DNA of 64,000 bases from Prochlorococcus sp. AG-363-P06 (GTDB lineage: Bacteria; Cyanobacteriota; Cyanobacteriia; PCC-6307; Cyanobiaceae): contig QCGD01000002.1 of assembly GCA_003280025.1 (NCBI GenBank), positions 1-64,000 of the forward strand. Direction: 5' to 3'. The first letter of the stretch is position 1, and each line of letters starts with the position of its first letter. The notes beneath the pieces are model-generated. The model saw nothing but the letters and a program-made list of their open reading frames with translations. It made no database searches and was not told the origin of the DNA. This document shows positions 1 to 64,000 of this stretch, piece after piece. The position numbers were made by a program, and so were the translations under genes.

Positions 1-493
1 AGATAGAGAAGGTAATGATTTAGAGGTAAGAAGAATACCTAATTTCTTTGAAAACTTCCCAGTCATACTTGAAGATAAAGAAGGTAATGTAAGGGCCGAT
101 ATTCCATTTAGAAGAGCTGAAGCCAAGTATTCATTTGAACAAACTGGTATCACAGCAACTATTTATGGTGGAGATCTCAATGGTCAAACATTTACAGATC
201 CAGCCGTAGTTAAAAGATTAGCCAGAAAAGCACAGCTTGGCGAAGCATTTAAGTTTGACAGAGAAACTTATAAATCTGATGGTGTATTCCGAAGCTCTCC
301 AAGAGCATGGTTTACTTATGCCCATTTATGTTTCGGATTGTTGTTCTTATTTGGTCACTGGTGGCATGCTTCAAGAACCCTATACAAAAACAACTTTGCT
401 GGTATTGATTCTGACATAGGCGACCAAGTTGAATTTGGTCTATTCAAGAAGCTTGGTGACGAAACCACTAGAAGAATCCCAGGAAGGGTTTAA
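1..493 (+). CDS. psbB: Photosystem II CP47 chlorophyll apoprotein, C-terminal part
   Basis: The gene runs in from the left edge and ends at a TAA at 491-493, so only about the last 163 residues are visible. CP47 is an inner antenna protein of the photosystem II core in the thylakoid membrane, binding chlorophyll a and passing energy to the reaction centre. The readable part begins inside the large lumenal loop ([20 protein letters not shown]), followed by the last membrane helix ([20 protein letters not shown], with helix histidines) and the stromal tail ending in TRRIPGRV. psbT follows after 23 bases, the usual cyanobacterial order. Family assignment is secure; the start lies outside the window. 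Confidence 0.97.
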
Positions 494-516
494 ACTAAAC
501 TTTATTATTTATTCTC

Positions 517-615
517 ATGGAAGCTTTTGCTTACGTTCTTATTTTAACTCTTGCAGTTGTTACTTTATTTTTTGCCGTCGCTTTTAGAGATCCTCCTAAA
601 TTTGATAAAAAATAA
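517..615 (+). CDS. psbT: Photosystem II protein T
   Basis: A 32-residue protein beginning [19 protein letters not shown] and ending in a short charged tail (RDPPKFDKK). It is a single transmembrane helix plus stromal tail, the normal size and form of PsbT, which sits at the dimer interface of the photosystem II core. It lies 23 bases after psbB on the same strand and is followed at once by a strong hairpin terminator, so psbB-psbT are probably co-transcribed and end here. Confidence 0.96.
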
Positions 616-622
616 AATTTTA

Positions 623-653
623 AAACCCTCTTTATAAAGAGGGTTTTTTTTTT
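623..653 (+). terminator. Rho-independent terminator after psbB-psbT
   Basis: An inverted repeat (AACCCTC, a short AT loop, GAGGGTT) is followed directly by a run of about ten T. It lies seven bases after the psbT stop and has the classic intrinsic terminator form on the + strand. Confidence 0.9.
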
Positions 654-716
654 CCTACTTTTCATAAGTGTGATATTAATCTAGTATTAGGGTTAAGGAT
701 TGTCTTATTTCGGTAT

Positions 717-1196
717 ATGCAGTGTCCAACCTGTCAAAACACAGATAGTAGAGTTTTGGAGTCTAGATCAGCTGATACTGGTAAAAGTGTTAGAAGAAGG
801 AGAGAGTGTTTAAACTGCACCTTTAGATTTACCACTTATGAAAGAGTTGAAACAATGCCAATTTCTGTAATTAAGAAAGATGGAAGTAGAGAATTATTTA
901 ATAAAGATAAATTAGTTACTGGTATATCAAGAGCCTGCGAAAAAACAACCTTTACAAGTGAATCTATTATTAACTTTGTTGATGGGATTGAATCTCAAAT
1001 TATACAAGAATCAAATAAAGATATTAAATCTTCTCGTATTGGTGATTTAATACTTAAAGGCTTAAGGAAAGAAAACGAAGTTGCTTATATAAGATATGCT
1101 TCAGTTTATAGGAAATTTAATGGGGTGAAAGATTTTATTTCCACTCTTGAATCTTTAAAAGGAAATGCAAAAAATGAATTAGCATCAATTTTATAA
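717..1196 (+). CDS. nrdR: Transcriptional repressor NrdR
   Basis: A 159-residue protein with the two NrdR domains in order: an N-terminal zinc ribbon with cysteines at 3, 6, 31 and 34 (CPTC and CLNC) and an ATP-cone from about residue 49 ([18 protein letters not shown]). NrdR senses ATP/dATP and represses ribonucleotide reductase genes. Length and arrangement match the family. It starts with ATG about 60 bases past the psbT terminator and should have its own promoter. No ribonucleotide reductase gene lies nearby, so its target is elsewhere in the genome. Confidence 0.95.
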
Positions 1197-1244
1197 AAAA
1201 TTCAGCATATGAAAGTGTAGAATATTAAATACAAATAATTTTTT

Positions 1245-1294
1245 GCTATTAGTTTGCAGGCTAATAGCATTCCTTTCTAACTACCTAAGGTAGT
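1245..1294 (+). promoter_or_regulatory. Two-hairpin leader upstream of rpsA
   Basis: Two perfect inverted repeats follow each other just before the ribosomal protein S1 gene: GCTATTAG at 1245-1252 with CTAATAGC at 1261-1268, and ACTACC at 1280-1285 with GGTAGT at 1289-1294. The start codon comes 14 bases later. Neither hairpin has a T run, so they do not look like terminators. E. coli S1 is known to regulate its own translation through leader structure; a comparable role here is an inference. Confidence 0.5.
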
Positions 1295-1308
1295 CTGCGA
1301 TTTAACAA

Positions 1309-2388
1309 ATGAGCGAAAATTCTTCTCAACCTGTAAAAGAAATTCTTAGCGATCAAGAAATTAACAATTCATCTGAATTAGATAAGAATTTAGAATCTTC
1401 AGAAAAAGGCGATTTATCATACAAAACAGAGGAAATACCATCAGCAGATTCTTCCTCAAGTAGAAACAATGATCTTGATAATGCAGGGTTTACTCAAGAA
1501 GAATTTGCATCACTACTCGGGAAATATGATTATAATTTTAAACCTGGTGACCTAGTGAAAGGAACAGTTTTTGCTCTAGAGCCTAAAGGAGCGATGATAG
1601 ATATAGGTGCAAAAACTGCTGCTTTTATGCCTGTGCAAGAGGTTTCAATAAATAAAGTTGAGGGGTTAAGTGATGTTTTACAGCCTTCAGAACATAGAGA
1701 ATTCTTCATAATGAGCGAGGAGAATGAAGATGGACAATTAGCCCTATCAATTAGAAGAATAGAGTATCAAAGGGCATGGGAAAGAGTTAGACAATTACAA
1801 AAAGAAGATGCCACTATTTATTCGGAAGTATTCGCAACCAATAGGGGTGGTGCTTTAGTAAGAGTGGAAGGTTTAAGAGGCTTTATCCCTGGATCCCATA
1901 TTAGTGCCCGCAAAATAAAAGATGACCTAGAAGGTGAATATCTACCATTAAAGTTTCTTGAAGTCGATGAAGAAAGAAACAGATTAGTTTTAAGTCACAG
2001 AAGAGCCCTTGTTGAGAAGAAAATGAATAGGTTAGAAGTGGGAGAAGTTGTTGTCGGTTCTGTTAAAGGAATAAAGCCTTATGGAGCGTTTATTGATATT
2101 GGAGGAGTAAGTGGTCTTTTACATATTTCTGAAATCAGTCATGAACATATTGAGACACCTCACAACATTTTAAACGTAAATGACCAGATGAAAGTAATGA
2201 TTATAGATTTAGATGCAGAAAGAGGCAGAATATCTTTATCTACCAAAGCACTTGAACCAGAACCAGGCGACATGTTAAGCGATCCCCAGAAAGTATTTAG
2301 TAAAGCTGAAGAAATGGCTGCCAAATATAAGCAAATGCTATTTGAGCAAACTGATGATAATGAAGAGCTACAAGGAGAAACAGTTTAA
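1309..2388 (+). CDS. rpsA: 30S ribosomal protein S1
   Basis: A 359-residue protein with three S1 RNA-binding (OB-fold) domains: about residues 79-150 (GDLVKGTVFALEPKGAMIDI), 165-230 (GALVRVEGLRGFIPGSHI) and 246-315 (GSVKGIKPYGAFIDIGGVSG). The first 70 residues are an acidic, serine-rich extension. Three domains rather than the six of E. coli is usual for cyanobacteria and plastids. S1 binds mRNA on the small ribosomal subunit and helps initiation where Shine-Dalgarno sequences are weak, which fits this genome. Cyanobacteria often carry a second S1-like gene, so this may be one of two copies. Confidence 0.93.
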   Translation: MSENSSQPVKEILSDQEINNSSELDKNLESSEKGDLSYKTEEIPSADSSSSRNNDLDNAGFTQEEFASLLGKYDYNFKPGDLVKGTVFALEPKGAMIDIGAKTAAFMPVQEVSINKVEGLSDVLQPSEHREFFIMSEENEDGQLALSIRRIEYQRAWERVRQLQKEDATIYSEVFATNRGGALVRVEGLRGFIPGSHISARKIKDDLEGEYLPLKFLEVDEERNRLVLSHRRALVEKKMNRLEVGEVVVGSVKGIKPYGAFIDIGGVSGLLHISEISHEHIETPHNILNVNDQMKVMIIDLDAERGRISLSTKALEPEPGDMLSDPQKVFSKAEEMAAKYKQMLFEQTDDNEELQGETV

Positions 2389-2447
2389 AACTACTGATAT
2401 TAGTAAAAATAGATATATCTCCAGGTACTTTTTAAAATTGATTTAAT

Positions 2448-2478
2448 AATAATTCTTAATTTAGAATCAAGAATTATT
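2448..2478 (+). repeat. Perfect 10-bp inverted repeat between rpsA and metK
   Basis: AATAATTCTT at 2448-2457 and its exact reverse complement AAGAATTATT at 2469-2478 flank an 11-base loop. It lies 60 bases after rpsA and 52 bases before metK. No T run follows, so it is a poor terminator on either strand. It could be an rpsA 3' stabilising hairpin or part of the metK leader; the sequence does not decide. Confidence 0.45.
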
Positions 2479-2530
2479 GCTTAGCACCATCAATTTAATT
2501 TAGGATTATACCTATTAACTTTAATATAAT

Positions 2531-3772
2531 ATGAGTGATTTCATCTTCACTTCTGAATCAGTAACTGAAGGCCATCCAGATAAGATATGTGATCAAATAA
2601 GCGATGCAGTTTTAGATGCTTTATTGACAGAAGATCCAGAAAGCAGAGTTGCATGCGAAACTGTTGTCAATACTGGACTTTGTTTACTTACTGGAGAAAT
2701 AACTTCAAAAGCAAAGCTTGACTATATCAAACTAGTAAGAGATGTAATTAAAAAAATTGGATATGAAGGATCAAAGGCTGGTGGTTTTGATGCTAATAGC
2801 TGCGCAGTTTTAGTAGCTCTTGACGAGCAGTCACCTGATATTTCTCAAGGGGTAAATGAAGCAGATGATATGAAAGACGATTTGGAAAACAACACAGGGG
2901 CTGGGGACCAAGGAATAATGTTTGGCTATGCCTGCGATGAGACACCTGAAATGATGCCATTGCCAATTAGCTTGGCTCATAGATTAGCAAGACAGCTTGC
3001 CAAAGTAAGACATGAAAAAGTTCTGAATTATCTACTGCCTGATGGGAAAACTCAAGTAAGTATTGATTATAAAGAAGGTATTCCAGTTTCAATAAATACC
3101 ATTTTAATTTCAACTCAGCACACTGCTGAGATTGATGGAATTACTAATGAAGCAGAAATTCGTAGAAGGATAACAGAAGATTTATGGCTCAATGTTGTAT
3201 TACCTGCTACTGAAGATTTAGAAATTAAACCAAATAGACAAAATACAAGATTCTTGGTAAACCCCACAGGTAAATTTGTAGTCGGAGGACCTCAAGGAGA
3301 TGCAGGACTTACCGGCAGAAAAATAATTGTCGATACTTATGGTGGATATGCAAGGCATGGAGGTGGTGCATTCTCAGGGAAGGATCCTACTAAAGTTGAC
3401 AGATCAGCAGCTTATGCAGCCCGATATGTAGCTAAAAGTATTGTCAAAGCAAAATTAGCCAAAAAGGCTGAAGTACAATTAAGTTATGCAATTGGAGTCG
3501 CGAAACCAATTTCAATTCTTATTGAAACTTTTGGTACAGGAGCTCTTGCTCAAGCTGATTTGACAGAACTTATTAAAAACAACTTTGATTTAAGACCTGC
3601 AGCAATAATTAAGGAATTTGATTTAAGAAATCTCCCCAAAAAAATGGGTGGTGATTTCTTCAGGGAAACAGCTTCTTACGGCCATTTTGGAAGAAATGAT
3701 CTAAAGCTTCCTTGGGAAAATGTAGAAGAAAAAGCCAACCAATTGATAGAGGCTGCTAAAGTCTTGTTTTAG
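2531..3772 (+). CDS. metK: S-adenosylmethionine synthetase
   Basis: A 413-residue enzyme that makes S-adenosylmethionine from methionine and ATP in the cytoplasm. It shows the family motifs: GHPDKIC at residues 14-20, GAGDQG at 123-128 in the ATP-binding region, and the glycine- and lysine-rich segment [19 protein letters not shown] in the C-terminal third. Cyanobacterial MetK proteins are a little longer than the 384 residues of E. coli, as here. The sugar kinase gene starts eight bases after its stop, which suggests a shared transcript. I saw no recognisable SAM riboswitch upstream. Confidence 0.97.
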
Positions 3773-3780
3773 AATTTTTT

Positions 3781-5013
3781 ATGCGAGATGAATTTTTTGG
3801 AGGATTAGATTTTGGGACTAGTGGTGCAAGAATATCTATAATTAATTTAAAGAAGGAATTAAAATTTTCGAATTCAATTCCGTATGAATACGGCTTTAAA
3901 AATCCCAATTCTTGGAGTAATTCTTGTGAAAAGCTTCTAGATAGTTTACCTCTTCATATAAAAAGTAATATTGTTAAATTATCCATCTCTGGTACATCTG
4001 GAACTTTAATAGCATGCAATTTAATAGGGGATCCTATAGGAGAAGCAATACCTTATGACCAAGCATGTAATGATAATAAGAAACTTATTGAATCGTTATC
4101 TATTGGAGAAGATCATTTACAAACCCCATACAGTAGTCTGGCTAAAGCATTAAAACTCATAGATAAATATGGAAAGAATATTCTTTTAAGACATCAATCT
4201 GATTGGATAACGGGATGGTTGTTGAAAGATTGGACGTATGGAGAAGAAAGTAATAATCTTAAACTAGGCTGGGATCTAATAAAAGAATCATGGCCAAAAA
4301 GTTATCTCAATACCTCATGGTTAAAAAGTTTGCCTCTTATCATTAAAAGTGGCAAAAATATGGGCCAAATCCATTCTCACTTAGCAGAGAGGTTGAAATT
4401 AAATAAGAGAATAATATTAATATCAGGGACAACTGATTCAAATGCAGCTTTTTTAGCTGCTGGATTAGAGAAAGAAGAAGGTCTAACAGTTTTAGGGACC
4501 ACTATCGTAGTTAAAAAAATTGTTAATAAACCAATAAAAGAAAAAGGGATTACAACCCATCGGGTATTTAGGGATTGGATATGTGGAGGAGCATCAAACG
4601 CTGGATGTGGAATTTTATCTAAATTTTTTTCCGATTTGGAAATAAAAGAACTTAGCAGACAAATAAATACATCAAAAAAAACTTATATAAATCTCTTACC
4701 ACTCAATAGTAGGGGCGAAAGATTTCCAGTTAACAATCCTTTTTTGGAGCCAATTCTTAGTCCTAGGCCTGTAAGCGACTCACTTTATTTACATGCATTA
4801 TTCGAGGGACTAGCTAGGATTGAATTACAAGGGTGGGAAAAACTATATGAGATGACAGGTTCGCTTCCAAAAAGGATAATTACTATTGGTGGTGGTTCAA
4901 AAAATCCGCAGTGGAGAGCAATAAGAGAAAAAATCATTAATATACCCATAGTTTCATGCAAAAAAACAACGTCCTTTGGCACTGCTTTATTAGCACTTCA
5001 TGCAAACAAATAG
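3781..5013 (+). CDS. FGGY-family carbohydrate kinase
   Basis: A 410-residue sugar kinase of the FGGY/ASKHA fold. The N-terminal phosphate loop is GGLDFGTSGARISII near residue 7, a second domain carries GTTDSNAAFLAAGL, and the adenosine motif IGGGSKNPQW lies near the C-terminus. It is shorter than xylulokinase or glycerol kinase (about 490-500). Cyanobacterial and plant relatives of this compact form have been linked to D-ribulose or xylulose phosphorylation; I infer a pentulose substrate but cannot fix it from sequence. It follows metK by eight bases. Confidence 0.8.
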   Translation: MRDEFFGGLDFGTSGARISIINLKKELKFSNSIPYEYGFKNPNSWSNSCEKLLDSLPLHIKSNIVKLSISGTSGTLIACNLIGDPIGEAIPYDQACNDNKKLIESLSIGEDHLQTPYSSLAKALKLIDKYGKNILLRHQSDWITGWLLKDWTYGEESNNLKLGWDLIKESWPKSYLNTSWLKSLPLIIKSGKNMGQIHSHLAERLKLNKRIILISGTTDSNAAFLAAGLEKEEGLTVLGTTIVVKKIVNKPIKEKGITTHRVFRDWICGGASNAGCGILSKFFSDLEIKELSRQINTSKKTYINLLPLNSRGERFPVNNPFLEPILSPRPVSDSLYLHALFEGLARIELQGWEKLYEMTGSLPKRIITIGGGSKNPQWRAIREKIINIPIVSCKKTTSFGTALLALHANK

Positions 5014-5106
5014 TTTTGACTTTTTTAAATCTTTGAATAAGATATAAAATTTTGATGAAAGGGGTTTCACAAACTACACATATTAATTTAAAGTAGATAA
5101 GTTAGA

Positions 5107-5179
5107 GCCGGGATAGCTCAGTTGGTAGAGCAGGCGACTGAAAATCGCCGTGTCCCCAGTTCAAATCTGGGTCCTGGCA
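5107..5179 (+). tRNA. tRNA-Phe (anticodon GAA)
   Basis: A 73-base cloverleaf. The acceptor stem GCCGGGA pairs with TCCTGGC at 5172-5178 with one G-T pair, the D arm contains AGCTCAGTTGGTAGAGC, the anticodon stem GGCGA/TCGCC encloses loop CTGAAAA with anticodon GAA, and the T arm contains GTTCAAATC. The discriminator base is A. CCA is not fully encoded. A terminator follows at once. Confidence 0.97.
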
Positions 5180-5184
5180 CCTTT

Positions 5185-5213
5185 AAAAACCTGTCAAAGA
5201 CAGGTTTTTTTTA
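5185..5213 (+). terminator. Rho-independent terminator after tRNA-Phe
   Basis: Inverted repeat AAAACCTGTC / GACAGGTTTT with an AAA loop, running into a T tract, begins about five bases after the tRNA end. Orientation fits termination of the + strand tRNA transcript. Confidence 0.88.
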
Positions 5214-5237
5214 TAAACATTTTTAAATCTAAATTTT

Positions 5238-5657
5238 TCAGTCTTCAACTCTACAAACCTGACCAATTACACCCAAAATCAGTTGATCTCCATTTGGATC
5301 TCTCCAATCAGCAAAATTATTTAAACGAGTATTTAACTCATCTGTAGAAACAGAAACATCTCTAAAGGCTTTTTCAAAACAATTTATTTCCATTGTATAA
5401 ATAATATCCTGAGTAATTTCACTATGAGTCTTTGGAATAAATTTGCTCAACACTCTAACAGAACCATCTTTATTCCTTTTGATACTTTTTTTATCCCATA
5501 ATTGTTCTCCATATGCAGTTTTTGGAACTGCAACCCAATCATGAGGCAAAGCATCTGATTCCTTTATTGAAATGCCAAAAAAGAAGATTATCGAAACAAA
5601 CAAAGCCAATATATTACTGGGAAATATTGATAACCAGGTATTCTTAGTTTTATTCAT
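5238..5657 (-). CDS. Small secreted protein, possibly surface-adhesin-E-like
   Basis: A 139-residue protein of unknown function. Residues about 14-36 form one hydrophobic segment (LALFVSIIFFFGI) ending in a plausible signal cleavage region (ESDALPHDW), so it is probably exported or membrane anchored. The rest is a small mixed domain with tryptophans and two cysteines (EINCFEKAFRDV and a C-terminal GQVCRVED). The pattern of a WDKKS segment, an NCFEKAFR segment and a final cysteine resembles cyanobacterial proteins with a surface-adhesin-E-like domain, but this is a weak resemblance. It is convergent with the tRNA-Phe terminator and stands alone. Confidence 0.6.
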   Translation of the reverse strand: MNKTKNTWLSIFPSNILALFVSIIFFFGISIKESDALPHDWVAVPKTAYGEQLWDKKSIKRNKDGSVRVLSKFIPKTHSEITQDIIYTMEINCFEKAFRDVSVSTDELNTRLNNFADWRDPNGDQLILGVIGQVCRVED

Positions 5658-5891
5658 ACTATTTTCGAATTTTAGGAATCCCTAAATTAAAATTTAGAAA
5701 GTGAAAATTAATATATTTTTAGTTTTAAATTTTGATTAATTATTTACACAAGAAGTTTTTAAAAAATCAAAATTGAGAAAAACTATAAGATTAAATTTTT
5801 GTAAAAAATTTTATTGATTAGTATTTCTATTATAGATACAATCAAATATTGATTTCCACAGTTAACTCACAATAAATTGTCAGAAATAATA

Positions 5892-6527
5892 ATGAATAGA
5901 ATTCAGAAATTCCTCTCAATAGTTTTTTTTATAGCAATATTAGTTGTTGTGATTTATTTCATACAAAACTATGGCATTGAACCTCTTAGAAACAACGTAG
6001 AAAAAATGGGGATTTGGGCACCCTTTGGAATATTCATACTTAGAGGAGTAAGTATAATTTTACCCGCCCTTCCAAGTTCGGCATACTCTCTGCTCGCTGG
6101 CTCCTTATTAGGGTTTCAGAAAGGATATATAACAATTGTGTTTTCTGATATCGTTTTTTGCCAAGCAGCTTTTTTTATAGCAAGGTATTTTGGCCGTGGT
6201 CCTGTACGCCGTTTAGTAGGTTCAAAAGCAATGCAAAGGATTGAAAGTTTTAATCAAAACCAATTAGAAGAAAATTTCTTCCTAATGACAGGTCTTCTTA
6301 TGACAGGTCTTTTTGATTTTCTGAGCTATGCAATCGGTATTGGGGGAACTCGGTGGAAAATATTTACTCCAGCTTTATTAATAAGTCTTCTAATAAGTGA
6401 TTCTATTCTTGTTGCTGTTGGGGCTGGTGTCAGCCAGGGAGCAGGATTATTTCTTGGAATAGCTCTTCTAGGAATGTTTGCTTTGGCAACTATTTCAGGA
6501 TTAGCAAAAAGAAAAATTCCTAAATAA
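5892..6527 (+). CDS. TVP38/TMEM64-family (DedA-like) membrane protein
   Basis: A protein of 211 residues from ATG 5892; an in-frame TTG at 5877 would add five. Several hydrophobic helices surround the family core: the re-entrant-like segment with RGVSIILPALPSSAYSLLAG, the charged loop ARYFGRGPVRRLVG, and the segment GLFDFLSYAIGIGGTRWKIF. Such SNARE-associated/DedA-superfamily proteins sit in the inner membrane and are thought to move or scramble lipids; the exact substrate is unknown. The 219 bases upstream (5658-5876) are very AT-rich and hold no gene I can support. Confidence 0.82.
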   Translation: MNRIQKFLSIVFFIAILVVVIYFIQNYGIEPLRNNVEKMGIWAPFGIFILRGVSIILPALPSSAYSLLAGSLLGFQKGYITIVFSDIVFCQAAFFIARYFGRGPVRRLVGSKAMQRIESFNQNQLEENFFLMTGLLMTGLFDFLSYAIGIGGTRWKIFTPALLISLLISDSILVAVGAGVSQGAGLFLGIALLGMFALATISGLAKRKIPK

Positions 6528-6643
6528 ACTAATAATTAATAACTATGTAATTATTCAAGAAAGATATAACATTTTTGCAAAAAACAACAATATAAAGAAG
6601 AATTTATGTAAGAATACTAAATTGTTGATTTTAAAATTTTTAG

Positions 6644-6823
6644 ATGACTCCATTTAGACCAACATCATACGATCGCCCTGGAGAACAAATATCAACTACA
6701 CCTTCTGGATTAAAAGTTACTTCTGCAAAAAGATTAATGGTAGATTCAATGGTAAGGATGATTCAAAAAGCTACTAATCATTCAGTAGAAGATAAACTTG
6801 AAGAAGAATCTAATAACAATTAA
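6644..6823 (+). CDS. Small conserved-looking protein preceding cpeS
   Basis: A 59-residue ORF starting ATG 6644 ([20 protein letters not shown]) and ending [15 protein letters not shown] at TAA 6821-6823. It is hydrophilic, with no membrane segment, and looks like real coding sequence: a proline- and charge-rich start and an amphipathic helix ([16 protein letters not shown]). Its end overlaps the TTG start of cpeS by 26 bases, which suggests translational coupling. I do not recognise the family; position suggests a link with the phycoerythrin relic, perhaps a reduced linker or accessory protein, but that is inference. Confidence 0.6.
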
Positions 6824-7349
6824 CCAATTTATTGAACAAAGTTTAGGAGAGTGGAAATCTACAAGAAGCACTCATTCTTTAGCTTTTCAGGAAGTTGAAA
6901 ATTCAACTAGTAAAATAACCATAAAAGATATAGAAATAAACAATAAAAAAGTAGTGGAACTTTTAAAGAAATATGATTTAACCTATAAGCCATCTGTTAT
7001 TCCCATATCAATAAGCTGGCAAGCCATCAGCGATTGGGAGGAAGATCAAACATGTGAGGAAGATCAAACTATTTTGTTATTTTTACCAAAAGATAAAAAT
7101 AAAGGGATTGTTTTACGTAATAAGGGTTATACTGAATCCGTAATTTCATCTTCAGAATATTTGATTGATCAGAATGAAAACTTACATCTTAAAACTATTT
7201 ATAATTCAACAGTTTCCGAAGAGAGAATTTGTTTTTTATCAACTCATATAAGATCAAGATATTCGGTAATTAGAAATCAAGCCAACAATGCAGTAATACA
7301 AACCTCACATACATCAGAGATCAGAAATATTTCTATTTTAAAAGATTGA
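6798..7349 (+). CDS. cpeS: CpeS/CpcS-type phycobiliprotein chromophore lyase
   Basis: A 183-residue protein of the CpeS/CpcS lipocalin-like lyase family, which attaches bilins to a conserved cysteine of phycobiliproteins. Family features: N-terminal [20 protein letters not shown], a central tryptophan-containing strand (ISWQAISDW), and the C-terminal block [19 protein letters not shown]. The likely start is TTG at 6798 inside the end of the previous ORF; no better codon precedes the family core. Residues 81-92 carry a tandem six-residue repeat ([12 protein letters not shown]) from an 18-base duplication. It converges on cpeB, overlapping its 3' end by 17 bases, and the expected substrate is that protein. 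Confidence 0.88.
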
Positions 7350-7860
7350 TTATTCTTGCAAATTGATAATTTGTATTAGAAATTAACTCAGGAAGGAAGC
7401 ATTTGTCTCCAGTCATCGAATTTACAGTAGATTTCAAATCAGAAATCGTTGCATCTCTCATTAGTTCAACCACTCTAATTGCATTCTTCAAAGGTACACC
7501 AAGAGCTAAATAAGTATTTTTAAGATCCTTTAAACAGCTTTTAGCTAAAACAGATTCATCATCAGTAATTAGGAGGTAAGAAACAATCCTTAAAATTATT
7601 TCTCCATCTCTTAAACAAACAGACATTTTATTAGTTGTATCTAAAGATATTTTTGAATTTACTGAATCCTGATTCTCGCAAATCATAGCAGTTACAGCAT
7701 CCGCTGCAATTGCATGAGAATTGCTTGTTATTGATTTTATTGCATCTAATCTTGAGTTTGCAGTATCTACAAATTCTTTTATATCTTCAATATTTCTATT
7801 GCTTATATCCTTTAATTCTCTATCAGTTGATAAGAGTTGATTATTCTTTGAAACTGACAT
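7333..7860 (-). CDS. cpeB: Degenerate phycoerythrin beta subunit
   Basis: A 175-residue phycobiliprotein-like protein. The core segment [10 protein letters not shown] and the bilin-binding loop [20 protein letters not shown] match phycoerythrin beta chains, with Cys82 and Cys61 in place. The usual Cys50 partner of the doubly linked bilin is replaced ([12 protein letters not shown]), and the C-terminal chromophore loop is shortened, with one cysteine left at 154. The globin-like helices are otherwise intact and the frame is open. High-light Prochlorococcus are known to keep such a reduced beta subunit without alpha; no cpeA is visible here. It may act as a minor light-absorbing or sensory protein rather than an antenna. 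Confidence 0.92.
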
Positions 7861-8045
7861 TCCTAAATTTAAATTTAAATTTTAAAAGTATAGTTTATAA
7901 CAATAGTACAATCCATGGAAAAACAGTTCAATTAAAGAATTAACGAAACTCTTCTTAATCAAAAACTTCATTTCAAAGTGATATGTGAAATACTTTAAAA
8001 ATAAAAAAATTTTTCGCTAATATACAAATATATTTCTTTAAAGTT

Positions 8046-8252
8046 GTGGATAAAAAAGATTTAAAATTATCAAAAAAACTTATTTCGTCTTATAAAAAAA
8101 GATTAGAAAAAGAAATCTTTGAAAGAAGCATGAAATTAAAAATGCCTCAGAAAAAATTTGAAGAAATAATTAATAATAATAATGAACTAATTAATTTAAA
8201 AAGAGCATTAAAACAATTAGAAGCAGAATCTAAATCTCAAAGTAAAGTCTGA
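8046..8252 (+). CDS. Small lysine-rich helical protein of unknown function
   Basis: A 68-residue ORF from GTG 8046, rich in lysine, glutamate and leucine, with no membrane segment. It is predicted helical throughout, probably a short coiled coil (FEEIINNNNELINLKRALKQLE). It ends 26 bases before the helicase gene and is likely co-transcribed with it. I do not recognise a family. The upstream gap 7861-8045 is AT-rich and holds only the start regions of this gene and the divergent cpeB. Confidence 0.55.
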   Translation: MDKKDLKLSKKLISSYKKRLEKEIFERSMKLKMPQKKFEEIINNNNELINLKRALKQLEAESKSQSKV

Positions 8253-8278
8253 ATCTTTTGATATAAAAACCTCTAAAA

Positions 8279-10687
8279 GTGAATCAAACTAACAATTTTC
8301 TTTTTAATTCTTTAAACAATGAACAACTTCAGGCAGTAAAACATGTTTTTGGGCCTCTTTTAGTAGTCGCAGGTGCAGGTAGCGGGAAAACCAAAGCTCT
8401 TACTCATAGAATTGCGAATCTTATTGAGAATAATTCTATAGATCCCTATAACATTTTGGCAGTTACTTTTACCAACAAAGCAGCTAAAGAAATGAAAGCC
8501 AGACTAGAAGTTCTTCTTGCAAAAGAATTGGCTTTTAATCAATTTGGTCAACCCTGGTCAACTCTAAAAGAGATTGATCAAAACCAATTAAGAACTAACG
8601 TTTATCAAGATAGGCTTAAAGACCTTTGGATAGGCACTTTTCATTCATTATTTTCAAGGCTTTTAAGATACGACATTGAAAAATATAATGATCCTGAGGG
8701 ATTAAAATGGACAAGACAATTTTCTATTTACGATGAAACAGATTCTCAAACCTTAGTAAAAGAAATTGTGAGTCAGGATATGAATCTTGATCCAAAAAGA
8801 TTTGATCCCAAAAAAATTAAAAGGGCAATTAGTAATGCTAAAAATCAATGTTTTACTTCTAATGAACTTGAAGAAAAAGCAGATGATCATTTTGAACAAA
8901 TAGTTGCAGAGGTTTACAAAAGATATAGGATCTCACTCTCAAAAAATAATGCTTTAGATTTTGATGATCTTCTGCTATTACCTGTTTTCTTATTAAGGCA
9001 AAATGATTTTGTAAGAGACTATTGGCACAAAAGATTTCAACACATCCTAGTTGATGAATATCAAGATACTAATAGAACCCAATATGAACTGATAAAACTA
9101 ATTACCGCTGGAAAAACGGAACCTCAAAAATTCCAGAATTGGGAAGATAGATCAATTTTTGTAGTAGGAGATGCTGATCAAAGTATTTATAGCTTCAGAG
9201 CAGCCGACTTCAGAATATTAATTGGTTTTCAAGAAGACTTTAAAAATGGATGCAATAACGAGGAAAAAGCATCTCTAATTAAATTAGAAGAAAATTATAG
9301 ATCATCTTCTAATATCCTCAATGCAGCAAACTCTTTAATTGAAAACAATACTGAAAGAATTGACAAAGTTCTCCGTGCTACGAAAGAGAAGGGAGAACTT
9401 TTAAAGTTACTTAGCTGTGATGATGAAATTTCTGAGGCAGAAGCTATAACAAGTAAATTAAAGTCATTGAATAATTCTAATCAAAAAACAATATGGAAAA
9501 ATTTTGCGATCTTATATCGAACGAGAGCTCAATCAAGGGTATTAGAGGAATCTCTCGTAAGGTGGCAAATACCTTATACAATTTTTGGAGGATTACGTTT
9601 TTATGACCGAAGAGAAATTAAAGATGCCATAGCATATTTAAAAGTTTTGGTAAATTCTGCAGATAATGTAAGTCTTTTACGAATAATAAATGTTCCTAGG
9701 AGAGGGATTGGTAAGACAACTATTCAAAAGCTAGTTGATTTATCTAATAAGTTGAATATTCCATTATGGGAGGTTCTAAATGATAAGCAAAGTATTGAAG
9801 AAACAATAGGTAGATCATCAAAAGGAATTAGTAAATTTACTGAGCTTATGAATGATCTACTTTGCTACCTAGAGAACTCAGGGCCTGCACAACTTTTACA
9901 ATTAATCCTAGAAAAAAGTGGTTATTTAAGTGATTTATTAAATAGTGGAACAGAAGAGTCTGAAGACAGAAGAAACAATTTGCAGGAATTAATAAATGCA
10001 GCGACTCAATATGAAGAAGAAACAGAAAATGGCGATGCAGAGGGCTTTCTTTCTACAGCAGCTTTAACAACAGATAATGATACGAAGAAAAATAATCCCA
10101 ACTCTGTTACCCTAATGACTCTTCATAATAGTAAAGGTTTAGAATTTCAAAATGTCTTTATAACGGGACTGGAACAAGGCCTTTTCCCAAGCCATAGATC
10201 AGTCGATACACCCTCACTTCTTGAAGAAGAAAGAAGATTATGCTACGTCGGTATAACTAGAGCCAAAGAAAGAGTTTTCCTAAGTCATGCAAGAGAAAGA
10301 AGATTATGGGGAGGAATGAGAGAAGCAACAATACCTTCAATATTTCTCTCAGAGATCCCAGAGGATTTAATCGACGGTGAATTACCGCAAACTGGAGGTG
10401 CCTCAATTAGAAGAGATTGGCATTTAGATCGTTTAACAAGAGTAGATCGAAATAATTCAAATGAATTTATTAATAAACCAATAAATGCAGTAAGGAAGCT
10501 ATATTCTGGTCCCAGCAAAGGGAAAAGCTGGATAGTTGGAGATAAGCTAATTCACTCAAAATTTGGAAAAGGTGAAATTATACATATTTTTGGTAGCGGG
10601 GAAAAAATATCATTAGCAGTAAAATTTGGTGACAAAGGAAGCAAAATACTAGACCCTAGGTTAGCTCCAATTCGTTCCATGAATTAA
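8279..10687 (+). CDS. pcrA: UvrD/PcrA-type superfamily 1 DNA helicase
   Basis: An 802-residue 3'-5' helicase for DNA repair and clearing of replication blocks. Motifs in order: Q-motif region LNNEQLQAV, Walker A AGAGSGKT at residues 31-38, motif Ia AVTFTNKAAKEM, Walker B ILVDEYQDTN near 260, motif III GDADQSIYSFRAAD, motif IV LEENYRSS, motif V TLHNSKGLEFQNVFI, and motif VI YVGITRAKE. The C-terminal tail ends in a Tudor-like segment (IVGDKLIHSKFGKGEI), typical of PcrA/UvrD. The start is GTG. It is followed after four bases by the tRNA nucleotidyltransferase gene. Confidence 0.95.
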   Translation: MNQTNNFLFNSLNNEQLQAVKHVFGPLLVVAGAGSGKTKALTHRIANLIENNSIDPYNILAVTFTNKAAKEMKARLEVLLAKELAFNQFGQPWSTLKEIDQNQLRTNVYQDRLKDLWIGTFHSLFSRLLRYDIEKYNDPEGLKWTRQFSIYDETDSQTLVKEIVSQDMNLDPKRFDPKKIKRAISNAKNQCFTSNELEEKADDHFEQIVAEVYKRYRISLSKNNALDFDDLLLLPVFLLRQNDFVRDYWHKRFQHILVDEYQDTNRTQYELIKLITAGKTEPQKFQNWEDRSIFVVGDADQSIYSFRAADFRILIGFQEDFKNGCNNEEKASLIKLEENYRSSSNILNAANSLIENNTERIDKVLRATKEKGELLKLLSCDDEISEAEAITSKLKSLNNSNQKTIWKNFAILYRTRAQSRVLEESLVRWQIPYTIFGGLRFYDRREIKDAIAYLKVLVNSADNVSLLRIINVPRRGIGKTTIQKLVDLSNKLNIPLWEVLNDKQSIEETIGRSSKGISKFTELMNDLLCYLENSGPAQLLQLILEKSGYLSDLLNSGTEESEDRRNNLQELINAATQYEEETENGDAEGFLSTAALTTDNDTKKNNPNSVTLMTLHNSKGLEFQNVFITGLEQGLFPSHRSVDTPSLLEEERRLCYVGITRAKERVFLSHARERRLWGGMREATIPSIFLSEIPEDLIDGELPQTGGASIRRDWHLDRLTRVDRNNSNEFINKPINAVRKLYSGPSKGKSWIVGDKLIHSKFGKGEIIHIFGSGEKISLAVKFGDKGSKILDPRLAPIRSMN

Positions 10688-10691
10688 GAGT

Positions 10692-11939
10692 ATGAATGAT
10701 ATTTCTGATTATCTCTACAGCGAATTAAGACAAATTCCATTTAATATATATGATCTAATTTCTAAATATATTGAATCTAATAATGATACTAAAGTCGCTT
10801 TTGTTGGTGGTTATATAAGAGATTTATTGATTACTAAATTTCATAAACAAGTTTTTCCTAAGCCAGTAGATATAGACATAGTTATTGAAGGTTCTTCTGT
10901 TTCTTTAGCAAAATTCATAAAAAAAAATATATCAAATGTTGAAATATGTCTCATCAAAGAATTTAATTTATATAATACCGTAGAACTAAATATTAATGAC
11001 TTAAAAATTGATATTGCCTCAGCAAGAAAAGAAATTTATAGTGCTCCAGGATTAAACCCTAAAGTAATAAACGCCACAATTGAAGAGGATCTACAAAGGA
11101 GAGATTTCACTATAAATGCAATAGCATTCGAGGTTTCAACCAAGAAAATTTTTGACCTTCATGAGGGTATTACACACATTAAAGGCAAACAATTAAACTT
11201 GCTACATGAAAATAGTATTGCAGACGATCCCAGTAGAATAATCAGATGTGCAAAGTATGCTACAAGGTTAGGTTTCAATATTGCAAGGGAATCTCTTAAA
11301 CAATCTCAGGCAACAATCTCCAAATGGCCATGGAAGACTTCTAAAAACAAAGATAAAATAATTTTCCCACCTGCCATTAGCATAAGAATCAGGATGGAAT
11401 TATCAGAAATATATAAATACGACAACCTCACAAAAATAATTTCTTTATTAGCAAAATGGGAAATCATTTCTATTTTAAATAAAAGTATTCAAGTTGATAA
11501 CAAATTTTTAAGGGGTTTAAATTGGATTAAAAAATTGAATGGGAATTATCTTCTTTTCTTGTTAAAGACTGCGGAAGATTTAGATAACATATGTCAAAGA
11601 TTTTTTATAAATAAAAAGGAAAAGAATTTTTTGGAAGATTATTTAGATATTAAAAAAATATTAGAAAATAAAAAAGATAAATTCTTATCTTTCTCTCCTT
11701 CCAGATGGACAGAATTTATTGAGGATAGAAATCTCGATGAAGAAACAGTGAAATTACTAATTTGTGATGGAGGTTTATTTTGGCGACCATTTTTTAAATG
11801 GCTATTCATTTACAAATTCATAAAATCTAAAAAAGACGGCGATCTACTAAAAAAAGAAGGATGGAAACCAGGGAAAGAAATGGGTAAGGAGATCAAAAGG
11901 TTGAGATATTTGGAAATTGATAAAATATGCAAAATTTAG
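10692..11939 (+). CDS. tRNA nucleotidyltransferase / poly(A) polymerase family protein
   Basis: A 415-residue class II nucleotidyltransferase. The N-terminal head shows VAFVGGYIRDLL, the metal-binding DxD at Asp60/Asp62 (PVDIDIVIEG), and RRDFTINAIAFE, followed by the RNA-binding ADDPSRIIRCAKYATRLGF block. The C-terminal part is lysine-rich and divergent. Proteins of this form add CCA to tRNA 3' ends; the tRNAs in this window do not encode a full CCA, so such an enzyme is needed. CCA-adding, A-adding or poly(A) polymerase activity cannot be told apart here. It ends one base before the convergent SelD fusion gene. Confidence 0.88.
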   Translation: MNDISDYLYSELRQIPFNIYDLISKYIESNNDTKVAFVGGYIRDLLITKFHKQVFPKPVDIDIVIEGSSVSLAKFIKKNISNVEICLIKEFNLYNTVELNINDLKIDIASARKEIYSAPGLNPKVINATIEEDLQRRDFTINAIAFEVSTKKIFDLHEGITHIKGKQLNLLHENSIADDPSRIIRCAKYATRLGFNIARESLKQSQATISKWPWKTSKNKDKIIFPPAISIRIRMELSEIYKYDNLTKIISLLAKWEIISILNKSIQVDNKFLRGLNWIKKLNGNYLLFLLKTAEDLDNICQRFFINKKEKNFLEDYLDIKKILENKKDKFLSFSPSRWTEFIEDRNLDEETVKLLICDGGLFWRPFFKWLFIYKFIKSKKDGDLLKKEGWKPGKEMGKEIKRLRYLEIDKICKI

Positions 11940-14111
11940 TTACCTATTTATAACCTCACCAACCTTATACCAATTTTCTTTTAAGACACTTTCATATTTA
12001 GGATGGCAACTTATCAATAGCGGACCACATGTTTGAGGATCTAAGAGTAAAGAGATTATCTCGCCTAACGTATCTGTATCTATTAAATTTTCTTTGGTGA
12101 AAGCAATAATCCTATCCATATAATTTTCTTTAAAAATTGGCTCAATAATTTCTTTATTAGATTCAAAAAGAGTACTATGGATATTTTTTCGTACAAGTTC
12201 CAATACACCAGGATAAGCCTTAAAAGATGATGAATCTAATAATACTTTTATCTCTGCAAGTTTATTCTTTTTTCTAAATAAATTAGATGATTCAACCATT
12301 TCTTTAAGATGTCCCATAAATCCATAACCCGTAATATCAGTAGCTGCATTGACAATTGATTCTCCAAACTTTTCTTGAAATATATAGATTTGATCAATCA
12401 AATATTGCTGACTTGTTACTAAATTTTTCATGATTTCATCAGAGCTCCCTCCCAAATATTTATTTTGCATTTGAGCAGCAAAATAAATTCCAACTCCTAG
12501 AGGCCTTGACATTAATAAAATATCTCCAATCTGCATCCCAGATTTCAGCCATGGTTTTGATCCATTATTTAAAATTCCTTGCACAGTTAATGAAATTTCC
12601 ATTCCTAATGAATAGGGTTTATTAACTAAACTTCGTGACTCAAAAGTATGACCTCCAATTAATTTGCCACCTTGATGTTCAACTGTTGACTTAATTCCTT
12701 TTAGAGCTTGAGAAAAAAGGTAATTTTGAGAATCTTTTTCTACTTTAGGCAATGATATTAAAGCTTGCGCAGATGAAAGTTTTGCACCACAGGCCCATAA
12801 ATCAGAGCAGGCATGTAATGTCGTAATTTTTGCGTTAAGCCAAGGATCACTTATTAATGCAGGAAATCCATCGACACTTTGTAAAATAATATCTTTACTA
12901 TTTTTGTAAATTTCAACGGAATCTTCGGGAGAATTAGCAAAACTAACTAAATCAGCATTTATTAGTGAATTGTTTAAAACACCCTGAGGAATCTTTGCAG
13001 CACATCCTCTACAATCATTCATTGAATTATCTTGGACTTTATTATTCATTATTTTTTTCATTGGGCGTAACTTTTTTATAAAATTTCTATCCAATTTATT
13101 TTTCAAACACCAAATTAAAAAAGAAGGGCCAAAAACAAAATTGCGATAAATACCAAAAGCCATTGGATTCTTTTCTGGAAATGTATTAACTATTTGCAAT
13201 CCAAACCTTTGAGGAGACCATTTTTTTAATGGTTCTCCATCTATATCTTTTTTTAGATTTTTAACTAACGTTTTTAAAACTTTTACTGCAAATATTCCTG
13301 AAGGAGGTCTTTTAGCAGAATCAATAACCGCGCAATCACCTAGGGCAAATATTCCCGATGTATTTCTTAACTTCAAATTATTATTTGTAATAATTCGCCC
13401 GTTTGAATCCAATTCTAAGAATTTTCTTTTTACCCATGCTGGCGATGTATTACCTGTACATAAAAGAATCTTGCCATAATCAAAATCTAAATTATCTATT
13501 AATTCAATATTTGAATTTCGTAAACTTTTTAAAATCTTATAATTTATTTTATTTGCATTACACAAAAGTTTTAAATTTCTATCTCGCCATCTTTTTCTTA
13601 AAGCATGAGAAACTTCAATTGCAGCAAGACCGCTTCCAACGATTACAAAAGGAGGTTCTTTATCTGAATCATAGATATCCTCTTTTTTGATTAATTCATA
13701 AGCTTTTAGAAAAGGTTTGATCGGAAAAGCAATTTGAGAGCTGACAAGATTCTCAAATTCTTTTGTAACTTTTGTTTGACTTCCATAATTAAGTACTAGG
13801 TTGGAAAACTTAACTGATGGCCTATTATTTAAAACAATTTTCCTTAAAGTGAAATCAATATCCCTTACTTCTTCCTTCAAAAAGGATATTTTTGCAGCTT
13901 TAGCTAAACATTGGATATCGATTAAACTTTCCTCTAAAGAAATCGATTTTGCAATCACTGATGGGAACATTGCCGAATAAACCAAATGACAATCTCTAGA
14001 TATAATTGAAACAGGAATATCTGGCATTAATTTAGGATTCATCAACCATTGCCTCATTAAAAGAACATTGGTGTGTCCTCCTCCAATTAGTACTAGATGA
14101 TTACAAGTCAT
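11940..14111 (-). CDS. selD: Fusion of pyridine nucleotide-disulfide oxidoreductase and selenide,water dikinase
   Basis: A 723-residue two-domain protein. Residues 1-345 are an NDH-2-like flavoprotein with a dinucleotide-binding motif at the start (LVLIGGGHTNVLL), a second at residues 156-168 (FVIVGSGLAAIEV), and an FAD-contacting GIFALGDCAVID. From about residue 365 it is SelD: the catalytic pair is Cys370 and Lys373 in CRGCAAKIPQGVL, followed by TTLHACSDLWACG and DITGYGFMGHLKEM. SelD makes selenophosphate from selenide and ATP. This fusion is known in cyanobacteria, where the likely use is selenouridine in tRNA; the flavin domain may deliver reduced selenium. It starts only ten bases from the divergent mtnP. 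Confidence 0.93.
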   Translation of the reverse strand: MTCNHLVLIGGGHTNVLLMRQWLMNPKLMPDIPVSIISRDCHLVYSAMFPSVIAKSISLEESLIDIQCLAKAAKISFLKEEVRDIDFTLRKIVLNNRPSVKFSNLVLNYGSQTKVTKEFENLVSSQIAFPIKPFLKAYELIKKEDIYDSDKEPPFVIVGSGLAAIEVSHALRKRWRDRNLKLLCNANKINYKILKSLRNSNIELIDNLDFDYGKILLCTGNTSPAWVKRKFLELDSNGRIITNNNLKLRNTSGIFALGDCAVIDSAKRPPSGIFAVKVLKTLVKNLKKDIDGEPLKKWSPQRFGLQIVNTFPEKNPMAFGIYRNFVFGPSFLIWCLKNKLDRNFIKKLRPMKKIMNNKVQDNSMNDCRGCAAKIPQGVLNNSLINADLVSFANSPEDSVEIYKNSKDIILQSVDGFPALISDPWLNAKITTLHACSDLWACGAKLSSAQALISLPKVEKDSQNYLFSQALKGIKSTVEHQGGKLIGGHTFESRSLVNKPYSLGMEISLTVQGILNNGSKPWLKSGMQIGDILLMSRPLGVGIYFAAQMQNKYLGGSSDEIMKNLVTSQQYLIDQIYIFQEKFGESIVNAATDITGYGFMGHLKEMVESSNLFRKKNKLAEIKVLLDSSSFKAYPGVLELVRKNIHSTLFESNKEIIEPIFKENYMDRIIAFTKENLIDTDTLGEIISLLLDPQTCGPLLISCHPKYESVLKENWYKVGEVINR

Positions 14112-14121
14112 TTACATCAAA

Positions 14122-15021
14122 ATGAATAAAGAGCATTTATTACCAATTAAAAATTCAAAATTAGGAGTAATTGGCGGGAGTGGATTCTACTCAATAGATA
14201 AAATAGAATATTTAAGAGAAATTGATATCAATACTCCTTATGGTAAACCTTCTGATCCCATAAGGGTCTTTAAGCTTGGAAATTTAGAAATAGCCTTCAT
14301 TCCTAGACATGGGAGGACTCATAGATTAAATCCTACAGAGATTCCTTATAAAGCTAATATTTGGGCTCTAAGGTCAATAGGAGTAAGATGGATAATTGCC
14401 CCATCAGCAGTTGGCTCTCTTCAAGAACAAATAAGACCTCTTGATGTAGTGGTACCTGATCAATTTATAGATAGGACACATAGCAGACCCGCAACATTTT
14501 TTAATGAAGGAGCTGTAGCGCATGTCACTATGGGCGATCCTTTCTGTACAAATTTATCTCGAATATTGAGCGAAGTCGGAGAAATTAATATTCCTGGCGG
14601 CAGACAACTGCATAGAGGAGGCACATATCTGGCCATGGAGGGACCAGCATTCTCAACTAGAGCAGAATCTAATTTATATAGAAATTGGGGGTGTTCAATA
14701 ATAGGAATGACAAATCATACTGAAGCAAGATTAGCAAAGGAGGCTGAGATAGCTTACTCCTCATTATCTATGGTTACTGATTATGATTGCTGGCATGAAA
14801 CTCAACAGGAAGTATCTGTAGAAATGATTTTGGATAATCTTAGAGCCAATACAGAGGTTGCCAATACAATAATCTTTGAGTTAGCTAAAGTTATCGAAAA
14901 AGAAAGACCAGATAGTAAGTCCCATTATTCATTAAAGGATGGATTAATAACTCAAAAAGAAAATATCCCTAGCTCCACAAAAGAGAAGCTAAGGATATTT
15001 ACAGATTCTTATTGGAATTAA
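14122..15021 (+). CDS. mtnP: S-methyl-5'-thioadenosine phosphorylase
   Basis: A 299-residue purine nucleoside phosphorylase-family enzyme that splits 5'-methylthioadenosine, a by-product of S-adenosylmethionine use, to adenine and methylthioribose-1-phosphate. It shows the phosphate-binding start LGVIGGSGFYSI, FIPRHGRTHRLNPTEIPYKAN, the substrate-site MEGPAFSTRAES, and IGMTNHTEARLAKEAEIAYS with SMVTDYDCWH. Length fits the family. Closely related enzymes also act on inosine derivatives. It diverges from the SelD fusion with a 10-bp gap, so each promoter must lie in or near the other gene. Confidence 0.93.
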   Translation: MNKEHLLPIKNSKLGVIGGSGFYSIDKIEYLREIDINTPYGKPSDPIRVFKLGNLEIAFIPRHGRTHRLNPTEIPYKANIWALRSIGVRWIIAPSAVGSLQEQIRPLDVVVPDQFIDRTHSRPATFFNEGAVAHVTMGDPFCTNLSRILSEVGEINIPGGRQLHRGGTYLAMEGPAFSTRAESNLYRNWGCSIIGMTNHTEARLAKEAEIAYSSLSMVTDYDCWHETQQEVSVEMILDNLRANTEVANTIIFELAKVIEKERPDSKSHYSLKDGLITQKENIPSSTKEKLRIFTDSYWN

Positions 15022-15055
15022 ATTATATTTAATGAAATCAAAAGTTGAAAATTAA

Positions 15056-15250
15056 TTAAGCTGAACCAACTCCATTATAAGATCCGTAGAAAAATATTCC
15101 TAATACAAAAATAACTGCCATGCCGCCTGCGGTAGCAACAAGCCATAGAGGAAGAGTTCCCTCTGTCCATCTTCTTTCCCATGCTACGGCAGGTCTTCCA
15201 TCGGGTAACCTGTCTGGGATTCTGCCGTCAGGTCCTTTTAATTTACTCAT
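15056..15250 (-). CDS. psbJ: Photosystem II protein J
   Basis: A 64-residue protein ending in [14 protein letters not shown] with one transmembrane helix ([20 protein letters not shown]). PsbJ is a small photosystem II core subunit near cytochrome b559 that affects plastoquinone exchange and assembly. The N-terminal extension (about 25 residues, [18 protein letters not shown]) makes it longer than the roughly 40-residue plastid protein, as is usual in marine picocyanobacteria. It is last in the psbE-psbF-psbL-psbJ cluster. Confidence 0.96.
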
Positions 15251-15259
15251 AATTTTAAT

Positions 15260-15379
15260 TTAGTTGAAAAAGTAACTTGAGAATAAAATTCCCATAACAA
15301 ATACTGATAATAAGCCTAAATAAAGACTTGTACGATTAAGTTCTACTGGAACTTTATTCGGATTTTCGTTTACTTGCAT
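15260..15379 (-). CDS. psbL: Photosystem II protein L
   Basis: A 39-residue protein, [20 protein letters not shown] then one membrane helix ending SSYFFN, exactly the size and sequence type of PsbL. It sits at the photosystem II dimer interface and is needed for normal electron flow at the acceptor side. It lies between psbF and psbJ with gaps of 11 and 9 bases, so the four genes form one transcript. Confidence 0.97.
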
Positions 15380-15390
15380 GATTAATAAAG

Positions 15391-15537
15391 TTAACGTCTA
15401 ATAAATTGCATGGCTGCAATAGCACCTAAGAAAAATACTGTTGGTACAGCAAGAGCATGTACTGCAAGCCAACGAACAGTAAATATGGGATAAACGCGGA
15501 CTTCAGCAGCCTGCATTGGAGCTTGTGAATTAGTCAT
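15391..15537 (-). CDS. psbF: Cytochrome b559 beta subunit
   Basis: A 48-residue protein, [20 protein letters not shown] then [20 protein letters not shown] and the tail AAMQFIRR. The histidine in [11 protein letters not shown] is the haem ligand that pairs with that of PsbE to hold cytochrome b559 in the photosystem II core. It starts two bases after the psbE stop, so translation is probably coupled. Confidence 0.98.
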
Positions 15538-15539
15538 GT

Positions 15540-15788
15540 TTATTTTGTTCTTAAATCTAATTGAGATTTAGCTTCATACCTTTGCGTTACGACAGGCGCT
15601 TTTGATTCAGATGCTTGGAAATAACTATCCGGACGGGGAGTTCCAAAAGCATCATAAGCAAGGCCTGTATATACGAATAGGAAGCCTGCTATAAAAATAG
15701 CTGGAAGTGTTACTGCATGAATAACCCAGTATCTAACACTGGTAATTATTTCAAAGAATGGGCGTTCACCCGTTGAACCTGCGGCCAT
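15540..15788 (-). CDS. psbE: Cytochrome b559 alpha subunit
   Basis: An 82-residue protein starting [15 protein letters not shown], with the haem-ligand histidine in [16 protein letters not shown] and a lumenal tail [11 protein letters not shown]. PsbE and PsbF hold the haem of cytochrome b559 and are needed for photosystem II assembly. An in-frame GTG at 15794 would add two residues, but the ATG at 15788 gives the family start. It heads the psbEFLJ group; ycf48 and rubA lie upstream on the same strand. The gap 15795-15927 holds T- and A-rich sequence but no clear hairpin. Confidence 0.97.
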
Positions 15789-15927
15789 AATCACAATTAT
15801 TTACCCTATGATCTTACAAGGTAAAATCATAAGTTTGCGAAGAAATTAACAGCTTGGTTACAGACAGTTGCTAAATTAAGGCAAAATTAAGGTTTTTTTT
15901 ATTTTTTTAGCTTGGTTTATTTAATTT

Positions 15928-16947
15928 TTAACTATTCCATTTAAGAATATAGCCACGTTCTCCAAGAACAAAACCTTTTTTAGTATCTAATTCAGCTTTA
16001 TCTAGAAAAATAATTCTTATGTAGTTAGTAGGTAATCCAGAGGCTACTGGATCTGCATTCCAGGTTTTACCTTTATCTCTGCTAACTATAAGAGTGCCAT
16101 TACCACCACCTGCCCAAATGTCACCATTTGGATCCCATCCCATATCCAAATAGTTATAACCATTTAAAATTGGAATTATTGGCTTTGTCCAACTTTCTAA
16201 ATCATTACTATTGTCATTAAATCTAATTTCAGCTCCCCGAGATAACATCCATAAATTACCTTCTGGATTAAAACCAATGCTCTGGACCCTTTTGCTGCTT
16301 GCTCTTTGATGAGCAACCCAACTATCGCTATTAGTGTCCAAAGTAGAAAAGAAATTACCTAGGCTACTTACGCTGACATAATCTCCAGCAGAGGTTCTTC
16401 TTAAATCTCTGACTCCTCCTGATCCAGATGCATCTATTACCTTTCCCTTCCATGATTCACCACTATCGGATGTCTCATAAATAGCTCCAGCTGTAGTTGC
16501 AAGTTCGGCGATACCATCATCAACAGTTGTTATAAGATATGGCTCACCTGGTAACTTATTACCTAGAGATAGTCTGGTCCAATTTTTACCAGCATCCAAT
16601 GTGTGCATTACTAATGAGGGCTGTCCTATTAACCAACCTTCTTTACCTTTAAAATCTATATCAATTAAACGGAAATTTTCTTCACTTAAAATATCATCTA
16701 AACTTCTTTTCTCCCAAGATTCACCGCCATCATTTGATTCCATAATAAGTCTATTAGAACCGACTAAAAATCCATGGTTGTTATCTATAAAATCAATATC
16801 TAAAACATTTGACTGATCTTCAAATTGGATTGTTTCCCAAGGACTACTTTCACTCATTTTTACCCCAGTAGACGAGCAACTACTTAAGACAAAGCAAATT
16901 AATAAGGTTAATAAGAGATTTGGGATTCTGGTAAAAAATTTTTTCAT
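15928..16947 (-). CDS. ycf48: Photosystem II assembly factor Ycf48 (HCF136)
   Basis: A 339-residue exported lipoprotein. The N-terminus is a signal peptide with a lipobox (CFVLSSCSS near residue 23), followed by repeated beta-propeller blades, several ending in motifs such as [20 protein letters not shown] and [13 protein letters not shown]. Ycf48 binds newly made D1 and helps build the photosystem II reaction centre on the lumenal side. It lies between rubA and psbE, all on the minus strand, the conserved cyanobacterial order that groups assembly factors with their target subunits. Confidence 0.96.
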
Positions 16948-16956
16948 TATTATATA

Positions 16957-17385
16957 TTAATGCAAAGAGTATAAAGAAAGGAAACAAGCAGCTGCAAATG
17001 CTAAACCTCCAAAAATTAAGATATTTTTTTGCCCTGATGGTAATTTATTAAATCCAAATCCATAAGTTAAATTCTCCTCGAAACCACTAGGTTTAGATTT
17101 TGGGCCAATATCTTTATAAAAGTTTTTCCCGGCTCTGCAAACTGGACAAACAAATGTATTACCATCTAAAGCCGAAAACGGAGTATTTGGGGGGATATTC
17201 AATTTCTTATTTCCTTCAGAAGGATCATAAATGTAACCACAACTTCTACATTCGAATCTATTTTGTTCTAAATTAGTGGAAGGTAATTCCGAATCCACTT
17301 CTGAAGAAATTTTTTGAAGGTTATCTTTCTCAAAATTCTCAACTATTTTGTTTTCCTCAGAGGTTGGTTGAATGTTTTCACTCAC
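16957..17385 (-). CDS. rubA: Membrane-anchored rubredoxin
   Basis: A 142-residue protein. Residues 44-90 are a rubredoxin domain with iron ligands Cys46, Cys49, Cys80 and Cys83 (ECRSCGYIYDP and FVCPVCRAGK). The C-terminal segment from about 118 (ILIFGGLAFAAACFLSLYSL) is a transmembrane anchor; the first 40 residues are acidic and probably disordered. This form is needed for photosystem II (and perhaps photosystem I) biogenesis in oxygenic phototrophs. It is nine bases upstream of ycf48 and divergent from ndhC across 77 bases. Confidence 0.95.
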   Translation of the reverse strand: MSENIQPTSEENKIVENFEKDNLQKISSEVDSELPSTNLEQNRFECRSCGYIYDPSEGNKKLNIPPNTPFSALDGNTFVCPVCRAGKNFYKDIGPKSKPSGFEENLTYGFGFNKLPSGQKNILIFGGLAFAAACFLSLYSLH

Positions 17386-17462
17386 GATTTATTATGATTC
17401 TTTAAGGACTCTAAAAGATTTTTTTCAATTAGGCGAATTTCTCTCAAAATTATTTTTTTAAA

Positions 17463-17825
17463 ATGTTTCTTTTATCTGGTTATGAATATTTTTTAGGTTT
17501 TCTTATACTCGCTGCTGCAGTTCCTATTTTAGCTTTGGTAACGAATCTAGTTATTGCTCCAAAAGGTAGAACCGGCGAGAGAAAACTTACATATGAATCA
17601 GGAATGGAGCCTATTGGAGGAGCTTGGATCCAATTTAATATTAGGTACTACATGTTCGCATTAGTTTTCGTTATATTTGATGTTGAAACAGTCTTCCTTT
17701 ATCCTTGGGCTGTTGCATTTAATAGATTAGGATTGCTAGCATTTATTGAAGCGCTGATTTTCATAGCAATACTAGTGATTGCTTTAGCATACGCTTGGAG
17801 AAAAGGTGCTTTAGAATGGAGTTAA
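17463..17825 (+). CDS. ndhC: NAD(P)H-quinone oxidoreductase subunit 3
   Basis: A 120-residue integral membrane protein with three helices. The conserved loop between helices 1 and 2 contains [20 protein letters not shown] (the GME/P block of complex I subunit NuoA/ND3), and helix 2 includes [19 protein letters not shown] with its acidic residues. NdhC belongs to the thylakoid NDH-1 complex used for cyclic electron flow, respiration and CO2 uptake. It heads ndhC-ndhK-ndhJ, with four bases to ndhK. Confidence 0.97.
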
Positions 17826-17829
17826 AGAA

Positions 17830-18564
17830 TTGAACCAGCCATTATCCCCAAAAACAATCAGAGAAATGAGAGAAGGGACTTGCAATCCTCTTGGAGCTCC
17901 CCAAGTCACTACTGATTTAAGTGAAAATATAATTTTGACTAGCCTCGATGATTTGCATAACTGGGCAAGATTAAGTAGTTTATGGCCTCTTCTTTACGGA
18001 ACAGCTTGCTGTTTTATAGAATTCGCAGCACTAATAGGTTCACGATTTGATTTTGACAGGTTTGGATTAGTACCAAGAAGCTCACCAAGACAAGCAGATT
18101 TATTAATCGTAGCTGGAACAGTCACAATGAAGATGGCTCCCGCTCTTGTAAGACTTTATGAACAAATGCCAGAGCCAAAATATGTTATTGCAATGGGAGC
18201 TTGTACGATAACAGGTGGAATGTTTAGTGCAGACTCTACAACTGCTGTGCGTGGTGTTGACAAATTGATACCAGTGGATTTATATCTTCCAGGATGTCCA
18301 CCGCGACCAGAAGCAATTTTCGATGCTGTTATCAAATTAAGGAAAAAAGTTGGAAACGAATCAATACTAGAGCGCAATAAAACAGAACAAACTCATAGAT
18401 ATATAACAGCAGAACATGAAATGAAAATTGTTTTTTCAGAAAATACTGGAGAATATTTAAATAAAAAATCAGAAAAAATTATTTCTTCCTCTAACAAAGA
18501 AAAAATAAAAGCATTAACCGAAGAAAACTTACAAAGCAACTTAACTAACATTGAAACAAATTGA
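17830..18564 (+). CDS. ndhK: NAD(P)H-quinone oxidoreductase subunit K
   Basis: A 244-residue subunit of the peripheral arm of NDH-1 that carries the N2-type [4Fe-4S] cluster next to the quinone site. The cluster ligands are visible: Cys60 and Cys61 in [11 protein letters not shown], Cys125 in MGACTITGG and Cys156 in [10 protein letters not shown]. Residues after about 185 form a charged tail of low conservation. It starts at TTG 17830, since no ATG lies before the conserved [14 protein letters not shown] block. Its TGA stop shares one base with the ndhJ ATG, a sign of translational coupling. Confidence 0.96.
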
Positions 18565-19094
18565 TGGACAAAGAAAATCTTCCTCAATCTTCAGAAACAT
18601 CAATAGAACAGCAAGGATTAATAAGCCAAAGACTGACTAAAGATGGAATTACAAACGAATCATTAGACGTTGATCATTTAGGTATTGAAATCCTTTCGGT
18701 CAAGCCTGGCGATTTATATGAAGCAGTATCAACTCTAAAAAATTACGGGTTTAATTATCTTCAATGTCAAGGAGGATATGATGAAGGACCTGGCAAAAAT
18801 CTAGTCAGTTTCTATCATTTTATTTCAGTAGATGATTTCCACAAAATAGAAAAAGTTAAGGAAGTGAGATTAAAAGTTTTTTTAAAAAGAAATTCAGATT
18901 TATCTGTGCCTAGTTTATATAAAATTTTTAAAGGAAGTGATTGGCAAGAGAGAGAGACTTATGACATGTATGGTATAAATTTTGCTGATCATCCAAATCC
19001 TAAAAGACTTTTAATGCCAGAAGATTGGAGAGGTTGGCCACTACGGAAAGATTATATTCAACCTGATTTCTATGAATTACAAGATGCCTATTAA
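18564..19094 (+). CDS. ndhJ: NAD(P)H-quinone oxidoreductase subunit J
   Basis: A 176-residue NuoC/30-kDa-type subunit of the NDH-1 peripheral arm. The family signature [20 protein letters not shown] and the following [16 protein letters not shown] stand near the C-terminus. The start at ATG 18564 overlaps the ndhK stop by one base; a TTG just before it is less likely. Its end overlaps the end of the convergent yvcK-like gene by four bases. Confidence 0.96.
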
Positions 19095-20485
19095 GTTAAT
19101 TTCTTTAATTTTCTATAAATAAACATTACTGCTCTTGCTAGTCTATGAGAATCATGTCTAAGAGTTGTGGTTATTCTTTTTGCATAAAGAGGTGCTTGCA
19201 TAACATAATAACCTTCTGCTAATAATTCATCTTTATTACATTGAACTGGTTCTGCCCCCCTACTTCTGTAGTAGTCTATAAGTGAGGAATTATCAAATTG
19301 TTTCTGAGATAAGATCGCATTAAAAATGCGAGAATTAACACCCAAATTAGATAGTTGTTTTTCTATTGATTTAATATGCTGATAGACATCAAGCCCGTCA
19401 GTTTCTCCTGGCTGGGTCATTAAATTACTTATATAAATTTTAGGAGCATTACTTTGCAGTAGGGCTTCTATAATCTCTGGTATTAACAAATTAGGTAGCA
19501 AAGAAGTGTAAAGACTCCCTGGGCCAAGCACAATCAAGTCAGCTTCTTTTATAGATTCGATTGCGCTAGGTAGAGCAGAAGGATTTTCGGGCAGATAGCC
19601 AATCCTAGAAATCAATTTTTTAGATTTACTTATATTGCTTTCTCCAAAGATTTTCTCACCATCTTCTAGTTCTGCCCATAACATTACATCAATATTTGTT
19701 GCAGGGACAACTTGTCCTTGTACTGCTAAAACCTTACTCGCAGCCTGCACTGCTTTTTCTAAACTTCCTGTAATTGTAGTTAAAGCTGATAAAAAAAGAT
19801 TCCCAAAACTATGCCCCTCTAATCCGCTACCTCCTGAAAATCTATATTGAAATAATCTTGTTAAAATGGGTTCTTCATTTGACAAGGCCGCTAAACAATT
19901 TCTAATATCTCCTGGTGGTTGAACTCCTAATTGCCTTCTAAGAATTCCACTACTCCCGCCATCATCAGATACCGTCACAATTGCAGTAATATTACTACTG
20001 TAATTTTTTAAACCCTTTAATAAAGTTGACAAGCCAGTACCACCTCCAATGGCAACAATATTGGGGCCTCTATTTAATTTACTTTTAACTCGCAATGCTT
20101 CTACTAAAAATGTACTTTTTTCTGGCACAAGTGCTTTTTGAATAGAGTTTATACTTCTATTTTGTCCAAGCCCAATTAATAAAAGCCCAATAAAAAAAAT
20201 TAATGGACCTAATATCGAAACAGGTAATATATTAGTTAAATTTGTCATTAACCAGAAAAAGACATTTATTAGCCAATAAAGTGGCCTTAAATTAGTCCAA
20301 ATTGCCAGGCCTAACAATGAAGTTATAAATCCAATCCCAGATGTAATCATCCATCTTTTAATTACCAGTCCAGGCAAAAGCCAACTTAGAATCCTTAAAA
20401 TCTTATTTATTAATACAAAGTTAGATTTCTTAAGATAGTTATATGTTCTTTGTATCCTTTTTTTTCTATTTTTCCTATTTTTCAT
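19091..20485 (-). CDS. YvcK/CofD-like protein with N-terminal membrane segments
   Basis: A 464-residue protein. The first 130 residues are basic, then carry hydrophobic helices ([31 protein letters not shown]). The rest is the YvcK (CofD superfamily) domain: [60 protein letters not shown] and [15 protein letters not shown]. YvcK proteins in other bacteria bind UDP-sugars and affect gluconeogenic growth and cell-wall synthesis; they are not thought to make F420. The membrane extension is common in cyanobacteria. The biochemical role here is inferred from the family only. Confidence 0.88.
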
Positions 20486-20619
20486 CTAATATTCCTCTAA
20501 AGTTATTTTTCAAAAATTAAATATATATAAATCTATTATAAATCAAATGAATAGATCCTTTATTTATTTCTAAAAATAGGCAATATGTAATTAAAGAACT
20601 ACTTTCTTTGATATAGGTT

Positions 20620-21405
20620 TTGAAACAAACAAAGCAAGCATTAGAAATTAAAAACCTCTCAATAAGTTGGGACCAGCTTATTGTTCTTAATAAGTTAAAT
20701 TTAAAACTAAATGAGGGTGAAAAATTAGCTATTGTAGGGCCTTCAGGTTCTGGGAAATCAACTATATTGAAAATTGTAGCAGGACTGATTTTACCAACTG
20801 AAGGAGAATTAAAAATATTTGGAGAAACACAAAAATATTTAAGATTGGATCAAAATAATCCTCCTGATGTAAGACTGGTTTTTCAGAATCCTGCATTACT
20901 AGGCTCTTTAAGTATTGAAGAGAATGTAGGTTTTCTTCTTGAAAGAAACAAAAAACTTTCTAAAAAGTTAATTCATGAGCTCGTGAATGAATGTTTAGAA
21001 GAAGTAGGATTGTTTAATGTTGGGAATAAACTCCCAAATGAATTAAGCGGGGGTATGCAAAAAAGAGTCAGTTTTGCCAGAGCTTTAATCACAGATAAGA
21101 ATCCAGACACAATCAATAAGCCACTATTACTTTTTGATGAGCCAACTGCAGGGCTTGATCCTATTGCTTCCTCAAGAATTGAGGATTTAATTAATAAAAC
21201 TAATAAGAAAGCTAATGGCTCATCTATTGTAGTTAGCCATGTTCTTAGTACTATAGAGAGAACTTCTGATAAAGTTGTAATGCTTTATGGAGGGAAATTA
21301 AGATGGTCAGGCTCTGTCGATGAATTTAGAAAAAGTACTGATCCCTATGTATTTCAATTCAGGAATGGTAAACTTAATGGCCCTATGCAACCCAAAGACA
21401 TTTAA
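20620..21405 (+). CDS. ABC transporter ATP-binding protein (MlaF-like)
   Basis: A 261-residue ATPase with Walker A GPSGSGKST at residues 40-48, Q-loop LVFQNPALLGS, signature LSGGMQKRVSFARAL, Walker B LLLFDEPTAGLDP and the switch histidine in VVSHVLSTI. It is most like MlaF/Ttg2A-type ATPases of lipid-transporting MCE systems, supported by the MCE-domain gene five bases downstream. No permease (MlaE) gene is adjacent; in cyanobacteria it is often elsewhere. The start is TTG 20620. Confidence 0.88.
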   Translation: MKQTKQALEIKNLSISWDQLIVLNKLNLKLNEGEKLAIVGPSGSGKSTILKIVAGLILPTEGELKIFGETQKYLRLDQNNPPDVRLVFQNPALLGSLSIEENVGFLLERNKKLSKKLIHELVNECLEEVGLFNVGNKLPNELSGGMQKRVSFARALITDKNPDTINKPLLLFDEPTAGLDPIASSRIEDLINKTNKKANGSSIVVSHVLSTIERTSDKVVMLYGGKLRWSGSVDEFRKSTDPYVFQFRNGKLNGPMQPKDI

Positions 21406-21410
21406 AAATT

Positions 21411-22256
21411 ATGCGTAGAACTTTACGAGATTCAATAGTGGGGTTTTCCTTATTAGGAGGAATATTAGTATTCACATTTTTTTATTCCTGGATAAGAGGT
21501 GTAAAATTATCTGCAAAAAATTGGCACCTCTTTGCTGAATTTAATAATGCAAGTGGTCTATCTAAAAAATCTCCAGTAACATATAGAGGGATTTTAGTAG
21601 GCTCAGTAGAAGATATTTTATTTACTAATGAATCAATAAAAGCAAAAATAGTAATGAATAATCCTAATGTTATTCTTGCTAAACCATCATTTGCGAAAGT
21701 AGTAACGAATTCTTTCTTAGGAGGGGATGTACAGGTCGCTTTAGAAGCGAATCAAAAAACACTTCCCCAGAATATTGCAAAAGCAACATCTGAAAAGTGC
21801 GACAATAAATTAATTATTTGTCAAGGAGATACAATACCTGGCAAACAACTTTCAAGTCTTTCAAATATAACCAATAGAATTAATCAACTTCTTAAAGAAT
21901 CAAATCAAGCCAATTTACTTGAGAATATAGTTAATTCAATGGAACAATTTGATAGGACACAAGCAAACCTTGATGAGTTAATTTATATGTCAAAAGAGGC
22001 AACAGTAAAGATAAAACCTCTTATAACTGACATTCAGAAAGTTGCGAACCACCTAAACAGCATTTTGTCAACAATAGATGATGAAGAAACACTAAATGAT
22101 GTTAAATTAACACTTAATGCCGCTAGATCGATCTCAAGCAAAGTAGATAATATGAGCGATGATTTTGAGAAATTAATGAAAGATAAAAAATTAACTAAAT
22201 CTATTAGGGATTTAACAATTGGACTTGCAAAATTCCTTAACGAAGTTTACCCATAA
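21411..22256 (+). CDS. MCE/MlaD-family lipid transporter substrate-binding protein
   Basis: A 281-residue protein with an N-terminal transmembrane anchor (GFSLLGGILVFTFFYSWI), then one MCE/MlaD domain at about residues 38-120 (VTYRGILVGSVEDILF and TNSFLGGDVQVALE), and a C-terminal helical tail with coiled-coil character. Such proteins form rings that pass phospholipids between inner and outer membranes. It is paired with the MlaF-like ATPase in front. It converges with chlD, five bases away. Confidence 0.87.
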   Translation: MRRTLRDSIVGFSLLGGILVFTFFYSWIRGVKLSAKNWHLFAEFNNASGLSKKSPVTYRGILVGSVEDILFTNESIKAKIVMNNPNVILAKPSFAKVVTNSFLGGDVQVALEANQKTLPQNIAKATSEKCDNKLIICQGDTIPGKQLSSLSNITNRINQLLKESNQANLLENIVNSMEQFDRTQANLDELIYMSKEATVKIKPLITDIQKVANHLNSILSTIDDEETLNDVKLTLNAARSISSKVDNMSDDFEKLMKDKKLTKSIRDLTIGLAKFLNEVYP

Positions 22257-22261
22257 AAATC

Positions 22262-24436
22262 TTAGATTTCATTTATAGCATTTAAGGCCATTGCTGCGAT
22301 TGTCTTATCATTAGCCTTAGGTAATTGCACATATTTACCTTGCGCTGCCTCTGCTAATTCCTTCCCAAAGCCACTTGCTATGAATTTCCTCTCTGTATCA
22401 ATTATTAATAGCTTAATTCCAAGCATAGGATATTTAGCCGCTATATCAAGAACTTCTTGCTTTAAATCAACATTTTCAATCTCTTTATCATCAGCCTCAG
22501 CCTGTCCTAAAGACAATCCCAAGGGCACATTACCTCGTCCATCAGTGATCCCCACAACAATTACTTGGCCAATATCTCCTGTAGAGAGTGCATTTTTTGC
22601 TACTTTTGCTGATTGCGTTAAACCATGAGCTAATGGAGATCCTCCTCCGCATGGCATAGTTTCTAATCTTCTTTTTGCTGCAGTTATAGACCTTGTTGGA
22701 GGTAAAAGAACTTCTGCCTGGTTACCTCTGAAAGGTATAAGAGCTACCTCATCTCTATTTTCATAGGCCTCAGTCAAAAGTCTGATTACAGCACCCTTGG
22801 CACTTTGCATTCTATTAAGTGCCATAGAACCACTTGCATCAACAAGGAAAATCACTAAAGCTCCAGCCTTCTTTTGAAGCAGCTTTGCTCTAAAATCATT
22901 TTCCTCTATCACAATTGATTTATTGGGATTCCTTAACCTTCTAGATTTTTGATAAGGGGCGGCAGCTCGGAGAGTTGCATCTACAGCAATTCTTTTTACT
23001 TTTCCTCTAGGGATTATAGGTTTAACATATCTTCCTCTACTATCGCTAAATATGACTGATCTGCTTCCACTATTTCCTGCTTTTGCTTTTGCTGAAGAAA
23101 AAAGCAATAAATCAGGGTCAACCATGCATGCTTCAGGATCTAAGATAAACTCTTCTGGTATTTCAGGATTAGATTCTTCTTCTCCATCCGAATTATCTTC
23201 TTCCTGCTCTTGTTCTTGATTGTCCTCATTTTCATTAGATTCTGGTTCTGAATCATCATTATTTGATTGAGGTGGTGGTGGTGGGCTCTGATCTTCTGGT
23301 GGAGGGGGTTGGATATCATCTTCATCTTCAGGAGGTATTTGCATTGCCCTTGGGAGAATTACTAATCTTACAGCAACCTTTAAATCCTCAGAATTAACAT
23401 TTTCATCACCCCTAAGTGCTGCATTAGCTTTAGCTACTTTTACTGCAAATAATTCGGATCTATGTCCTTCTACTCCCCCTCTAAGAGCTTCATTCACTAA
23501 ATAGGTTATTTGCTCTTTTGTTATCTTCACGTCCTTTAACCATTGTCTTGCCAAAATTAATTGTGTGGATAAATTATCAGATTCTTCAGACCACTTTTCT
23601 GAAAATTTAATATTATTTTCCGCGTGTAATAAAACAGATTTTGTAATTTCAACTCTTTGCTCATTATCAATAGATTGATCTGCGGAAAGTACAATCGCAA
23701 AACGATCTAAAACATGATCTCTTAAAGCACCTTCTTCAGGGTTATATGTTGCTATTAAAAGTGACTTGCAAGGATGTGAGAGACTCAAACCATCACGTTC
23801 GATATTATTTTGCTCTCTTCCAGTAGCTTCAAGAATTAAATTTACAATCCCATCATCCAATAAGTTAATATCATCTACGTATAAAACACCTCTATGGGCC
23901 TCAGCTAAAATTCCTGGCTGAAAAACTTGCTCACCTGTATTTAATGAAGCTGCAACATCGATAGAGCCCACAAGTCTATCTTCAGTTATTCCAATAGGCA
24001 CTTGGATAAATGGTGCTTCCCTAACTTTTTTTGGAATATCTTCAATTTGATTAAGGTAATCACGGCCAATTGTCTCCTTAAGCAATTTATTAGTGTTAGC
24101 ATCCCACTCCTCTGGTTTATTTGGATCTAAGTTTCTACTTATAGGTCTTAATGAAGTATTAGCTTGAGTAACGTTTTCAAGTATTGCTTCATTATCTAAT
24201 ACTTCTATAGGGGGAATTAAATTATGTAAACCTCTCGCCAATACAGACTTACCAGTACCTCTACCACCAGCAATAATTACTCCTCCTAAAGTTGGATCAA
24301 CTGCCGATAGAAGTAAAGATAATTTTAATAAACTATGACCTGTAATTGCAGCCAAAGGGAAAGCTCTAAAAGAGTCCTTTGATTTCATTGAATCTTTTAT
24401 TTCTTCTTTTCCTTGTAAATCTTGATTCAAAATCAC
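22262..24436 (-). CDS. chlD: Magnesium chelatase subunit D
   Basis: A 724-residue subunit of the enzyme that inserts Mg into protoporphyrin IX at the start of chlorophyll synthesis. The N-terminal AAA+ domain has a Walker A-like GGRGTGKS at residues 57-64 and [20 protein letters not shown]. Residues about 370-430 form a linker of poly-proline blocks and a long acidic stretch. The C-terminal von Willebrand A domain has the metal site [11 protein letters not shown] and later [12 protein letters not shown]. Both ATPase and integrin-type modules are complete. A start at residue 17 ([11 protein letters not shown]) is possible. It diverges from folK. Confidence 0.96.
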
Positions 24437-24484
24437 TTTAAAAATGCCTGATATAGAATTTATCCAATAACTTTGTTTTTTGTA

Positions 24485-25051
24485 GTGGAATTATCAAATC
24501 TTAATATCAAAAATGGACTATGTATATCCCTTGGGGCAAATATTGATAGTAAATTTGGTAGCCCTCTTGATACCTTATTAATTTGCAAACCAAAAGTAGA
24601 AGAAATAATAAAAGAGTGGACAGATCAATCCATTACTAAAAAAGAAGAGAACAAAAAATTTAATATAAAATTTTTATGGTCTTCAATATATGAGACATTA
24701 CCTCATGGAGTTGAAAATGAACAGCCAAATTATCTTAATACGTTAGTTCTTATAAAGAGTAATTATTTTCCAAAGCCATCAAAAATAAATGCAAAATTAC
24801 TTTTAAAAGAGTTAAAAAAATTAGAAAGTTTTTTTGGAAGAGAAAAAACTCCAAAGGGCAAGAAATGGTTATCAAGATGTCTTGATTTAGATATCCTATG
24901 GTGGGAAGAGCTTCATTTATCCGACGAGGAATTAACATTACCTCACCCCCGATTTATGAATCGCAATTTTGTTATTACCCCACTATCTGAGATCTTAAGT
25001 AGAAGCCAAAAAATCAAAAAAATTGATTACCCAAGATGGTCTATTACTTAA
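24485..25051 (+). CDS. folK: 2-amino-4-hydroxy-6-hydroxymethyldihydropteridine pyrophosphokinase
   Basis: A 188-residue HPPK of folate synthesis, which moves pyrophosphate from ATP to the hydroxymethyl pterin. Family features: [19 protein letters not shown], the pterin-site [34 protein letters not shown] with the paired acidic metal ligands, and [19 protein letters not shown] chose GTG 24485; a TTG at 24473 would add four residues without a family match. The gene is slightly longer than the 160-residue E. coli enzyme because of lysine-rich insertions. Confidence 0.92.
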
Positions 25052-25098
25052 TTTACAAAACCAAAAAATAATTGTTAGGCTATTTTTATTTAAAAATT

Positions 25099-25662
25099 AT
25101 GTGCAATAAAAATCTTATAAAAAAATCAATTTTTAAAGAAAAAATATCTGAGTTAAAGTCAAAAAAATTTAGTTTCGAAATCAATAGAATTGAACTTCCA
25201 AATGGGCATGAAGGTGAATATGGATACATTAAACATCCCGGCGCTGCCTTAGCGGTACCTATTACAAAAGAAAATAAAGTGATAATTCTTCGGCAATATA
25301 GATTTGCTGTTTCAAGGTATTTATTAGAATTTCCAGCAGGGACATTAGAGATAGGCGAAACACCTATTAATTCAATAAAAAGAGAAATACAAGAAGAGAC
25401 TGGATTTAGTGCAGAAAGATGGGATGAATTAGGAACTCTTGTCCCTGCTCCTGGTTATGCAGATGAAGAAATTTATTTGTTTTTAGCGCGCGATTTGAGC
25501 AAACTAAATTCCGAGGTCAAAGGAGACTTAGATGAAGATATACAAGTATTAATTTTAGATCCCGAGGAACTAGATCATCTTATATCTAGTGGGGATGAAA
25601 TTCTTGACGCAAAAACTGTGACTGCTTGGTTCCGGGCGAAACAATTTTTAGATGAATTATGA
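25099..25662 (+). CDS. Nudix hydrolase, ADP-ribose pyrophosphatase type
   Basis: A 187-residue Nudix enzyme. The Nudix box spans residues 81-103 with Gly81, Glu87 and the REIQEETGF core, all metal-binding glutamates present. The preceding VIILRQYRFAVSRYLLEFPA is typical of the ADP-ribose/NADH-type subgroup, so hydrolysis of nucleoside diphosphate sugars is likely; the precise substrate is open. TTG 25072 could add nine residues, but ATG 25099 is preferred. Its stop overlaps the photolyase ATG (ATGA arrangement), so the two are translated as a pair. Confidence 0.9.
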   Translation: MCNKNLIKKSIFKEKISELKSKKFSFEINRIELPNGHEGEYGYIKHPGAALAVPITKENKVIILRQYRFAVSRYLLEFPAGTLEIGETPINSIKREIQEETGFSAERWDELGTLVPAPGYADEEIYLFLARDLSKLNSEVKGDLDEDIQVLILDPEELDHLISSGDEILDAKTVTAWFRAKQFLDEL

Positions 25663-27095
25663 ATATCGCTAGAATACTTTTCTGGCATAGAAAGGATTTA
25701 AGAATATTTGATAATCAAGCTTTAATGAAAGCATTTTCTGTATCAAATGCTATTACTTCAACTTATATATTAGATAAAAATTATTCACACGATTTTAATG
25801 CGAATTCAAGAGCTTGGTTTCTAGGAAATTCGCTTCAAGAGTTAGGAAATAATTGGAAAAAAATGGGGAGTAGGCTAGTTATAGGAGAAGGAGATCCAGT
25901 ATTAATAATCCCTGAATTAGCAAAGACGATAGATGCTAAATTTGTTTTTTGGAATAAATCAATTGAACCTCATGAGATTAATCGAGATTTACAAATTAAA
26001 AAAAATTTAAAGAAAAAAAACATACAAGTTATTGAATCTTGGGATCACTTATTAATAGAACCTTCAAAAATCTTTTCAGGAAATAATACACCTTATTCAG
26101 TTTATGGACCTTTTTATAAAAACTTTAAATCAAAAATGAATTTATTAGATTCATATAATGAAGATAAAGTTATTTTCCAGTTTAAAGATATAGATAATAA
26201 TCTCAAAGAAAATAATACAATAAATTCATCTGATTTGGTTCTAAAGAAATTTCTTAAAAATATCAAATTTTCTGGATCCAAGATTTGTCCCTGTAGACCT
26301 GGTGAGAAGGCTGCAGAAATATTATTAGAAAACTTTATTAACGAAAAAAAAATCTATTCTTATAATTTTGCAAGAGATTTCCCTGCCTATAATGGAACAT
26401 CTTTTTTAAGTGCATCTCTTAGATTCGGGACCATCAGCATTAGAAAAGTCTGGAACGCCACTTTAAATTTAAATAGAGGTTTTGAAAATCACGAAAATTA
26501 CTTATCAATTGAAACCTGGCAAAAAGAACTTGTTTGGAGAGAATTTTATCAACATTGCTTATTCCATTTCCCAGAACTAGAGAGGGGTCCATATAGAAAA
26601 AAATGGGATCAATTTCCATGGCAAAATAATAATGAATGGTTTCAGCATTGGAGCAACGGCGAAACTGGTGTACCTATTGTTGATGCTGCAATGCGTCAAC
26701 TAAATAGTACTGGATGGATGCATAATAGATGTCGGATGATAGTCGCTTCATTTCTTGTAAAAGATCTGATATGCAGTTGGCAAATGGGCGAAAAAAAATT
26801 TATGGAAATGTTAGTTGATGGAGACTTAGCCGCAAATAATGGGGGATGGCAGTGGAGCGCTAGTAGCGGTATGGATCCAAAACCACTGAGAATTTTTAAT
26901 CCATATACTCAAGCAAGAAAATTTGATCCTATATGTGAATATATAAAATCTTGGATTCCTGAATTATCTAAGGTTTCAAATTCGGATCTATTAAATGGGG
27001 AGATATCTAATTTAGAAAAAAATAATTATTCAAGACCTATTGTCAATCACAATACACAACAAAGATTCTTTAAATCACTTTATGCAGAAATTTGA
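25659..27095 (+). CDS. phrA: Deoxyribodipyrimidine photolyase
   Basis: A 478-residue class I photolyase that uses light to reverse UV-made cyclobutane pyrimidine dimers. Residues 1-130 are the antenna-binding Rossmann domain (ILFWHRKDLRIFDNQALMKA). The FAD domain follows from about 200: LSASLRFGTISIRKVW, ELVWREFYQHCLFHFPE, GVPIVDAAMRQLNSTGWMHN, RMIVASFLVKDL and DGDLAANNGGWQWSASSGMD, the last containing flavin and tryptophan-chain residues. Overlap with the Nudix gene in front suggests a repair pair. The end overlaps a decayed gene on the other strand. Confidence 0.95.
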   Translation: MNIARILFWHRKDLRIFDNQALMKAFSVSNAITSTYILDKNYSHDFNANSRAWFLGNSLQELGNNWKKMGSRLVIGEGDPVLIIPELAKTIDAKFVFWNKSIEPHEINRDLQIKKNLKKKNIQVIESWDHLLIEPSKIFSGNNTPYSVYGPFYKNFKSKMNLLDSYNEDKVIFQFKDIDNNLKENNTINSSDLVLKKFLKNIKFSGSKICPCRPGEKAAEILLENFINEKKIYSYNFARDFPAYNGTSFLSASLRFGTISIRKVWNATLNLNRGFENHENYLSIETWQKELVWREFYQHCLFHFPELERGPYRKKWDQFPWQNNNEWFQHWSNGETGVPIVDAAMRQLNSTGWMHNRCRMIVASFLVKDLICSWQMGEKKFMEMLVDGDLAANNGGWQWSASSGMDPKPLRIFNPYTQARKFDPICEYIKSWIPELSKVSNSDLLNGEISNLEKNNYSRPIVNHNTQQRFFKSLYAEI

Positions 27096-27301
27096 ATTTC
27101 CTCTATGCAAATCTTTAGAACTTTATTTAAATTATCCGCTAAATAAACTTTTTCTTCATAAGAAATTTCAGGGGAAATTGGCAGACTAAGAACTTATGTA
27201 AAATTTTTTTCTCTGTATTTATGAGTTTTTTTCTAGAAAATATTTTTCTTGTAAGCCACTTTTACAAAGTTAATAACTGCACTCTCAATTTCAGAGCCAA
27301 T
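27080..27301 (-). pseudogene. Remnant of a DegT/DnrJ/EryC1/StrS-family sugar aminotransferase gene
   Basis: The 300-base gap 27096-27395 has no intact gene. On the minus strand one frame reads, between stops, IGSEIESAVINFVKVAYKKN (27301 down), a TAG at 27235-27233, a TAA at 27196-27194, then VLSLPISPEISYEEKVYLAD and on to a stop at 27080. The last block resembles the C-terminus of DegT/DnrJ-type PLP aminotransferases, where LSLP-h-P-E-L/I-S precedes the final helix. The two in-frame stops and missing upstream part suggest a deleted gene whose tail survives beside photolyase. The match is by eye; the N-terminal piece may be unrelated. Confidence 0.5.
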
Positions 27302-27395
27302 TTATTGATACTTTCTATATTAAATTAAATGGAGGTATATGAATATGACTATTATAAACCTACACGATATTTATATGGGTAAAACACATTTTAAT

Positions 27396-27989
27396 TCATT
27401 TAAACCAACTCGGTTCTTTACCAGGAGTCCATTTAATATTGCACCCTAAAGACGGCATCTGATTTGAAGGATAAGAATTATCTTGATTTAAATCTCTTAC
27501 AGCAGAGAGCAAATCTTCACCAGTTATAGGGATATTATTACCTGGTCTACTATCATCTAATTGGCCGTGATAATACAATAAAAAATTACCATCTCCTCCA
27601 TTAGAAAAAAGATAAAAATCTGGGGTGCAAGCCGCTTTTAACGCCTTAGCAAAGTTTTGATCTTCATCGTATAAATAAGGGAAACTCCATCCTTGTGATT
27701 GTGCTTGTAATCTCAAATTTTCAGGAGAATCTGAGGGATGAGTGACAATATCATTACTAGCAATTGCAACTGTTTGAACAGTATTCTCAATTTCTTTACT
27801 TAAGGTTAAAATTTGATTTTCAATATACTTAACAAATGGACAATGAGCACAAATAAACATTAAAAGTAAATGCCTATCATCTAGATTATGAAAATTAAAA
27901 TATTCATGATTTGAAGAATTGGCATTTAACATTTTGAAATTAGGCAATTGAAAACCTAACTCCAAAACCATAGAATTTGTTCTAACCAT
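27396..27989 (-). CDS. Thioredoxin-fold peroxiredoxin-like protein
   Basis: A 197-residue protein of the AhpC/TSA-redoxin thioredoxin superfamily. The strand before the active site reads HLLLMFICAHCPFVKYIENQ, with a C-x-x-C pair at Cys47/Cys50, followed by VQTVAIASNDIVTHPSDSPE, YLYDEDQNFAKALKAACTPD with the cis-proline loop, and FLLYYHGQLDDSRPGNN. This form is widespread in bacteria as a thiol-based oxidoreductase or peroxiredoxin of unproven substrate. No signal peptide is visible, so it should be cytoplasmic. It stands alone, divergent from fabI. Confidence 0.83.
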   Translation of the reverse strand: MVRTNSMVLELGFQLPNFKMLNANSSNHEYFNFHNLDDRHLLLMFICAHCPFVKYIENQILTLSKEIENTVQTVAIASNDIVTHPSDSPENLRLQAQSQGWSFPYLYDEDQNFAKALKAACTPDFYLFSNGGDGNFLLYYHGQLDDSRPGNNIPITGEDLLSAVRDLNQDNSYPSNQMPSLGCNIKWTPGKEPSWFK

Positions 27990-28093
27990 TTTAAAAATAA
28001 ATATTTCTTATATTTGAAAATTATTGTATATTTTGCAGTAATCCGTAAAGATAGGTACTTTTGTATAGGAGAATAATAGAAATAATAAACAAA

Positions 28094-28876
28094 ATGCTTC
28101 TAAATCTAACTGGCAAAAAAATTCTCGTTACAGGGATTGCCAACAATCGTTCAATAGCATGGGGTATTGCTCAACAACTTTCAAAAGCTGGCGCAGAACT
28201 TGGAATAACATATTTACCTGATGATAAGGGAAGATTCGAATCTAAAGTTAGAGAACTAACTGAACCGTTAAACCCATCATTATTTTTGCCTCTTGATGTT
28301 CAAAATCCAGCTCAAATAGAAGAAATCTTTAACAATATAAAAAACAATTGGGGGCAAATTGACGGATTAGTTCACTGCTTGGCATTTGCAGGTCGCGACG
28401 AATTGATTGGAGATTATAGTGCTACTTCATCAGAGGGTTTTGATAGAGCTCTTAATATTAGTGCGTATTCATTAGCACCTTTATGTAAAGCAGCAAAACC
28501 ACTTTTTAGTGATGGTGCTGGAGTTGTCTCACTAACTTATTTAGGATCAGAGAGGGCAATTCCTAACTACAACGTAATGGGAGTTGCGAAAGCGGCCTTA
28601 GAAGCTTCAGTGAGATATCTTTCTGCAGAACTTGGGCCCGAAAAACAAGTCAGAGTTAATGCAATAAGTGCTGGGCCTATAAGAACACTTGCAAGTTCTG
28701 CTATAGGTGGCATTTTAGATATGATTCACAATGTTGAAGAAAAGGCTCCCTTACGCAGAACAGTCACTCAAACAGAAGTAGGTAATACTGCTGCTTTTTT
28801 ATTAAGTGATCTCTCTAGCGGCATTTCAGGCCAAACAATTTATGTTGATGCGGGTTACTGCATTAATGGAATGTAA
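28094..28876 (+). CDS. fabI: Enoyl-[acyl-carrier-protein] reductase (NADH)
   Basis: A 260-residue short-chain dehydrogenase of type II fatty acid synthesis, reducing the enoyl-ACP double bond. The cofactor motif [21 protein letters not shown] and the active-site Y-x6-K in [18 protein letters not shown] identify FabI. The start is ATG 28094 ([14 protein letters not shown]); an in-frame TTG at 28061 would add 11 residues without a family match. hisB follows 19 bases later. Confidence 0.95.
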
Positions 28877-28895
28877 ACTAAGTTTTTTGCATAAA

Positions 28896-29501
28896 ATGTC
28901 ATCTCTAAGGCAATCTGAAATAAAAAGAAAAACGAATGAAACAGATATTTCTGTATTTATAAACTTAGATGGGAATGGGATTGCCGAAATTGATACCGGG
29001 ATACCATTCTTAGATCATATGCTTCACCAAATATCTAGTCATGGTTTGTTCGATTTAAAAATAAAAGCAATTGGAGATACCCATATTGATGACCATCATA
29101 CAAATGAAGATGTAGGAATCGCATTAGGCAAAGCATTTTCAAAAGCCTGGGGAGAAAGAAAAGGAATAAACAGATTTGGACATTTCTTTGCCCCATTAGA
29201 TGAAGCATTAGTTCAAGTCACTCTAGACTGTTCTGGTAGACCACATCTATCTTATGATCTTCAATTAAAAGCTCCTAGAATAGGAAATTATGATACTGAA
29301 CTAGTAAAAGAGTTTTTTGTTGCCTTCGTAAATAACAGCGGTATTACTCTCCATATCAATCAAATACGAGGCAGTAATTCACATCATATAGTTGAGGCTT
29401 GCTTTAAAGCCTTTTCAAGAGCAATGAGAATGGCTACTGAAATAGATCTTAGAAGATCTGATTCAGTTCCAAGCAGTAAAGGAATGTTAGACAATCAATA
29501 A
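28896..29501 (+). CDS. hisB: Imidazoleglycerol-phosphate dehydratase
   Basis: A 201-residue enzyme of histidine synthesis that dehydrates imidazoleglycerol phosphate. It has the duplicated metal-binding histidine motifs: [20 protein letters not shown] with [14 protein letters not shown] in the first half and [19 protein letters not shown] in the second. It is the single-domain form without a phosphatase. I start at ATG 28896; the frame is open further back into fabI, but that is not the family start. It lies 19 bases after fabI. Confidence 0.96.
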
Positions 29502-29573
29502 AATAGGAATTTTTTGGCATAAGCCACAATTCAATTAATTTTTGGCGAAAATGGGCAAAGTAATTGTTTTATT

Positions 29574-31058
29574 GTGACTAATTTACAAGATAAAAAAATT
29601 AATGAACTTAAAAGTTTTAATAAGGAAGATTGGTCTAGTGCATATAAAAATGTAGAAAAAGAGCTAACAAAGGAACCACTAACAATTAGCAAAGGTGAGA
29701 ATATTAAAAATTTAAATGGAACATTATTAAGAAATGGACCTGGGATATTAGAGAGAGGAGGACAATGGGTGCATCATCCATTTGATGGAGATGGGATGAT
29801 CACATCTATAAAATTCGAAAATGGTCAGCCATTCTTGACAAATAGATTTGTAAAAACTAAAGGTTATTTAGAAGAAGAAAAAATAAATAAATTTATTTAT
29901 AGAGGTGTTTTTGGGACTCAAAAAAATGGAGGCATTTTAAATAATGCCTTAGATCTAAAATTTAAAAATATCGCTAATACTCATGTCGTTAAATTAGGAG
30001 ATGAAGTTCTTGCATTATGGGAAGCCGCTGGGCCACATGCATTAGATCCTGATAGTCTTGACACTCTTGGTTTAACAACATTAAAGGGGGTCCTAAAGCC
30101 TAACGAAGCATTCAGTGCTCATCCCAAAACAGACCTAAACTCAAATGCATCTTCAGAACTCTTAGTCACTTTTGGAGTGCAAACCGGGCCAAAAAGTACC
30201 ATTAGATTAATGGAATTTAATAATGCTGGTGAAAATCCTGGTGAGCTCCTAATTGATAGAAAAGATACATTTAATGGCTTTGCATTCCTTCATGATTTCG
30301 CAATTACAACTAATTGGGCAATATTCTTACAGAATGCTATTGACTTCAACCCTCTTCCATTTGTCATGGGTCAAAGAGGAGCAGCACAATGTTTAAAGTC
30401 TAATCCTAATAAGAAAGCAAAATTTTTCATCATCCCCAGAGAAAGTGGATTTTTTAGAGGTCAGCAACCGTTAATAATAGATGCTCCAAAAGGATTCGTT
30501 TTTCATCATGTAAATGCATATGAAAAAGATTTTAAAATAATTTTAGATAGTATTTTTTATGATGATTTTCCATCAGTTGGTCCAGACGAGAATTTTAGGG
30601 ATATTGACTTTGATAAATATCCAGAAGGAAAACTGAAAAGATCAACTATTGATTTAAAGAAAAAAACTAGTGAGATTGAAACGATAAGTGATCAATGTTG
30701 TGAATTTGCTGTAGTTAATCCCAAAAATTTAGGATTAAAAGCAACTTTTAGTTGGATGGCAAGCACCACTCAAAAACTAGGGAACGCTCCACTACAAGTA
30801 ATTAAAAAAATAAATTTAATTTCAAAGGAAGAGATTTCTTGGTCAGCAGGACCAAGCGGGTTTGTAAGTGAACCAATTATGGTGCCATCAGAAAACTCTT
30901 ATGAAGAAGATGAAGGATTTTTATTTATACTTCTATGGAATGGAGAACGAAGAGGAAGCGATTTAGTCATATTAGACTCAAAAGACTTAAAAGAATTAGC
31001 TGTTTATGAATTACCCATTTCAATTCCTCATGGCCTTCATGGATCTTGGGTTAATTGA
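29574..31058 (+). CDS. Carotenoid oxygenase (RPE65 / apocarotenoid dioxygenase family)
   Basis: A 494-residue non-haem iron enzyme that cleaves carotenoids or apocarotenals with oxygen. The seven-bladed propeller core carries the four iron-ligand histidines in family contexts: FSAHPKTD, LHDFAIT, FVFHHVNAYE and PHGLHGSWVN at the C-terminus. The N-terminal LLRNGPGILERGGQ and HHPFDGDGMI are further family blocks. It resembles the Synechocystis apocarotenoid 15,15'-oxygenase; the substrate, and so retinal versus other product, is not decided here. It starts with GTG 29574. Confidence 0.92.
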   Translation: MTNLQDKKINELKSFNKEDWSSAYKNVEKELTKEPLTISKGENIKNLNGTLLRNGPGILERGGQWVHHPFDGDGMITSIKFENGQPFLTNRFVKTKGYLEEEKINKFIYRGVFGTQKNGGILNNALDLKFKNIANTHVVKLGDEVLALWEAAGPHALDPDSLDTLGLTTLKGVLKPNEAFSAHPKTDLNSNASSELLVTFGVQTGPKSTIRLMEFNNAGENPGELLIDRKDTFNGFAFLHDFAITTNWAIFLQNAIDFNPLPFVMGQRGAAQCLKSNPNKKAKFFIIPRESGFFRGQQPLIIDAPKGFVFHHVNAYEKDFKIILDSIFYDDFPSVGPDENFRDIDFDKYPEGKLKRSTIDLKKKTSEIETISDQCCEFAVVNPKNLGLKATFSWMASTTQKLGNAPLQVIKKINLISKEEISWSAGPSGFVSEPIMVPSENSYEEDEGFLFILLWNGERRGSDLVILDSKDLKELAVYELPISIPHGLHGSWVN

Positions 31059-31060
31059 AG

Positions 31061-31636
31061 TCAAGAAAAAATATCACGCAAATCTGGAATAATTTTTTTG
31101 AGTGCTTTCCCTCTATGACTACAAGAGTCTTTAATAACATTATTCATTTCTGCGAAAGTTAATCTGGTAGAACTCTCCTCAAAAATTGGGTCATAACCAA
31201 AACCACCTTTTCCTCTTGGGTTTGAAATAATATTGCCATAACATTTAGCTTCAGATTCTATAATCACTTCACCATTTGGGGAACACACACAAATATTGGC
31301 AATAAAGAAAGCACTTCTATTTTGAACTCCATCAAGTTCTTTTAAAACTCGTTCAATTCTTTTCTGATCATTTTCTGCATATCTTGATGAATAAATACCT
31401 GGTTTTCCATCTAATGCTTCAATACAAATTCCAGAGTCATCTGCTATGGAGAAAGTATTTGTTTTTCTCGAAACTTCACTCGCTTTTTTAATTGCATTAT
31501 CTCTAAATGTCAATCCGTCCTCTTCAACTTCTAATGAGTCTGGTTGAAGCAATAATGTACAATTAACTGTTGAGAGCAATTTCTTATATTCTTCTATTTT
31601 CCCCTTGTTCTTACTAGCTAAAAATAAATTTCTCAT
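31061..31636 (-). CDS. rdgB: Non-canonical purine NTP pyrophosphatase (RdgB/HAM1)
   Basis: A 191-residue house-cleaning enzyme that hydrolyses dITP, dXTP and ITP to monophosphates, keeping deaminated purines out of nucleic acids. The start LFLASKNKGKIEEYKKLL, the acidic site SIADDSGICIEALDGKPGIY and GGFGYDPIFEE are diagnostic. The ATG at 31636 is chosen; a start at 31675 would overlap the upstream gene and adds no family sequence. It lies two bases after the phosphohexomutase gene, so the pair is probably one operon. Confidence 0.94.
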   Translation of the reverse strand: MRNLFLASKNKGKIEEYKKLLSTVNCTLLLQPDSLEVEEDGLTFRDNAIKKASEVSRKTNTFSIADDSGICIEALDGKPGIYSSRYAENDQKRIERVLKELDGVQNRSAFFIANICVCSPNGEVIIESEAKCYGNIISNPRGKGGFGYDPIFEESSTRLTFAEMNNVIKDSCSHRGKALKKIIPDLRDIFS

Positions 31637-31638
31637 AA

Positions 31639-33093
31639 TTAATTTCTTGCCAAATTTATAAATTTTTGGCCCCATTCTAATACCTCATTTAGAAAAGATT
31701 CTTTTGGTGCCTCACAATACAATCTTAAAAGAGGTTCGGTTCCTGAGAACCTAAAAAGAAGCCAAAAATTTTTATTGATTCTCAATTTTATTCCATCAAT
31801 TTTTGATATCTTTATTATTTTGTGTTTACAAATCTTCTCAGGAATATTATCTGTTATAAATTCTTTAACGTAATTTTTTTCTGACTGATTTAGAAACTTA
31901 ATATCAATTCTTTTATAGACACTTGGTCCAAAATCTCTTTGTATTTGATCTAAAGTTTCGCATAAATATTGCGATTTTGCAGCAATACCATTTAGTAAAA
32001 TCATTGCTGCATATAAAGCATCTCTCTCAGGCATAAAGTCACCAAAACCAACACCCCCCGATTCCTCTCCTCCAATAAATATGTTCTCTTTAATCATCTT
32101 TTCAGAAATATATTTAAACCCAACTGGGAGTTCAAAAACATCTCTATTTTGACTCTCTGAAATATTTTTTATAATATCTGAACCACTAACAGTCTTTAAA
32201 ACTGGATAAGAATTATCGTTAATTTCTCCCAAATAGCTTATGAAATATGGAATTAAATCTTGTGTACTACAGTATCTCCCTTTTTCATCAATTGCTGCAA
32301 TTCTGTCACCATCACCATCAAATATAATTCCTAAAGTTTTCACTTCATTTGTTGAATTTTTGATAAGTGTCTCATTTAAATCATCTAAATAATGTAAAAG
32401 AGGTTCGGGAGGTTTTCCTCCAAAAAAAGGATCCGCATCTTTTCTTATTTCCGAAACTACTTCTGAATAATTAGAACCAAAAATCTCAGCTATACATTTT
32501 GCAGCTGAACCATGCATAGAATCTACAAAAATTCGTATTTTCATTTTTTGCAATTTATTGGCAATAAATTCAATATCAAAAAGAGATTTTATTTTATCCA
32601 AATGAAACGTCTTAATATCTGCCATTTGATGGTTACCATGTATTTTTCTAATTGAATTGCCAAGCATTAATCTTTTTTCAATTTCACTTGTAAAAGATTC
32701 GTCAACAGAACATCCATTAAAGCTCTTTATTTTCAGACCCAGCCAATTATATGGATTATGACTAGCTGTAATTACTAACGCTCCTAAACAGGACATTTCT
32801 TTGGCATAGAAACTACAGGAGGGTGTTGTAACAAAGCTATTAGATAAGATCGGATCAAAACCACAGCCTCTTACAAAAGGAACTATTTGCTTGGCAAATT
32901 CACTTGCCATAAATCTACGATCATATCCAATTAAAATTTTCTTTGAATTAACTTCTTTATAGTATTGATAATGCAACTCCTGGCATGCAGCCACAACAAC
33001 TCTTGAAAGATTGGACAGATTAAAATCAAATCCAATTATTCCTCTCCATCCATCAGTTCCAAATTTTATGTGATCTAATGTGTCACTTAGCAA
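31639..33093 (-). CDS. Phosphoglucomutase/phosphomannomutase family protein
   Basis: A 484-residue alpha-D-phosphohexomutase. The catalytic serine is Ser111 in ITASHNPYNWLGLKI, the metal loop is GDGDRIAAI, the sugar-binding loop is GGEESGGVGF, and the phosphate-binding site is FRFSGTEPLLRLY near the C-terminus. These enzymes move the phosphate between C1 and C6 of hexoses for glycogen, nucleotide sugars and envelope polymers. Glucose or mannose preference cannot be assigned. Confidence 0.92.
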   Translation of the reverse strand: MLSDTLDHIKFGTDGWRGIIGFDFNLSNLSRVVVAACQELHYQYYKEVNSKKILIGYDRRFMASEFAKQIVPFVRGCGFDPILSNSFVTTPSCSFYAKEMSCLGALVITASHNPYNWLGLKIKSFNGCSVDESFTSEIEKRLMLGNSIRKIHGNHQMADIKTFHLDKIKSLFDIEFIANKLQKMKIRIFVDSMHGSAAKCIAEIFGSNYSEVVSEIRKDADPFFGGKPPEPLLHYLDDLNETLIKNSTNEVKTLGIIFDGDGDRIAAIDEKGRYCSTQDLIPYFISYLGEINDNSYPVLKTVSGSDIIKNISESQNRDVFELPVGFKYISEKMIKENIFIGGEESGGVGFGDFMPERDALYAAMILLNGIAAKSQYLCETLDQIQRDFGPSVYKRIDIKFLNQSEKNYVKEFITDNIPEKICKHKIIKISKIDGIKLRINKNFWLLFRFSGTEPLLRLYCEAPKESFLNEVLEWGQKFINLARN

Positions 33094-33173
33094 ATTTAAG
33101 AGTTCCTTGATTTCTTTTAATTATCTATATTAATTTATATAAGTAAAATTTAAAACCGCCTTTCACAAATAAT

Positions 33174-34592
33174 TTGAATACTCTTTATTTAAAAAGTTTT
33201 ATACGATGCAAAAGAAAAGCATGGCTAGATTATAAAGGTAATAAATCTTATGAAGTTTGGTCTCCGCATAAAGCCATAGATAAAATTAATCAGTATCAAA
33301 TTTTCTCTGAATTATGTAATGGTGATATATATACAGGATTAAAAGCTTGCAAAAATGGTTATCAAGGAGTCATTGGATTAAAAATTAAAGGAAAATTTTT
33401 CCAAAATATTAAAGCAGAGATACATCCCCAATTACTTGTAAAGACTAAAGGTATAAGTAAATGGGGACAATATAAATATCTACCTGTTGTTTATAAATTA
33501 GGCCACAAAACTACTAAAGAACATTTATTCGACTTAGCTTTTAGTTCTATTCTATTGGAAACTTTTCAAGAAAGTAAAATTGACAAAGGATTAGTAATTT
33601 CAAGTTTTGGTAATAAAGTTAATGTTGAAGAAATTGATTTAAATAAAAAATTAAGAAAAAAAGTTTTGAATGTTTTTTTAAGTTTGAATGAATCCTTGGA
33701 GGGATTGATTCCAGACATCACTCAAGATAGAAAAAAATGTACTATTTGTTCATGGCAAAACTTTTGTGACAAAGAAGCAAAAGAAAATGGATATCTAACA
33801 GATATAGATGGAATAGGATCTAAAACCGCGTCATTACTAAAAACAAATGGGATATCTAATACCCAAATATTAGCTTCTTATAGCGAAAAAAACCTTGGAG
33901 AGAAATTATCTATATTTAACGACCAGAAATATTTAAAAGCCTCCAAATTTATAAAGCAAGCACAAGCATATATTTCTGGAGAACCATATTTCATTTCTAA
34001 CAAACATGATAATTATGAATTTTTTAAAAAAACAGTTTCGGGATTTTATATATTTGATATTGAGTCAAATCCAGACGATAAGCATGACTTTTTGTATGGA
34101 TTTTTAAAAATAAATAATTTGTTTTCAAAAAAAGAAGATCTAATTTATGAGCCAATCTTAAATCTCAAAAACAATCAAGAAGAATCTTACCAGCAAATTA
34201 TTAAAATGCTTTTTTCAAATGAGAAATGGCCAGTTTTACATTATGGGGAGACTGAAAAAATAGCAATAATTCATATTGCTAAAAACTTAAATTTTAGTTT
34301 TGAGGAAATTGAGTTACTTAAATCAAGGTTTATAGACTTACATATATTAATAAGAAAATCTTGGATATTACCAATAAAAAACTATGGCTTAAAAACCGTT
34401 TCAAATTGGCTAGGGTTTGAATGGGAGCAGAAAAATGTAAGCGGATCAAAAGCCCTTTACTGGTGGATTCAATATCAAATCACAGAAAATGAAGTATTTT
34501 TAAAAAAAATTATCAAATACAATAAAGATGATTGTTTGGCTACTCTTCATATTGTGAAATGTTTAATTAGAAATCAGTTAAAAAAAAATTAA
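33174..34592 (+). CDS. TM0106-type RecB-like nuclease with Fe-S site, HhH and RNase H-like domain
   Basis: A 472-residue protein of likely DNA repair function. The N-terminal third is RecB/Cas4-like: Cys12 (FIRCKRKAWLDY) together with Cys189, Cys192 and Cys198 (KKCTICSWQNFC) would bind a [4Fe-4S] cluster as in Cas4/AddB. A helix-hairpin-helix follows (DIDGIGSKTASLL, residues 210-223). The C-terminal part is an RNase H-fold exonuclease with acidic residues in YIFDIESNP (Asp295, Glu297), RFIDLHIL and KYNKDDCLATL. TTG 33174 is the probable start. Its end overlaps the convergent ygfZ by four bases. No biochemical role is known to me. Confidence 0.8.
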   Translation: MNTLYLKSFIRCKRKAWLDYKGNKSYEVWSPHKAIDKINQYQIFSELCNGDIYTGLKACKNGYQGVIGLKIKGKFFQNIKAEIHPQLLVKTKGISKWGQYKYLPVVYKLGHKTTKEHLFDLAFSSILLETFQESKIDKGLVISSFGNKVNVEEIDLNKKLRKKVLNVFLSLNESLEGLIPDITQDRKKCTICSWQNFCDKEAKENGYLTDIDGIGSKTASLLKTNGISNTQILASYSEKNLGEKLSIFNDQKYLKASKFIKQAQAYISGEPYFISNKHDNYEFFKKTVSGFYIFDIESNPDDKHDFLYGFLKINNLFSKKEDLIYEPILNLKNNQEESYQQIIKMLFSNEKWPVLHYGETEKIAIIHIAKNLNFSFEEIELLKSRFIDLHILIRKSWILPIKNYGLKTVSNWLGFEWEQKNVSGSKALYWWIQYQITENEVFLKKIIKYNKDDCLATLHIVKCLIRNQLKKN

Positions 34593-35425
34593 AGAAAAAT
34601 TGATCCAACAGATTTTGTTATTTTAATTGGTCCAAAAATTTCAGAATAAAAAGCATTTTCTATTTCTAAATATTTCCTTTTGATCATAGCTAAACCTTTT
34701 ATTTGGGAATTAAACTTATAAAAGCTTGATATTCGACCTACAGAATTTTCTTTGGCTGCATTTGTGTATAAAGTTTTATCTTCAACATCTAAATTTACAT
34801 TAGAATCAAATGATTGCCAAACTCTTATTTCCTGTTTTAGAGAAGAAACATTGTTTATTTTTGACATTGTTTCTTGTCCTAAGTAACAACCTTTATTGAA
34901 ATCTATAAGATCTTTCAAACCCAGCTCAAGAGGATTATTTTTCCCATTAATTTCCTTATCAAAGGATGGTATAGCCTGATTAATCTTCCAAAGTTTTAAA
35001 TCATTAGAATTCATCAAATTTAGTTTGTTTTTATATACTTCAAATTCTTTTTCATTTTGTTTAAAGAAAATAGGTTTATAAGTTCTCCATGAATTAAATT
35101 GATCAATTTCCTGAATTCTATTTATCGAGAAAGGTTGACTTATTTGTACATCATCCGCTGGGAAAATAATTTGATTAAAGTAATCGATTATCTCATTTTT
35201 GTCACCCGCTAATATAATTAATTCTAATTTTCTTTCTAAAAAAACAATTTCAATTAATGACCTTAAAACTCCATTTGGAGTTAGCCAACAAGTTTTAGTA
35301 ACTTTATTTTCAGAATTTAGAATATTGCCAGTTGTAATTCCATTTACAAATTTTTTGGCATCTTTTCCAGAAATAGAAAAACAATCAAATTTTTCAAGCC
35401 AAAAATTTTTTTTATTATTTTGCAT
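34589..35425 (-). CDS. ygfZ: Folate-binding YgfZ/GcvT-like protein
   Basis: A 278-residue protein of the GcvT-like YgfZ family. The YgfZ signature KGCYLGQE, including the functional cysteine, lies at residues 178-185, after LELGLKDLIDFN. The N-terminal ISGKDAKKFVNGITTGNI is the usual start. YgfZ proteins use folate and support synthesis or repair of certain Fe-S enzymes. It is downstream of pyrE on the same strand with ten bases between. Confidence 0.9.
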   Translation of the reverse strand: MQNNKKNFWLEKFDCFSISGKDAKKFVNGITTGNILNSENKVTKTCWLTPNGVLRSLIEIVFLERKLELIILAGDKNEIIDYFNQIIFPADDVQISQPFSINRIQEIDQFNSWRTYKPIFFKQNEKEFEVYKNKLNLMNSNDLKLWKINQAIPSFDKEINGKNNPLELGLKDLIDFNKGCYLGQETMSKINNVSSLKQEIRVWQSFDSNVNLDVEDKTLYTNAAKENSVGRISSFYKFNSQIKGLAMIKRKYLEIENAFYSEIFGPIKITKSVGSIFL

Positions 35426-35435
35426 TTTTAAATAA

Positions 35436-35996
35436 TTATAAAAAATCTTTTATTGTAAAAAGACTCTTTAATTTCACATTTTCATGTTCAAGAGCTTCGT
35501 ATCCCCCTTCTTTTCTATCAACAATAGACAAAACCTCCTCAACAACATAATTATTTTCACGTAACTTTTTTATCGCCTTTAATACTGAACCAGCAGTAGT
35601 AACCACATCCTCTAAAACAGTTACCAAAGTTCCTTTTTCTAAAGTAGGGCCCTCTATTCCAGACTTAGTCCCATAATTTTTAATTTCTTTCCTAATTATT
35701 AAACCATTAAGGTATAAGCCCTGTGAAACTGCTGTGACTATTAATCCACTGACAAGAGGATCTGCACCTAATGTCATTCCTGCCACTGCTTTTGACCTTG
35801 AGTCCATTAACTCTAAAAATAAATTACTTATTAAGTTCAGACCTTCGCCATTTAAGGAGACCGGTTTACAGTTCAAGTAATGACTGCTTTTTTTTCCAGA
35901 AGCTAAAGTGAAGTTTCCTTTCTTATAAGATTTTTCAATTAACTGTTTTAACAATTTCGCTTTATTTAAATCATACTTTTCCGAAAAATTGTCCAT
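35436..35996 (-). CDS. pyrE: Orotate phosphoribosyltransferase
   Basis: A 186-residue type I phosphoribosyltransferase that joins orotate to PRPP in pyrimidine synthesis. The PRPP-binding loop is [20 protein letters not shown], the substrate-side motif is [20 protein letters not shown], and the flexible loop [20 protein letters not shown] carries the catalytic lysine region. Length is slightly below the 210-residue E. coli enzyme but all motifs are present. The 148-base region to the next tRNA holds no gene. Confidence 0.93.
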
Positions 35997-36144
35997 TAGT
36001 GAAAGTTAAATTTATATTTAAAGATTAGAAGAAAAAAAAGAAATCTCACAAAAACTTACTAATAAGGTATGTTTTGAAATATTATTTTTATATTGTATAT
36101 TTAAATTCAATGTGATTAAACATTAAACAAACACCTTGGACCTT

Positions 36145-36217
36145 GGGGGTGTAGCAATCTGGTGAATGCACCAAACTCATAATTTGGCTAAGGCGAGTTC
36201 GATCCTCGCCACCCCCA
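36145..36217 (+). tRNA. tRNA with CAT anticodon (elongator Met, or Ile2)
   Basis: A 73-base cloverleaf. The acceptor GGGGGTG pairs perfectly with CACCCCC at 36210-36216, the anticodon stem CCAAA/TTTGG encloses loop CTCATAA with anticodon CAT, and the T arm reads GGCGAGTTCGATCCTCGCC. The perfect 1-72 pair and the absence of three G-C pairs in the anticodon stem argue against initiator Met. Elongator Met is the simplest reading; an Ile tRNA with lysidine cannot be excluded. The following CNNM gene starts 19 bases later. Confidence 0.93.
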
Positions 36218-36235
36218 TCACTAATTTGTCATTGA

Positions 36236-37504
36236 ATGAAAATAACTTTACTATTATTTCTTTTATTCTTCCCAGCATTTTTTGCGGCAAGTGAACTTTC
36301 TTTCTTATTAATAAGACCCAGTAAAGTCTTAAGGCTTATAGAAGAAAAAAAGAAAGGAGCATCATCAATTTTAAAAATTCAGAAAAGATTCAGATCTTCC
36401 TTAATAGCTTCTCAATTTGGAGTAACAATATCACTGATAGCTATTGGTTGGGTATGTAATAGTATCGCAAATGATTATTGGAGCGAAAATATTTTGCCAA
36501 ATAAATTCTATGATCTTCTATTATTTTTATTTATAGTACTTATTGTGACTCTTGTTTCTGGAATAATTCCTAAGGCATTAGTAATTAATAATCCAGAATC
36601 TTCTGCATTGAGGTTGACTACAATTTTCGATGCCGTGCGAAAAGGAATGAAGCCAATCACAACCATAATAGAATTTTTTGGAAGTGCTTGTTTAGGTTTT
36701 TTTAATCTAAACAATAAGTGGGATTCTTTAAATTCAGTTTTATCTGCAGGAGAATTAGAAACTCTAATAGAAACAGATAATGTTACAGGTTTAAAACCAG
36801 ATGAAAAAAATATTCTTGAAGGAGTTTTTGCTTTAAAAGATACTCAGGTCAAAGAAGTGATGATCCCTAGGTCTGAAATGGTAACTTTGCCAAAAAATAT
36901 TACCTTTGCGGAACTTATGAAACAAGTACACAAAACTCGCCATGCACGTTTCTTTGTAATTGGTGAGTCGCTTGATGATGTTTTGGGAGTATTGGATTTG
37001 CGGTATTTAGCTAAAGCTATATCTAAGAGTGAAATGGCAGCTAACACATTATTAGAACCTTTCCTTTTGCCTGTTACTAAAGTAATAGAAACATGCTCCT
37101 TAGCAGAAATATTCCCAATAGTTAGGGACTACAATCCATTTTTACTAGTTGTGGATGAGCATGGAGGGACTGAGGGGCTTATAACTGCAGCTGATCTCAA
37201 TGGAGAAATTGTTGGAGAGGAAATGCTAAATAGGAGAATTTATTCAGACATGAAAATGCTAGATAATTTTTCTAAAAAATGGTCAATAGCAGGCAAATCT
37301 GAAATTCTAGAAATAAACAAAAAGTTAGGATGTTTAATTCCGGAAGGAGATGATTACCATACACTTGCAGGGTTCATGCTGGAAAAATTTCAAATGGTTC
37401 CTAAAATCGGAGATGTTTTAGATTTTAATAACATTAAATTTGAAATTATTTCTATGTCAGGTCCAAAAATTGATCGTGTAAAAATAATCCTTCCAAATAC
37501 CTAA
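36236..37504 (+). CDS. CNNM/HlyC-CorC family membrane protein with CBS domains
   Basis: A 422-residue protein. The N-terminal half is a DUF21 (CNNM transmembrane) domain with four helices starting ITLLLFLLFFPAFFAASELS. A CBS pair follows at about 205-325 (VMIPRSEMVTLPKN, DYNPFLLVVDEHGGTEGL). The C-terminus is the CorC/HlyC domain (IPEGDDYHTLAGFMLEKF). Such proteins are linked to Mg or Co efflux and ion homeostasis; early haemolysin names are misleading. Confidence 0.88.
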   Translation: MKITLLLFLLFFPAFFAASELSFLLIRPSKVLRLIEEKKKGASSILKIQKRFRSSLIASQFGVTISLIAIGWVCNSIANDYWSENILPNKFYDLLLFLFIVLIVTLVSGIIPKALVINNPESSALRLTTIFDAVRKGMKPITTIIEFFGSACLGFFNLNNKWDSLNSVLSAGELETLIETDNVTGLKPDEKNILEGVFALKDTQVKEVMIPRSEMVTLPKNITFAELMKQVHKTRHARFFVIGESLDDVLGVLDLRYLAKAISKSEMAANTLLEPFLLPVTKVIETCSLAEIFPIVRDYNPFLLVVDEHGGTEGLITAADLNGEIVGEEMLNRRIYSDMKMLDNFSKKWSIAGKSEILEINKKLGCLIPEGDDYHTLAGFMLEKFQMVPKIGDVLDFNNIKFEIISMSGPKIDRVKIILPNT

Positions 37505-37554
37505 ATTGGGCATCTGATAGAGGATAATAACTTATTATGTATGAATTTTAAGAT

Positions 37555-38559
37555 ATGAAACCAACCTCATCTCCCGTAAAGGTTGGAGTCATAGGTATAG
37601 GCAATATGGGATGGCATCATGCCCGCGTACTTAGTTTACTTAAAGATGCAGATCTTGTTGGAGTTGCAGATCCAAATAAAGACAGAGGAAGCCTAGCTGT
37701 AGAACAATTTCAATGCGAATGGTTCCAGAATTATATGGAACTAATTCCAAAAGTTGATGCTATATGTATTGCAGTGCCAACCCTTCTTCATAAAAAGGTA
37801 GGTTTAGATTGCCTACAGGGAGGAATTAATGTTCTTATTGAAAAACCAATTGCAGCGAATGAGTTAGAAGCTAAATCTTTAATAGATGCAGCTAAAGAGA
37901 ACAATTGTCTTTTACAAGTTGGCCATATTGAAAGATTTAATCCTGCTTTTAGAGAATTAAATAAAATAGTTAATAATGAAGAAATTGTTGTTTTAGAAGC
38001 AAGAAGGCATAGTCCTCATGCAGATAGAGCAAATGATGTATCAGTAGTAATGGATTTAATGATTCATGATATTGACCTTGTTTTAGAACTCGTCAACTCA
38101 AAAATACAAAAATTGGCGGCTGTTGGAGGTAGAAATAGTGAAGGATTAATAGACTATGTTAATGCTACTCTAGTTTTCAAAAACAATGTCATTGCAAGCT
38201 TAACTGCAAGCAAAATGAGTCATAAAAAAATCAGAAATTTAAGTGCGCATTGCCAAAATGGATTAGTAGAGACTGACTTTTTAAATCACTCTTTGCAAAT
38301 CCATCGAAAATCTCATGAATCCTATACCGCAGAGCATGGAGAATTAGTATATAGAAATGATGGATATGTTGAAGAAGTAAGTACAACCTCTATTGAACCT
38401 CTCTATGCAGAATTAGAGCATTTTCTAAAATGTGTTCAAGGCAAAGAAACTCCTGAGGTTGACGGGGTACAAGCCTCAAGAGCTTTAAAAATTGCTGATT
38501 TTATAGAGTATGCAGTAGAAAACTCCGGTGATGCAATATCACTAGAGACTCCTTTCTAA
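37555..38559 (+). CDS. Gfo/Idh/MocA-family oxidoreductase
   Basis: A 334-residue NAD(P)-dependent dehydrogenase. The Rossmann motif is VGVIGIGNMGWHHARVLSLL, the cofactor-site lysine-proline is in LIEKPIAANELEA, and the C-terminal domain has VGHIERFNPAFREL and VMDLMIHDIDLVLELV. The VGHIERFNPA form occurs in UDP-N-acetylglucosamine-3-dehydrogenase-like and related sugar oxidoreductases; the substrate is not decided. It stands alone between the CNNM gene and psbK. Confidence 0.85.
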   Translation: MKPTSSPVKVGVIGIGNMGWHHARVLSLLKDADLVGVADPNKDRGSLAVEQFQCEWFQNYMELIPKVDAICIAVPTLLHKKVGLDCLQGGINVLIEKPIAANELEAKSLIDAAKENNCLLQVGHIERFNPAFRELNKIVNNEEIVVLEARRHSPHADRANDVSVVMDLMIHDIDLVLELVNSKIQKLAAVGGRNSEGLIDYVNATLVFKNNVIASLTASKMSHKKIRNLSAHCQNGLVETDFLNHSLQIHRKSHESYTAEHGELVYRNDGYVEEVSTTSIEPLYAELEHFLKCVQGKETPEVDGVQASRALKIADFIEYAVENSGDAISLETPF

Positions 38560-38586
38560 TACTAAATATTTACTATAAAAATAGTT

Positions 38587-38727
38587 TTATTTAAATCCAA
38601 CAGCAGCTTGCCAAACAAATACTAATAAAAAGAAAAATATAGGTATTAATGGAAGGACATCAACAGTTGGAGCAAAAGCCTTATAAGCTTGTGGCAATTC
38701 AGCGAATGTATTTAATAGAATTAGCAC
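38587..38727 (-). CDS. psbK: Photosystem II protein K
   Basis: A 46-residue single-helix protein, [19 protein letters not shown] then [20 protein letters not shown] and the end VGFK. This is the mature PsbK form, including the FAELPxAYxxFxPxVD block. PsbK helps stabilise photosystem II near CP43. The only plausible start codon is GTG at 38727; no ATG precedes it before an in-frame stop. Its place next to tgt is the usual cyanobacterial order. Confidence 0.94.
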
Positions 38728-38760
38728 CTTTTTAATGAATTAAATAATTATGTTAAGACG

Positions 38761-39879
38761 TTACCACGTATGGTGTGCAATGGAGGAAGTTTTCCAAGGA
38801 GCGAAATCAATTGTAAAACAATTATCTTTAATTGCAGAAGAAATAGCATTGGTAAATCGTATTAAATGAGAGATATTATGCAAGCTGATCAAGGTAAGTC
38901 CTAATATTTCATCATTTCTAATTAAATGATGCAAATATGCTCGAGAATAAGATTGGCAGGTTTCACATTTACAAGTGTTGTCTATTGGAGAGAAATCACT
39001 TTTAAAACGAGCATTACGCATATTCAATCTTTCATCATTGAACAAAGCAGTTCCATGTCTTCCTAGTCTTGTTGGTAAAACGCAATCAAAAAGATCGAAT
39101 CCTTTTGCTATGGCTAATGTAATCTCATTTAAAGAACCAATTCCCATTAAATATCTTGGTTTTCCTGTTGGTAAGAATTTTGGTACAAAATTAATTACAT
39201 TATGAATTTGATCAACTGATTCTCCAACGCTAACACCTCCCACTGCAATTCCAGGCAAATCAAAAGAGCTAGTAAATTTAGCACTCATTTCTCTGAACTT
39301 GGGGTATTTACCACCTTGAACGATCCCAAATAATGCTTGATTTGATTTCTGATGAGTTTCAACGCATTTTTGCAACCATAAATGTGTAAGTTGCAAAGAG
39401 TCTTCAATATCATTTTCGTTTGCAGTGTGAGGCGGACAGTGGTCGAAAGCCATTGCAATATCAGAACCAAGATCCATTTGTATCTCCATTACTTTTTCAG
39501 GTGATAAAAACACATGACTACCATCTCTAGGGTTTTTAAATTCCACCCCTTCATTTGAAATATTATTTAATTTAGCTAAGCTAAACACTTGATATCCACC
39601 TGAATCGGTAAGAATTGGCTTATCCCAATTCATGAATTCATGTATTCCACCTGCCTCTTTAACGAGTTTCTCGCCAGGTTGAAGATGAAGATGGAATGTA
39701 TTAGACAGAATCATTTCTGATCCTGTTGAATTTAACTGTTGAGATGATAGACCTTTAACTGTCCCTAAAGTACCTACAGGCATAAACCTAGGAGTATTAA
39801 CTCGACCATTAGGTGTGTGGAATATACCTGTTCTAGCTTCTGTATTACAGCAATTTGAGGTAACTTCAAATTCAAACAC
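38761..39879 (-). CDS. tgt: tRNA-guanine transglycosylase
   Basis: A 372-residue enzyme that exchanges guanine 34 for a queuine precursor in GUN-anticodon tRNAs. It shows [14 protein letters not shown], the catalytic-aspartate [15 protein letters not shown], the substrate loop [27 protein letters not shown] and the zinc site [19 protein letters not shown]. Length is normal. It precedes psbK by 33 bases on the same strand. Confidence 0.96.
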
Positions 39880-39954
39880 GAGAAATTATAAATTTTTTTG
39901 ATTATTTTTTATTAATCTAACTTATTATTCAATAAATAAATCCATTTTTGACCC

Positions 39955-40719
39955 ATTAAACAACATTTAATTAGAAACCTTGCAGGAGCTTGGATTTTCT
40001 ACACGACCTTTCCAAAGATACCTTTCATTGCTCCCCGATTCAAGAATATTGCCCAATTTGCACCGATTCTTGGATTCCTTATTGGACTAATACAAAGTTA
40101 TATTTTTATTTTCTTAAGAACATATTCGTGGTCCATTTATGCTTCTGTCCTGATTTGTTTAGCTTCTGGATATGTAATTACTGGGGGTCTACATCTAGAT
40201 GGATTAATGGATACTTTTGATGGTATTTTTGCTGGCGAAAAGAAGCGATTAAAAGCCATGAAAGATAGTAAAGTTGGTTCTTTTGGTGTTCAGTCTATAG
40301 TCTTCATAACCTTAATTCAAATAGCTTGTCTTTTAAAAATTCAAACCCAAATAATATTTGTTTTGCCAATATGCTTATTTTGGGGACGATTTTCCAATTT
40401 ATTTTTTATAGATCAATTTAACTATATTAGTTACAAGAAAAAATCTATAAGTCACAAAAAGTGTTGGAATGGATTTACCAAAGAATCCTTGATCTCTATA
40501 GTTTTTCTTATAATTTTCATCACATATAAATGTATTTTATTAAACTCAGAGCAAAAATTAATTAAAAATTTATTTCTTCTATTAATCGGCTGTTTTATAA
40601 GTTATAAAATTCCAAATATTCTAGGTAAAAAAATTGGCGGTTTTAATGGAGATGCCTGCGGAGCAAGCGTTGTTATTGTTGAAACAGCAATGTTATTCAT
40701 TCATGCAATTTTGCTATAG
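39955..40719 (+). CDS. cobS: Adenosylcobinamide-GDP ribazoletransferase, no standard start codon
   Basis: A membrane enzyme that joins the nucleotide loop to adenosylcobinamide-GDP, completing cobamide synthesis. The frame holds the CobS features RNLAGAWIFYTTFPKIPF, ITGGLHLDGLMDTFDG, AMKDSKVGSFGV and IGGFNGDACGA, with about seven membrane helices. In-frame stop TGA 39949-39951 bounds the gene, and no ATG, GTG or TTG occurs in frame before ATG 40207, which would remove about 84 residues including the conserved N-terminus. ATT 39955 or ATT 39970 is the best candidate start (254 or 249 residues). The end overlaps the Hik2-like gene by 23 bases. Confidence 0.85.
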   Translation: MKQHLIRNLAGAWIFYTTFPKIPFIAPRFKNIAQFAPILGFLIGLIQSYIFIFLRTYSWSIYASVLICLASGYVITGGLHLDGLMDTFDGIFAGEKKRLKAMKDSKVGSFGVQSIVFITLIQIACLLKIQTQIIFVLPICLFWGRFSNLFFIDQFNYISYKKKSISHKKCWNGFTKESLISIVFLIIFITYKCILLNSEQKLIKNLFLLLIGCFISYKIPNILGKKIGGFNGDACGASVVIVETAMLFIHAILL

Positions 40720-41833
40720 GAAGTGCTAAGTAAAAAATATTTTTCTTTTTAACAATGTTTAAATCATCAACATCATTATTTGAATAACCATCTAATAATG
40801 TTAAGTCTCCCCCAATTTGTTTTGCTAATTTCCTAGCTAAAAAAAGTCCAACCCCTGTACCCTCCTTTTTCTTAGAAGCTACTCCTCGAAAACCTTTTTG
40901 AAAAATTTTATCTTTCTCATTCTTTGTTATTTTTTTTCCGTCATCAAAAACGACAAGACCTTTAGCCGTAAAAGCAATCCCAATCTCAGCTTCTTTTTTT
41001 GCATATTTAAATGCATTTTCTAATACATTGGCTACGATTTCAGCAATCACACCATATTTTGATTCAATTGCTTTCAATGTCCAATCTGGCCATATAGCAG
41101 GTTGTGTCCAAGCTCTTTTATCTAAATTGGCGTTAGCTTTACCTCTTTCTAATATTGGGTGTAATAAATTCTGAACAGTAATTATTTTGTCATTATCCAA
41201 TTTAGGAGGTAGCAATAATCTCTCTTCTCCTATATCTAAAGGGAGTTTGATAGATACATTTAATTTTTCAAAAGAGTCAACATACTGGTTAATTTGATTT
41301 TGTTCTACCATCATGCTTTCAACAATTTCTATAGAGTCATTATCTGTTCCAAGTCTTTTTATTAATAATTTGGCATAAGTTCTAATCGCAGCCAATGGAT
41401 TTCTTAATTGATGAATTACAATGCTTACCTGACTTTTTAAGTAATTTATTTCTTCATTACTAGTTTGACGTTCCATTTCAATAGAAACACAGTGCGCTAA
41501 AGAAATAGAGAGTGCTTTTAACCTAGAATCAAGATTTATTGGCCAATTTCCGTCTTTAAAATTAGTTTCTACTCTAAGAACACCGAGTAAAATGTCATTT
41601 TCTTGTAAGGGGTACCATCTCCTAGTAGGTTCTGAAACTTTTAGTGTAGGATCATCATCTATAGATATTAAAAGCCTATCAACTTGAGGCCACTGACCAA
41701 TAATTTCAAAAGTAGCTTTATTCCCATGCCTAGCTATAGCAATATATATAACTAAATGAGTCACTCCCATAGAGCATCCGAAACTCTCTAGCTGTTTTAA
41801 AATTAGATCTTCAAATTTCTGGGAAATTTTCAT
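40697..41833 (-). CDS. hik2: Hik2/CSK-like sensor histidine kinase
   Basis: A 378-residue soluble kinase. An N-terminal GAF-like domain (residues 1-120) includes Cys20, placed like the cysteine linked to an iron-sulphur cluster in Hik2/CSK. The H-box is IHQLRNPLAAIRTYAKLLI with phosphoacceptor His141. The ATPase domain has the N-box ANVLENAFKYA, G1 FDDGKKIT and G2 GTGVGLFLARKLA. There is no membrane segment and no adjacent response regulator. Hik2 relatives relay plastoquinone redox state to photosynthesis genes; a similar role here is inferred. Gene symbol is by family resemblance. Confidence 0.82.
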   Translation of the reverse strand: MKISQKFEDLILKQLESFGCSMGVTHLVIYIAIARHGNKATFEIIGQWPQVDRLLISIDDDPTLKVSEPTRRWYPLQENDILLGVLRVETNFKDGNWPINLDSRLKALSISLAHCVSIEMERQTSNEEINYLKSQVSIVIHQLRNPLAAIRTYAKLLIKRLGTDNDSIEIVESMMVEQNQINQYVDSFEKLNVSIKLPLDIGEERLLLPPKLDNDKIITVQNLLHPILERGKANANLDKRAWTQPAIWPDWTLKAIESKYGVIAEIVANVLENAFKYAKKEAEIGIAFTAKGLVVFDDGKKITKNEKDKIFQKGFRGVASKKKEGTGVGLFLARKLAKQIGGDLTLLDGYSNNDVDDLNIVKKKNIFYLALPIAKLHE

Positions 41834-41920
41834 AGTAAATCAATTTTTGAATAAATTTTTTTTTAGAAAATTTAAAAAAAAACTTGTGAAAATCTGAAAA
41901 AAGTATTAAGATAATTAAAG

Positions 41921-42061
41921 AGGTCTTATATTTGACCGACCTTAAATATGAACATCTGATCATATTTTATGCTAAATGAGAGGTTGATGGGTCCTCTATG
42001 TAATTTAGTGTGAATTTCAAATCACAGATATTAGATTAGTAAAAATCAATAAGGCTAATCT
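41921..42061 (+). promoter_or_regulatory. Hairpin-rich leader upstream of the DUF3155 gene
   Basis: The 254-base gap 41834-42087 holds a series of inverted repeats: AGGTC 41921-41925 with GACCT 41938-41942, AGAGG 41979-41983 with CCTCT 41993-41997, TGTGA 42009-42013 with TCACA 42022-42026, and AGATTAG 42033-42039 with CTAATCT 42055-42061. A GGAG ribosome site follows near 42075. This order of stems in AT-rich sequence suggests a structured 5' leader or a small RNA. No known riboswitch class is recognised. Confidence 0.45.
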
Positions 42062-42087
42062 CATTTATAATTCCGGAGTACCAATCA

Positions 42088-42456
42088 ATGTCAAAAAAAA
42101 GAAAGAGAATTAGCAGAAGAAGGCTTGCCGGTCAAAGAGTTATGGCTCATGTACCCATTTATCATATCGAAACTGGCAAACATAAGCCAGTCACAGCTGC
42201 ACGAAGATTCATAGCAGAAAATGCATTATCTGCACCGTCAGTTTTCAATGTTAGAAGAAATGAACATACAACTGATAGATTTTTTTGGGGAGAAAAAGGT
42301 TTATTTAGTGCTCAATATGCAGAAGAAAATCATTTTTTGTTTCCCTCACTAAAAGTTGTAGTTGAAGGAATTGGAGAAGAAAAAATTTTTGAAGGTTTAG
42401 AACTATCTGCAGATGATTGGGAAGAGATTGAAGAATACGAATATGCTTTTGTTTAA
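42088..42456 (+). CDS. DUF3155 cyanobacterial protein
   Basis: A 122-residue protein found in cyanobacteria. The N-terminus is strongly basic (KKRKRISRRRLAGQRVM), then IYHIETGKHKPVTAARRFIA, and the C-terminus is strongly acidic (LSADDWEEIEEYEYAFV). No membrane segment. The charge layout suggests nucleic acid or protein binding, but the function is unknown. A clear GGAG ribosome site 9-12 bases upstream is unusual in this window. The end overlaps the convergent esterase by four bases. Confidence 0.82.
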   Translation: MSKKRKRISRRRLAGQRVMAHVPIYHIETGKHKPVTAARRFIAENALSAPSVFNVRRNEHTTDRFFWGEKGLFSAQYAEENHFLFPSLKVVVEGIGEEKIFEGLELSADDWEEIEEYEYAFV

Positions 42457-43070
42457 AAAATATCTTTAATTTTTGAAATAATAATATCAATTAAATTTAA
42501 ATCTATTTGATGATATCCATCAAATTCTATGAGTTTGCAAAAGTTAGAAGAGTTACTATTAACTATTTCATATATAGATCTTGAAGCTTCAATAGGAACT
42601 ATGTCATCCATTAAACCATGACTTATTATCATTGGTGGGCAATTTTTGTCTGGAAGCCAAGTTGGATGAGGATATCCACTACAGCAGACGATTAATCCTA
42701 AATCCAATTTACAACCTGTCTCGATTGCCATTGCTGCGCCCTGAGAAAAACCTAATAAAATTGTTTTTTTGAGAGGGATTTGATTAATATCAAATTTTTT
42801 TAGTGACATTAATAGTCTATTAACCTCTTCCTCTGCTTCGTTCCAATCATGTGGGTATAAACCATACCACTGCCTTCCAGCACCACTAGGATGTAATCCT
42901 GGAGCTCTTAAAGCAATAACCTCAAAATCAATTTCTGAATTTTCTTTAATCTCCCTTCCAATAGGTATTAGATCATCCGCATCAGCGCCCCAACCATGAA
43001 TCAAAATTATTCTATGCGTTGCAGTTTGAGAGGTAATCGAAACAAATTCATGATTGATATGGTATTTCAT
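42453..43070 (-). CDS. Alpha/beta-hydrolase, carboxylesterase type
   Basis: A 205-residue serine hydrolase of the phospholipase/carboxylesterase family. The oxyanion region is ILIHGWGADADDL, the nucleophile serine is in LLGFSQGAAMAIE, the acid is in HGLMDDIVPIEAS, and the catalytic histidine is in FDGYHQIDLN. All triad residues are visible. The physiological substrate is unknown. It diverges from purH with 33 bases between starts. Confidence 0.88.
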   Translation of the reverse strand: MKYHINHEFVSITSQTATHRIILIHGWGADADDLIPIGREIKENSEIDFEVIALRAPGLHPSGAGRQWYGLYPHDWNEAEEEVNRLLMSLKKFDINQIPLKKTILLGFSQGAAMAIETGCKLDLGLIVCCSGYPHPTWLPDKNCPPMIISHGLMDDIVPIEASRSIYEIVNSNSSNFCKLIEFDGYHQIDLNLIDIIISKIKDIF

Positions 43071-43103
43071 GTTTATATTCTTAAGTAATCAAGTTTTTCT
43101 ACA

Positions 43104-44657
43104 ATGTCACCATTAGCTTTAGTAAGTGTTTCTGATAAAACAAATATCATTTCCTTTTGTAAAGACTTAGTGGAGAAATTTAATTATAAAATTCTATCAA
43201 GTGGCGGAACTGCAAAATACCTATTAGATGCAAACATTCCTGTTATTAAAGTTTCAGACTTTACAAACTCTCCAGAAATTCTTGAAGGAAGAGTAAAAAC
43301 ACTACATCCAAAAATTCACGGGGGAATTTTAGCAAAAAGGTCAGATGAAAAACATAAAAGAGATGTACAAATAAACAATCTTGAACTTATTGATTTAGTA
43401 GTAGTTAATTTATATCCATTTAAGAAGAAAACTGAAGCAAAATGTTCATGGGACGAAGCAATTGAAAATATTGATATAGGAGGCCCATCCATGATTAGAT
43501 CGGCAGCTAAGAATCATAAAGATGTTTTTGTTTTAGTAGATCCTAGTCAATATGAAGATTTTATTGAAAAGAATCAAAAAGGAACCCTAAATGGAGAATA
43601 CAAAGCAAAATTAGCTTTTGAAGCATTTCAACATACTGCTGACTACGATACTGCAATAACTAATTGGATAAGTAAGGAAAAAGATTTACTCCCCTCTAAG
43701 CATATTTCATCTTATCCACTAATAAAGACATTACGATATGGAGAGAATCCACATCAAAAGGCCTTTTGGTATGGATTTAGTGAAATCGGTTGGAATTCAG
43801 CTGAACAATTACAGGGCAAAGAATTAAGTTATAACAACTTATTAGATCTTGAATCTGCACTTTCAACCGTTTTAGAATTTGGCTATTCAGAAAAAAATGA
43901 TTTTAATCAGAATTCCTATGCATCTGTAATTTTAAAACACAATAATCCTTGTGGAGCCTCTATAAGTAACTCTGCATCAAATGCATTTAAAAATGCGTTG
44001 GAATGTGACTCAGTTAGTGCTTTTGGAGGTATTGTTGCTTTTAATTCAAATGTAGATAAAGAAACAGCGTTAAATCTTACAAATATTTTCTTAGAGTGTG
44101 TAGTTGCTCCCTCTTTCGATAAAGAAGCATTAGAAATCTTAAAAATCAAAAAAAATTTAAGAGTTTTAAAGTTATCAAAAAATATGCTAGTCCACACCAA
44201 CCAAACTTCATCTAAATCAATAATGGGAGGATTATTAATTCAAGATACTGATGATAATAAAGAGAATAAAGAAAATTGGACTTCAGTTACCAAAAATAAT
44301 CCAACTGATCAGCAAGCTTTAGATTTAGATTTTGCATGGAAAATTTGTAAACATGTCAAATCAAATGCCATTGTAATTACAAAAGATCGAAAAACTATCG
44401 GAATTGGAGCAGGGCAAATGAATAGGGTAGGAGCTGCGCGAATTGCATTGAATTCGGCTAAAGAAGAATGTTCTGGAGCTGTGTTAGCTAGCGATGGATT
44501 TTTTCCATTTTCAGATACAGTAGAACTTGCAAATGAGTATGGTATAAGTTCAATTATTCAGCCAGGAGGCAGTTTAAGAGACGAAGAAAGTATTAATATG
44601 TGTAATCAAAAAGGAATATCTATGATATTCACCCAAAAAAGACATTTTCTACATTAA
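43104..44657 (+). CDS. purH: Bifunctional AICAR transformylase / IMP cyclohydrolase
   Basis: A 517-residue enzyme for the last two steps of IMP synthesis. The N-terminal cyclohydrolase domain has LVSVSDKTNIISFCKDL, VKTLHPKIHGGILAKR and IDIGGPSMIRSAAKN. The C-terminal transformylase has LRYGENPHQKAFWY, ILKHNNPCGASI, and the end GAGQMNRVGAARIA. Length matches the family. It is divergent from the esterase and ends one base before the convergent DoxX gene. Confidence 0.97.
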   Translation: MSPLALVSVSDKTNIISFCKDLVEKFNYKILSSGGTAKYLLDANIPVIKVSDFTNSPEILEGRVKTLHPKIHGGILAKRSDEKHKRDVQINNLELIDLVVVNLYPFKKKTEAKCSWDEAIENIDIGGPSMIRSAAKNHKDVFVLVDPSQYEDFIEKNQKGTLNGEYKAKLAFEAFQHTADYDTAITNWISKEKDLLPSKHISSYPLIKTLRYGENPHQKAFWYGFSEIGWNSAEQLQGKELSYNNLLDLESALSTVLEFGYSEKNDFNQNSYASVILKHNNPCGASISNSASNAFKNALECDSVSAFGGIVAFNSNVDKETALNLTNIFLECVVAPSFDKEALEILKIKKNLRVLKLSKNMLVHTNQTSSKSIMGGLLIQDTDDNKENKENWTSVTKNNPTDQQALDLDFAWKICKHVKSNAIVITKDRKTIGIGAGQMNRVGAARIALNSAKEECSGAVLASDGFFPFSDTVELANEYGISSIIQPGGSLRDEESINMCNQKGISMIFTQKRHFLH

Positions 44658-44658
44658 A

Positions 44659-45219
44659 TTAGTTTGATTTTGGATAATAAGTTATTTTGTTAGTTTTTCT
44701 AAATAAAGCAAGTTTCCCAGGGCCTACACATAAGAAATAAAGAGAAATAGCTGCATATATAAATGACAACTCGAAGGCATAATTATGCCCTTCAACAACT
44801 GCGAGTGGGAAACCTTCTAATCCTGTATCTAATAGGTGAAAATAAACGGCAAATGCCATGGTAGATAAAAGTCCCAACGAGCATAGTCTTGGCAAAATTC
44901 CCAGAGCCAATCCTAATGGGCAAACTAATTGAGTTATAGCTGCGCCATAAGTCCAAGCCACAGGATCGCCTGGCAAAAAGGGGAAATACTTACCAACCAC
45001 AAATTCCGCAAAACCCTGAGGATCCTCAAGCTTTTCTAAGCCATGATGAATCATTAAAACACAAAACCCAATTCGTAAAATAAAAATTGCTAATTCACCT
45101 AGAATATTGACATCAGCTCCTGATGTTGAACTGGCTACAACTACCTCTACTTTTTGGGGTGCTTTGGATCTATTCATTTTTGTTGTCACATTTTGATTAG
45201 ATTGAGATGCGTCTTCCAT
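44659..45219 (-). CDS. DoxX-family membrane protein
   Basis: A 186-residue protein with a soluble 45-residue N-terminus and four hydrophobic helices. The DoxX core is LRIGFCVLMIHHGLEKL, FAEFVVGKYFPFLPGD and LVCPLGLALGILPRL. DoxX proteins are small membrane proteins often tied to thiol or sulphur redox, but cyanobacterial members have no assigned job. It stands between purH and ispH. Confidence 0.85.
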   Translation of the reverse strand: MEDASQSNQNVTTKMNRSKAPQKVEVVVASSTSGADVNILGELAIFILRIGFCVLMIHHGLEKLEDPQGFAEFVVGKYFPFLPGDPVAWTYGAAITQLVCPLGLALGILPRLCSLGLLSTMAFAVYFHLLDTGLEGFPLAVVEGHNYAFELSFIYAAISLYFLCVGPGKLALFRKTNKITYYPKSN

Positions 45220-45307
45220 ACTTCTTTTTTTATTTCATTCTAAATAATAATTTATATTTTTAGGACAAATGTACGAAAAAAATTAAAAAACTAAGCAATG
45301 TTAGTAA

Positions 45308-46513
45308 TTATCTATTTTTTGAAGATATTGCTATTAATTTCTCAATAACATCAGCCACCACTTTATCTGGAGTAGAAGCTCCAGAAGTAATTCCAACATT
45401 AATATTTCCACTAGGTAAAAAGCTATTATTTAAAACCAACTCTGAGCCAAGAGGTTTATGTAATATTGAATTATTTTCCACTGAAATCCTCTCCGGTGCA
45501 TCAATATGAAAAGAAGTGATATTTTTCGTGATTGCTATTTCTTGCAAGTGGGTAGTATTTGAAGAATTGAAACCTCCAATAACAACAAGAATATCAAGTT
45601 CTTCATCAACTAAAGAGAACATTGCATCTTGCCTTTCTTCGGTTGCATCACAAATAGTATTGAAAGCTAAAAAGTGGCTATTTAAGTTTTCTGGCCCAAA
45701 TTTTTTTAACATTGTTCTTTCAAACAATTTACCTATTTCTTCTGTCTCGCTTTTTAACATCGTTGTCTGGTTAGCTACTCCGACCCTATCTAAATCTTTA
45801 TCAGGATCAAATCCATTTGAAAAAGCTTTAGCAAATTTATTAAGGAACTCATTTCTATTTCCTTTTCCAAGAATATAGTCAGAGACATAATTTGCTTCTT
45901 CAAGATCAAGTACAACTAGATACTTGCCAGCAAATGAGCTAGTTGCCAGAGTCTCTTCATGCTTAAATTTCCCATGAATTATTGATGTAAAAATATGTTT
46001 TTTATGCTTTTCAACCGTGTGCCATACCTTAGAGACCCAAGGACATGTTGTATCTATAATATGACATCCTTTCTCATGAAGCAGTTTCATTTCTTGAACA
46101 GTCGCACCGAAAGCAGGCAAAATAACTACATCGCCATTTGAAACTAAGGAAAAGTCTTTAATACCATTTTTTGTTGAAATGAATTTAACATTCATTTTTC
46201 TTAAATGATCATTAACTGAGGGGTTATGAATTATTTCGTTTGTTATCCAAATATTCTCATTAGGATAATGACGTCTAGTCTCATAAGCCATTGCAACGGC
46301 TCTTTCAACTCCCCAACAAAAACCAAAAGCTTTAGCTAGTTTTATATTTAATCTACCTTTTTTGTAAGTAAAACCGTTATCTCTTATAGAACTTATCAAA
46401 TCACTTTGGTAAGCTTCTTCTAATGCTTGAGCTCTTTTCGTAGGAGAATCAAACCCCCTTCGGTTATATCTATCCGAATGATGAAGTGATCGTCTAAAAG
46501 CTTGAGTATCCAT
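45308..46513 (-). CDS. ispH: 4-hydroxy-3-methylbut-2-enyl diphosphate reductase
   Basis: A 401-residue [4Fe-4S] enzyme that makes isopentenyl and dimethylallyl diphosphate in the last step of the MEP pathway. The three cluster cysteines are visible: Cys66 ([11 protein letters not shown]), Cys157 ([11 protein letters not shown]) and Cys288 ([14 protein letters not shown], which also contains the catalytic Thr-Glu). The N-terminal extension of about 50 residues marks the cyanobacterial/plastid type. The pathway supplies carotenoids, phytol and quinone tails. Confidence 0.96.
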
Positions 46514-46550
46514 TATCTAATATTACAACATTTTTAATAATTTTTAGTAA

Positions 46551-46581
46551 AAAAAAAGAAACCTGACATAAGTCAGGTTTC
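46551..46581 (-). terminator. Rho-independent terminator of the ammonium transporter gene
   Basis: A perfect 10-bp stem, GAAACCTGAC at 46558-46567 with GTCAGGTTTC at 46572-46581, encloses a four-base loop. On the minus strand it is followed by a T tract (46550-46557), so it ends amt1 transcription about 20 bases past the stop. On the plus strand there is no T run. Confidence 0.9.
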
Positions 46582-46601
46582 TAAACTTATTTAAGTTTTA
46601 T

Positions 46602-48062
46602 TTATTTAGCAGAAGCGAAGTCAGGATATGCCTCCATTCCATGCTCTCCTATATCTAGACCTTGAATCTCTTCTTCTTCAGATACACGGATACCACCGAA
46701 TAATCCTCCAATAACAGACCAAGCAATCCAACAAGTAACAAGTGTCCAAATAGCATAAGCCGCTGCACCAAGAGCTTGAACAAATAAAAGGTTTAAACCT
46801 CCACCATTGAACAAACCAAGACCAGCTCCATCACCTTGGACTGCTGTACCCCAAAGTCCGATGACGATAGTACCCCATACACCACAAACTCCGTGAACAG
46901 AGAAAGCACCTACAGGGTCATCGATTTCAGCCGCATCAAGCGCTGAGACAGAAAATACAACAATAATACCTCCTACAAGACCTGCGAACCAGGAACCAGC
47001 AAGAGTCATATCACCACAACCGGCTGTAATACTAACTAAACCAGCAAGAATTCCATTAATTATCATTGTAAGATCTGGTTTTCCCGAAGTTAAAGTAGAA
47101 ACTACAGTTGCTCCTATAGCACCTGCAGCAGCAGCCAAAGTTGTTGTTACAGCTACATATGGAACCCATTGATCCATAGCAAGTTGAGAACCTGGATTAA
47201 ATCCATACCAACCTATCCATAGAACTAAAGCCCCCAAAGTAGCTATAGCCATATTGTGTCCAGGCATAGCCTGAGGTTTTCCATTAGAGAATTTACCAAT
47301 TCTTGGACCTAGCAGCATAGCGCCTACTAGACCAGCCCAAGCTCCAACTGAATGAACAATTGATGAACCGGCAAAGTCAATAAAACCGAGAGAATCAAGC
47401 CAGCCGCCATTCCATTTCCAACTTCCAGCAATTGGGTAAATGAATGCTGTTAATACGATCGCAAAAACAACGAACTCACCAAACTTAACTCTTTCAGCAA
47501 CAAGACCTGAAACGATAGTTGCTGCAGTACCTGCGAATGCAGACTGGAATAAGAAATCAACAGTTGGAACTAATGCAGCATCAGCAACCATATCTGAGGT
47601 AACTGTTGGATCAAAAAATAAGCCTCCAAAATAAAGCCATCCGTCAGCAACACTCCCTCCGTACATTAATGAATAGCCAATAAACCAATAAGAGGTTACA
47701 GCAAGAGCAAATACAAAGAGGTTTTTAGCAAGTATGTTGACTGCGTTCTTAGAACGACACATACCTGCTTCAACCATAGCGAAACCAGCGTTCATAAAGA
47801 TCACTAGAACAGTAGCGATCAAAAGCCATAAATTGTTAGCAAGAAAAGCTGCATTCAACTCAGGTAAATCAGCTGCATGAGCTGATAGATTAAAAATACC
47901 TAAACCAAACAAAGCCAAAGGAACAGTTGCAAGCCACAACATAGAGCGGTTAGAACTAAATCCTCGAATACTCCTCAAAAGGAGCATAGGTCCGTTAACA
48001 AGACTTGCATCTTGAAGTTTGGGCCTAGAGCGCCTTTGAGGCGTTTGCAAAGCAGTGGTCAT
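46602..48062 (-). CDS. amt1: Ammonium transporter
   Basis: A 486-residue Amt/MEP/Rh channel for ammonium uptake. The first 65 residues form a basic leader and a signal peptide ending near LSAHAADLPEL. Eleven membrane helices follow, with family blocks NAGFAMVEAGMCRSKNAVNI, DFAGSSIVHSVGAWAGLVGA, WIGWYGFNPGSQLA and DDPVGAFSVHGVCGVWG; the pore histidines lie in SIVHSVG and FSVHGVCG. A strong terminator ends the gene. An NtcA-type site about 80 bases upstream indicates nitrogen control. Confidence 0.96.
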   Translation of the reverse strand: MTTALQTPQRRSRPKLQDASLVNGPMLLLRSIRGFSSNRSMLWLATVPLALFGLGIFNLSAHAADLPELNAAFLANNLWLLIATVLVIFMNAGFAMVEAGMCRSKNAVNILAKNLFVFALAVTSYWFIGYSLMYGGSVADGWLYFGGLFFDPTVTSDMVADAALVPTVDFLFQSAFAGTAATIVSGLVAERVKFGEFVVFAIVLTAFIYPIAGSWKWNGGWLDSLGFIDFAGSSIVHSVGAWAGLVGAMLLGPRIGKFSNGKPQAMPGHNMAIATLGALVLWIGWYGFNPGSQLAMDQWVPYVAVTTTLAAAAGAIGATVVSTLTSGKPDLTMIINGILAGLVSITAGCGDMTLAGSWFAGLVGGIIVVFSVSALDAAEIDDPVGAFSVHGVCGVWGTIVIGLWGTAVQGDGAGLGLFNGGGLNLLFVQALGAAAYAIWTLVTCWIAWSVIGGLFGGIRVSEEEEIQGLDIGEHGMEAYPDFASAK

Positions 48063-48142
48063 AAAAAAAAATTAGATCTGCAGAAAAACAGTTTTACTGT
48101 TTCCTTTAATATAATTCTGCGCAGAAAACTTAATAGTGTCTA

Positions 48143-48156
48143 GTATTCGTTGATAC
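48143..48156 (-). promoter_or_regulatory. NtcA-type binding site upstream of amt1
   Basis: The 14-base sequence GTATTCGTTGATAC matches GTA-N8-TAC exactly and so reads the same on either strand. It lies 81 bases upstream of the amt1 start. A possible -10 box (TATATT) lies about 29 bases downstream on the minus strand, rather than the 22-23 of a class II NtcA promoter. NtcA control of amt is established in cyanobacteria; the exact promoter geometry here is uncertain. Confidence 0.72.
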
Positions 48157-48224
48157 CTTTTTTACAGTTGCATTCTTAAAGATATTTTTTAATTTTGAAC
48201 ATTGTTTTTAAATATTCCATTTAA

Positions 48225-48971
48225 TTAATCTAATTTCAAAGATTTAATTCCATTCCATGAAACATGGTCTAAATGGAATTCAAAACAACAAGGTATTAAA
48301 ATCATTCCTGCGCTTAAAGATTTTCTAAAAAGCTTTCCATATAAGGGATCTGCTTCATCACCAGGCGCAAAATAATATGCATCTTTTCTAGTCATGCAAG
48401 GGATTAAAACACTTTTACTCTCTGGGATTAATTCTTTCAATTCTACTAAATGTTTTTGGCCTCTTTTCGTTTCTGTATCTGGGAAAAAAGCTACATTTTC
48501 TTTAATCCAAGTAGTATTTTTAACCTCTACATAAATCTTACGATTATCAGGATTTGAAGATTTAGGAGTCAAAAGGAAGTCGATTCTACTTTTTTTATCC
48601 TTACCATAAGGGACCTCAGATTTAATTGTTTCTATATCACCTATCTTTTCTCTCAGCAATTTCTTTTCGATGACATTTTTAATTAGCTTGTTTGCAAATA
48701 AAGTATTTATACCTACCCAAACCTGTTGATTATTTTTATCTATCGCTCTTACTTGCTCCCAAGTATAAGGTAATTTTCTTTTAGGAGAAGAAGACAAACT
48801 TAGTCTTACTTTTGATCCATAGTGTAACAGTCCTTTCATTGGACCTGTATTTGCGCAATGGGCAGTTACTATTTCACCTGTATCTAGTTGGATATCCGCA
48901 AGAAATCTTTTATATCTTTTAATTAAAACCCCTTCAATTAATGGATCAAATTCAATTATCCGATCATTCAT
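48225..48971 (-). CDS. sfsA: SfsA-family protein
   Basis: A 248-residue protein of the SfsA family. Core blocks are [38 protein letters not shown] with [10 protein letters not shown] (a PD-(D/E)XK nuclease-like acidic site) and [16 protein letters not shown]. SfsA was named for sugar fermentation stimulation in E. coli, but its molecular role is unproven; the fold suggests DNA binding or a nuclease. The 162-base gap before amt1 carries the NtcA site. Confidence 0.92.
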
Positions 48972-49043
48972 AAATATGTTGTTAATTAAAAATCAAATAT
49001 AATTGAAACTTAATCCTCTTGAAAAATTTTTAGATAAAACCAA

Positions 49044-50645
49044 ATGAAATCGTATTTTAAAAACAATATTGTTTCAATTTCATTTGGTACCACTATTAGC
49101 AAATTAGCAGGATGTATTAGACAAGTTACAATAGCTGCCGCTTTTGGTATTGGAATAACATACGATGCATTTAATTATGCATATATAATTCCAAGTTTTT
49201 TACTAATAATAATTGGTGGGATTAATGGTCCATTACATAATGCAATTGTTGCAGTAATTACTCCTCTTAAACAAAAAGATGGGGGAATTGTTCTAACTCA
49301 AATAAGTATAAAAGTAACTTTATTATTATTTGTTTTAGGTCTATTAATTTATTTTAATGCAGGGTTTTTTATTAATTTAATAGCTCCTAATTTAAGTAAT
49401 GAAGGACAATCTATTGCAACTTATCAATTAAAAGTACTTACTCCTTGCATCCCTTTATCTGGTTTCATAGGTTTAAGTTTTGGAGCCCTTAATTCTAGAA
49501 ATAAATTCTTCGTATCCAGTATAAGCCCAGCCATAACAAGCCTAACTACTATTATTTTTATTTTCATTAGCTGGTTTTTAAATTATCAAGATAAAAGTTC
49601 AAATTTACTTACTGATAAAGGATTACTAGCTTTTGCAACATTAACAGGGGTCTTTATACAATTCTCTATTCAAATATGGGAAATATATAAGATTGGTTTA
49701 TTGCGCTTAAAGTCGACTTGGTGTTCATTAAGAAATGAAGAAAAGAGAATTTTTAATCTAATTTTTCCTGCATCTATTTCGTCTGGGCTTGGTCAAATTA
49801 ATGTATTTATTGATATGTTTTTTGCTTCCAGCTTTCCAGGAGCAGCATCAGGATTAGCTTATGGAAACTTTCTTATACAAGCTCCGGTTGGCATCTTATC
49901 AAACTCTTTAATTTTACCAATACTTCCAACATTTTCTAAATTAAGGAATAATCAAGAGAATAGGGAGTTAGAAAAAAAATTAATATCAACAATAGAATAT
50001 TGTTTCTTAATAACTATATGTTTAACTGGTTTTTTTATTACATATAATAATCAAATTGTAGAATTAGTTTTTCAAAGAGGTGCTTTTGATTACGAAGCAG
50101 TTTTGAAAGTCAGGAATATTTTAATTGCATATGCAGTTGGAATTCCATTTTATCTTTATAGGGATTTATTAGTAAGGACCTACTACTCACTAGAAAAGAC
50201 AAGATTACCTTTTCAATTGTCATTGGGGGGAATAATACTTAATATGCTTTTTGATTGGTTTTTAATAGGGGCGCCAACTGTAAACTTTGGAAATATTTCA
50301 CCGTTTAATTTCGGTATTGTAGGAATAATTTTGTCTTCAGCAATAGTTAACTTTATTATTTGTATTTTTCTTTCCATAAATTTGCAAAATCACAATATCC
50401 ATTTACCTAAATTGAATTTATTAAAGAAAATTCTCTTAATTTATTTATCATCTGCTGCAACTGGCTCAATTTGTTTTTCGATTTCCAACAACATAAATAA
50501 ATCGAATAATAATATTTTTGATTTATCTATGCTGATTGTTTTAAGTTTAGCTTTTTTTATAATTTATTTTTTACTCACAAAACTTTTAAAAATAAATAAT
50601 TTTAAGTTATTTGACAAGAAAAATTATTTATCTAATAAATTCTGA
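49044..50645 (+). CDS. murJ: Lipid II flippase MurJ
   Basis: A 533-residue inner-membrane protein with about 14 hydrophobic helices. The N-terminal VSISFGTTISKLAGCIRQV, FNYAYIIPSFLLIIIG and GALNSRNKFFVSSISPAI segments are typical of MurJ/MviN, as is LVFQRGAFDYEAV. MurJ moves lipid II across the membrane for peptidoglycan synthesis. The end is asparagine- and lysine-rich and overlaps the convergent small gene by 22 bases. Confidence 0.92.
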   Translation: MKSYFKNNIVSISFGTTISKLAGCIRQVTIAAAFGIGITYDAFNYAYIIPSFLLIIIGGINGPLHNAIVAVITPLKQKDGGIVLTQISIKVTLLLFVLGLLIYFNAGFFINLIAPNLSNEGQSIATYQLKVLTPCIPLSGFIGLSFGALNSRNKFFVSSISPAITSLTTIIFIFISWFLNYQDKSSNLLTDKGLLAFATLTGVFIQFSIQIWEIYKIGLLRLKSTWCSLRNEEKRIFNLIFPASISSGLGQINVFIDMFFASSFPGAASGLAYGNFLIQAPVGILSNSLILPILPTFSKLRNNQENRELEKKLISTIEYCFLITICLTGFFITYNNQIVELVFQRGAFDYEAVLKVRNILIAYAVGIPFYLYRDLLVRTYYSLEKTRLPFQLSLGGIILNMLFDWFLIGAPTVNFGNISPFNFGIVGIILSSAIVNFIICIFLSINLQNHNIHLPKLNLLKKILLIYLSSAATGSICFSISNNINKSNNNIFDLSMLIVLSLAFFIIYFLLTKLLKINNFKLFDKKNYLSNKF

Positions 50646-50914
50646 AGAATTTCTTCTAATTCATTAATTTGTGAATGAGTAACAAGGGAGAATAAAGGAA
50701 TACTTTCATCACCATCGCCAACCTTAACATTTATGGCATTTAAGCTAATTTTTGCAGCTTCTAGGGGGCCTTTATTTATATTGCTTATACATTCAATCGC
50801 TAGATTCCTTGCTAAACCAGCATCTCCAAGATATAGATTCCAATTTTCTATTTTTATAAAAATCTGTTCTGAAATAATATTTTCTAAATCACTTATTAGT
50901 ATCTGATGATCCAT
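50624..50914 (-). CDS. Small cyanobacterial protein, probably DUF3181
   Basis: A 96-residue soluble protein starting MDHQILISDLENIISEQIFI with KIENWNLYLGDAGLARNLA. The W-x-L-Y-L-x-D-A segment resembles the cyanobacterial DUF3181 family; function unknown. It ends inside the 3' end of murJ on the other strand and starts seven bases after the next minus-strand gene, so the two small genes are likely co-transcribed. Confidence 0.7.
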   Translation of the reverse strand: MDHQILISDLENIISEQIFIKIENWNLYLGDAGLARNLAIECISNINKGPLEAAKISLNAINVKVGDGDESIPLFSLVTHSQINELEEILQNLLDK

Positions 50915-50921
50915 AATAAAT

Positions 50922-51173
50922 TCAGCTTGATTGTTTTTCCAGATCCTTAGGTTTTTTTATAAATACGAAAATTAGATGGGTTCCGAGGCCAACTGACCAG
51001 AGAATTGCAAAGTTGTTAAAAAAAGCTAATTCATACTTAATTTCTTTGAAAAGCCAAGTCCCACTAATTACAGCAGTAAATATCATGCAATGAATGACAA
51101 AATTTACTATTCGAGAGAAATGCTTGTAAGTAGGATCTTCTTTATCACCATTTCCGTACCATTTAATAGGCAT
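50922..51173 (-). CDS. Small 2TM-domain membrane protein
   Basis: An 83-residue protein with a charged start (KWYGNGDKEDPTYKHFSRI), two hydrophobic helices (VNFVIHCMIFTAVISGTWLF and NFAILWSVGLGTHLIFVFI) and a basic tail. The layout matches bacterial 2TM-domain proteins of unknown role. It precedes the DUF3181-like gene by seven bases. Confidence 0.72.
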   Translation of the reverse strand: MPIKWYGNGDKEDPTYKHFSRIVNFVIHCMIFTAVISGTWLFKEIKYELAFFNNFAILWSVGLGTHLIFVFIKKPKDLEKQSS

Positions 51174-51262
51174 AATTAGAAAATTGAGATTGTTAATAAT
51201 AGATATTTTACCTGAATTCTAGTTGACTAAAAGACCCAAAAACAGAGATATTACATAAATAT

Positions 51263-51336
51263 GCGCCTGTAGCTCAGTGGATTAGAGCACCTGACTACGG
51301 ATCAGGGTGTCGGGAGTTCGAATCTCTCCAGGCGCG
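51263..51336 (+). tRNA. tRNA-Arg (anticodon ACG)
   Basis: A 74-base cloverleaf. The acceptor GCGCCTG pairs with CAGGCGC at 51329-51335, the D arm has AGCTCAGTGGATTAGAGC, the anticodon stem CCTGA/TCAGG encloses CTACGGA with anticodon ACG, and the T arm has GTTCGAATC. Discriminator G. A34 is expected to be deaminated to inosine to read CGN codons. Confidence 0.97.
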
Positions 51337-51414
51337 TTTAAAATTATGAAACATTTTTTTTATATTTTTCTAAAAAATATCGTTTATATTTAATCTAAAA
51401 CTTATCTAAATCTA

Positions 51415-52686
51415 ATGAATATCCTTCAAGATCTTTTAGAAAGCGATCCAATAATATCTAACCTAATTAATTCTGAAAAAAACAGACAAGAAACTCACCT
51501 AGAACTAATAGCTAGCGAAAATTTTGCATCAATGGCAGTCATGCAAGCACAAGGTTCAGTATTAACTAATAAATATGCTGAGGGACTTCCGCAAAAAAGA
51601 TATTACGGAGGTTGTGAATTTGTTGATGAGATAGAAGAATTAGCTATTGATAGAGCCAAACAACTATTTAATGCAGACTGGGCTAATGTTCAACCTCATA
51701 GTGGTGCACAAGCAAATGCAGCTGTTTTTTTAAGTTTACTTAATCCTGGCGAGACTATTTTGGGGATGGATTTATCTCATGGTGGACATTTAACTCATGG
51801 CTCACCAGTAAATATGAGCGGAAAGTGGTTTAATGCCGTTCACTATGGAGTTGATGAAAACACACAAAAATTAAATTTTAATAAAATTAGGGAGATTGCA
51901 TTAGCGACAAAACCCAAGTTAATTATCTGTGGATATTCTGCTTATCCAAGAACTATTGACTTTGAATCATTCAGAAAAATTGCTGATGAAGTTGGAGCTT
52001 ACCTAATGGCTGACATTGCTCACATAGCTGGACTTGTAGCAAGTAAACTTCACCCTAATCCAATTCCTCACTGTGATGTAGTTACCACAACAACTCATAA
52101 AACTTTAAGAGGACCAAGAGGAGGGCTCATTTTATGTAAAGATAAAGAGTTTGGAAAGAAATTGGATAAATCTGTTTTCCCAGGAACTCAGGGTGGTCCT
52201 TTAGAACATATTATTGCTGCCAAAGCTGTTGCATTTGGAGAAGCTTTACATCCAAATTTCGTTAATTATTCAAAACAAGTTATAAAAAATGCGAAAGTTC
52301 TAGCTTTGACTTTACTCAATAGAGGTATTGATATTGTAAGTGGAGGGACAGATAACCATATTGTTTTACTTGATCTGAGAAGCATAAATATGACAGGGAA
52401 AGTCGCTGACTTACTTGTAAGTGAAGTCAATATCACAGCGAATAAAAATACTGTACCCTTTGATCCAGAATCTCCCTTCGTAACAAGTGGTTTAAGATTA
52501 GGAACTGCAGCATTAACTACCAGAGGATTTAGTGAAGATGCCTTTAATGAAGTTGGGGAAATTATTGCAGATAGATTACTAAATCCCGATAATTTATCAA
52601 TCGAAAAGAAATGCAAAGAAAGAGTTTTAGCTTTGTGTAATCGTTTCCCTCTTTATGAAGGCAAGCTTGAATCATCCATCAAATAA
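51415..52686 (+). CDS. glyA: Serine hydroxymethyltransferase
   Basis: A 423-residue PLP enzyme that interconverts serine and glycine with folate as one-carbon carrier. The PLP lysine is Lys229 in [14 protein letters not shown]; other blocks are [41 protein letters not shown] and [18 protein letters not shown]. Length and motif spacing match E. coli GlyA. Its end overlaps the cinA start by 32 bases. Confidence 0.97.
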
Positions 52687-53956
52687 TTCCTATAGAAATG
52701 GAGTTGAAATTCTTTCTATTGGAACTGAATTACTATTAGGAAATATTGTAAATACTAATGCGCAGTGGGTTTCTGAGCAGTTATCTTCATTGGGACTGAA
52801 CCATTTCCGACAATCAACTGTCGGTGATAATTCCGAAAGGATAGGCAGCTTAGTTCAGGAAATCTCTTCAAGGAGTAACCTTCTCATTACAACAGGTGGC
52901 TTAGGACCTACTCCAGACGACTTAACTACTGAAGCAATAGCTAAATCTTTTAATGTTTCTCTTTTTGAAAGGGAATATTTGTGGGAGCAAATGAAACAAA
53001 AACTTTCAAATTCAAAATTAAAGGATGATTCTTCTAGCTTAAGAAAACAATGTTTTTTCCCTCAAGATGCTCAAATCATTAATAATCCTCGAGGTACTGC
53101 TCCTGGAATGATTTGGGAACCAATAAAAGGATTTACTATTCTTACTTTCCCTGGAGTACCAAGTGAATTAAAAGCTATGTGGAAAGAAAGTGCCTTTGAA
53201 TTTATTCAAAACAAATTTTCCGATGGTTTTGTCTTCTTCTCAAATACTCTTAAATTTTCAGGTATCGGGGAATCCACTCTTTCAGAAAAAATTGATAATT
53301 TGTTAAAACTTAAAAATCCCACTGTTGCTCCATATGCAAACTTAGGAGAAGTGAAACTTAGAATAACCGCTAAAGCTAAAAACTTATCGGAAGCAAAAGA
53401 AATAATTGAACCTGTAAAAGCAAAATTAAAAGAAGAGTTTTCAAAATTTATTTTTGGAGAAAATGAGGATAATTTAGCGAGTGTTTTAATAAAGGAATTA
53501 AAAAAGAGAAAAGAAACTCTTGTTTTTGCAGAATCTTGTACAGGAGGCCTACTATCTTCATCAATGACTTCTATATCAGGATCATCTGAAGTATTTAAGG
53601 GTAGTATTATTTCCTATAGTAATGAACTCAAAAAGTCATTATTAAATATTTCCGAAGATCAACTTAAAAGGTATGGAGCTGTCTCTAAAGAGGTTGCTGA
53701 AGCTATGTCAATTAATGTAAAAGAAAAACTGTCTGCTGATTGGGCAATCTCAATAAGTGGTATTGCTGGTCCTAATGGAGGTAGTAAAGAAAAACCTGTA
53801 GGGTTAGTATATATCTCCATTGCAGGACCAAAAAATCAAATTACCAATATCAAGAAAATATTTAACTCAACCAGAAACAGAGTAGAGATTCAAACACTAA
53901 GTGTAAATGTGTCTTTGAACAGTCTCAGATTAATCTTATTATCTAATAGTAAGTAA
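52655..53956 (+). CDS. cinA: CinA-like protein (MoCF + nicotinamide amidase domains)
   Basis: A 433-residue two-domain protein. The N-terminal COG1058/MoCF domain has [39 protein letters not shown] and [12 protein letters not shown]. The C-terminal CinA/PncC domain has [34 protein letters not shown] and [18 protein letters not shown]. Such proteins recycle pyridine nucleotides (ADP-ribose pyrophosphatase or NMN amidase). The start ATG 52655 lies inside glyA, suggesting coupled translation. Confidence 0.9.
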
Positions 53957-53969
53957 CCTGTTTTTGCAA

Positions 53970-55379
53970 GTGAGTCAGAATACCTTATTTGATAAAGTTT
54001 GGGATTTACACAAAGTTTCCAGTCTTCCTGGAGGCTCTGATCAACTTTTTATTGGTCTTCACCTCATCCATGAAGTTACCAGTCCACAAGCATTCGGTGC
54101 ATTAAAAGACAAAAATTTAAAAGTAAAATTTCCCAATAGAACCGTTGCCACTGTAGATCATATTGTACCTACAGATAATCAAAGCAGGCCTTTTAAAGAT
54201 AATCTTGCAGAACAAATGATTGAAACACTTGAAAGGAATTGTATAGAGCAAAAAATAAAATTTTTTAATATTGGTAGTGGAAATCAAGGAATAGTTCATG
54301 TCGTTGCTCCGGAATTAGGCCTAACCCAACCAGGTATGACAATCGCTTGTGGAGATTCACATACATCAACACATGGAGCCTTTGGCGCAATTGCTTTTGG
54401 AATCGGGACAAGTCAAGTAAGAGATGTCCTTGCAAGTCAAACAATAGCCATGAATAAACTTAAAGTAAGGCAGATTTGGTGCGAAGAAAAACTATCAAAT
54501 GGGGTTTATGCTAAGGATTTAGTACTTCATATAATTAATCGACTTGGAGTAAAGGCTGGAGTAGGTTTTGCTTATGAATTCGCCGGGCCCGCAATAAGTG
54601 CATTATCAATGGAAGAAAGAATGACAATATGCAATATGTCTATTGAAGGAGGCGCTAGATGCGGTTACGTAAATCCTGATGAAACAACCTTCCGGTATAT
54701 AAAAGAAAGATTATGTGCGCCTAAAAATAAAAATTGGGACAAAGCGGTTAAATGGTGGCAATCATTAAAAAGCGATGAAAATTCTATTTATGATGATGTA
54801 ATTAAATTAGATGCTTCAAAAGTAGAACCTACTGTAACCTGGGGAATTACTCCGGGTCAGAGTATAGGCATAAATCAACAAATACCTCATTTGGAGGATT
54901 TACCCCTAAATGACCAATTTATTGCTGAGGAGGCTTATGAATATATGGGTTTCAAGCCAGGGCAATCAATAAAAGATACTCCTATAGATGTTTGTTTCAT
55001 AGGTAGTTGCACAAATGGCAGAATGAGTGACTTAAGAGTTGCAGCTAATGTATTGCGACATCAAAAAGTATCTAAAAAAGTAAAAGCTTTTGTAGTACCT
55101 GGTTCAGAGAAGGTGGCCAATGAAGCAAAACAAGAAGGTATTGATAAAATATTTAAGGATGCTGGATTTCAATGGAGAGAGCCAGGCTGTTCAATGTGTT
55201 TGGCAATGAATTCAGACAAACTAATAGGTAATCAAGTTAGTGCTAGTTCTAGTAATAGAAATTTCAAAGGGAGGCAAGGATCTCCCAAAGGTAGGACTCT
55301 TCTCATGAGCCCAGCGATGGTTGCTGCTGCTGCAATTAATGGGAAAGTAAGTGACGTGAGGGAATTTATAAACAAATGA
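53970..55379 (+). CDS. leuC: 3-isopropylmalate dehydratase large subunit
   Basis: A 469-residue aconitase-family enzyme that isomerises isopropylmalate in leucine synthesis. It starts like the family ([15 protein letters not shown]) at GTG 53970; TTG 53964 is an alternative two codons earlier. The [4Fe-4S] ligands lie in [14 protein letters not shown] and [40 protein letters not shown] and [14 protein letters not shown] are further active-site blocks. It overlaps leuD by four bases (ATGA). Confidence 0.96.
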
Positions 55380-55999
55380 ACCAAGAATTCAAACCGCCAA
55401 GAGGAAAAATTTCCCAAATAAAAGGGAAATGCATCTCATTAATTGGTAATGACATTGATACAGATCGAATCATTCCTGCTCGTTTCTTAAAGTGTATTAA
55501 TTTTGATTCATTGGGCGAATCAGTTTTTGAAGATGATAGAGAACTTTTAAGAGGGAAGCATCCCTTCGATAAAGAGGAAAGCAAAGATGCCTCAATACTA
55601 ATTGTCAATAGCAATTTTGGATGTGGATCAAGCAGGGAACATGCTCCACAGGCACTGATGAGATGGGGTATAAAAGCAATAATTGGAGAAAGTTTTGCTG
55701 AAATTTTTTATAGTAATTGTATAGCAATTGGAATTCCATGTTTTACTCTACCTAAAAATTCAATAAAAGATATTCAAAAATATAACGATAACAAAAATCT
55801 ATTCTTAGAAATTGACATTGAAAATTCCTTCGCAAAATCAAAAGATTTAAATTTTAAACTTGAGATTAAAGAGAGCTCAAGAAAAATGTTTTTATCAGGA
55901 GAATGGGATGCAACTTCAACTCTACTTGAGAATGAGAAGCTAATTGAAAATAAATTTAATGATTTACCCTATTTGAAGTTTAATTCTAATTACTTATAA
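55376..55999 (+). CDS. leuD: 3-isopropylmalate dehydratase small subunit
   Basis: A 207-residue swivelling-domain partner of LeuC. The [18 protein letters not shown] and [19 protein letters not shown] motifs are diagnostic, the latter holding substrate-binding residues. The start ATG overlaps the leuC stop, so the two subunits are made together. It ends directly before the convergent OstA-like gene. Confidence 0.96.
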
Positions 56000-58015
56000 C
56001 TATTTAAATCCAAATAGACTAAAAGAAATTCCCCCTGATTGATCATGAGGTTGATAAAAGATTCCAAATTCATATGATCTTTTTTTCCAATTTAATGAGA
56101 TTTTAGAATTTATAAATTCACCATAATCCTCTGAATCACTAGTAAAATCTAATGTTCCTTTACTTTTGAGAACAACAGGTCCAAACAACTGCTGATCAAA
56201 AGCAATATCTAAGGTAAATTGGTCATAATTTTGGTCAAATTTAAACACACTATATCCACTTTTAAATTTATAAAAAGGCAAAATACTAATGCGAGTATAA
56301 TCAAAAGTTTTATTTTTTAAATTACCCAAGATTAGTTCTGGACCTAAACCCAAACCTAAATATTCCTGATGAGCTCCATCTTCATAGAAAGAATATGATG
56401 CTTCTAATTTTGTCTGAAGATTCAATCCTTTGGTAATTGGTTTAGGAATATATTTATATGAAGTGTCAATAGATTTATTTTTAGGTCCTTCAAAACTAAT
56501 TGGTAATTGCTTATCAAGGGAATAAAACAAGTGGCCTTTCAAGTTAGTTACTAAATTTTTAGTATTTAGAGCCTCTGCCGTTATATTCGCTAAACCTAAA
56601 GATATAAATTCTGTATTTTTAAAACCGTTAACTACCCAACTATTTTCTTTCTCTAATTTTGAACCAAAACCTCTGTAAATTTCTGCTTCACCCAATGAAC
56701 CATTCCAAACCCTTTCCCTATAAAGTCCATAAAAACTTTTATCCCATTTTGAATTTAGAAAATTCATTTCTTTTTTCAAAGAAGTTTTTAATCTAAATGC
56801 ATCAGAAAATTTATTCATATCAAAAGAATTAATATTCTTTTCTATTTCTAAATCCCAATTATTTATTGGGCCTTTTATCTGGGCATTTAGAGCAAAATAA
56901 TCTTTCAAACTTGTATTGCGTTTAACCTTCTCTGAAGTTATTGAATCATCCTTCTTGACAAAACTTTTTGTATTACCTCTTAATGAGCGCTGAATTAAAA
57001 ATTGCGGCTCTAAATCAATAATAAAATCATCAAAAATATCTATCGAATTAAATTTTCTACCAATAAAAAATCCATCCTTATCTAAATTGTCATATCCAAA
57101 GGTCCATCTATTATCAACATCAAAGAATTCTTTCGAAGTATTTAAGGTTCTTTCTCCTAACCAAAAAGGGATTGAAACTTTTTCATCAAAAATTAAATAA
57201 TTTAACGCAGTCTTAAATCTTACTTTTTCTCCAGTAGGAATAGCTTCTAATGAATTAATTACTATCTTAACTTGTTTTAATTCAAGTAAATCATTACTAA
57301 ATACTGCTTTTTTACTTCTCCATTTTGTTCCATCTATAGTCATTTTATCTGTGAAAAACATCCAATTTTCAACCTTCCCAGGTGTATTCAATACTTCACT
57401 TTTTTCGAAATCTAGTAAATTTTCTAACTTATTAATATCTGAAAGGCTTAAATTTGAGTATAAATCGTCGATAAATGTAGCAGAATTTATGGAACCTTTA
57501 ACATCTAATAAATATCCTTTTTTACTAATAAAACTGTACTCTAATTGTGAAATTTTAAAGATTTGATCTCCTAATATTAAAACTATGTTTCCTTTTGCAC
57601 TGATTTTTTTATTTAACTTATCGTAAATTAGGCTATCAGCTTTAAGAAATATTCCTTTATAGGAAACTGAAACATTCCCTTGAGCAGACAATATATTATT
57701 TAGTTCAGATTGTACATCAGATTGAATAATTAACTCTTTTTTCTTTTCAGAATAACTAACTAAAAGCGGTAGAGAGTAATTTTCGAAATCTAAATCTTGT
57801 TTTAAATATTCCCTAAAATTTATTTTTTTTTGAGTAATAAAATAATCAGAAGAAGGTGATTTAAGATCTTTAAAATCCCTATAATCAATAAACTGATCAA
57901 TTAATCTTTTTTTACTATAATTATTTTTATTAAAGTCAGAAGTTTTCCCTAGAGGGATAAAGTTGATTAACAAAAAAATGGGTAATATGACTTTTTGAGA
58001 AATTCCTGAAATCAA
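56000..58015 (-). CDS. OstA/LptD-like outer membrane protein (DUF3769 type)
   Basis: A 671-residue exported protein with an N-terminal hydrophobic signal (ILPIFLLINFIPLG). Residues about 95-170 form an OstA/LptA-like beta-jellyroll (LSAQGNVSVSYKGIFLKADS, KGNIVLILGDQIF). The C-terminal 450 residues have alternating strand patterns, many aromatic residues and end in a phenylalanine-rich strand (GGISFSLFGFK), as expected for a beta-barrel. It is probably the cyanobacterial counterpart of LptD for lipopolysaccharide insertion. Confidence 0.78.
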   Translation of the reverse strand: MISGISQKVILPIFLLINFIPLGKTSDFNKNNYSKKRLIDQFIDYRDFKDLKSPSSDYFITQKKINFREYLKQDLDFENYSLPLLVSYSEKKKELIIQSDVQSELNNILSAQGNVSVSYKGIFLKADSLIYDKLNKKISAKGNIVLILGDQIFKISQLEYSFISKKGYLLDVKGSINSATFIDDLYSNLSLSDINKLENLLDFEKSEVLNTPGKVENWMFFTDKMTIDGTKWRSKKAVFSNDLLELKQVKIVINSLEAIPTGEKVRFKTALNYLIFDEKVSIPFWLGERTLNTSKEFFDVDNRWTFGYDNLDKDGFFIGRKFNSIDIFDDFIIDLEPQFLIQRSLRGNTKSFVKKDDSITSEKVKRNTSLKDYFALNAQIKGPINNWDLEIEKNINSFDMNKFSDAFRLKTSLKKEMNFLNSKWDKSFYGLYRERVWNGSLGEAEIYRGFGSKLEKENSWVVNGFKNTEFISLGLANITAEALNTKNLVTNLKGHLFYSLDKQLPISFEGPKNKSIDTSYKYIPKPITKGLNLQTKLEASYSFYEDGAHQEYLGLGLGPELILGNLKNKTFDYTRISILPFYKFKSGYSVFKFDQNYDQFTLDIAFDQQLFGPVVLKSKGTLDFTSDSEDYGEFINSKISLNWKKRSYEFGIFYQPHDQSGGISFSLFGFK

Positions 58016-58033
58016 TTGAATTAAACTAAAAAA

Positions 58034-58162
58034 TTAATCTTGAGGACTCTCCAAATCTTTTCTATTAGGTGTTCTAGTTGGATCACTTGCTAAAAATCCG
58101 AATAGAAATATTCCTATAAAGAAAAAGACGATAGTGTAAACAGAAATTTTAAGGGCAAGCAT
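58034..58162 (-). CDS. psbI: Photosystem II protein I
   Basis: A 42-residue single-helix protein, [20 protein letters not shown] and then [18 protein letters not shown]. This is the PsbI sequence type. It sits next to D1 and CP43 and aids early assembly of photosystem II. It lies between psbN and the OstA-like gene on the minus strand. A perfect 8-bp inverted repeat (58187-58206) is just upstream. Confidence 0.96.
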
Positions 58163-58274
58163 GGAAATTACGAGTGCTGACAGATTTATATCTTAGTAAA
58201 GATATATTTAATTTATGTTAAAAGGTTTACTTTTTGTATTTTTGGTAAATTTTGAAATACTTTATATTAAAAAA

Positions 58275-58427
58275 TTAATCATCATGGTCATCCCAAGGAT
58301 CTGTAAGTTTTGCCGCCTTGGGGCCAAAAGCAGTCCAGAGGCCAAAACCTGTTAAAGCTAAAAGAATTACCAGAACTGTTACCGCCATAGTAAGAGCCGG
58401 ATCTGGAGCTGATGATAAAGTTTGCAT
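58275..58427 (-). CDS. psbN: Photosystem II assembly protein PsbN
   Basis: A 50-residue protein: MQTLSSAPDPALTMAVTVLV, the helix LVILLALTGFGLWTAFGP and the acidic tail TDPWDDHDD. PsbN is not a structural subunit but aids repair and assembly of the photosystem II reaction centre. It is divergent from psbH across 80 bases, the conserved psbN/psbH arrangement. Confidence 0.94.
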   Translation of the reverse strand: MQTLSSAPDPALTMAVTVLVILLALTGFGLWTAFGPKAAKLTDPWDDHDD

Positions 58428-58455
58428 CAATTTTGCTAAGTTTGTAAACAATTTA

Positions 58456-58475
58456 TGTATAAGTTCTTATACAAT
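58456..58475 (+). promoter_or_regulatory. Palindrome between psbN and psbH with promoter-like box
   Basis: TGTATAAG at 58456-58463 and CTTATACA at 58466-58473 form a perfect 18-base palindrome in the middle of the psbN/psbH gap. A -10-like TACAAT at 58470-58475 sits about 32 bases before the psbH ATG, and the minus strand shows a similar TATACAT. It could be a two-way promoter core or an operator for both genes. This is suggestive only. Confidence 0.45.
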
Positions 58476-58507
58476 AGCGAAATAATATTCGATTTAGTGA
58501 ATTCATC

Positions 58508-58699
58508 ATGGGTCAAAAAACTCCTTTAGGAAGTCTTTTAAAAGCAATTGGAAATTCAGGTCAAGGGAAAGTTGTTCCTGGATGGGGAGCTGCTCCTGTT
58601 ATGACTATTATTGGTGTACTTCTTTTAGTTTTCCTTGTAATTATGCTCCAAATTTATAATCAATCTGTACTATTACAGGGTTTCTCTGTAGATTGGTAG
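58508..58699 (+). CDS. psbH: Photosystem II protein H
   Basis: A 63-residue protein starting [20 protein letters not shown], followed by [20 protein letters not shown] (membrane helix) and [15 protein letters not shown]. The sequence and length match cyanobacterial PsbH, a small core subunit near CP47 that aids quinone exchange and assembly. The region 58700-58899 after it has no recognisable gene. Confidence 0.97.
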
Positions 58700-58899
58700 A
58701 TTGCAACGGTAATTAACCTTCTATAACTGAATAATTAAATTGCTTTAATAATCTAGTCCAATCTAGCTAAATAATTATTAGTAATTTTAAATTTAATAGT
58801 AAATTTAATTTGCTTATATTTTTTATACTCAATATAAATTGAAGTTTTCATAATCTTCTCAATTTATAATTCTCAATAATATTGAAGTTTAAAAATTTC

Positions 58900-59502
58900 A
58901 TGCATGAAAAATACATAATTGGTTTAGGTAATCCTGGGAAAGAATATGTAAATAGCAGACATAATATTGGGTTTTTATTACTTAAAAATCTTTCAAACAA
59001 ATATGACTCAAATTTTACATTAAAAAATAAGCTTAAAAGTTGGTGCTCAGAATTCAAGATCAATAATTTTACCTACAGATTATTTTTACCTAACACCTAT
59101 ATGAATCACAGCGGTGATGCTGTAAGAGCAATAGTTGACTGGTATAAAATTGATCTAGATCAGCTTTATATCGTAGTTGATGATATAGATCTACCTCTTG
59201 GGAAGATCAGATATAGAAAAAAAGGTAGTTCAGGAGGGCACAATGGACTTAGAAGTATAATTGAAAAATTGCAAACTGAAAATTTTAATAGAATTAGAGT
59301 TGGGATAGGCGCTCCTAAATCAATTAAAACAACTAATAATTTCAATACTATTTCCCATGTATTAGGTAATATTTCTTCAGAAGAAAAATTAATTTTGGAT
59401 AAAGTTTATAAGCAAGTAATCGAATCACTGGAACAATTAAATACTAAAAAAGAAGATTATATTATTAGTAAATTAAATTCTTTCAATAAAGAAGTGATTT
59501 AA
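58900..59502 (+). CDS. pth: Peptidyl-tRNA hydrolase
   Basis: A 200-residue enzyme that releases tRNA from stalled peptidyl-tRNA. Conserved residues lie in IIGLGNPGKEYVNSRHNIGF (catalytic histidine), PNTYMNHSGDAV, VVDDIDLPLGKIRYRKKGSS and GGHNGLRSIIEKL. ATG 58900 is the family start; a TTG at 58882 would add six residues. The DUF3146 gene follows after three bases. Confidence 0.95.
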   Translation: MHEKYIIGLGNPGKEYVNSRHNIGFLLLKNLSNKYDSNFTLKNKLKSWCSEFKINNFTYRLFLPNTYMNHSGDAVRAIVDWYKIDLDQLYIVVDDIDLPLGKIRYRKKGSSGGHNGLRSIIEKLQTENFNRIRVGIGAPKSIKTTNNFNTISHVLGNISSEEKLILDKVYKQVIESLEQLNTKKEDYIISKLNSFNKEVI

Positions 59503-59505
59503 TAA

Positions 59506-59763
59506 ATGAGACCAAAACCAGAAACAACTGCTCATGTAAGTGTAAAAGAATATTCTTTCTCCAAAAAACAAGTCAAAGGAATTGTTGAAGCAAGTGAGTT
59601 TAAATGGCAATTTACGTGGGCATTTGATAAGGGGGTTTTATATGTACAACCTCCTCTAGGAAGAGCCTTAATTGAAGATTCTTTATTAAGGTTTCTAGTA
59701 AAGAAAGATTATGAATTAGAAGCAGGTAATGAATATAAATTTACTATTTCAGCCAAGTTTTAA
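59506..59763 (+). CDS. DUF3146 cyanobacterial protein
   Basis: An 85-residue soluble protein of the cyanobacterial DUF3146 family (FKWQFTWAFDKGVLYVQPPL, GRALIEDSLLRFLVKKDYEL). Function unknown. It is three bases after pth and ends 20 bases inside the convergent RuvX-like gene. Confidence 0.85.
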   Translation: MRPKPETTAHVSVKEYSFSKKQVKGIVEASEFKWQFTWAFDKGVLYVQPPLGRALIEDSLLRFLVKKDYELEAGNEYKFTISAKF

Positions 59764-60181
59764 TGGCTAGATTTTTATCAAAGGTGAATTTATCATGGCA
59801 AAAATCTTCTAAAATTATTAAGGCCGCAATAGCATCTAGGTTTTTATTGATGATAAAGAACTCTCTAGGGATTAATTTTTTAAAACCCCTAATTGGAAAA
59901 AGTTCAAAATATCTTGCTTTTGCCCTATAAGTTGTATTTTTCTCTTCGCAAATAATTAAATCTTGTTTTATAAATTCAAGTTTTTCTATATTCTCTTTAC
60001 TACTTGTACCATTACCAATAATAACTTTTGATATATCTTCAGCAGTTTTTAAATTCTTAACATATTCTTGCAACAATTCACTTCTAAGAATGATTGCTTG
60101 ATAAACTTTTTTTTCTTTTATATCAACTAATACCAAGCCGCATTTAAATCTCCCAGGATCAATTGATATTAATTTAGACAT
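59744..60181 (-). CDS. RNase H-fold (RuvX/YqgF-like) protein
   Basis: A 145-residue protein starting KLISIDPGRFKCGLVLVD, the first acidic motif of RNase H-like YqgF/RuvX or RuvC-like resolvases. KVIIGNGTSSKEN and the C-terminal acidic NKNLDAIAALIILEDFC fit the second and third sites. Family members process pre-16S rRNA or Holliday junctions; which one here is not decided. It starts immediately after the DUF3084 gene. Confidence 0.78.
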   Translation of the reverse strand: MSKLISIDPGRFKCGLVLVDIKEKKVYQAIILRSELLQEYVKNLKTAEDISKVIIGNGTSSKENIEKLEFIKQDLIICEEKNTTYRAKARYFELFPIRGFKKLIPREFFIINKNLDAIAALIILEDFCHDKFTFDKNLAIKTWLK

Positions 60182-61147
60182 TTAAGGTTCTAATTTTTTA
60201 ATATTCAATTCAACTACTATTGATTCTGCAATTTTACTATCTCTCAAAGATACCACCTCTAATTTAAATTTAGAATTTTGATTACTCGTAAGTGAATCTC
60301 TTAGTTGTTTCATAAAATCTCCTCTTGTAGTAATTTCATTAACAATTGATCCTTTTAACTTGCTTATATTTCTCGTCTGACTAATTAAAGTATTTATTTT
60401 AGAATTAATAACTTTGTAGTTTAGATCACTTTTCTCCCAAAAAGAGGTTGTAATAACTTCTCCTTTTCTAAATATTAATTTATTTTCCAATAACTGCGGA
60501 GATACAAAAACATAATTCTCACCCTTCAAAACATTTGTTACTGATTTTATTACTAAGATCCAATTACCTCCTTTTCCTGTAACGCTTTCAATTGCAGAAA
60601 TTTCACTAGGCTTCCACAAAAGAATATTGTCTATTTTTTTTTTGCTAGGAATTACAATTTTCTGCACATATTTATCAGCAGCAGCATAAATCTTTGCTAA
60701 ATCTAATTTCTTATTTGGATTAGATTTGATTTCTGCAATGAATAAAGTTTGACCTCTTTTAATAACAACATTCCCTCTTCTAAATTCATTAATATTATTT
60801 TTTAGTTGATTTAATTCCTTTTCCTTTTGAAGGATTTTATCTTCAAGCCTCTCTCTTTCTTCCTGCAAGGGTATTAGAGCCTTTTTACTTTGATCTAACG
60901 TTTTCTGCAAAACAGGAATATCGACAGAAAGTCTTTGTCTGATATCTTCACTCAACAAACTCAGCAATCCTATAGAGATTGAACTAATAAACCCACCAGT
61001 TATAACAGTTATTATTGTTGCTGTTTTCTTTGGCCTTAATTTTAAGATACTAAACCTTGACTTACCTATTTTTGTTCCTAGCAAATCGCCAAAAGGCGCA
61101 ATTAATCCCCCAAGCAATATTAAGAGAATAATTAAAATCCAAGCCAC
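60182..61147 (-). CDS. DUF3084 membrane-anchored coiled-coil protein
   Basis: A 321-residue protein with two N-terminal helices (ILIILLILLGGLIAPFGDLL and TIITVITGGFISSISIGLLS), a coiled coil at about 85-125 (KALIPLQEERERLEDKILQK) and a C-terminal soluble domain. It matches the cyanobacterial DUF3084 family, of unknown function. It sits between ntcA and the RuvX-like gene on the minus strand. Confidence 0.85.
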   Translation of the reverse strand: MAWILIILLILLGGLIAPFGDLLGTKIGKSRFSILKLRPKKTATIITVITGGFISSISIGLLSLLSEDIRQRLSVDIPVLQKTLDQSKKALIPLQEERERLEDKILQKEKELNQLKNNINEFRRGNVVIKRGQTLFIAEIKSNPNKKLDLAKIYAAADKYVQKIVIPSKKKIDNILLWKPSEISAIESVTGKGGNWILVIKSVTNVLKGENYVFVSPQLLENKLIFRKGEVITTSFWEKSDLNYKVINSKINTLISQTRNISKLKGSIVNEITTRGDFMKQLRDSLTSNQNSKFKLEVVSLRDSKIAESIVVELNIKKLEP

Positions 61148-61187
61148 AATATTTTTATATATTTAATACATCATAAATAATAATGAA

Positions 61188-61919
61188 TCAATTAAATCTT
61201 TTTGCAAGTGCTATTGGATCGAAAACTGTAATCTTTTTTTTATCAATCGTTAGCAATCCAGAATCTTTTAAATCACCTAATAATCTTGTGATCGTTACTC
61301 TAGTTGAACCAATAGCTTCAGCTATAGCCTGATGTGAAAGCTTTAAATCTATTGTTATACCTTTTTCACTCGCCACTCCAAAATCTCTACAGAGAACCAT
61401 TAAAAAACTTACTAAACGCGAAGACATATCTCTATGAGTAAGAGTTTCTATCATTGTTTCTGTTTGGAGAATCCGGCTTGAAAGGCCCTGCAATAGTAAT
61501 AGCGCCACGGATGCATCTGCTTCAATTGCTCTTAAAACAGAATTTGCTGGGGCTGTGATTATTTCAACTCTTGTGAAAGCTATAGAATGATAAAAGCGAT
61601 CAGATCTATGACCTGTTAGAAGAGATAACACACCAAACAGACTATTCTCTCTTAACATTGCTACAGTTATTTCTTCTCCAGATTCATAAACTCTTGATAG
61701 CCTTACTGCCCCTCTTCTGATAAGGTAAACCCTTTCTGCAGGATCTCCAGGAAAAAATATAGTTTTAGATCTTTCAACCATCTCTGAACTTGCGCCATCT
61801 AAACCTTTAATTACTTCCATTAAAGTTCTATTAATTGGAAAACGTTCTCCAAAAGAGTTAATTTTTGTTCCTGACTGTTGCGGATTTAATCGACTGAATC
61901 CTTGGGAAGCTGGCACCAT
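61188..61919 (-). CDS. ntcA: Global nitrogen regulator NtcA
   Basis: A 243-residue CRP/FNR-family factor that senses 2-oxoglutarate and switches on nitrogen assimilation genes. The cNMP-type barrel contains [20 protein letters not shown] and [20 protein letters not shown]; the helix-turn-helix at residues 195-216 is [20 protein letters not shown], which recognises GTA-N8-TAC. Its own promoter region carries such a site at 61968-61981 in the class II layout, implying autoregulation. Confidence 0.97.
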
Positions 61920-61939
61920 AAGTATCTTTACTATTAAAA

Positions 61940-61981
61940 AATTTAAGAAGACAACTGGAAATATCTTGTATCAACAGTAAC
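61940..61981 (-). promoter_or_regulatory. NtcA-type autoregulatory promoter of ntcA
   Basis: On the minus strand GTTACTGTTGATAC (61981-61968) matches GTA-N8-TAC except for one base in the first half. Exactly 22 bases later comes TAAATT (61945-61940), a TAN3T -10 box. This is the spacing of class II NtcA-activated promoters. Transcription would start near 61933, leaving a leader of about 14 bases. Confidence 0.7.
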
Positions 61982-62121
61982 AATTTTCAATTTTTATTTT
62001 TTTCTCACTAAGAAATTGTTACTTAGCGTTTAATCACAAAAAGCTTTTTTAAGTAAAATTACACTATATGCAGTGTACTTAAATACAAATTATACTGAAT
62101 GTAGAAAAGAAATCCAAAATA

Positions 62122-62694
62122 ATGGTCCTTAGTTCGTCTAATAATTATTCAAAAAGCAATCTTAATCTAGTAGAAACTAATAAAGTTACAGTAAAAGAGA
62201 TAATTCATAATGGACAAGTTCAGATATATCAATCCCCTTATAGAGGAAGTTATTCATCAGTAATCAGGGACTCCTTTAGAAATGCTGCTCTAGGAAGAAA
62301 AGTACTTTTAGTGCAATTAATGAAAGGAGGTGTAAGACAAGGGATTTCGAATGCATTAAACCTTTGTGGTAATTTAACTTGGGTAAGATCATCAAATTCC
62401 TTTGACCAATATAATTCTGAAGAAATTGTTAATAACAAAAACTTAAGACAATCTATTTATGATTCGACTAATGAATTATGGAATTATTGCAAAAAAGAGT
62501 TACTATCTGGTAAAAATGATCAAATTATCCTTGATGAAATCTTTCTTGCAGTTGAAATGAAAATTATCAATAAAGATGATTTAATTTCAACACTTGAAAA
62601 CCGATGTATATCAGGAGATGTAATCCTTACTGGTACATCCATACCTAAAGATTTATTATTAATGGCTAACCAAATCACTGAACTTCGTTCATAA
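62122..62694 (+). CDS. BtuR/CobO-like protein lacking the P-loop
   Basis: A 190-residue protein that aligns along its length with cob(I)alamin adenosyltransferases of the BtuR type: GRKVLLVQLMKGG, then IILDEIFLAVEMKIINKDDL, and VILTGTSIPKDLLLMANQIT near the end. However, the ATP-binding G-x-G-K-G-K-T loop is replaced by SPYRGSYSS at about residues 38-46, so the classical reaction is unlikely. A paralogue with a new or regulatory role is the best reading. It lies between ntcA (divergent) and dcd (four bases downstream). Confidence 0.75.
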   Translation: MVLSSSNNYSKSNLNLVETNKVTVKEIIHNGQVQIYQSPYRGSYSSVIRDSFRNAALGRKVLLVQLMKGGVRQGISNALNLCGNLTWVRSSNSFDQYNSEEIVNNKNLRQSIYDSTNELWNYCKKELLSGKNDQIILDEIFLAVEMKIINKDDLISTLENRCISGDVILTGTSIPKDLLLMANQITELRS

Positions 62695-62698
62695 AATC

Positions 62699-63292
62699 AT
62701 GCTAAAAAATGATCTCTGGATAAATCAAAAAGCTACTGAGGGAATGATAAGTCCCTTTCAATCAAATTTAGTAAGACATCTTGAGCCTAACAGTAAACAG
62801 AAGCCTGTACTAAGTTATGGATGTTCATCATATGGCTATGATTTAAGACTCTCATCTAAAGAGTTTCTAATATTCAGGCATGTACCTGGCACTGTAATGA
62901 ATCCAAAAAAGTTTAATCCTGATAATTTAGAAAAAACTATTCTTCACAAGGATGATGACGGTGATTTTTTTATTCTTCCTGCCCACTCCTATGGTTTGGG
63001 TGTAGCTTTAGAAAAGATGAAAGTTCCCGAAAATATTACTGTAATCTGTATTGGCAAAAGTACTTATGCTCGTCTAGGGATAATAGTTAATACAACTCCA
63101 GCAGAAGCAGGATGGGAGGGTCACTTAACTCTAGAATTTAGTAATAGTTCAGGAGCTGACTGCAGAATTTACGCTAATGAAGGAATATGCCAACTACTTT
63201 TTTTTGAAGGCGACCCTTGCTCTACAACATATGAAGACAGAAAAGGTAAATATCAAAATCAACCAGAACGTGTAACCTTAGCAAAAATTTAA
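62699..63292 (+). CDS. dcd: dCTP deaminase
   Basis: A 197-residue trimeric enzyme giving dUTP from dCTP for thymidylate synthesis. Family blocks are VLSYGCSSYGYDLRLSSKEF, the active-site CIGKSTYARLGIIVNTTPAE with the glutamate of AGWEGHLTLEFSNSS, and EGICQLLFFEGDP. It could be mono- or bifunctional (dCTP deaminase/dUTPase); the sequence does not settle this. thyX follows after one base. Confidence 0.94.
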   Translation: MLKNDLWINQKATEGMISPFQSNLVRHLEPNSKQKPVLSYGCSSYGYDLRLSSKEFLIFRHVPGTVMNPKKFNPDNLEKTILHKDDDGDFFILPAHSYGLGVALEKMKVPENITVICIGKSTYARLGIIVNTTPAEAGWEGHLTLEFSNSSGADCRIYANEGICQLLFFEGDPCSTTYEDRKGKYQNQPERVTLAKI

Positions 63293-63293
63293 A

Positions 63294-63926
63294 ATGAGTA
63301 ATGTTGAACTAATTTCATTAACTCCAAATGCAGAAAAAACAATGGCATACATTGCTAGAGTTAGTAATCCAAAGAACCAGAATAACGATGACTATTCAAA
63401 ATTATTAAGTTATTGTATAAAGCATGAACATTGGAGTGTGTTTGAGCAGTCATTTATGACCTTGCAAATTGAAACGAACAGAGGGATTGCCGCGCAAATA
63501 TTAAGACATAGATCCTTCACTTTCCAAGAATTTTCTCAAAGATATGCTGATAGTACTCAATTGGGAAATATTCCCCTTCCTGAACTAAGAAGACAAGACT
63601 TCAAAAACAGACAAAATTCAATTCCTGATCTTCCTGATGAATTAAAAAAAATATTCAACAAAAAAATTACTGCTCATTTTAAAAATGCATCAGATTTATA
63701 TGAGGAATTACTTGCTGAAGGGATCGCGAAGGAATGCGCAAGATTTGTACTCCCACTAGCAACGCCTACAAGAATCTATATGTCTGGATCATGTAGATCA
63801 TGGATACACTACATTAATTTAAGATCTGGACATGGTACCCAAGAAGAGCATAAAAATATAGCTCAAAATTGTAAATCTATTTTTAAAAAAAGTTTTCCAA
63901 TAGTTTCCAAATCTCTAAATTGGTAA
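63294..63926 (+). CDS. thyX: FAD-dependent thymidylate synthase
   Basis: A 210-residue flavin enzyme that makes dTMP from dUMP with methylenetetrahydrofolate. The ThyX signature RHR-x7-S is present at Arg71-His72-Arg73 to Ser81 (ILRHRSFTFQEFSQRY), with ECARFVLPLATPTRIYMSGS and NLRSGHGTQEEHK further on. It lies one base after dcd, a functional pair for thymidylate supply. The remaining 74 bases (63927-64000) show no gene. Confidence 0.96.
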   Translation: MSNVELISLTPNAEKTMAYIARVSNPKNQNNDDYSKLLSYCIKHEHWSVFEQSFMTLQIETNRGIAAQILRHRSFTFQEFSQRYADSTQLGNIPLPELRRQDFKNRQNSIPDLPDELKKIFNKKITAHFKNASDLYEELLAEGIAKECARFVLPLATPTRIYMSGSCRSWIHYINLRSGHGTQEEHKNIAQNCKSIFKKSFPIVSKSLNW

Positions 63927-64000
63927 AAACTATCCATGACTTCGAGGGGCAGCTTGGTAATTTTTATTAACTCCGATTTGTGAAAAATCTGAATTCACAA

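Follow-up and report, generated by a model that had tools for sequence, protein, structure and literature searches.

A conserved ATC or ATT codon as the probable start of cobS in Prochlorococcus

The reading frame of the vitamin B12 gene cobS of the ocean bacterium Prochlorococcus sp. AG-363-P06 raises the question of where translation begins in a gene that has no usual start codon at its 5' end. The window is the whole stretch of 64,000 nucleotides that was analysed (GenBank contig QCGD01000002.1, positions 1 to 64,000), from a genome of 1,694,833 bases in 19 contigs. As a first-pass annotation of this DNA had described, and as is confirmed here, the cobS frame follows a TGA at 39949-39951, has in-frame ATT codons at 39955 and 39970, and contains no ATG, GTG or TTG before ATG 40207. 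That annotation took one of the two ATT codons to be the best candidate for the start, the alternatives being a recent mutation of the start codon and an erroneous base. The features discussed are collected in Table 1.

The product of this frame belongs to Pfam family PF02654, scoring 142.7 bits against a cut-off of 23.2; the match spans residues 12-247, numbered from 39955. The NCBIfam equivalog cut-off for CobS is missed with TIGR00317 (88.9 bits vs 110), and five PRK00235 models are likewise under their cut-offs, although all six families matched are CobS, for which reason the plain reading is that the protein is a divergent CobS. Among the matches listed, the nearest named relatives are AG-436-C05, AG-402-K10 and AG-436-O11, with 94%, 93% and 91% protein identity, respectively. 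A sequence search for a solved CobS structure that could serve as a guide to the N-terminus returned none at E<=1. Both cobU and metH were found in the genome to which the window belongs, so that there is a use for the pathway in which CobS acts. No peculiarity was noted in the CobS protein itself; the oddity is its start codon.

Table 1. Features at the cobS locus and at three other genes of the same genome. Coordinates are those of the window unless a locus handle precedes them.
Feature	Location	Strand	Basis
cobS, adenosylcobinamide-GDP ribazoletransferase	39955..40719	+	254 codons and stop; PF02654, frame kept in same-genus loci
Proposed start codon ATT (AUU)	39955..39957	+	ATC 111/113, ATT 2/113 same-genus loci
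In-frame TGA immediately upstream of cobS	39949..39951	+	Excludes an in-frame start farther upstream in this genome
CobS motif GGLHLDGLMDTFD, containing ATG 40207	40183..40221	+	Sequence read; ATG 40207 kept in 113/113 loci
AT-rich block upstream, candidate promoter -10 region	39920..39936	+	TTATTATT here, ACCCTATTATTTAATAT commonest form in the genus; placed by position only
tgt (queuine tRNA-ribosyltransferase), divergent neighbour	38761..39879	-	Window ORF and profile match
crtR (beta-carotene hydroxylase)	L251:7285-8316	+	472 bits, just under cut-off of 475
DNA-3-methyladenine glycosylase	L251:8808-9383	+	TIGR00567, 128.3 vs 116.35
Unnamed gene, without NCBIfam match	L255:7465-8343	-	Open reading frame comparison

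Start regions were taken from 124 loci of the same genus (30 loci drawn from the 175 of 200 genomes that gave matches, the 80 best out of 183 matches, and 14 more), which on removal of duplicate sequences left 113 distinct loci; codons are numbered with the A of LAGAW as codon 0. At the codon that corresponds to ATT 39955, 111 of the 113 have ATC and two, the window and locus L093, have ATT; none has ATG. Between the upstream stop and the conserved core, down to codon -5, 107 of the 113 loci, the window among them, have no ATG, GTG or TTG, and an in-frame TTG, GTG or ATG is present upstream, at codons -15 to -52, in 6 of the 113. On this comparison, the missing canonical start in cobS of the genus is more than chance. 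The near-invariance of ATC in the column is itself unusual, since in the same loci ATC makes up only 184 of the 2544 isoleucine codons in the 23 further columns of cobS where isoleucine is conserved; two of these 23 columns are also mainly ATC.

The retention of ATC or ATT at this codon across the genus looks like an inherited feature, neither a mutation nor a sequencing mistake. That a recent mutation, or an error in the base, removed an ATG is hardly credible. The presence of ATT in only two of the 113 loci would be in keeping with such an event, but the other 111 have ATC, none has ATG, and were the T an error the relatives would indicate that ATC, and not ATG, should stand in its place. 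The alignment with relatives that the first-pass annotation had proposed as a check has therefore turned against two of its own alternatives.

Mean pairwise diversity was calculated for each position of the codon over the 113 loci, with rows anchored without gaps, so that indels inflate the values upstream. For positions 1/2/3, it is 0.254/0.260/0.257 in codons -30 to -21, 0.248/0.229/0.224 in codons -20 to -11, and 0.117/0.085/0.085 at codon -10. At the ATC/ATT codon it is 0.000/0.000/0.035, and in the eight codons after this it is 0.047/0.020/0.131. Because the diversity is flat upstream and codon-periodic from the ATC/ATT codon onward, this codon is, as judged from the alignment, the coding boundary at which coding-type constraint on cobS begins. 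The stops and frame-changing indels that are present upstream of cobS in relatives lead to the same boundary. The step in diversity thus coincides with a near-invariant codon of the AUU, AUC, AUA or CUG kind.

With the boundary at this codon, the missing ATG can no longer be put down to recent mutation or base error, and ATT 39970 is also disfavoured. Of the two ATT codons first put forward, that at 39955 is upheld as the boundary codon, being ATC or ATT in every locus, while 39970 is not, its column being ATA in 100 loci, ATT in 10, TTA in 2, and ATC in 1. A start at 39970, which is likewise ATT in the window, at the codon before 39955, or farther upstream is unlikely: the codon before 39955 varies (CTC in 96, ATC in 7, CCC in 5, and CTT in 5), and the stops and frame changes stand against any more distant start. 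In the window, AUU 39955 is the most likely start of cobS, decoded by the initiator tRNA; codons of this type seldom serve as starts.

Two further routes to the protein have to be weighed. In this genome, TTG 39948 opens TTG ACC CAT TAA in another frame, which could be taken to favour translation of a short upstream ORF followed by a programmed frameshift into cobS. However, the relatives compared have a different base pattern at that place, an ATG in any frame within 60 nt upstream occurs only 6 times in total over the 113 loci, and no conserved upstream ORF was seen before cobS in the same-genus loci; next to no credence can be given to this route. Translation could also begin at ATG 40207 to give a shorter CobS, and relatives that start at an internal ATG had been foreseen as one outcome that would undo the non-canonical reading. 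This ATG is indeed kept in 113 of 113 loci, yet it lies inside the GGLHLDGLMDTFD motif and so, as had been noted, inside the family core. The 84 codons before it, which hold PF02654 profile positions 1-65, have coding-type third-position variation and evolve as protein, whereas a protein begun at ATG 40207 covers profile positions 66-206 of 207 only. The shorter CobS is thus very improbable.

As tgt is divergent, cobS has no closely preceding gene on its own strand. There is a C directly 5' of the ATC/ATT codon in 108 of the 113 same-genus loci. In genes without a Shine-Dalgarno sequence from cyanobacteria and other phyla, a C signal just 5' of the start is described in passages of one study, which also refer to many leaderless mRNAs reported in cyanobacteria, among other phyla (PMC5397173). 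Prochlorococcus marinus is itself tabulated among organisms poor in Shine-Dalgarno sequences (excerpt of PMC10783764). A search of 39500-40300 against Rfam found neither a cobalamin riboswitch nor another known RNA element, its single match being at the level of chance (RF02700, 19 bits vs gathering 52). At the other end of the gene, a histidine-kinase gene (HisKA and HATPase domains; window 40697-41833, minus strand) is convergent with cobS, and the two genes share 23 bases at the 3' end of cobS.

With the start at AUU 39955, the initiator fMet-tRNA would read AUU or AUC with two positions paired and the third mismatched, and the 30S subunit would be placed on the cobS start without a Shine-Dalgarno sequence. 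IF3 would be expected to discriminate against the AUU or AUC of cobS, which would make initiation slow, and from such a weak start CobS would be produced at a low rate. AUU, AUC and AUA are known as bacterial starts, with triplets having a 3' G being those that escape discrimination (extract of PMC4611024). CUG, AUA, AUU and AUC are ranked with AUG, GUG and UUG, these seven being given as the strongest initiators of E. coli (PMC12350097, in part). For AUU read by CAU, raising IF3 in a reconstituted system lowered the proportion of full-length product to 31.1% (PMC10158994, in part). By pattern match, an initiator-tRNA stem-loop pattern, GGGCTCATAACCC, was found in 7 of 7 genomes searched.

The infC gene of E. 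coli, which encodes IF3 and is autoregulated, has an AUU start. The parallel with infC that had been drawn earlier holds for the type of codon, as cobS resembles it in having a conserved, non-canonical AUU-type start on a housekeeping gene, but it does not hold for infC itself. Unlike infC, cobS is not the gene for IF3, and ATG opens infC in all six genomes compared, this one (G000) and five relatives (L246-L250). Since this is so, feedback of the infC type is without basis here, and on these sequences the cobS start is not a case of it.

Outside the genus, cobS was compared in 111 rows covering 36 further genera within the family, in which genome G222 is counted twice in g24 (L174, L196); L142, L159 (the genome of which is covered by L209), and L238 (a fragment) are without the start region and were left out. 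ATG, GTG or TTG is present at codons -16 to -8 in 58 of the 111 rows and only farther upstream in 29, and there is none down to codon -5 in 24. In genus g38, codon -10 is CTG in 14 of 14 rows and there is a canonical codon in none. CTG at codon -10 is seen in 29 rows over nine genera, these rows being mutually related (14 are from g38), and in 27 of the 29 there is a Shine-Dalgarno core 4-14 nt upstream. As a control, the same 4-14 nt interval at 14 other offsets contained the core in 0-3 of the 29 rows for 13 offsets and in 11 of 29 for one (+45). Four of the CTG rows (L129, L145, L149, and L211) also have ATG, GTG or TTG within codons -16 to -8. In other rows codon -10 is TTG (L163, L155, L210, and L212) or ATG (L147), and this replacement of CTG is the behaviour expected of a start.

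In genus g5, it is codon -12 that is ATT (10/16) or ATC (6/16), between flanking codons that are variable at all three positions. There is an ATG at codon -16 or -14 in 3 of these 16 rows and a GTG at codon -21 in 13, the GTG being part of a CCTACGGTGAG motif that is in another frame in other genera, such as in L156; in L202, a g5 row, there is a stop between GTG -21 and codon -12. The CCTACGGTGAG/CCTACGTTG DNA motif recurs approximately 30 bases 5' of the cobS start with varying frame (L202, L156, L173, and other cousin loci), and looks like a promoter element.

From these alignments, the codon at the cobS start is non-canonical, and differs, in several lineages, and some other cousins have ordinary starts. 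A tree of start states for 115 rows (59 canonical and 56 not) leaves 49 of 112 inner branches open and has 17 changes, and its non-canonical state also took in GC-rich genera with a canonical codon farther upstream. Because this tree is weakly supported, no number of origins of the weak cobS starts is claimed.

As several cousin lineages are also non-canonical at this place, with CUG and a Shine-Dalgarno core or with AUU/AUC elsewhere, the weak start of cobS would appear to be an old and maintained property. It would probably restrain the dose of a membrane enzyme that is wanted only in small amounts. ATG is one base change away and yet is found at this codon in 0 of 113 loci, which is why we favour the view that the weak start is kept for low CobS; it is this persistence that points to a limit on the dose. 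A conserved AUU/AUC start that is weakly initiated and limits the amount of CobS is, overall, quite likely, its position coming from comparison and its mechanism being one that we infer.

Neutral persistence is a serious rival to selection for low CobS. The start would then be at the same codon but weak by history only, AUC being good enough and its weakness unselected. This would fit with the conservation of the codon as a boundary, with the occurrence of CTG, TTG and ATG at one same codon among cousin rows, and with the three other genes of the genus that seem to have such starts. The absence of an ATG that is so easily reached, and the differing weak codons at cobS among the cousins, speak against persistence by history, which is a possibility of some weight though short of probable. 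Sister lineages that have AUC, CUG and AUU at the start of one and the same gene offer a natural experiment in whether selection favours weak initiation.

To our knowledge, conserved non-canonical starts of bacterial housekeeping genes are rarely documented. There is no mention of a non-canonical cobS start in Prochlorococcus in the titles and openings of abstracts searched, where subscription journals are thinly covered, which is weak evidence of novelty. Non-canonical starts are of a known kind, of which cobS in Prochlorococcus would be a new case, well supported by comparison. There is a likeness to chloroplast genes, which in these descendants of cyanobacteria-like ancestors have conserved non-AUG starts (PMC9845219, in part). 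Unlike the cobS case, the codons tested in the portion of that study considered here were AUG, UUG, GUG and CUG, its native example was GUG (psbC), and the non-AUG starts were linked to over-expression of high-turnover proteins.

Other genes with such starts were sought among 281 genes (264 kb) of this one genome, compared with stretches of two relatives, a homologue in both being present for 197 of the 281. In 44 of the 281, the first canonical codon is 10 or more codons inside the alignment. These candidates were judged by eye, and most have an ATG, GTG or TTG right behind a short conserved upstream stretch. In four, the N-terminus is conserved but has no canonical start codon: cobS, crtR, the DNA-3-methyladenine glycosylase gene, and the unnamed gene, which we take from its sequence to be ScpA-like. 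These are the clear cases only, a few candidates being set aside, among them some short ORFs and the one at 191823-192299 in sample coordinates. They suggest that such starts are present in approximately one gene in seventy, which is a lower bound, as the survey picks up only long gaps.

The last three genes were each compared in 14 same-genus and 15 cousin rows. For crtR, the coding boundary is ATT in 14/14 same-genus rows, with a stop three or four codons 5' of it in 3/14, and an ATG is near that place in 13/15 cousin rows. The glycosylase start seems, from the alignment, to be ATA in this genus (14/14 by eye, and 13/14 in the automatic alignment, where one row is shifted by a codon), with a GTG farther upstream in one of the 14; at least 9 of the 15 cousin rows have ATA, ATC or ATT at the start place. 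In the case of the unnamed gene, the boundary codon is ATA in 10/14 and GTA in 4/14 same-genus rows, and TTG is found in 15/15 cousin rows, either at the boundary codon or one codon before.

It is conceivable, if rather doubtful, that in marine picocyanobacteria a few genes (cobS, crtR, the glycosylase gene, and perhaps a fourth) form a conserved, translation-level set with weak AUU, AUC, AUA or CUG starts. The output of this set would be tied to IF3 and to the state of the initiation machinery, and cobS would have kept a weak start across several lineages even as its codon changed. For annotation, a gene caller restricted to ATG, GTG and TTG would shorten CobS here by 84 residues, and would remove over 50 residues from CrtR and over 50 from the glycosylase of the same genome. 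A glutathione synthase gene (L254, approximately 3700-3830, plus strand) was rejected as a weak-start case, as its N-terminal part and the rest are in different frames. The break falls near a run of A and is either genuine or an artefact of assembly.
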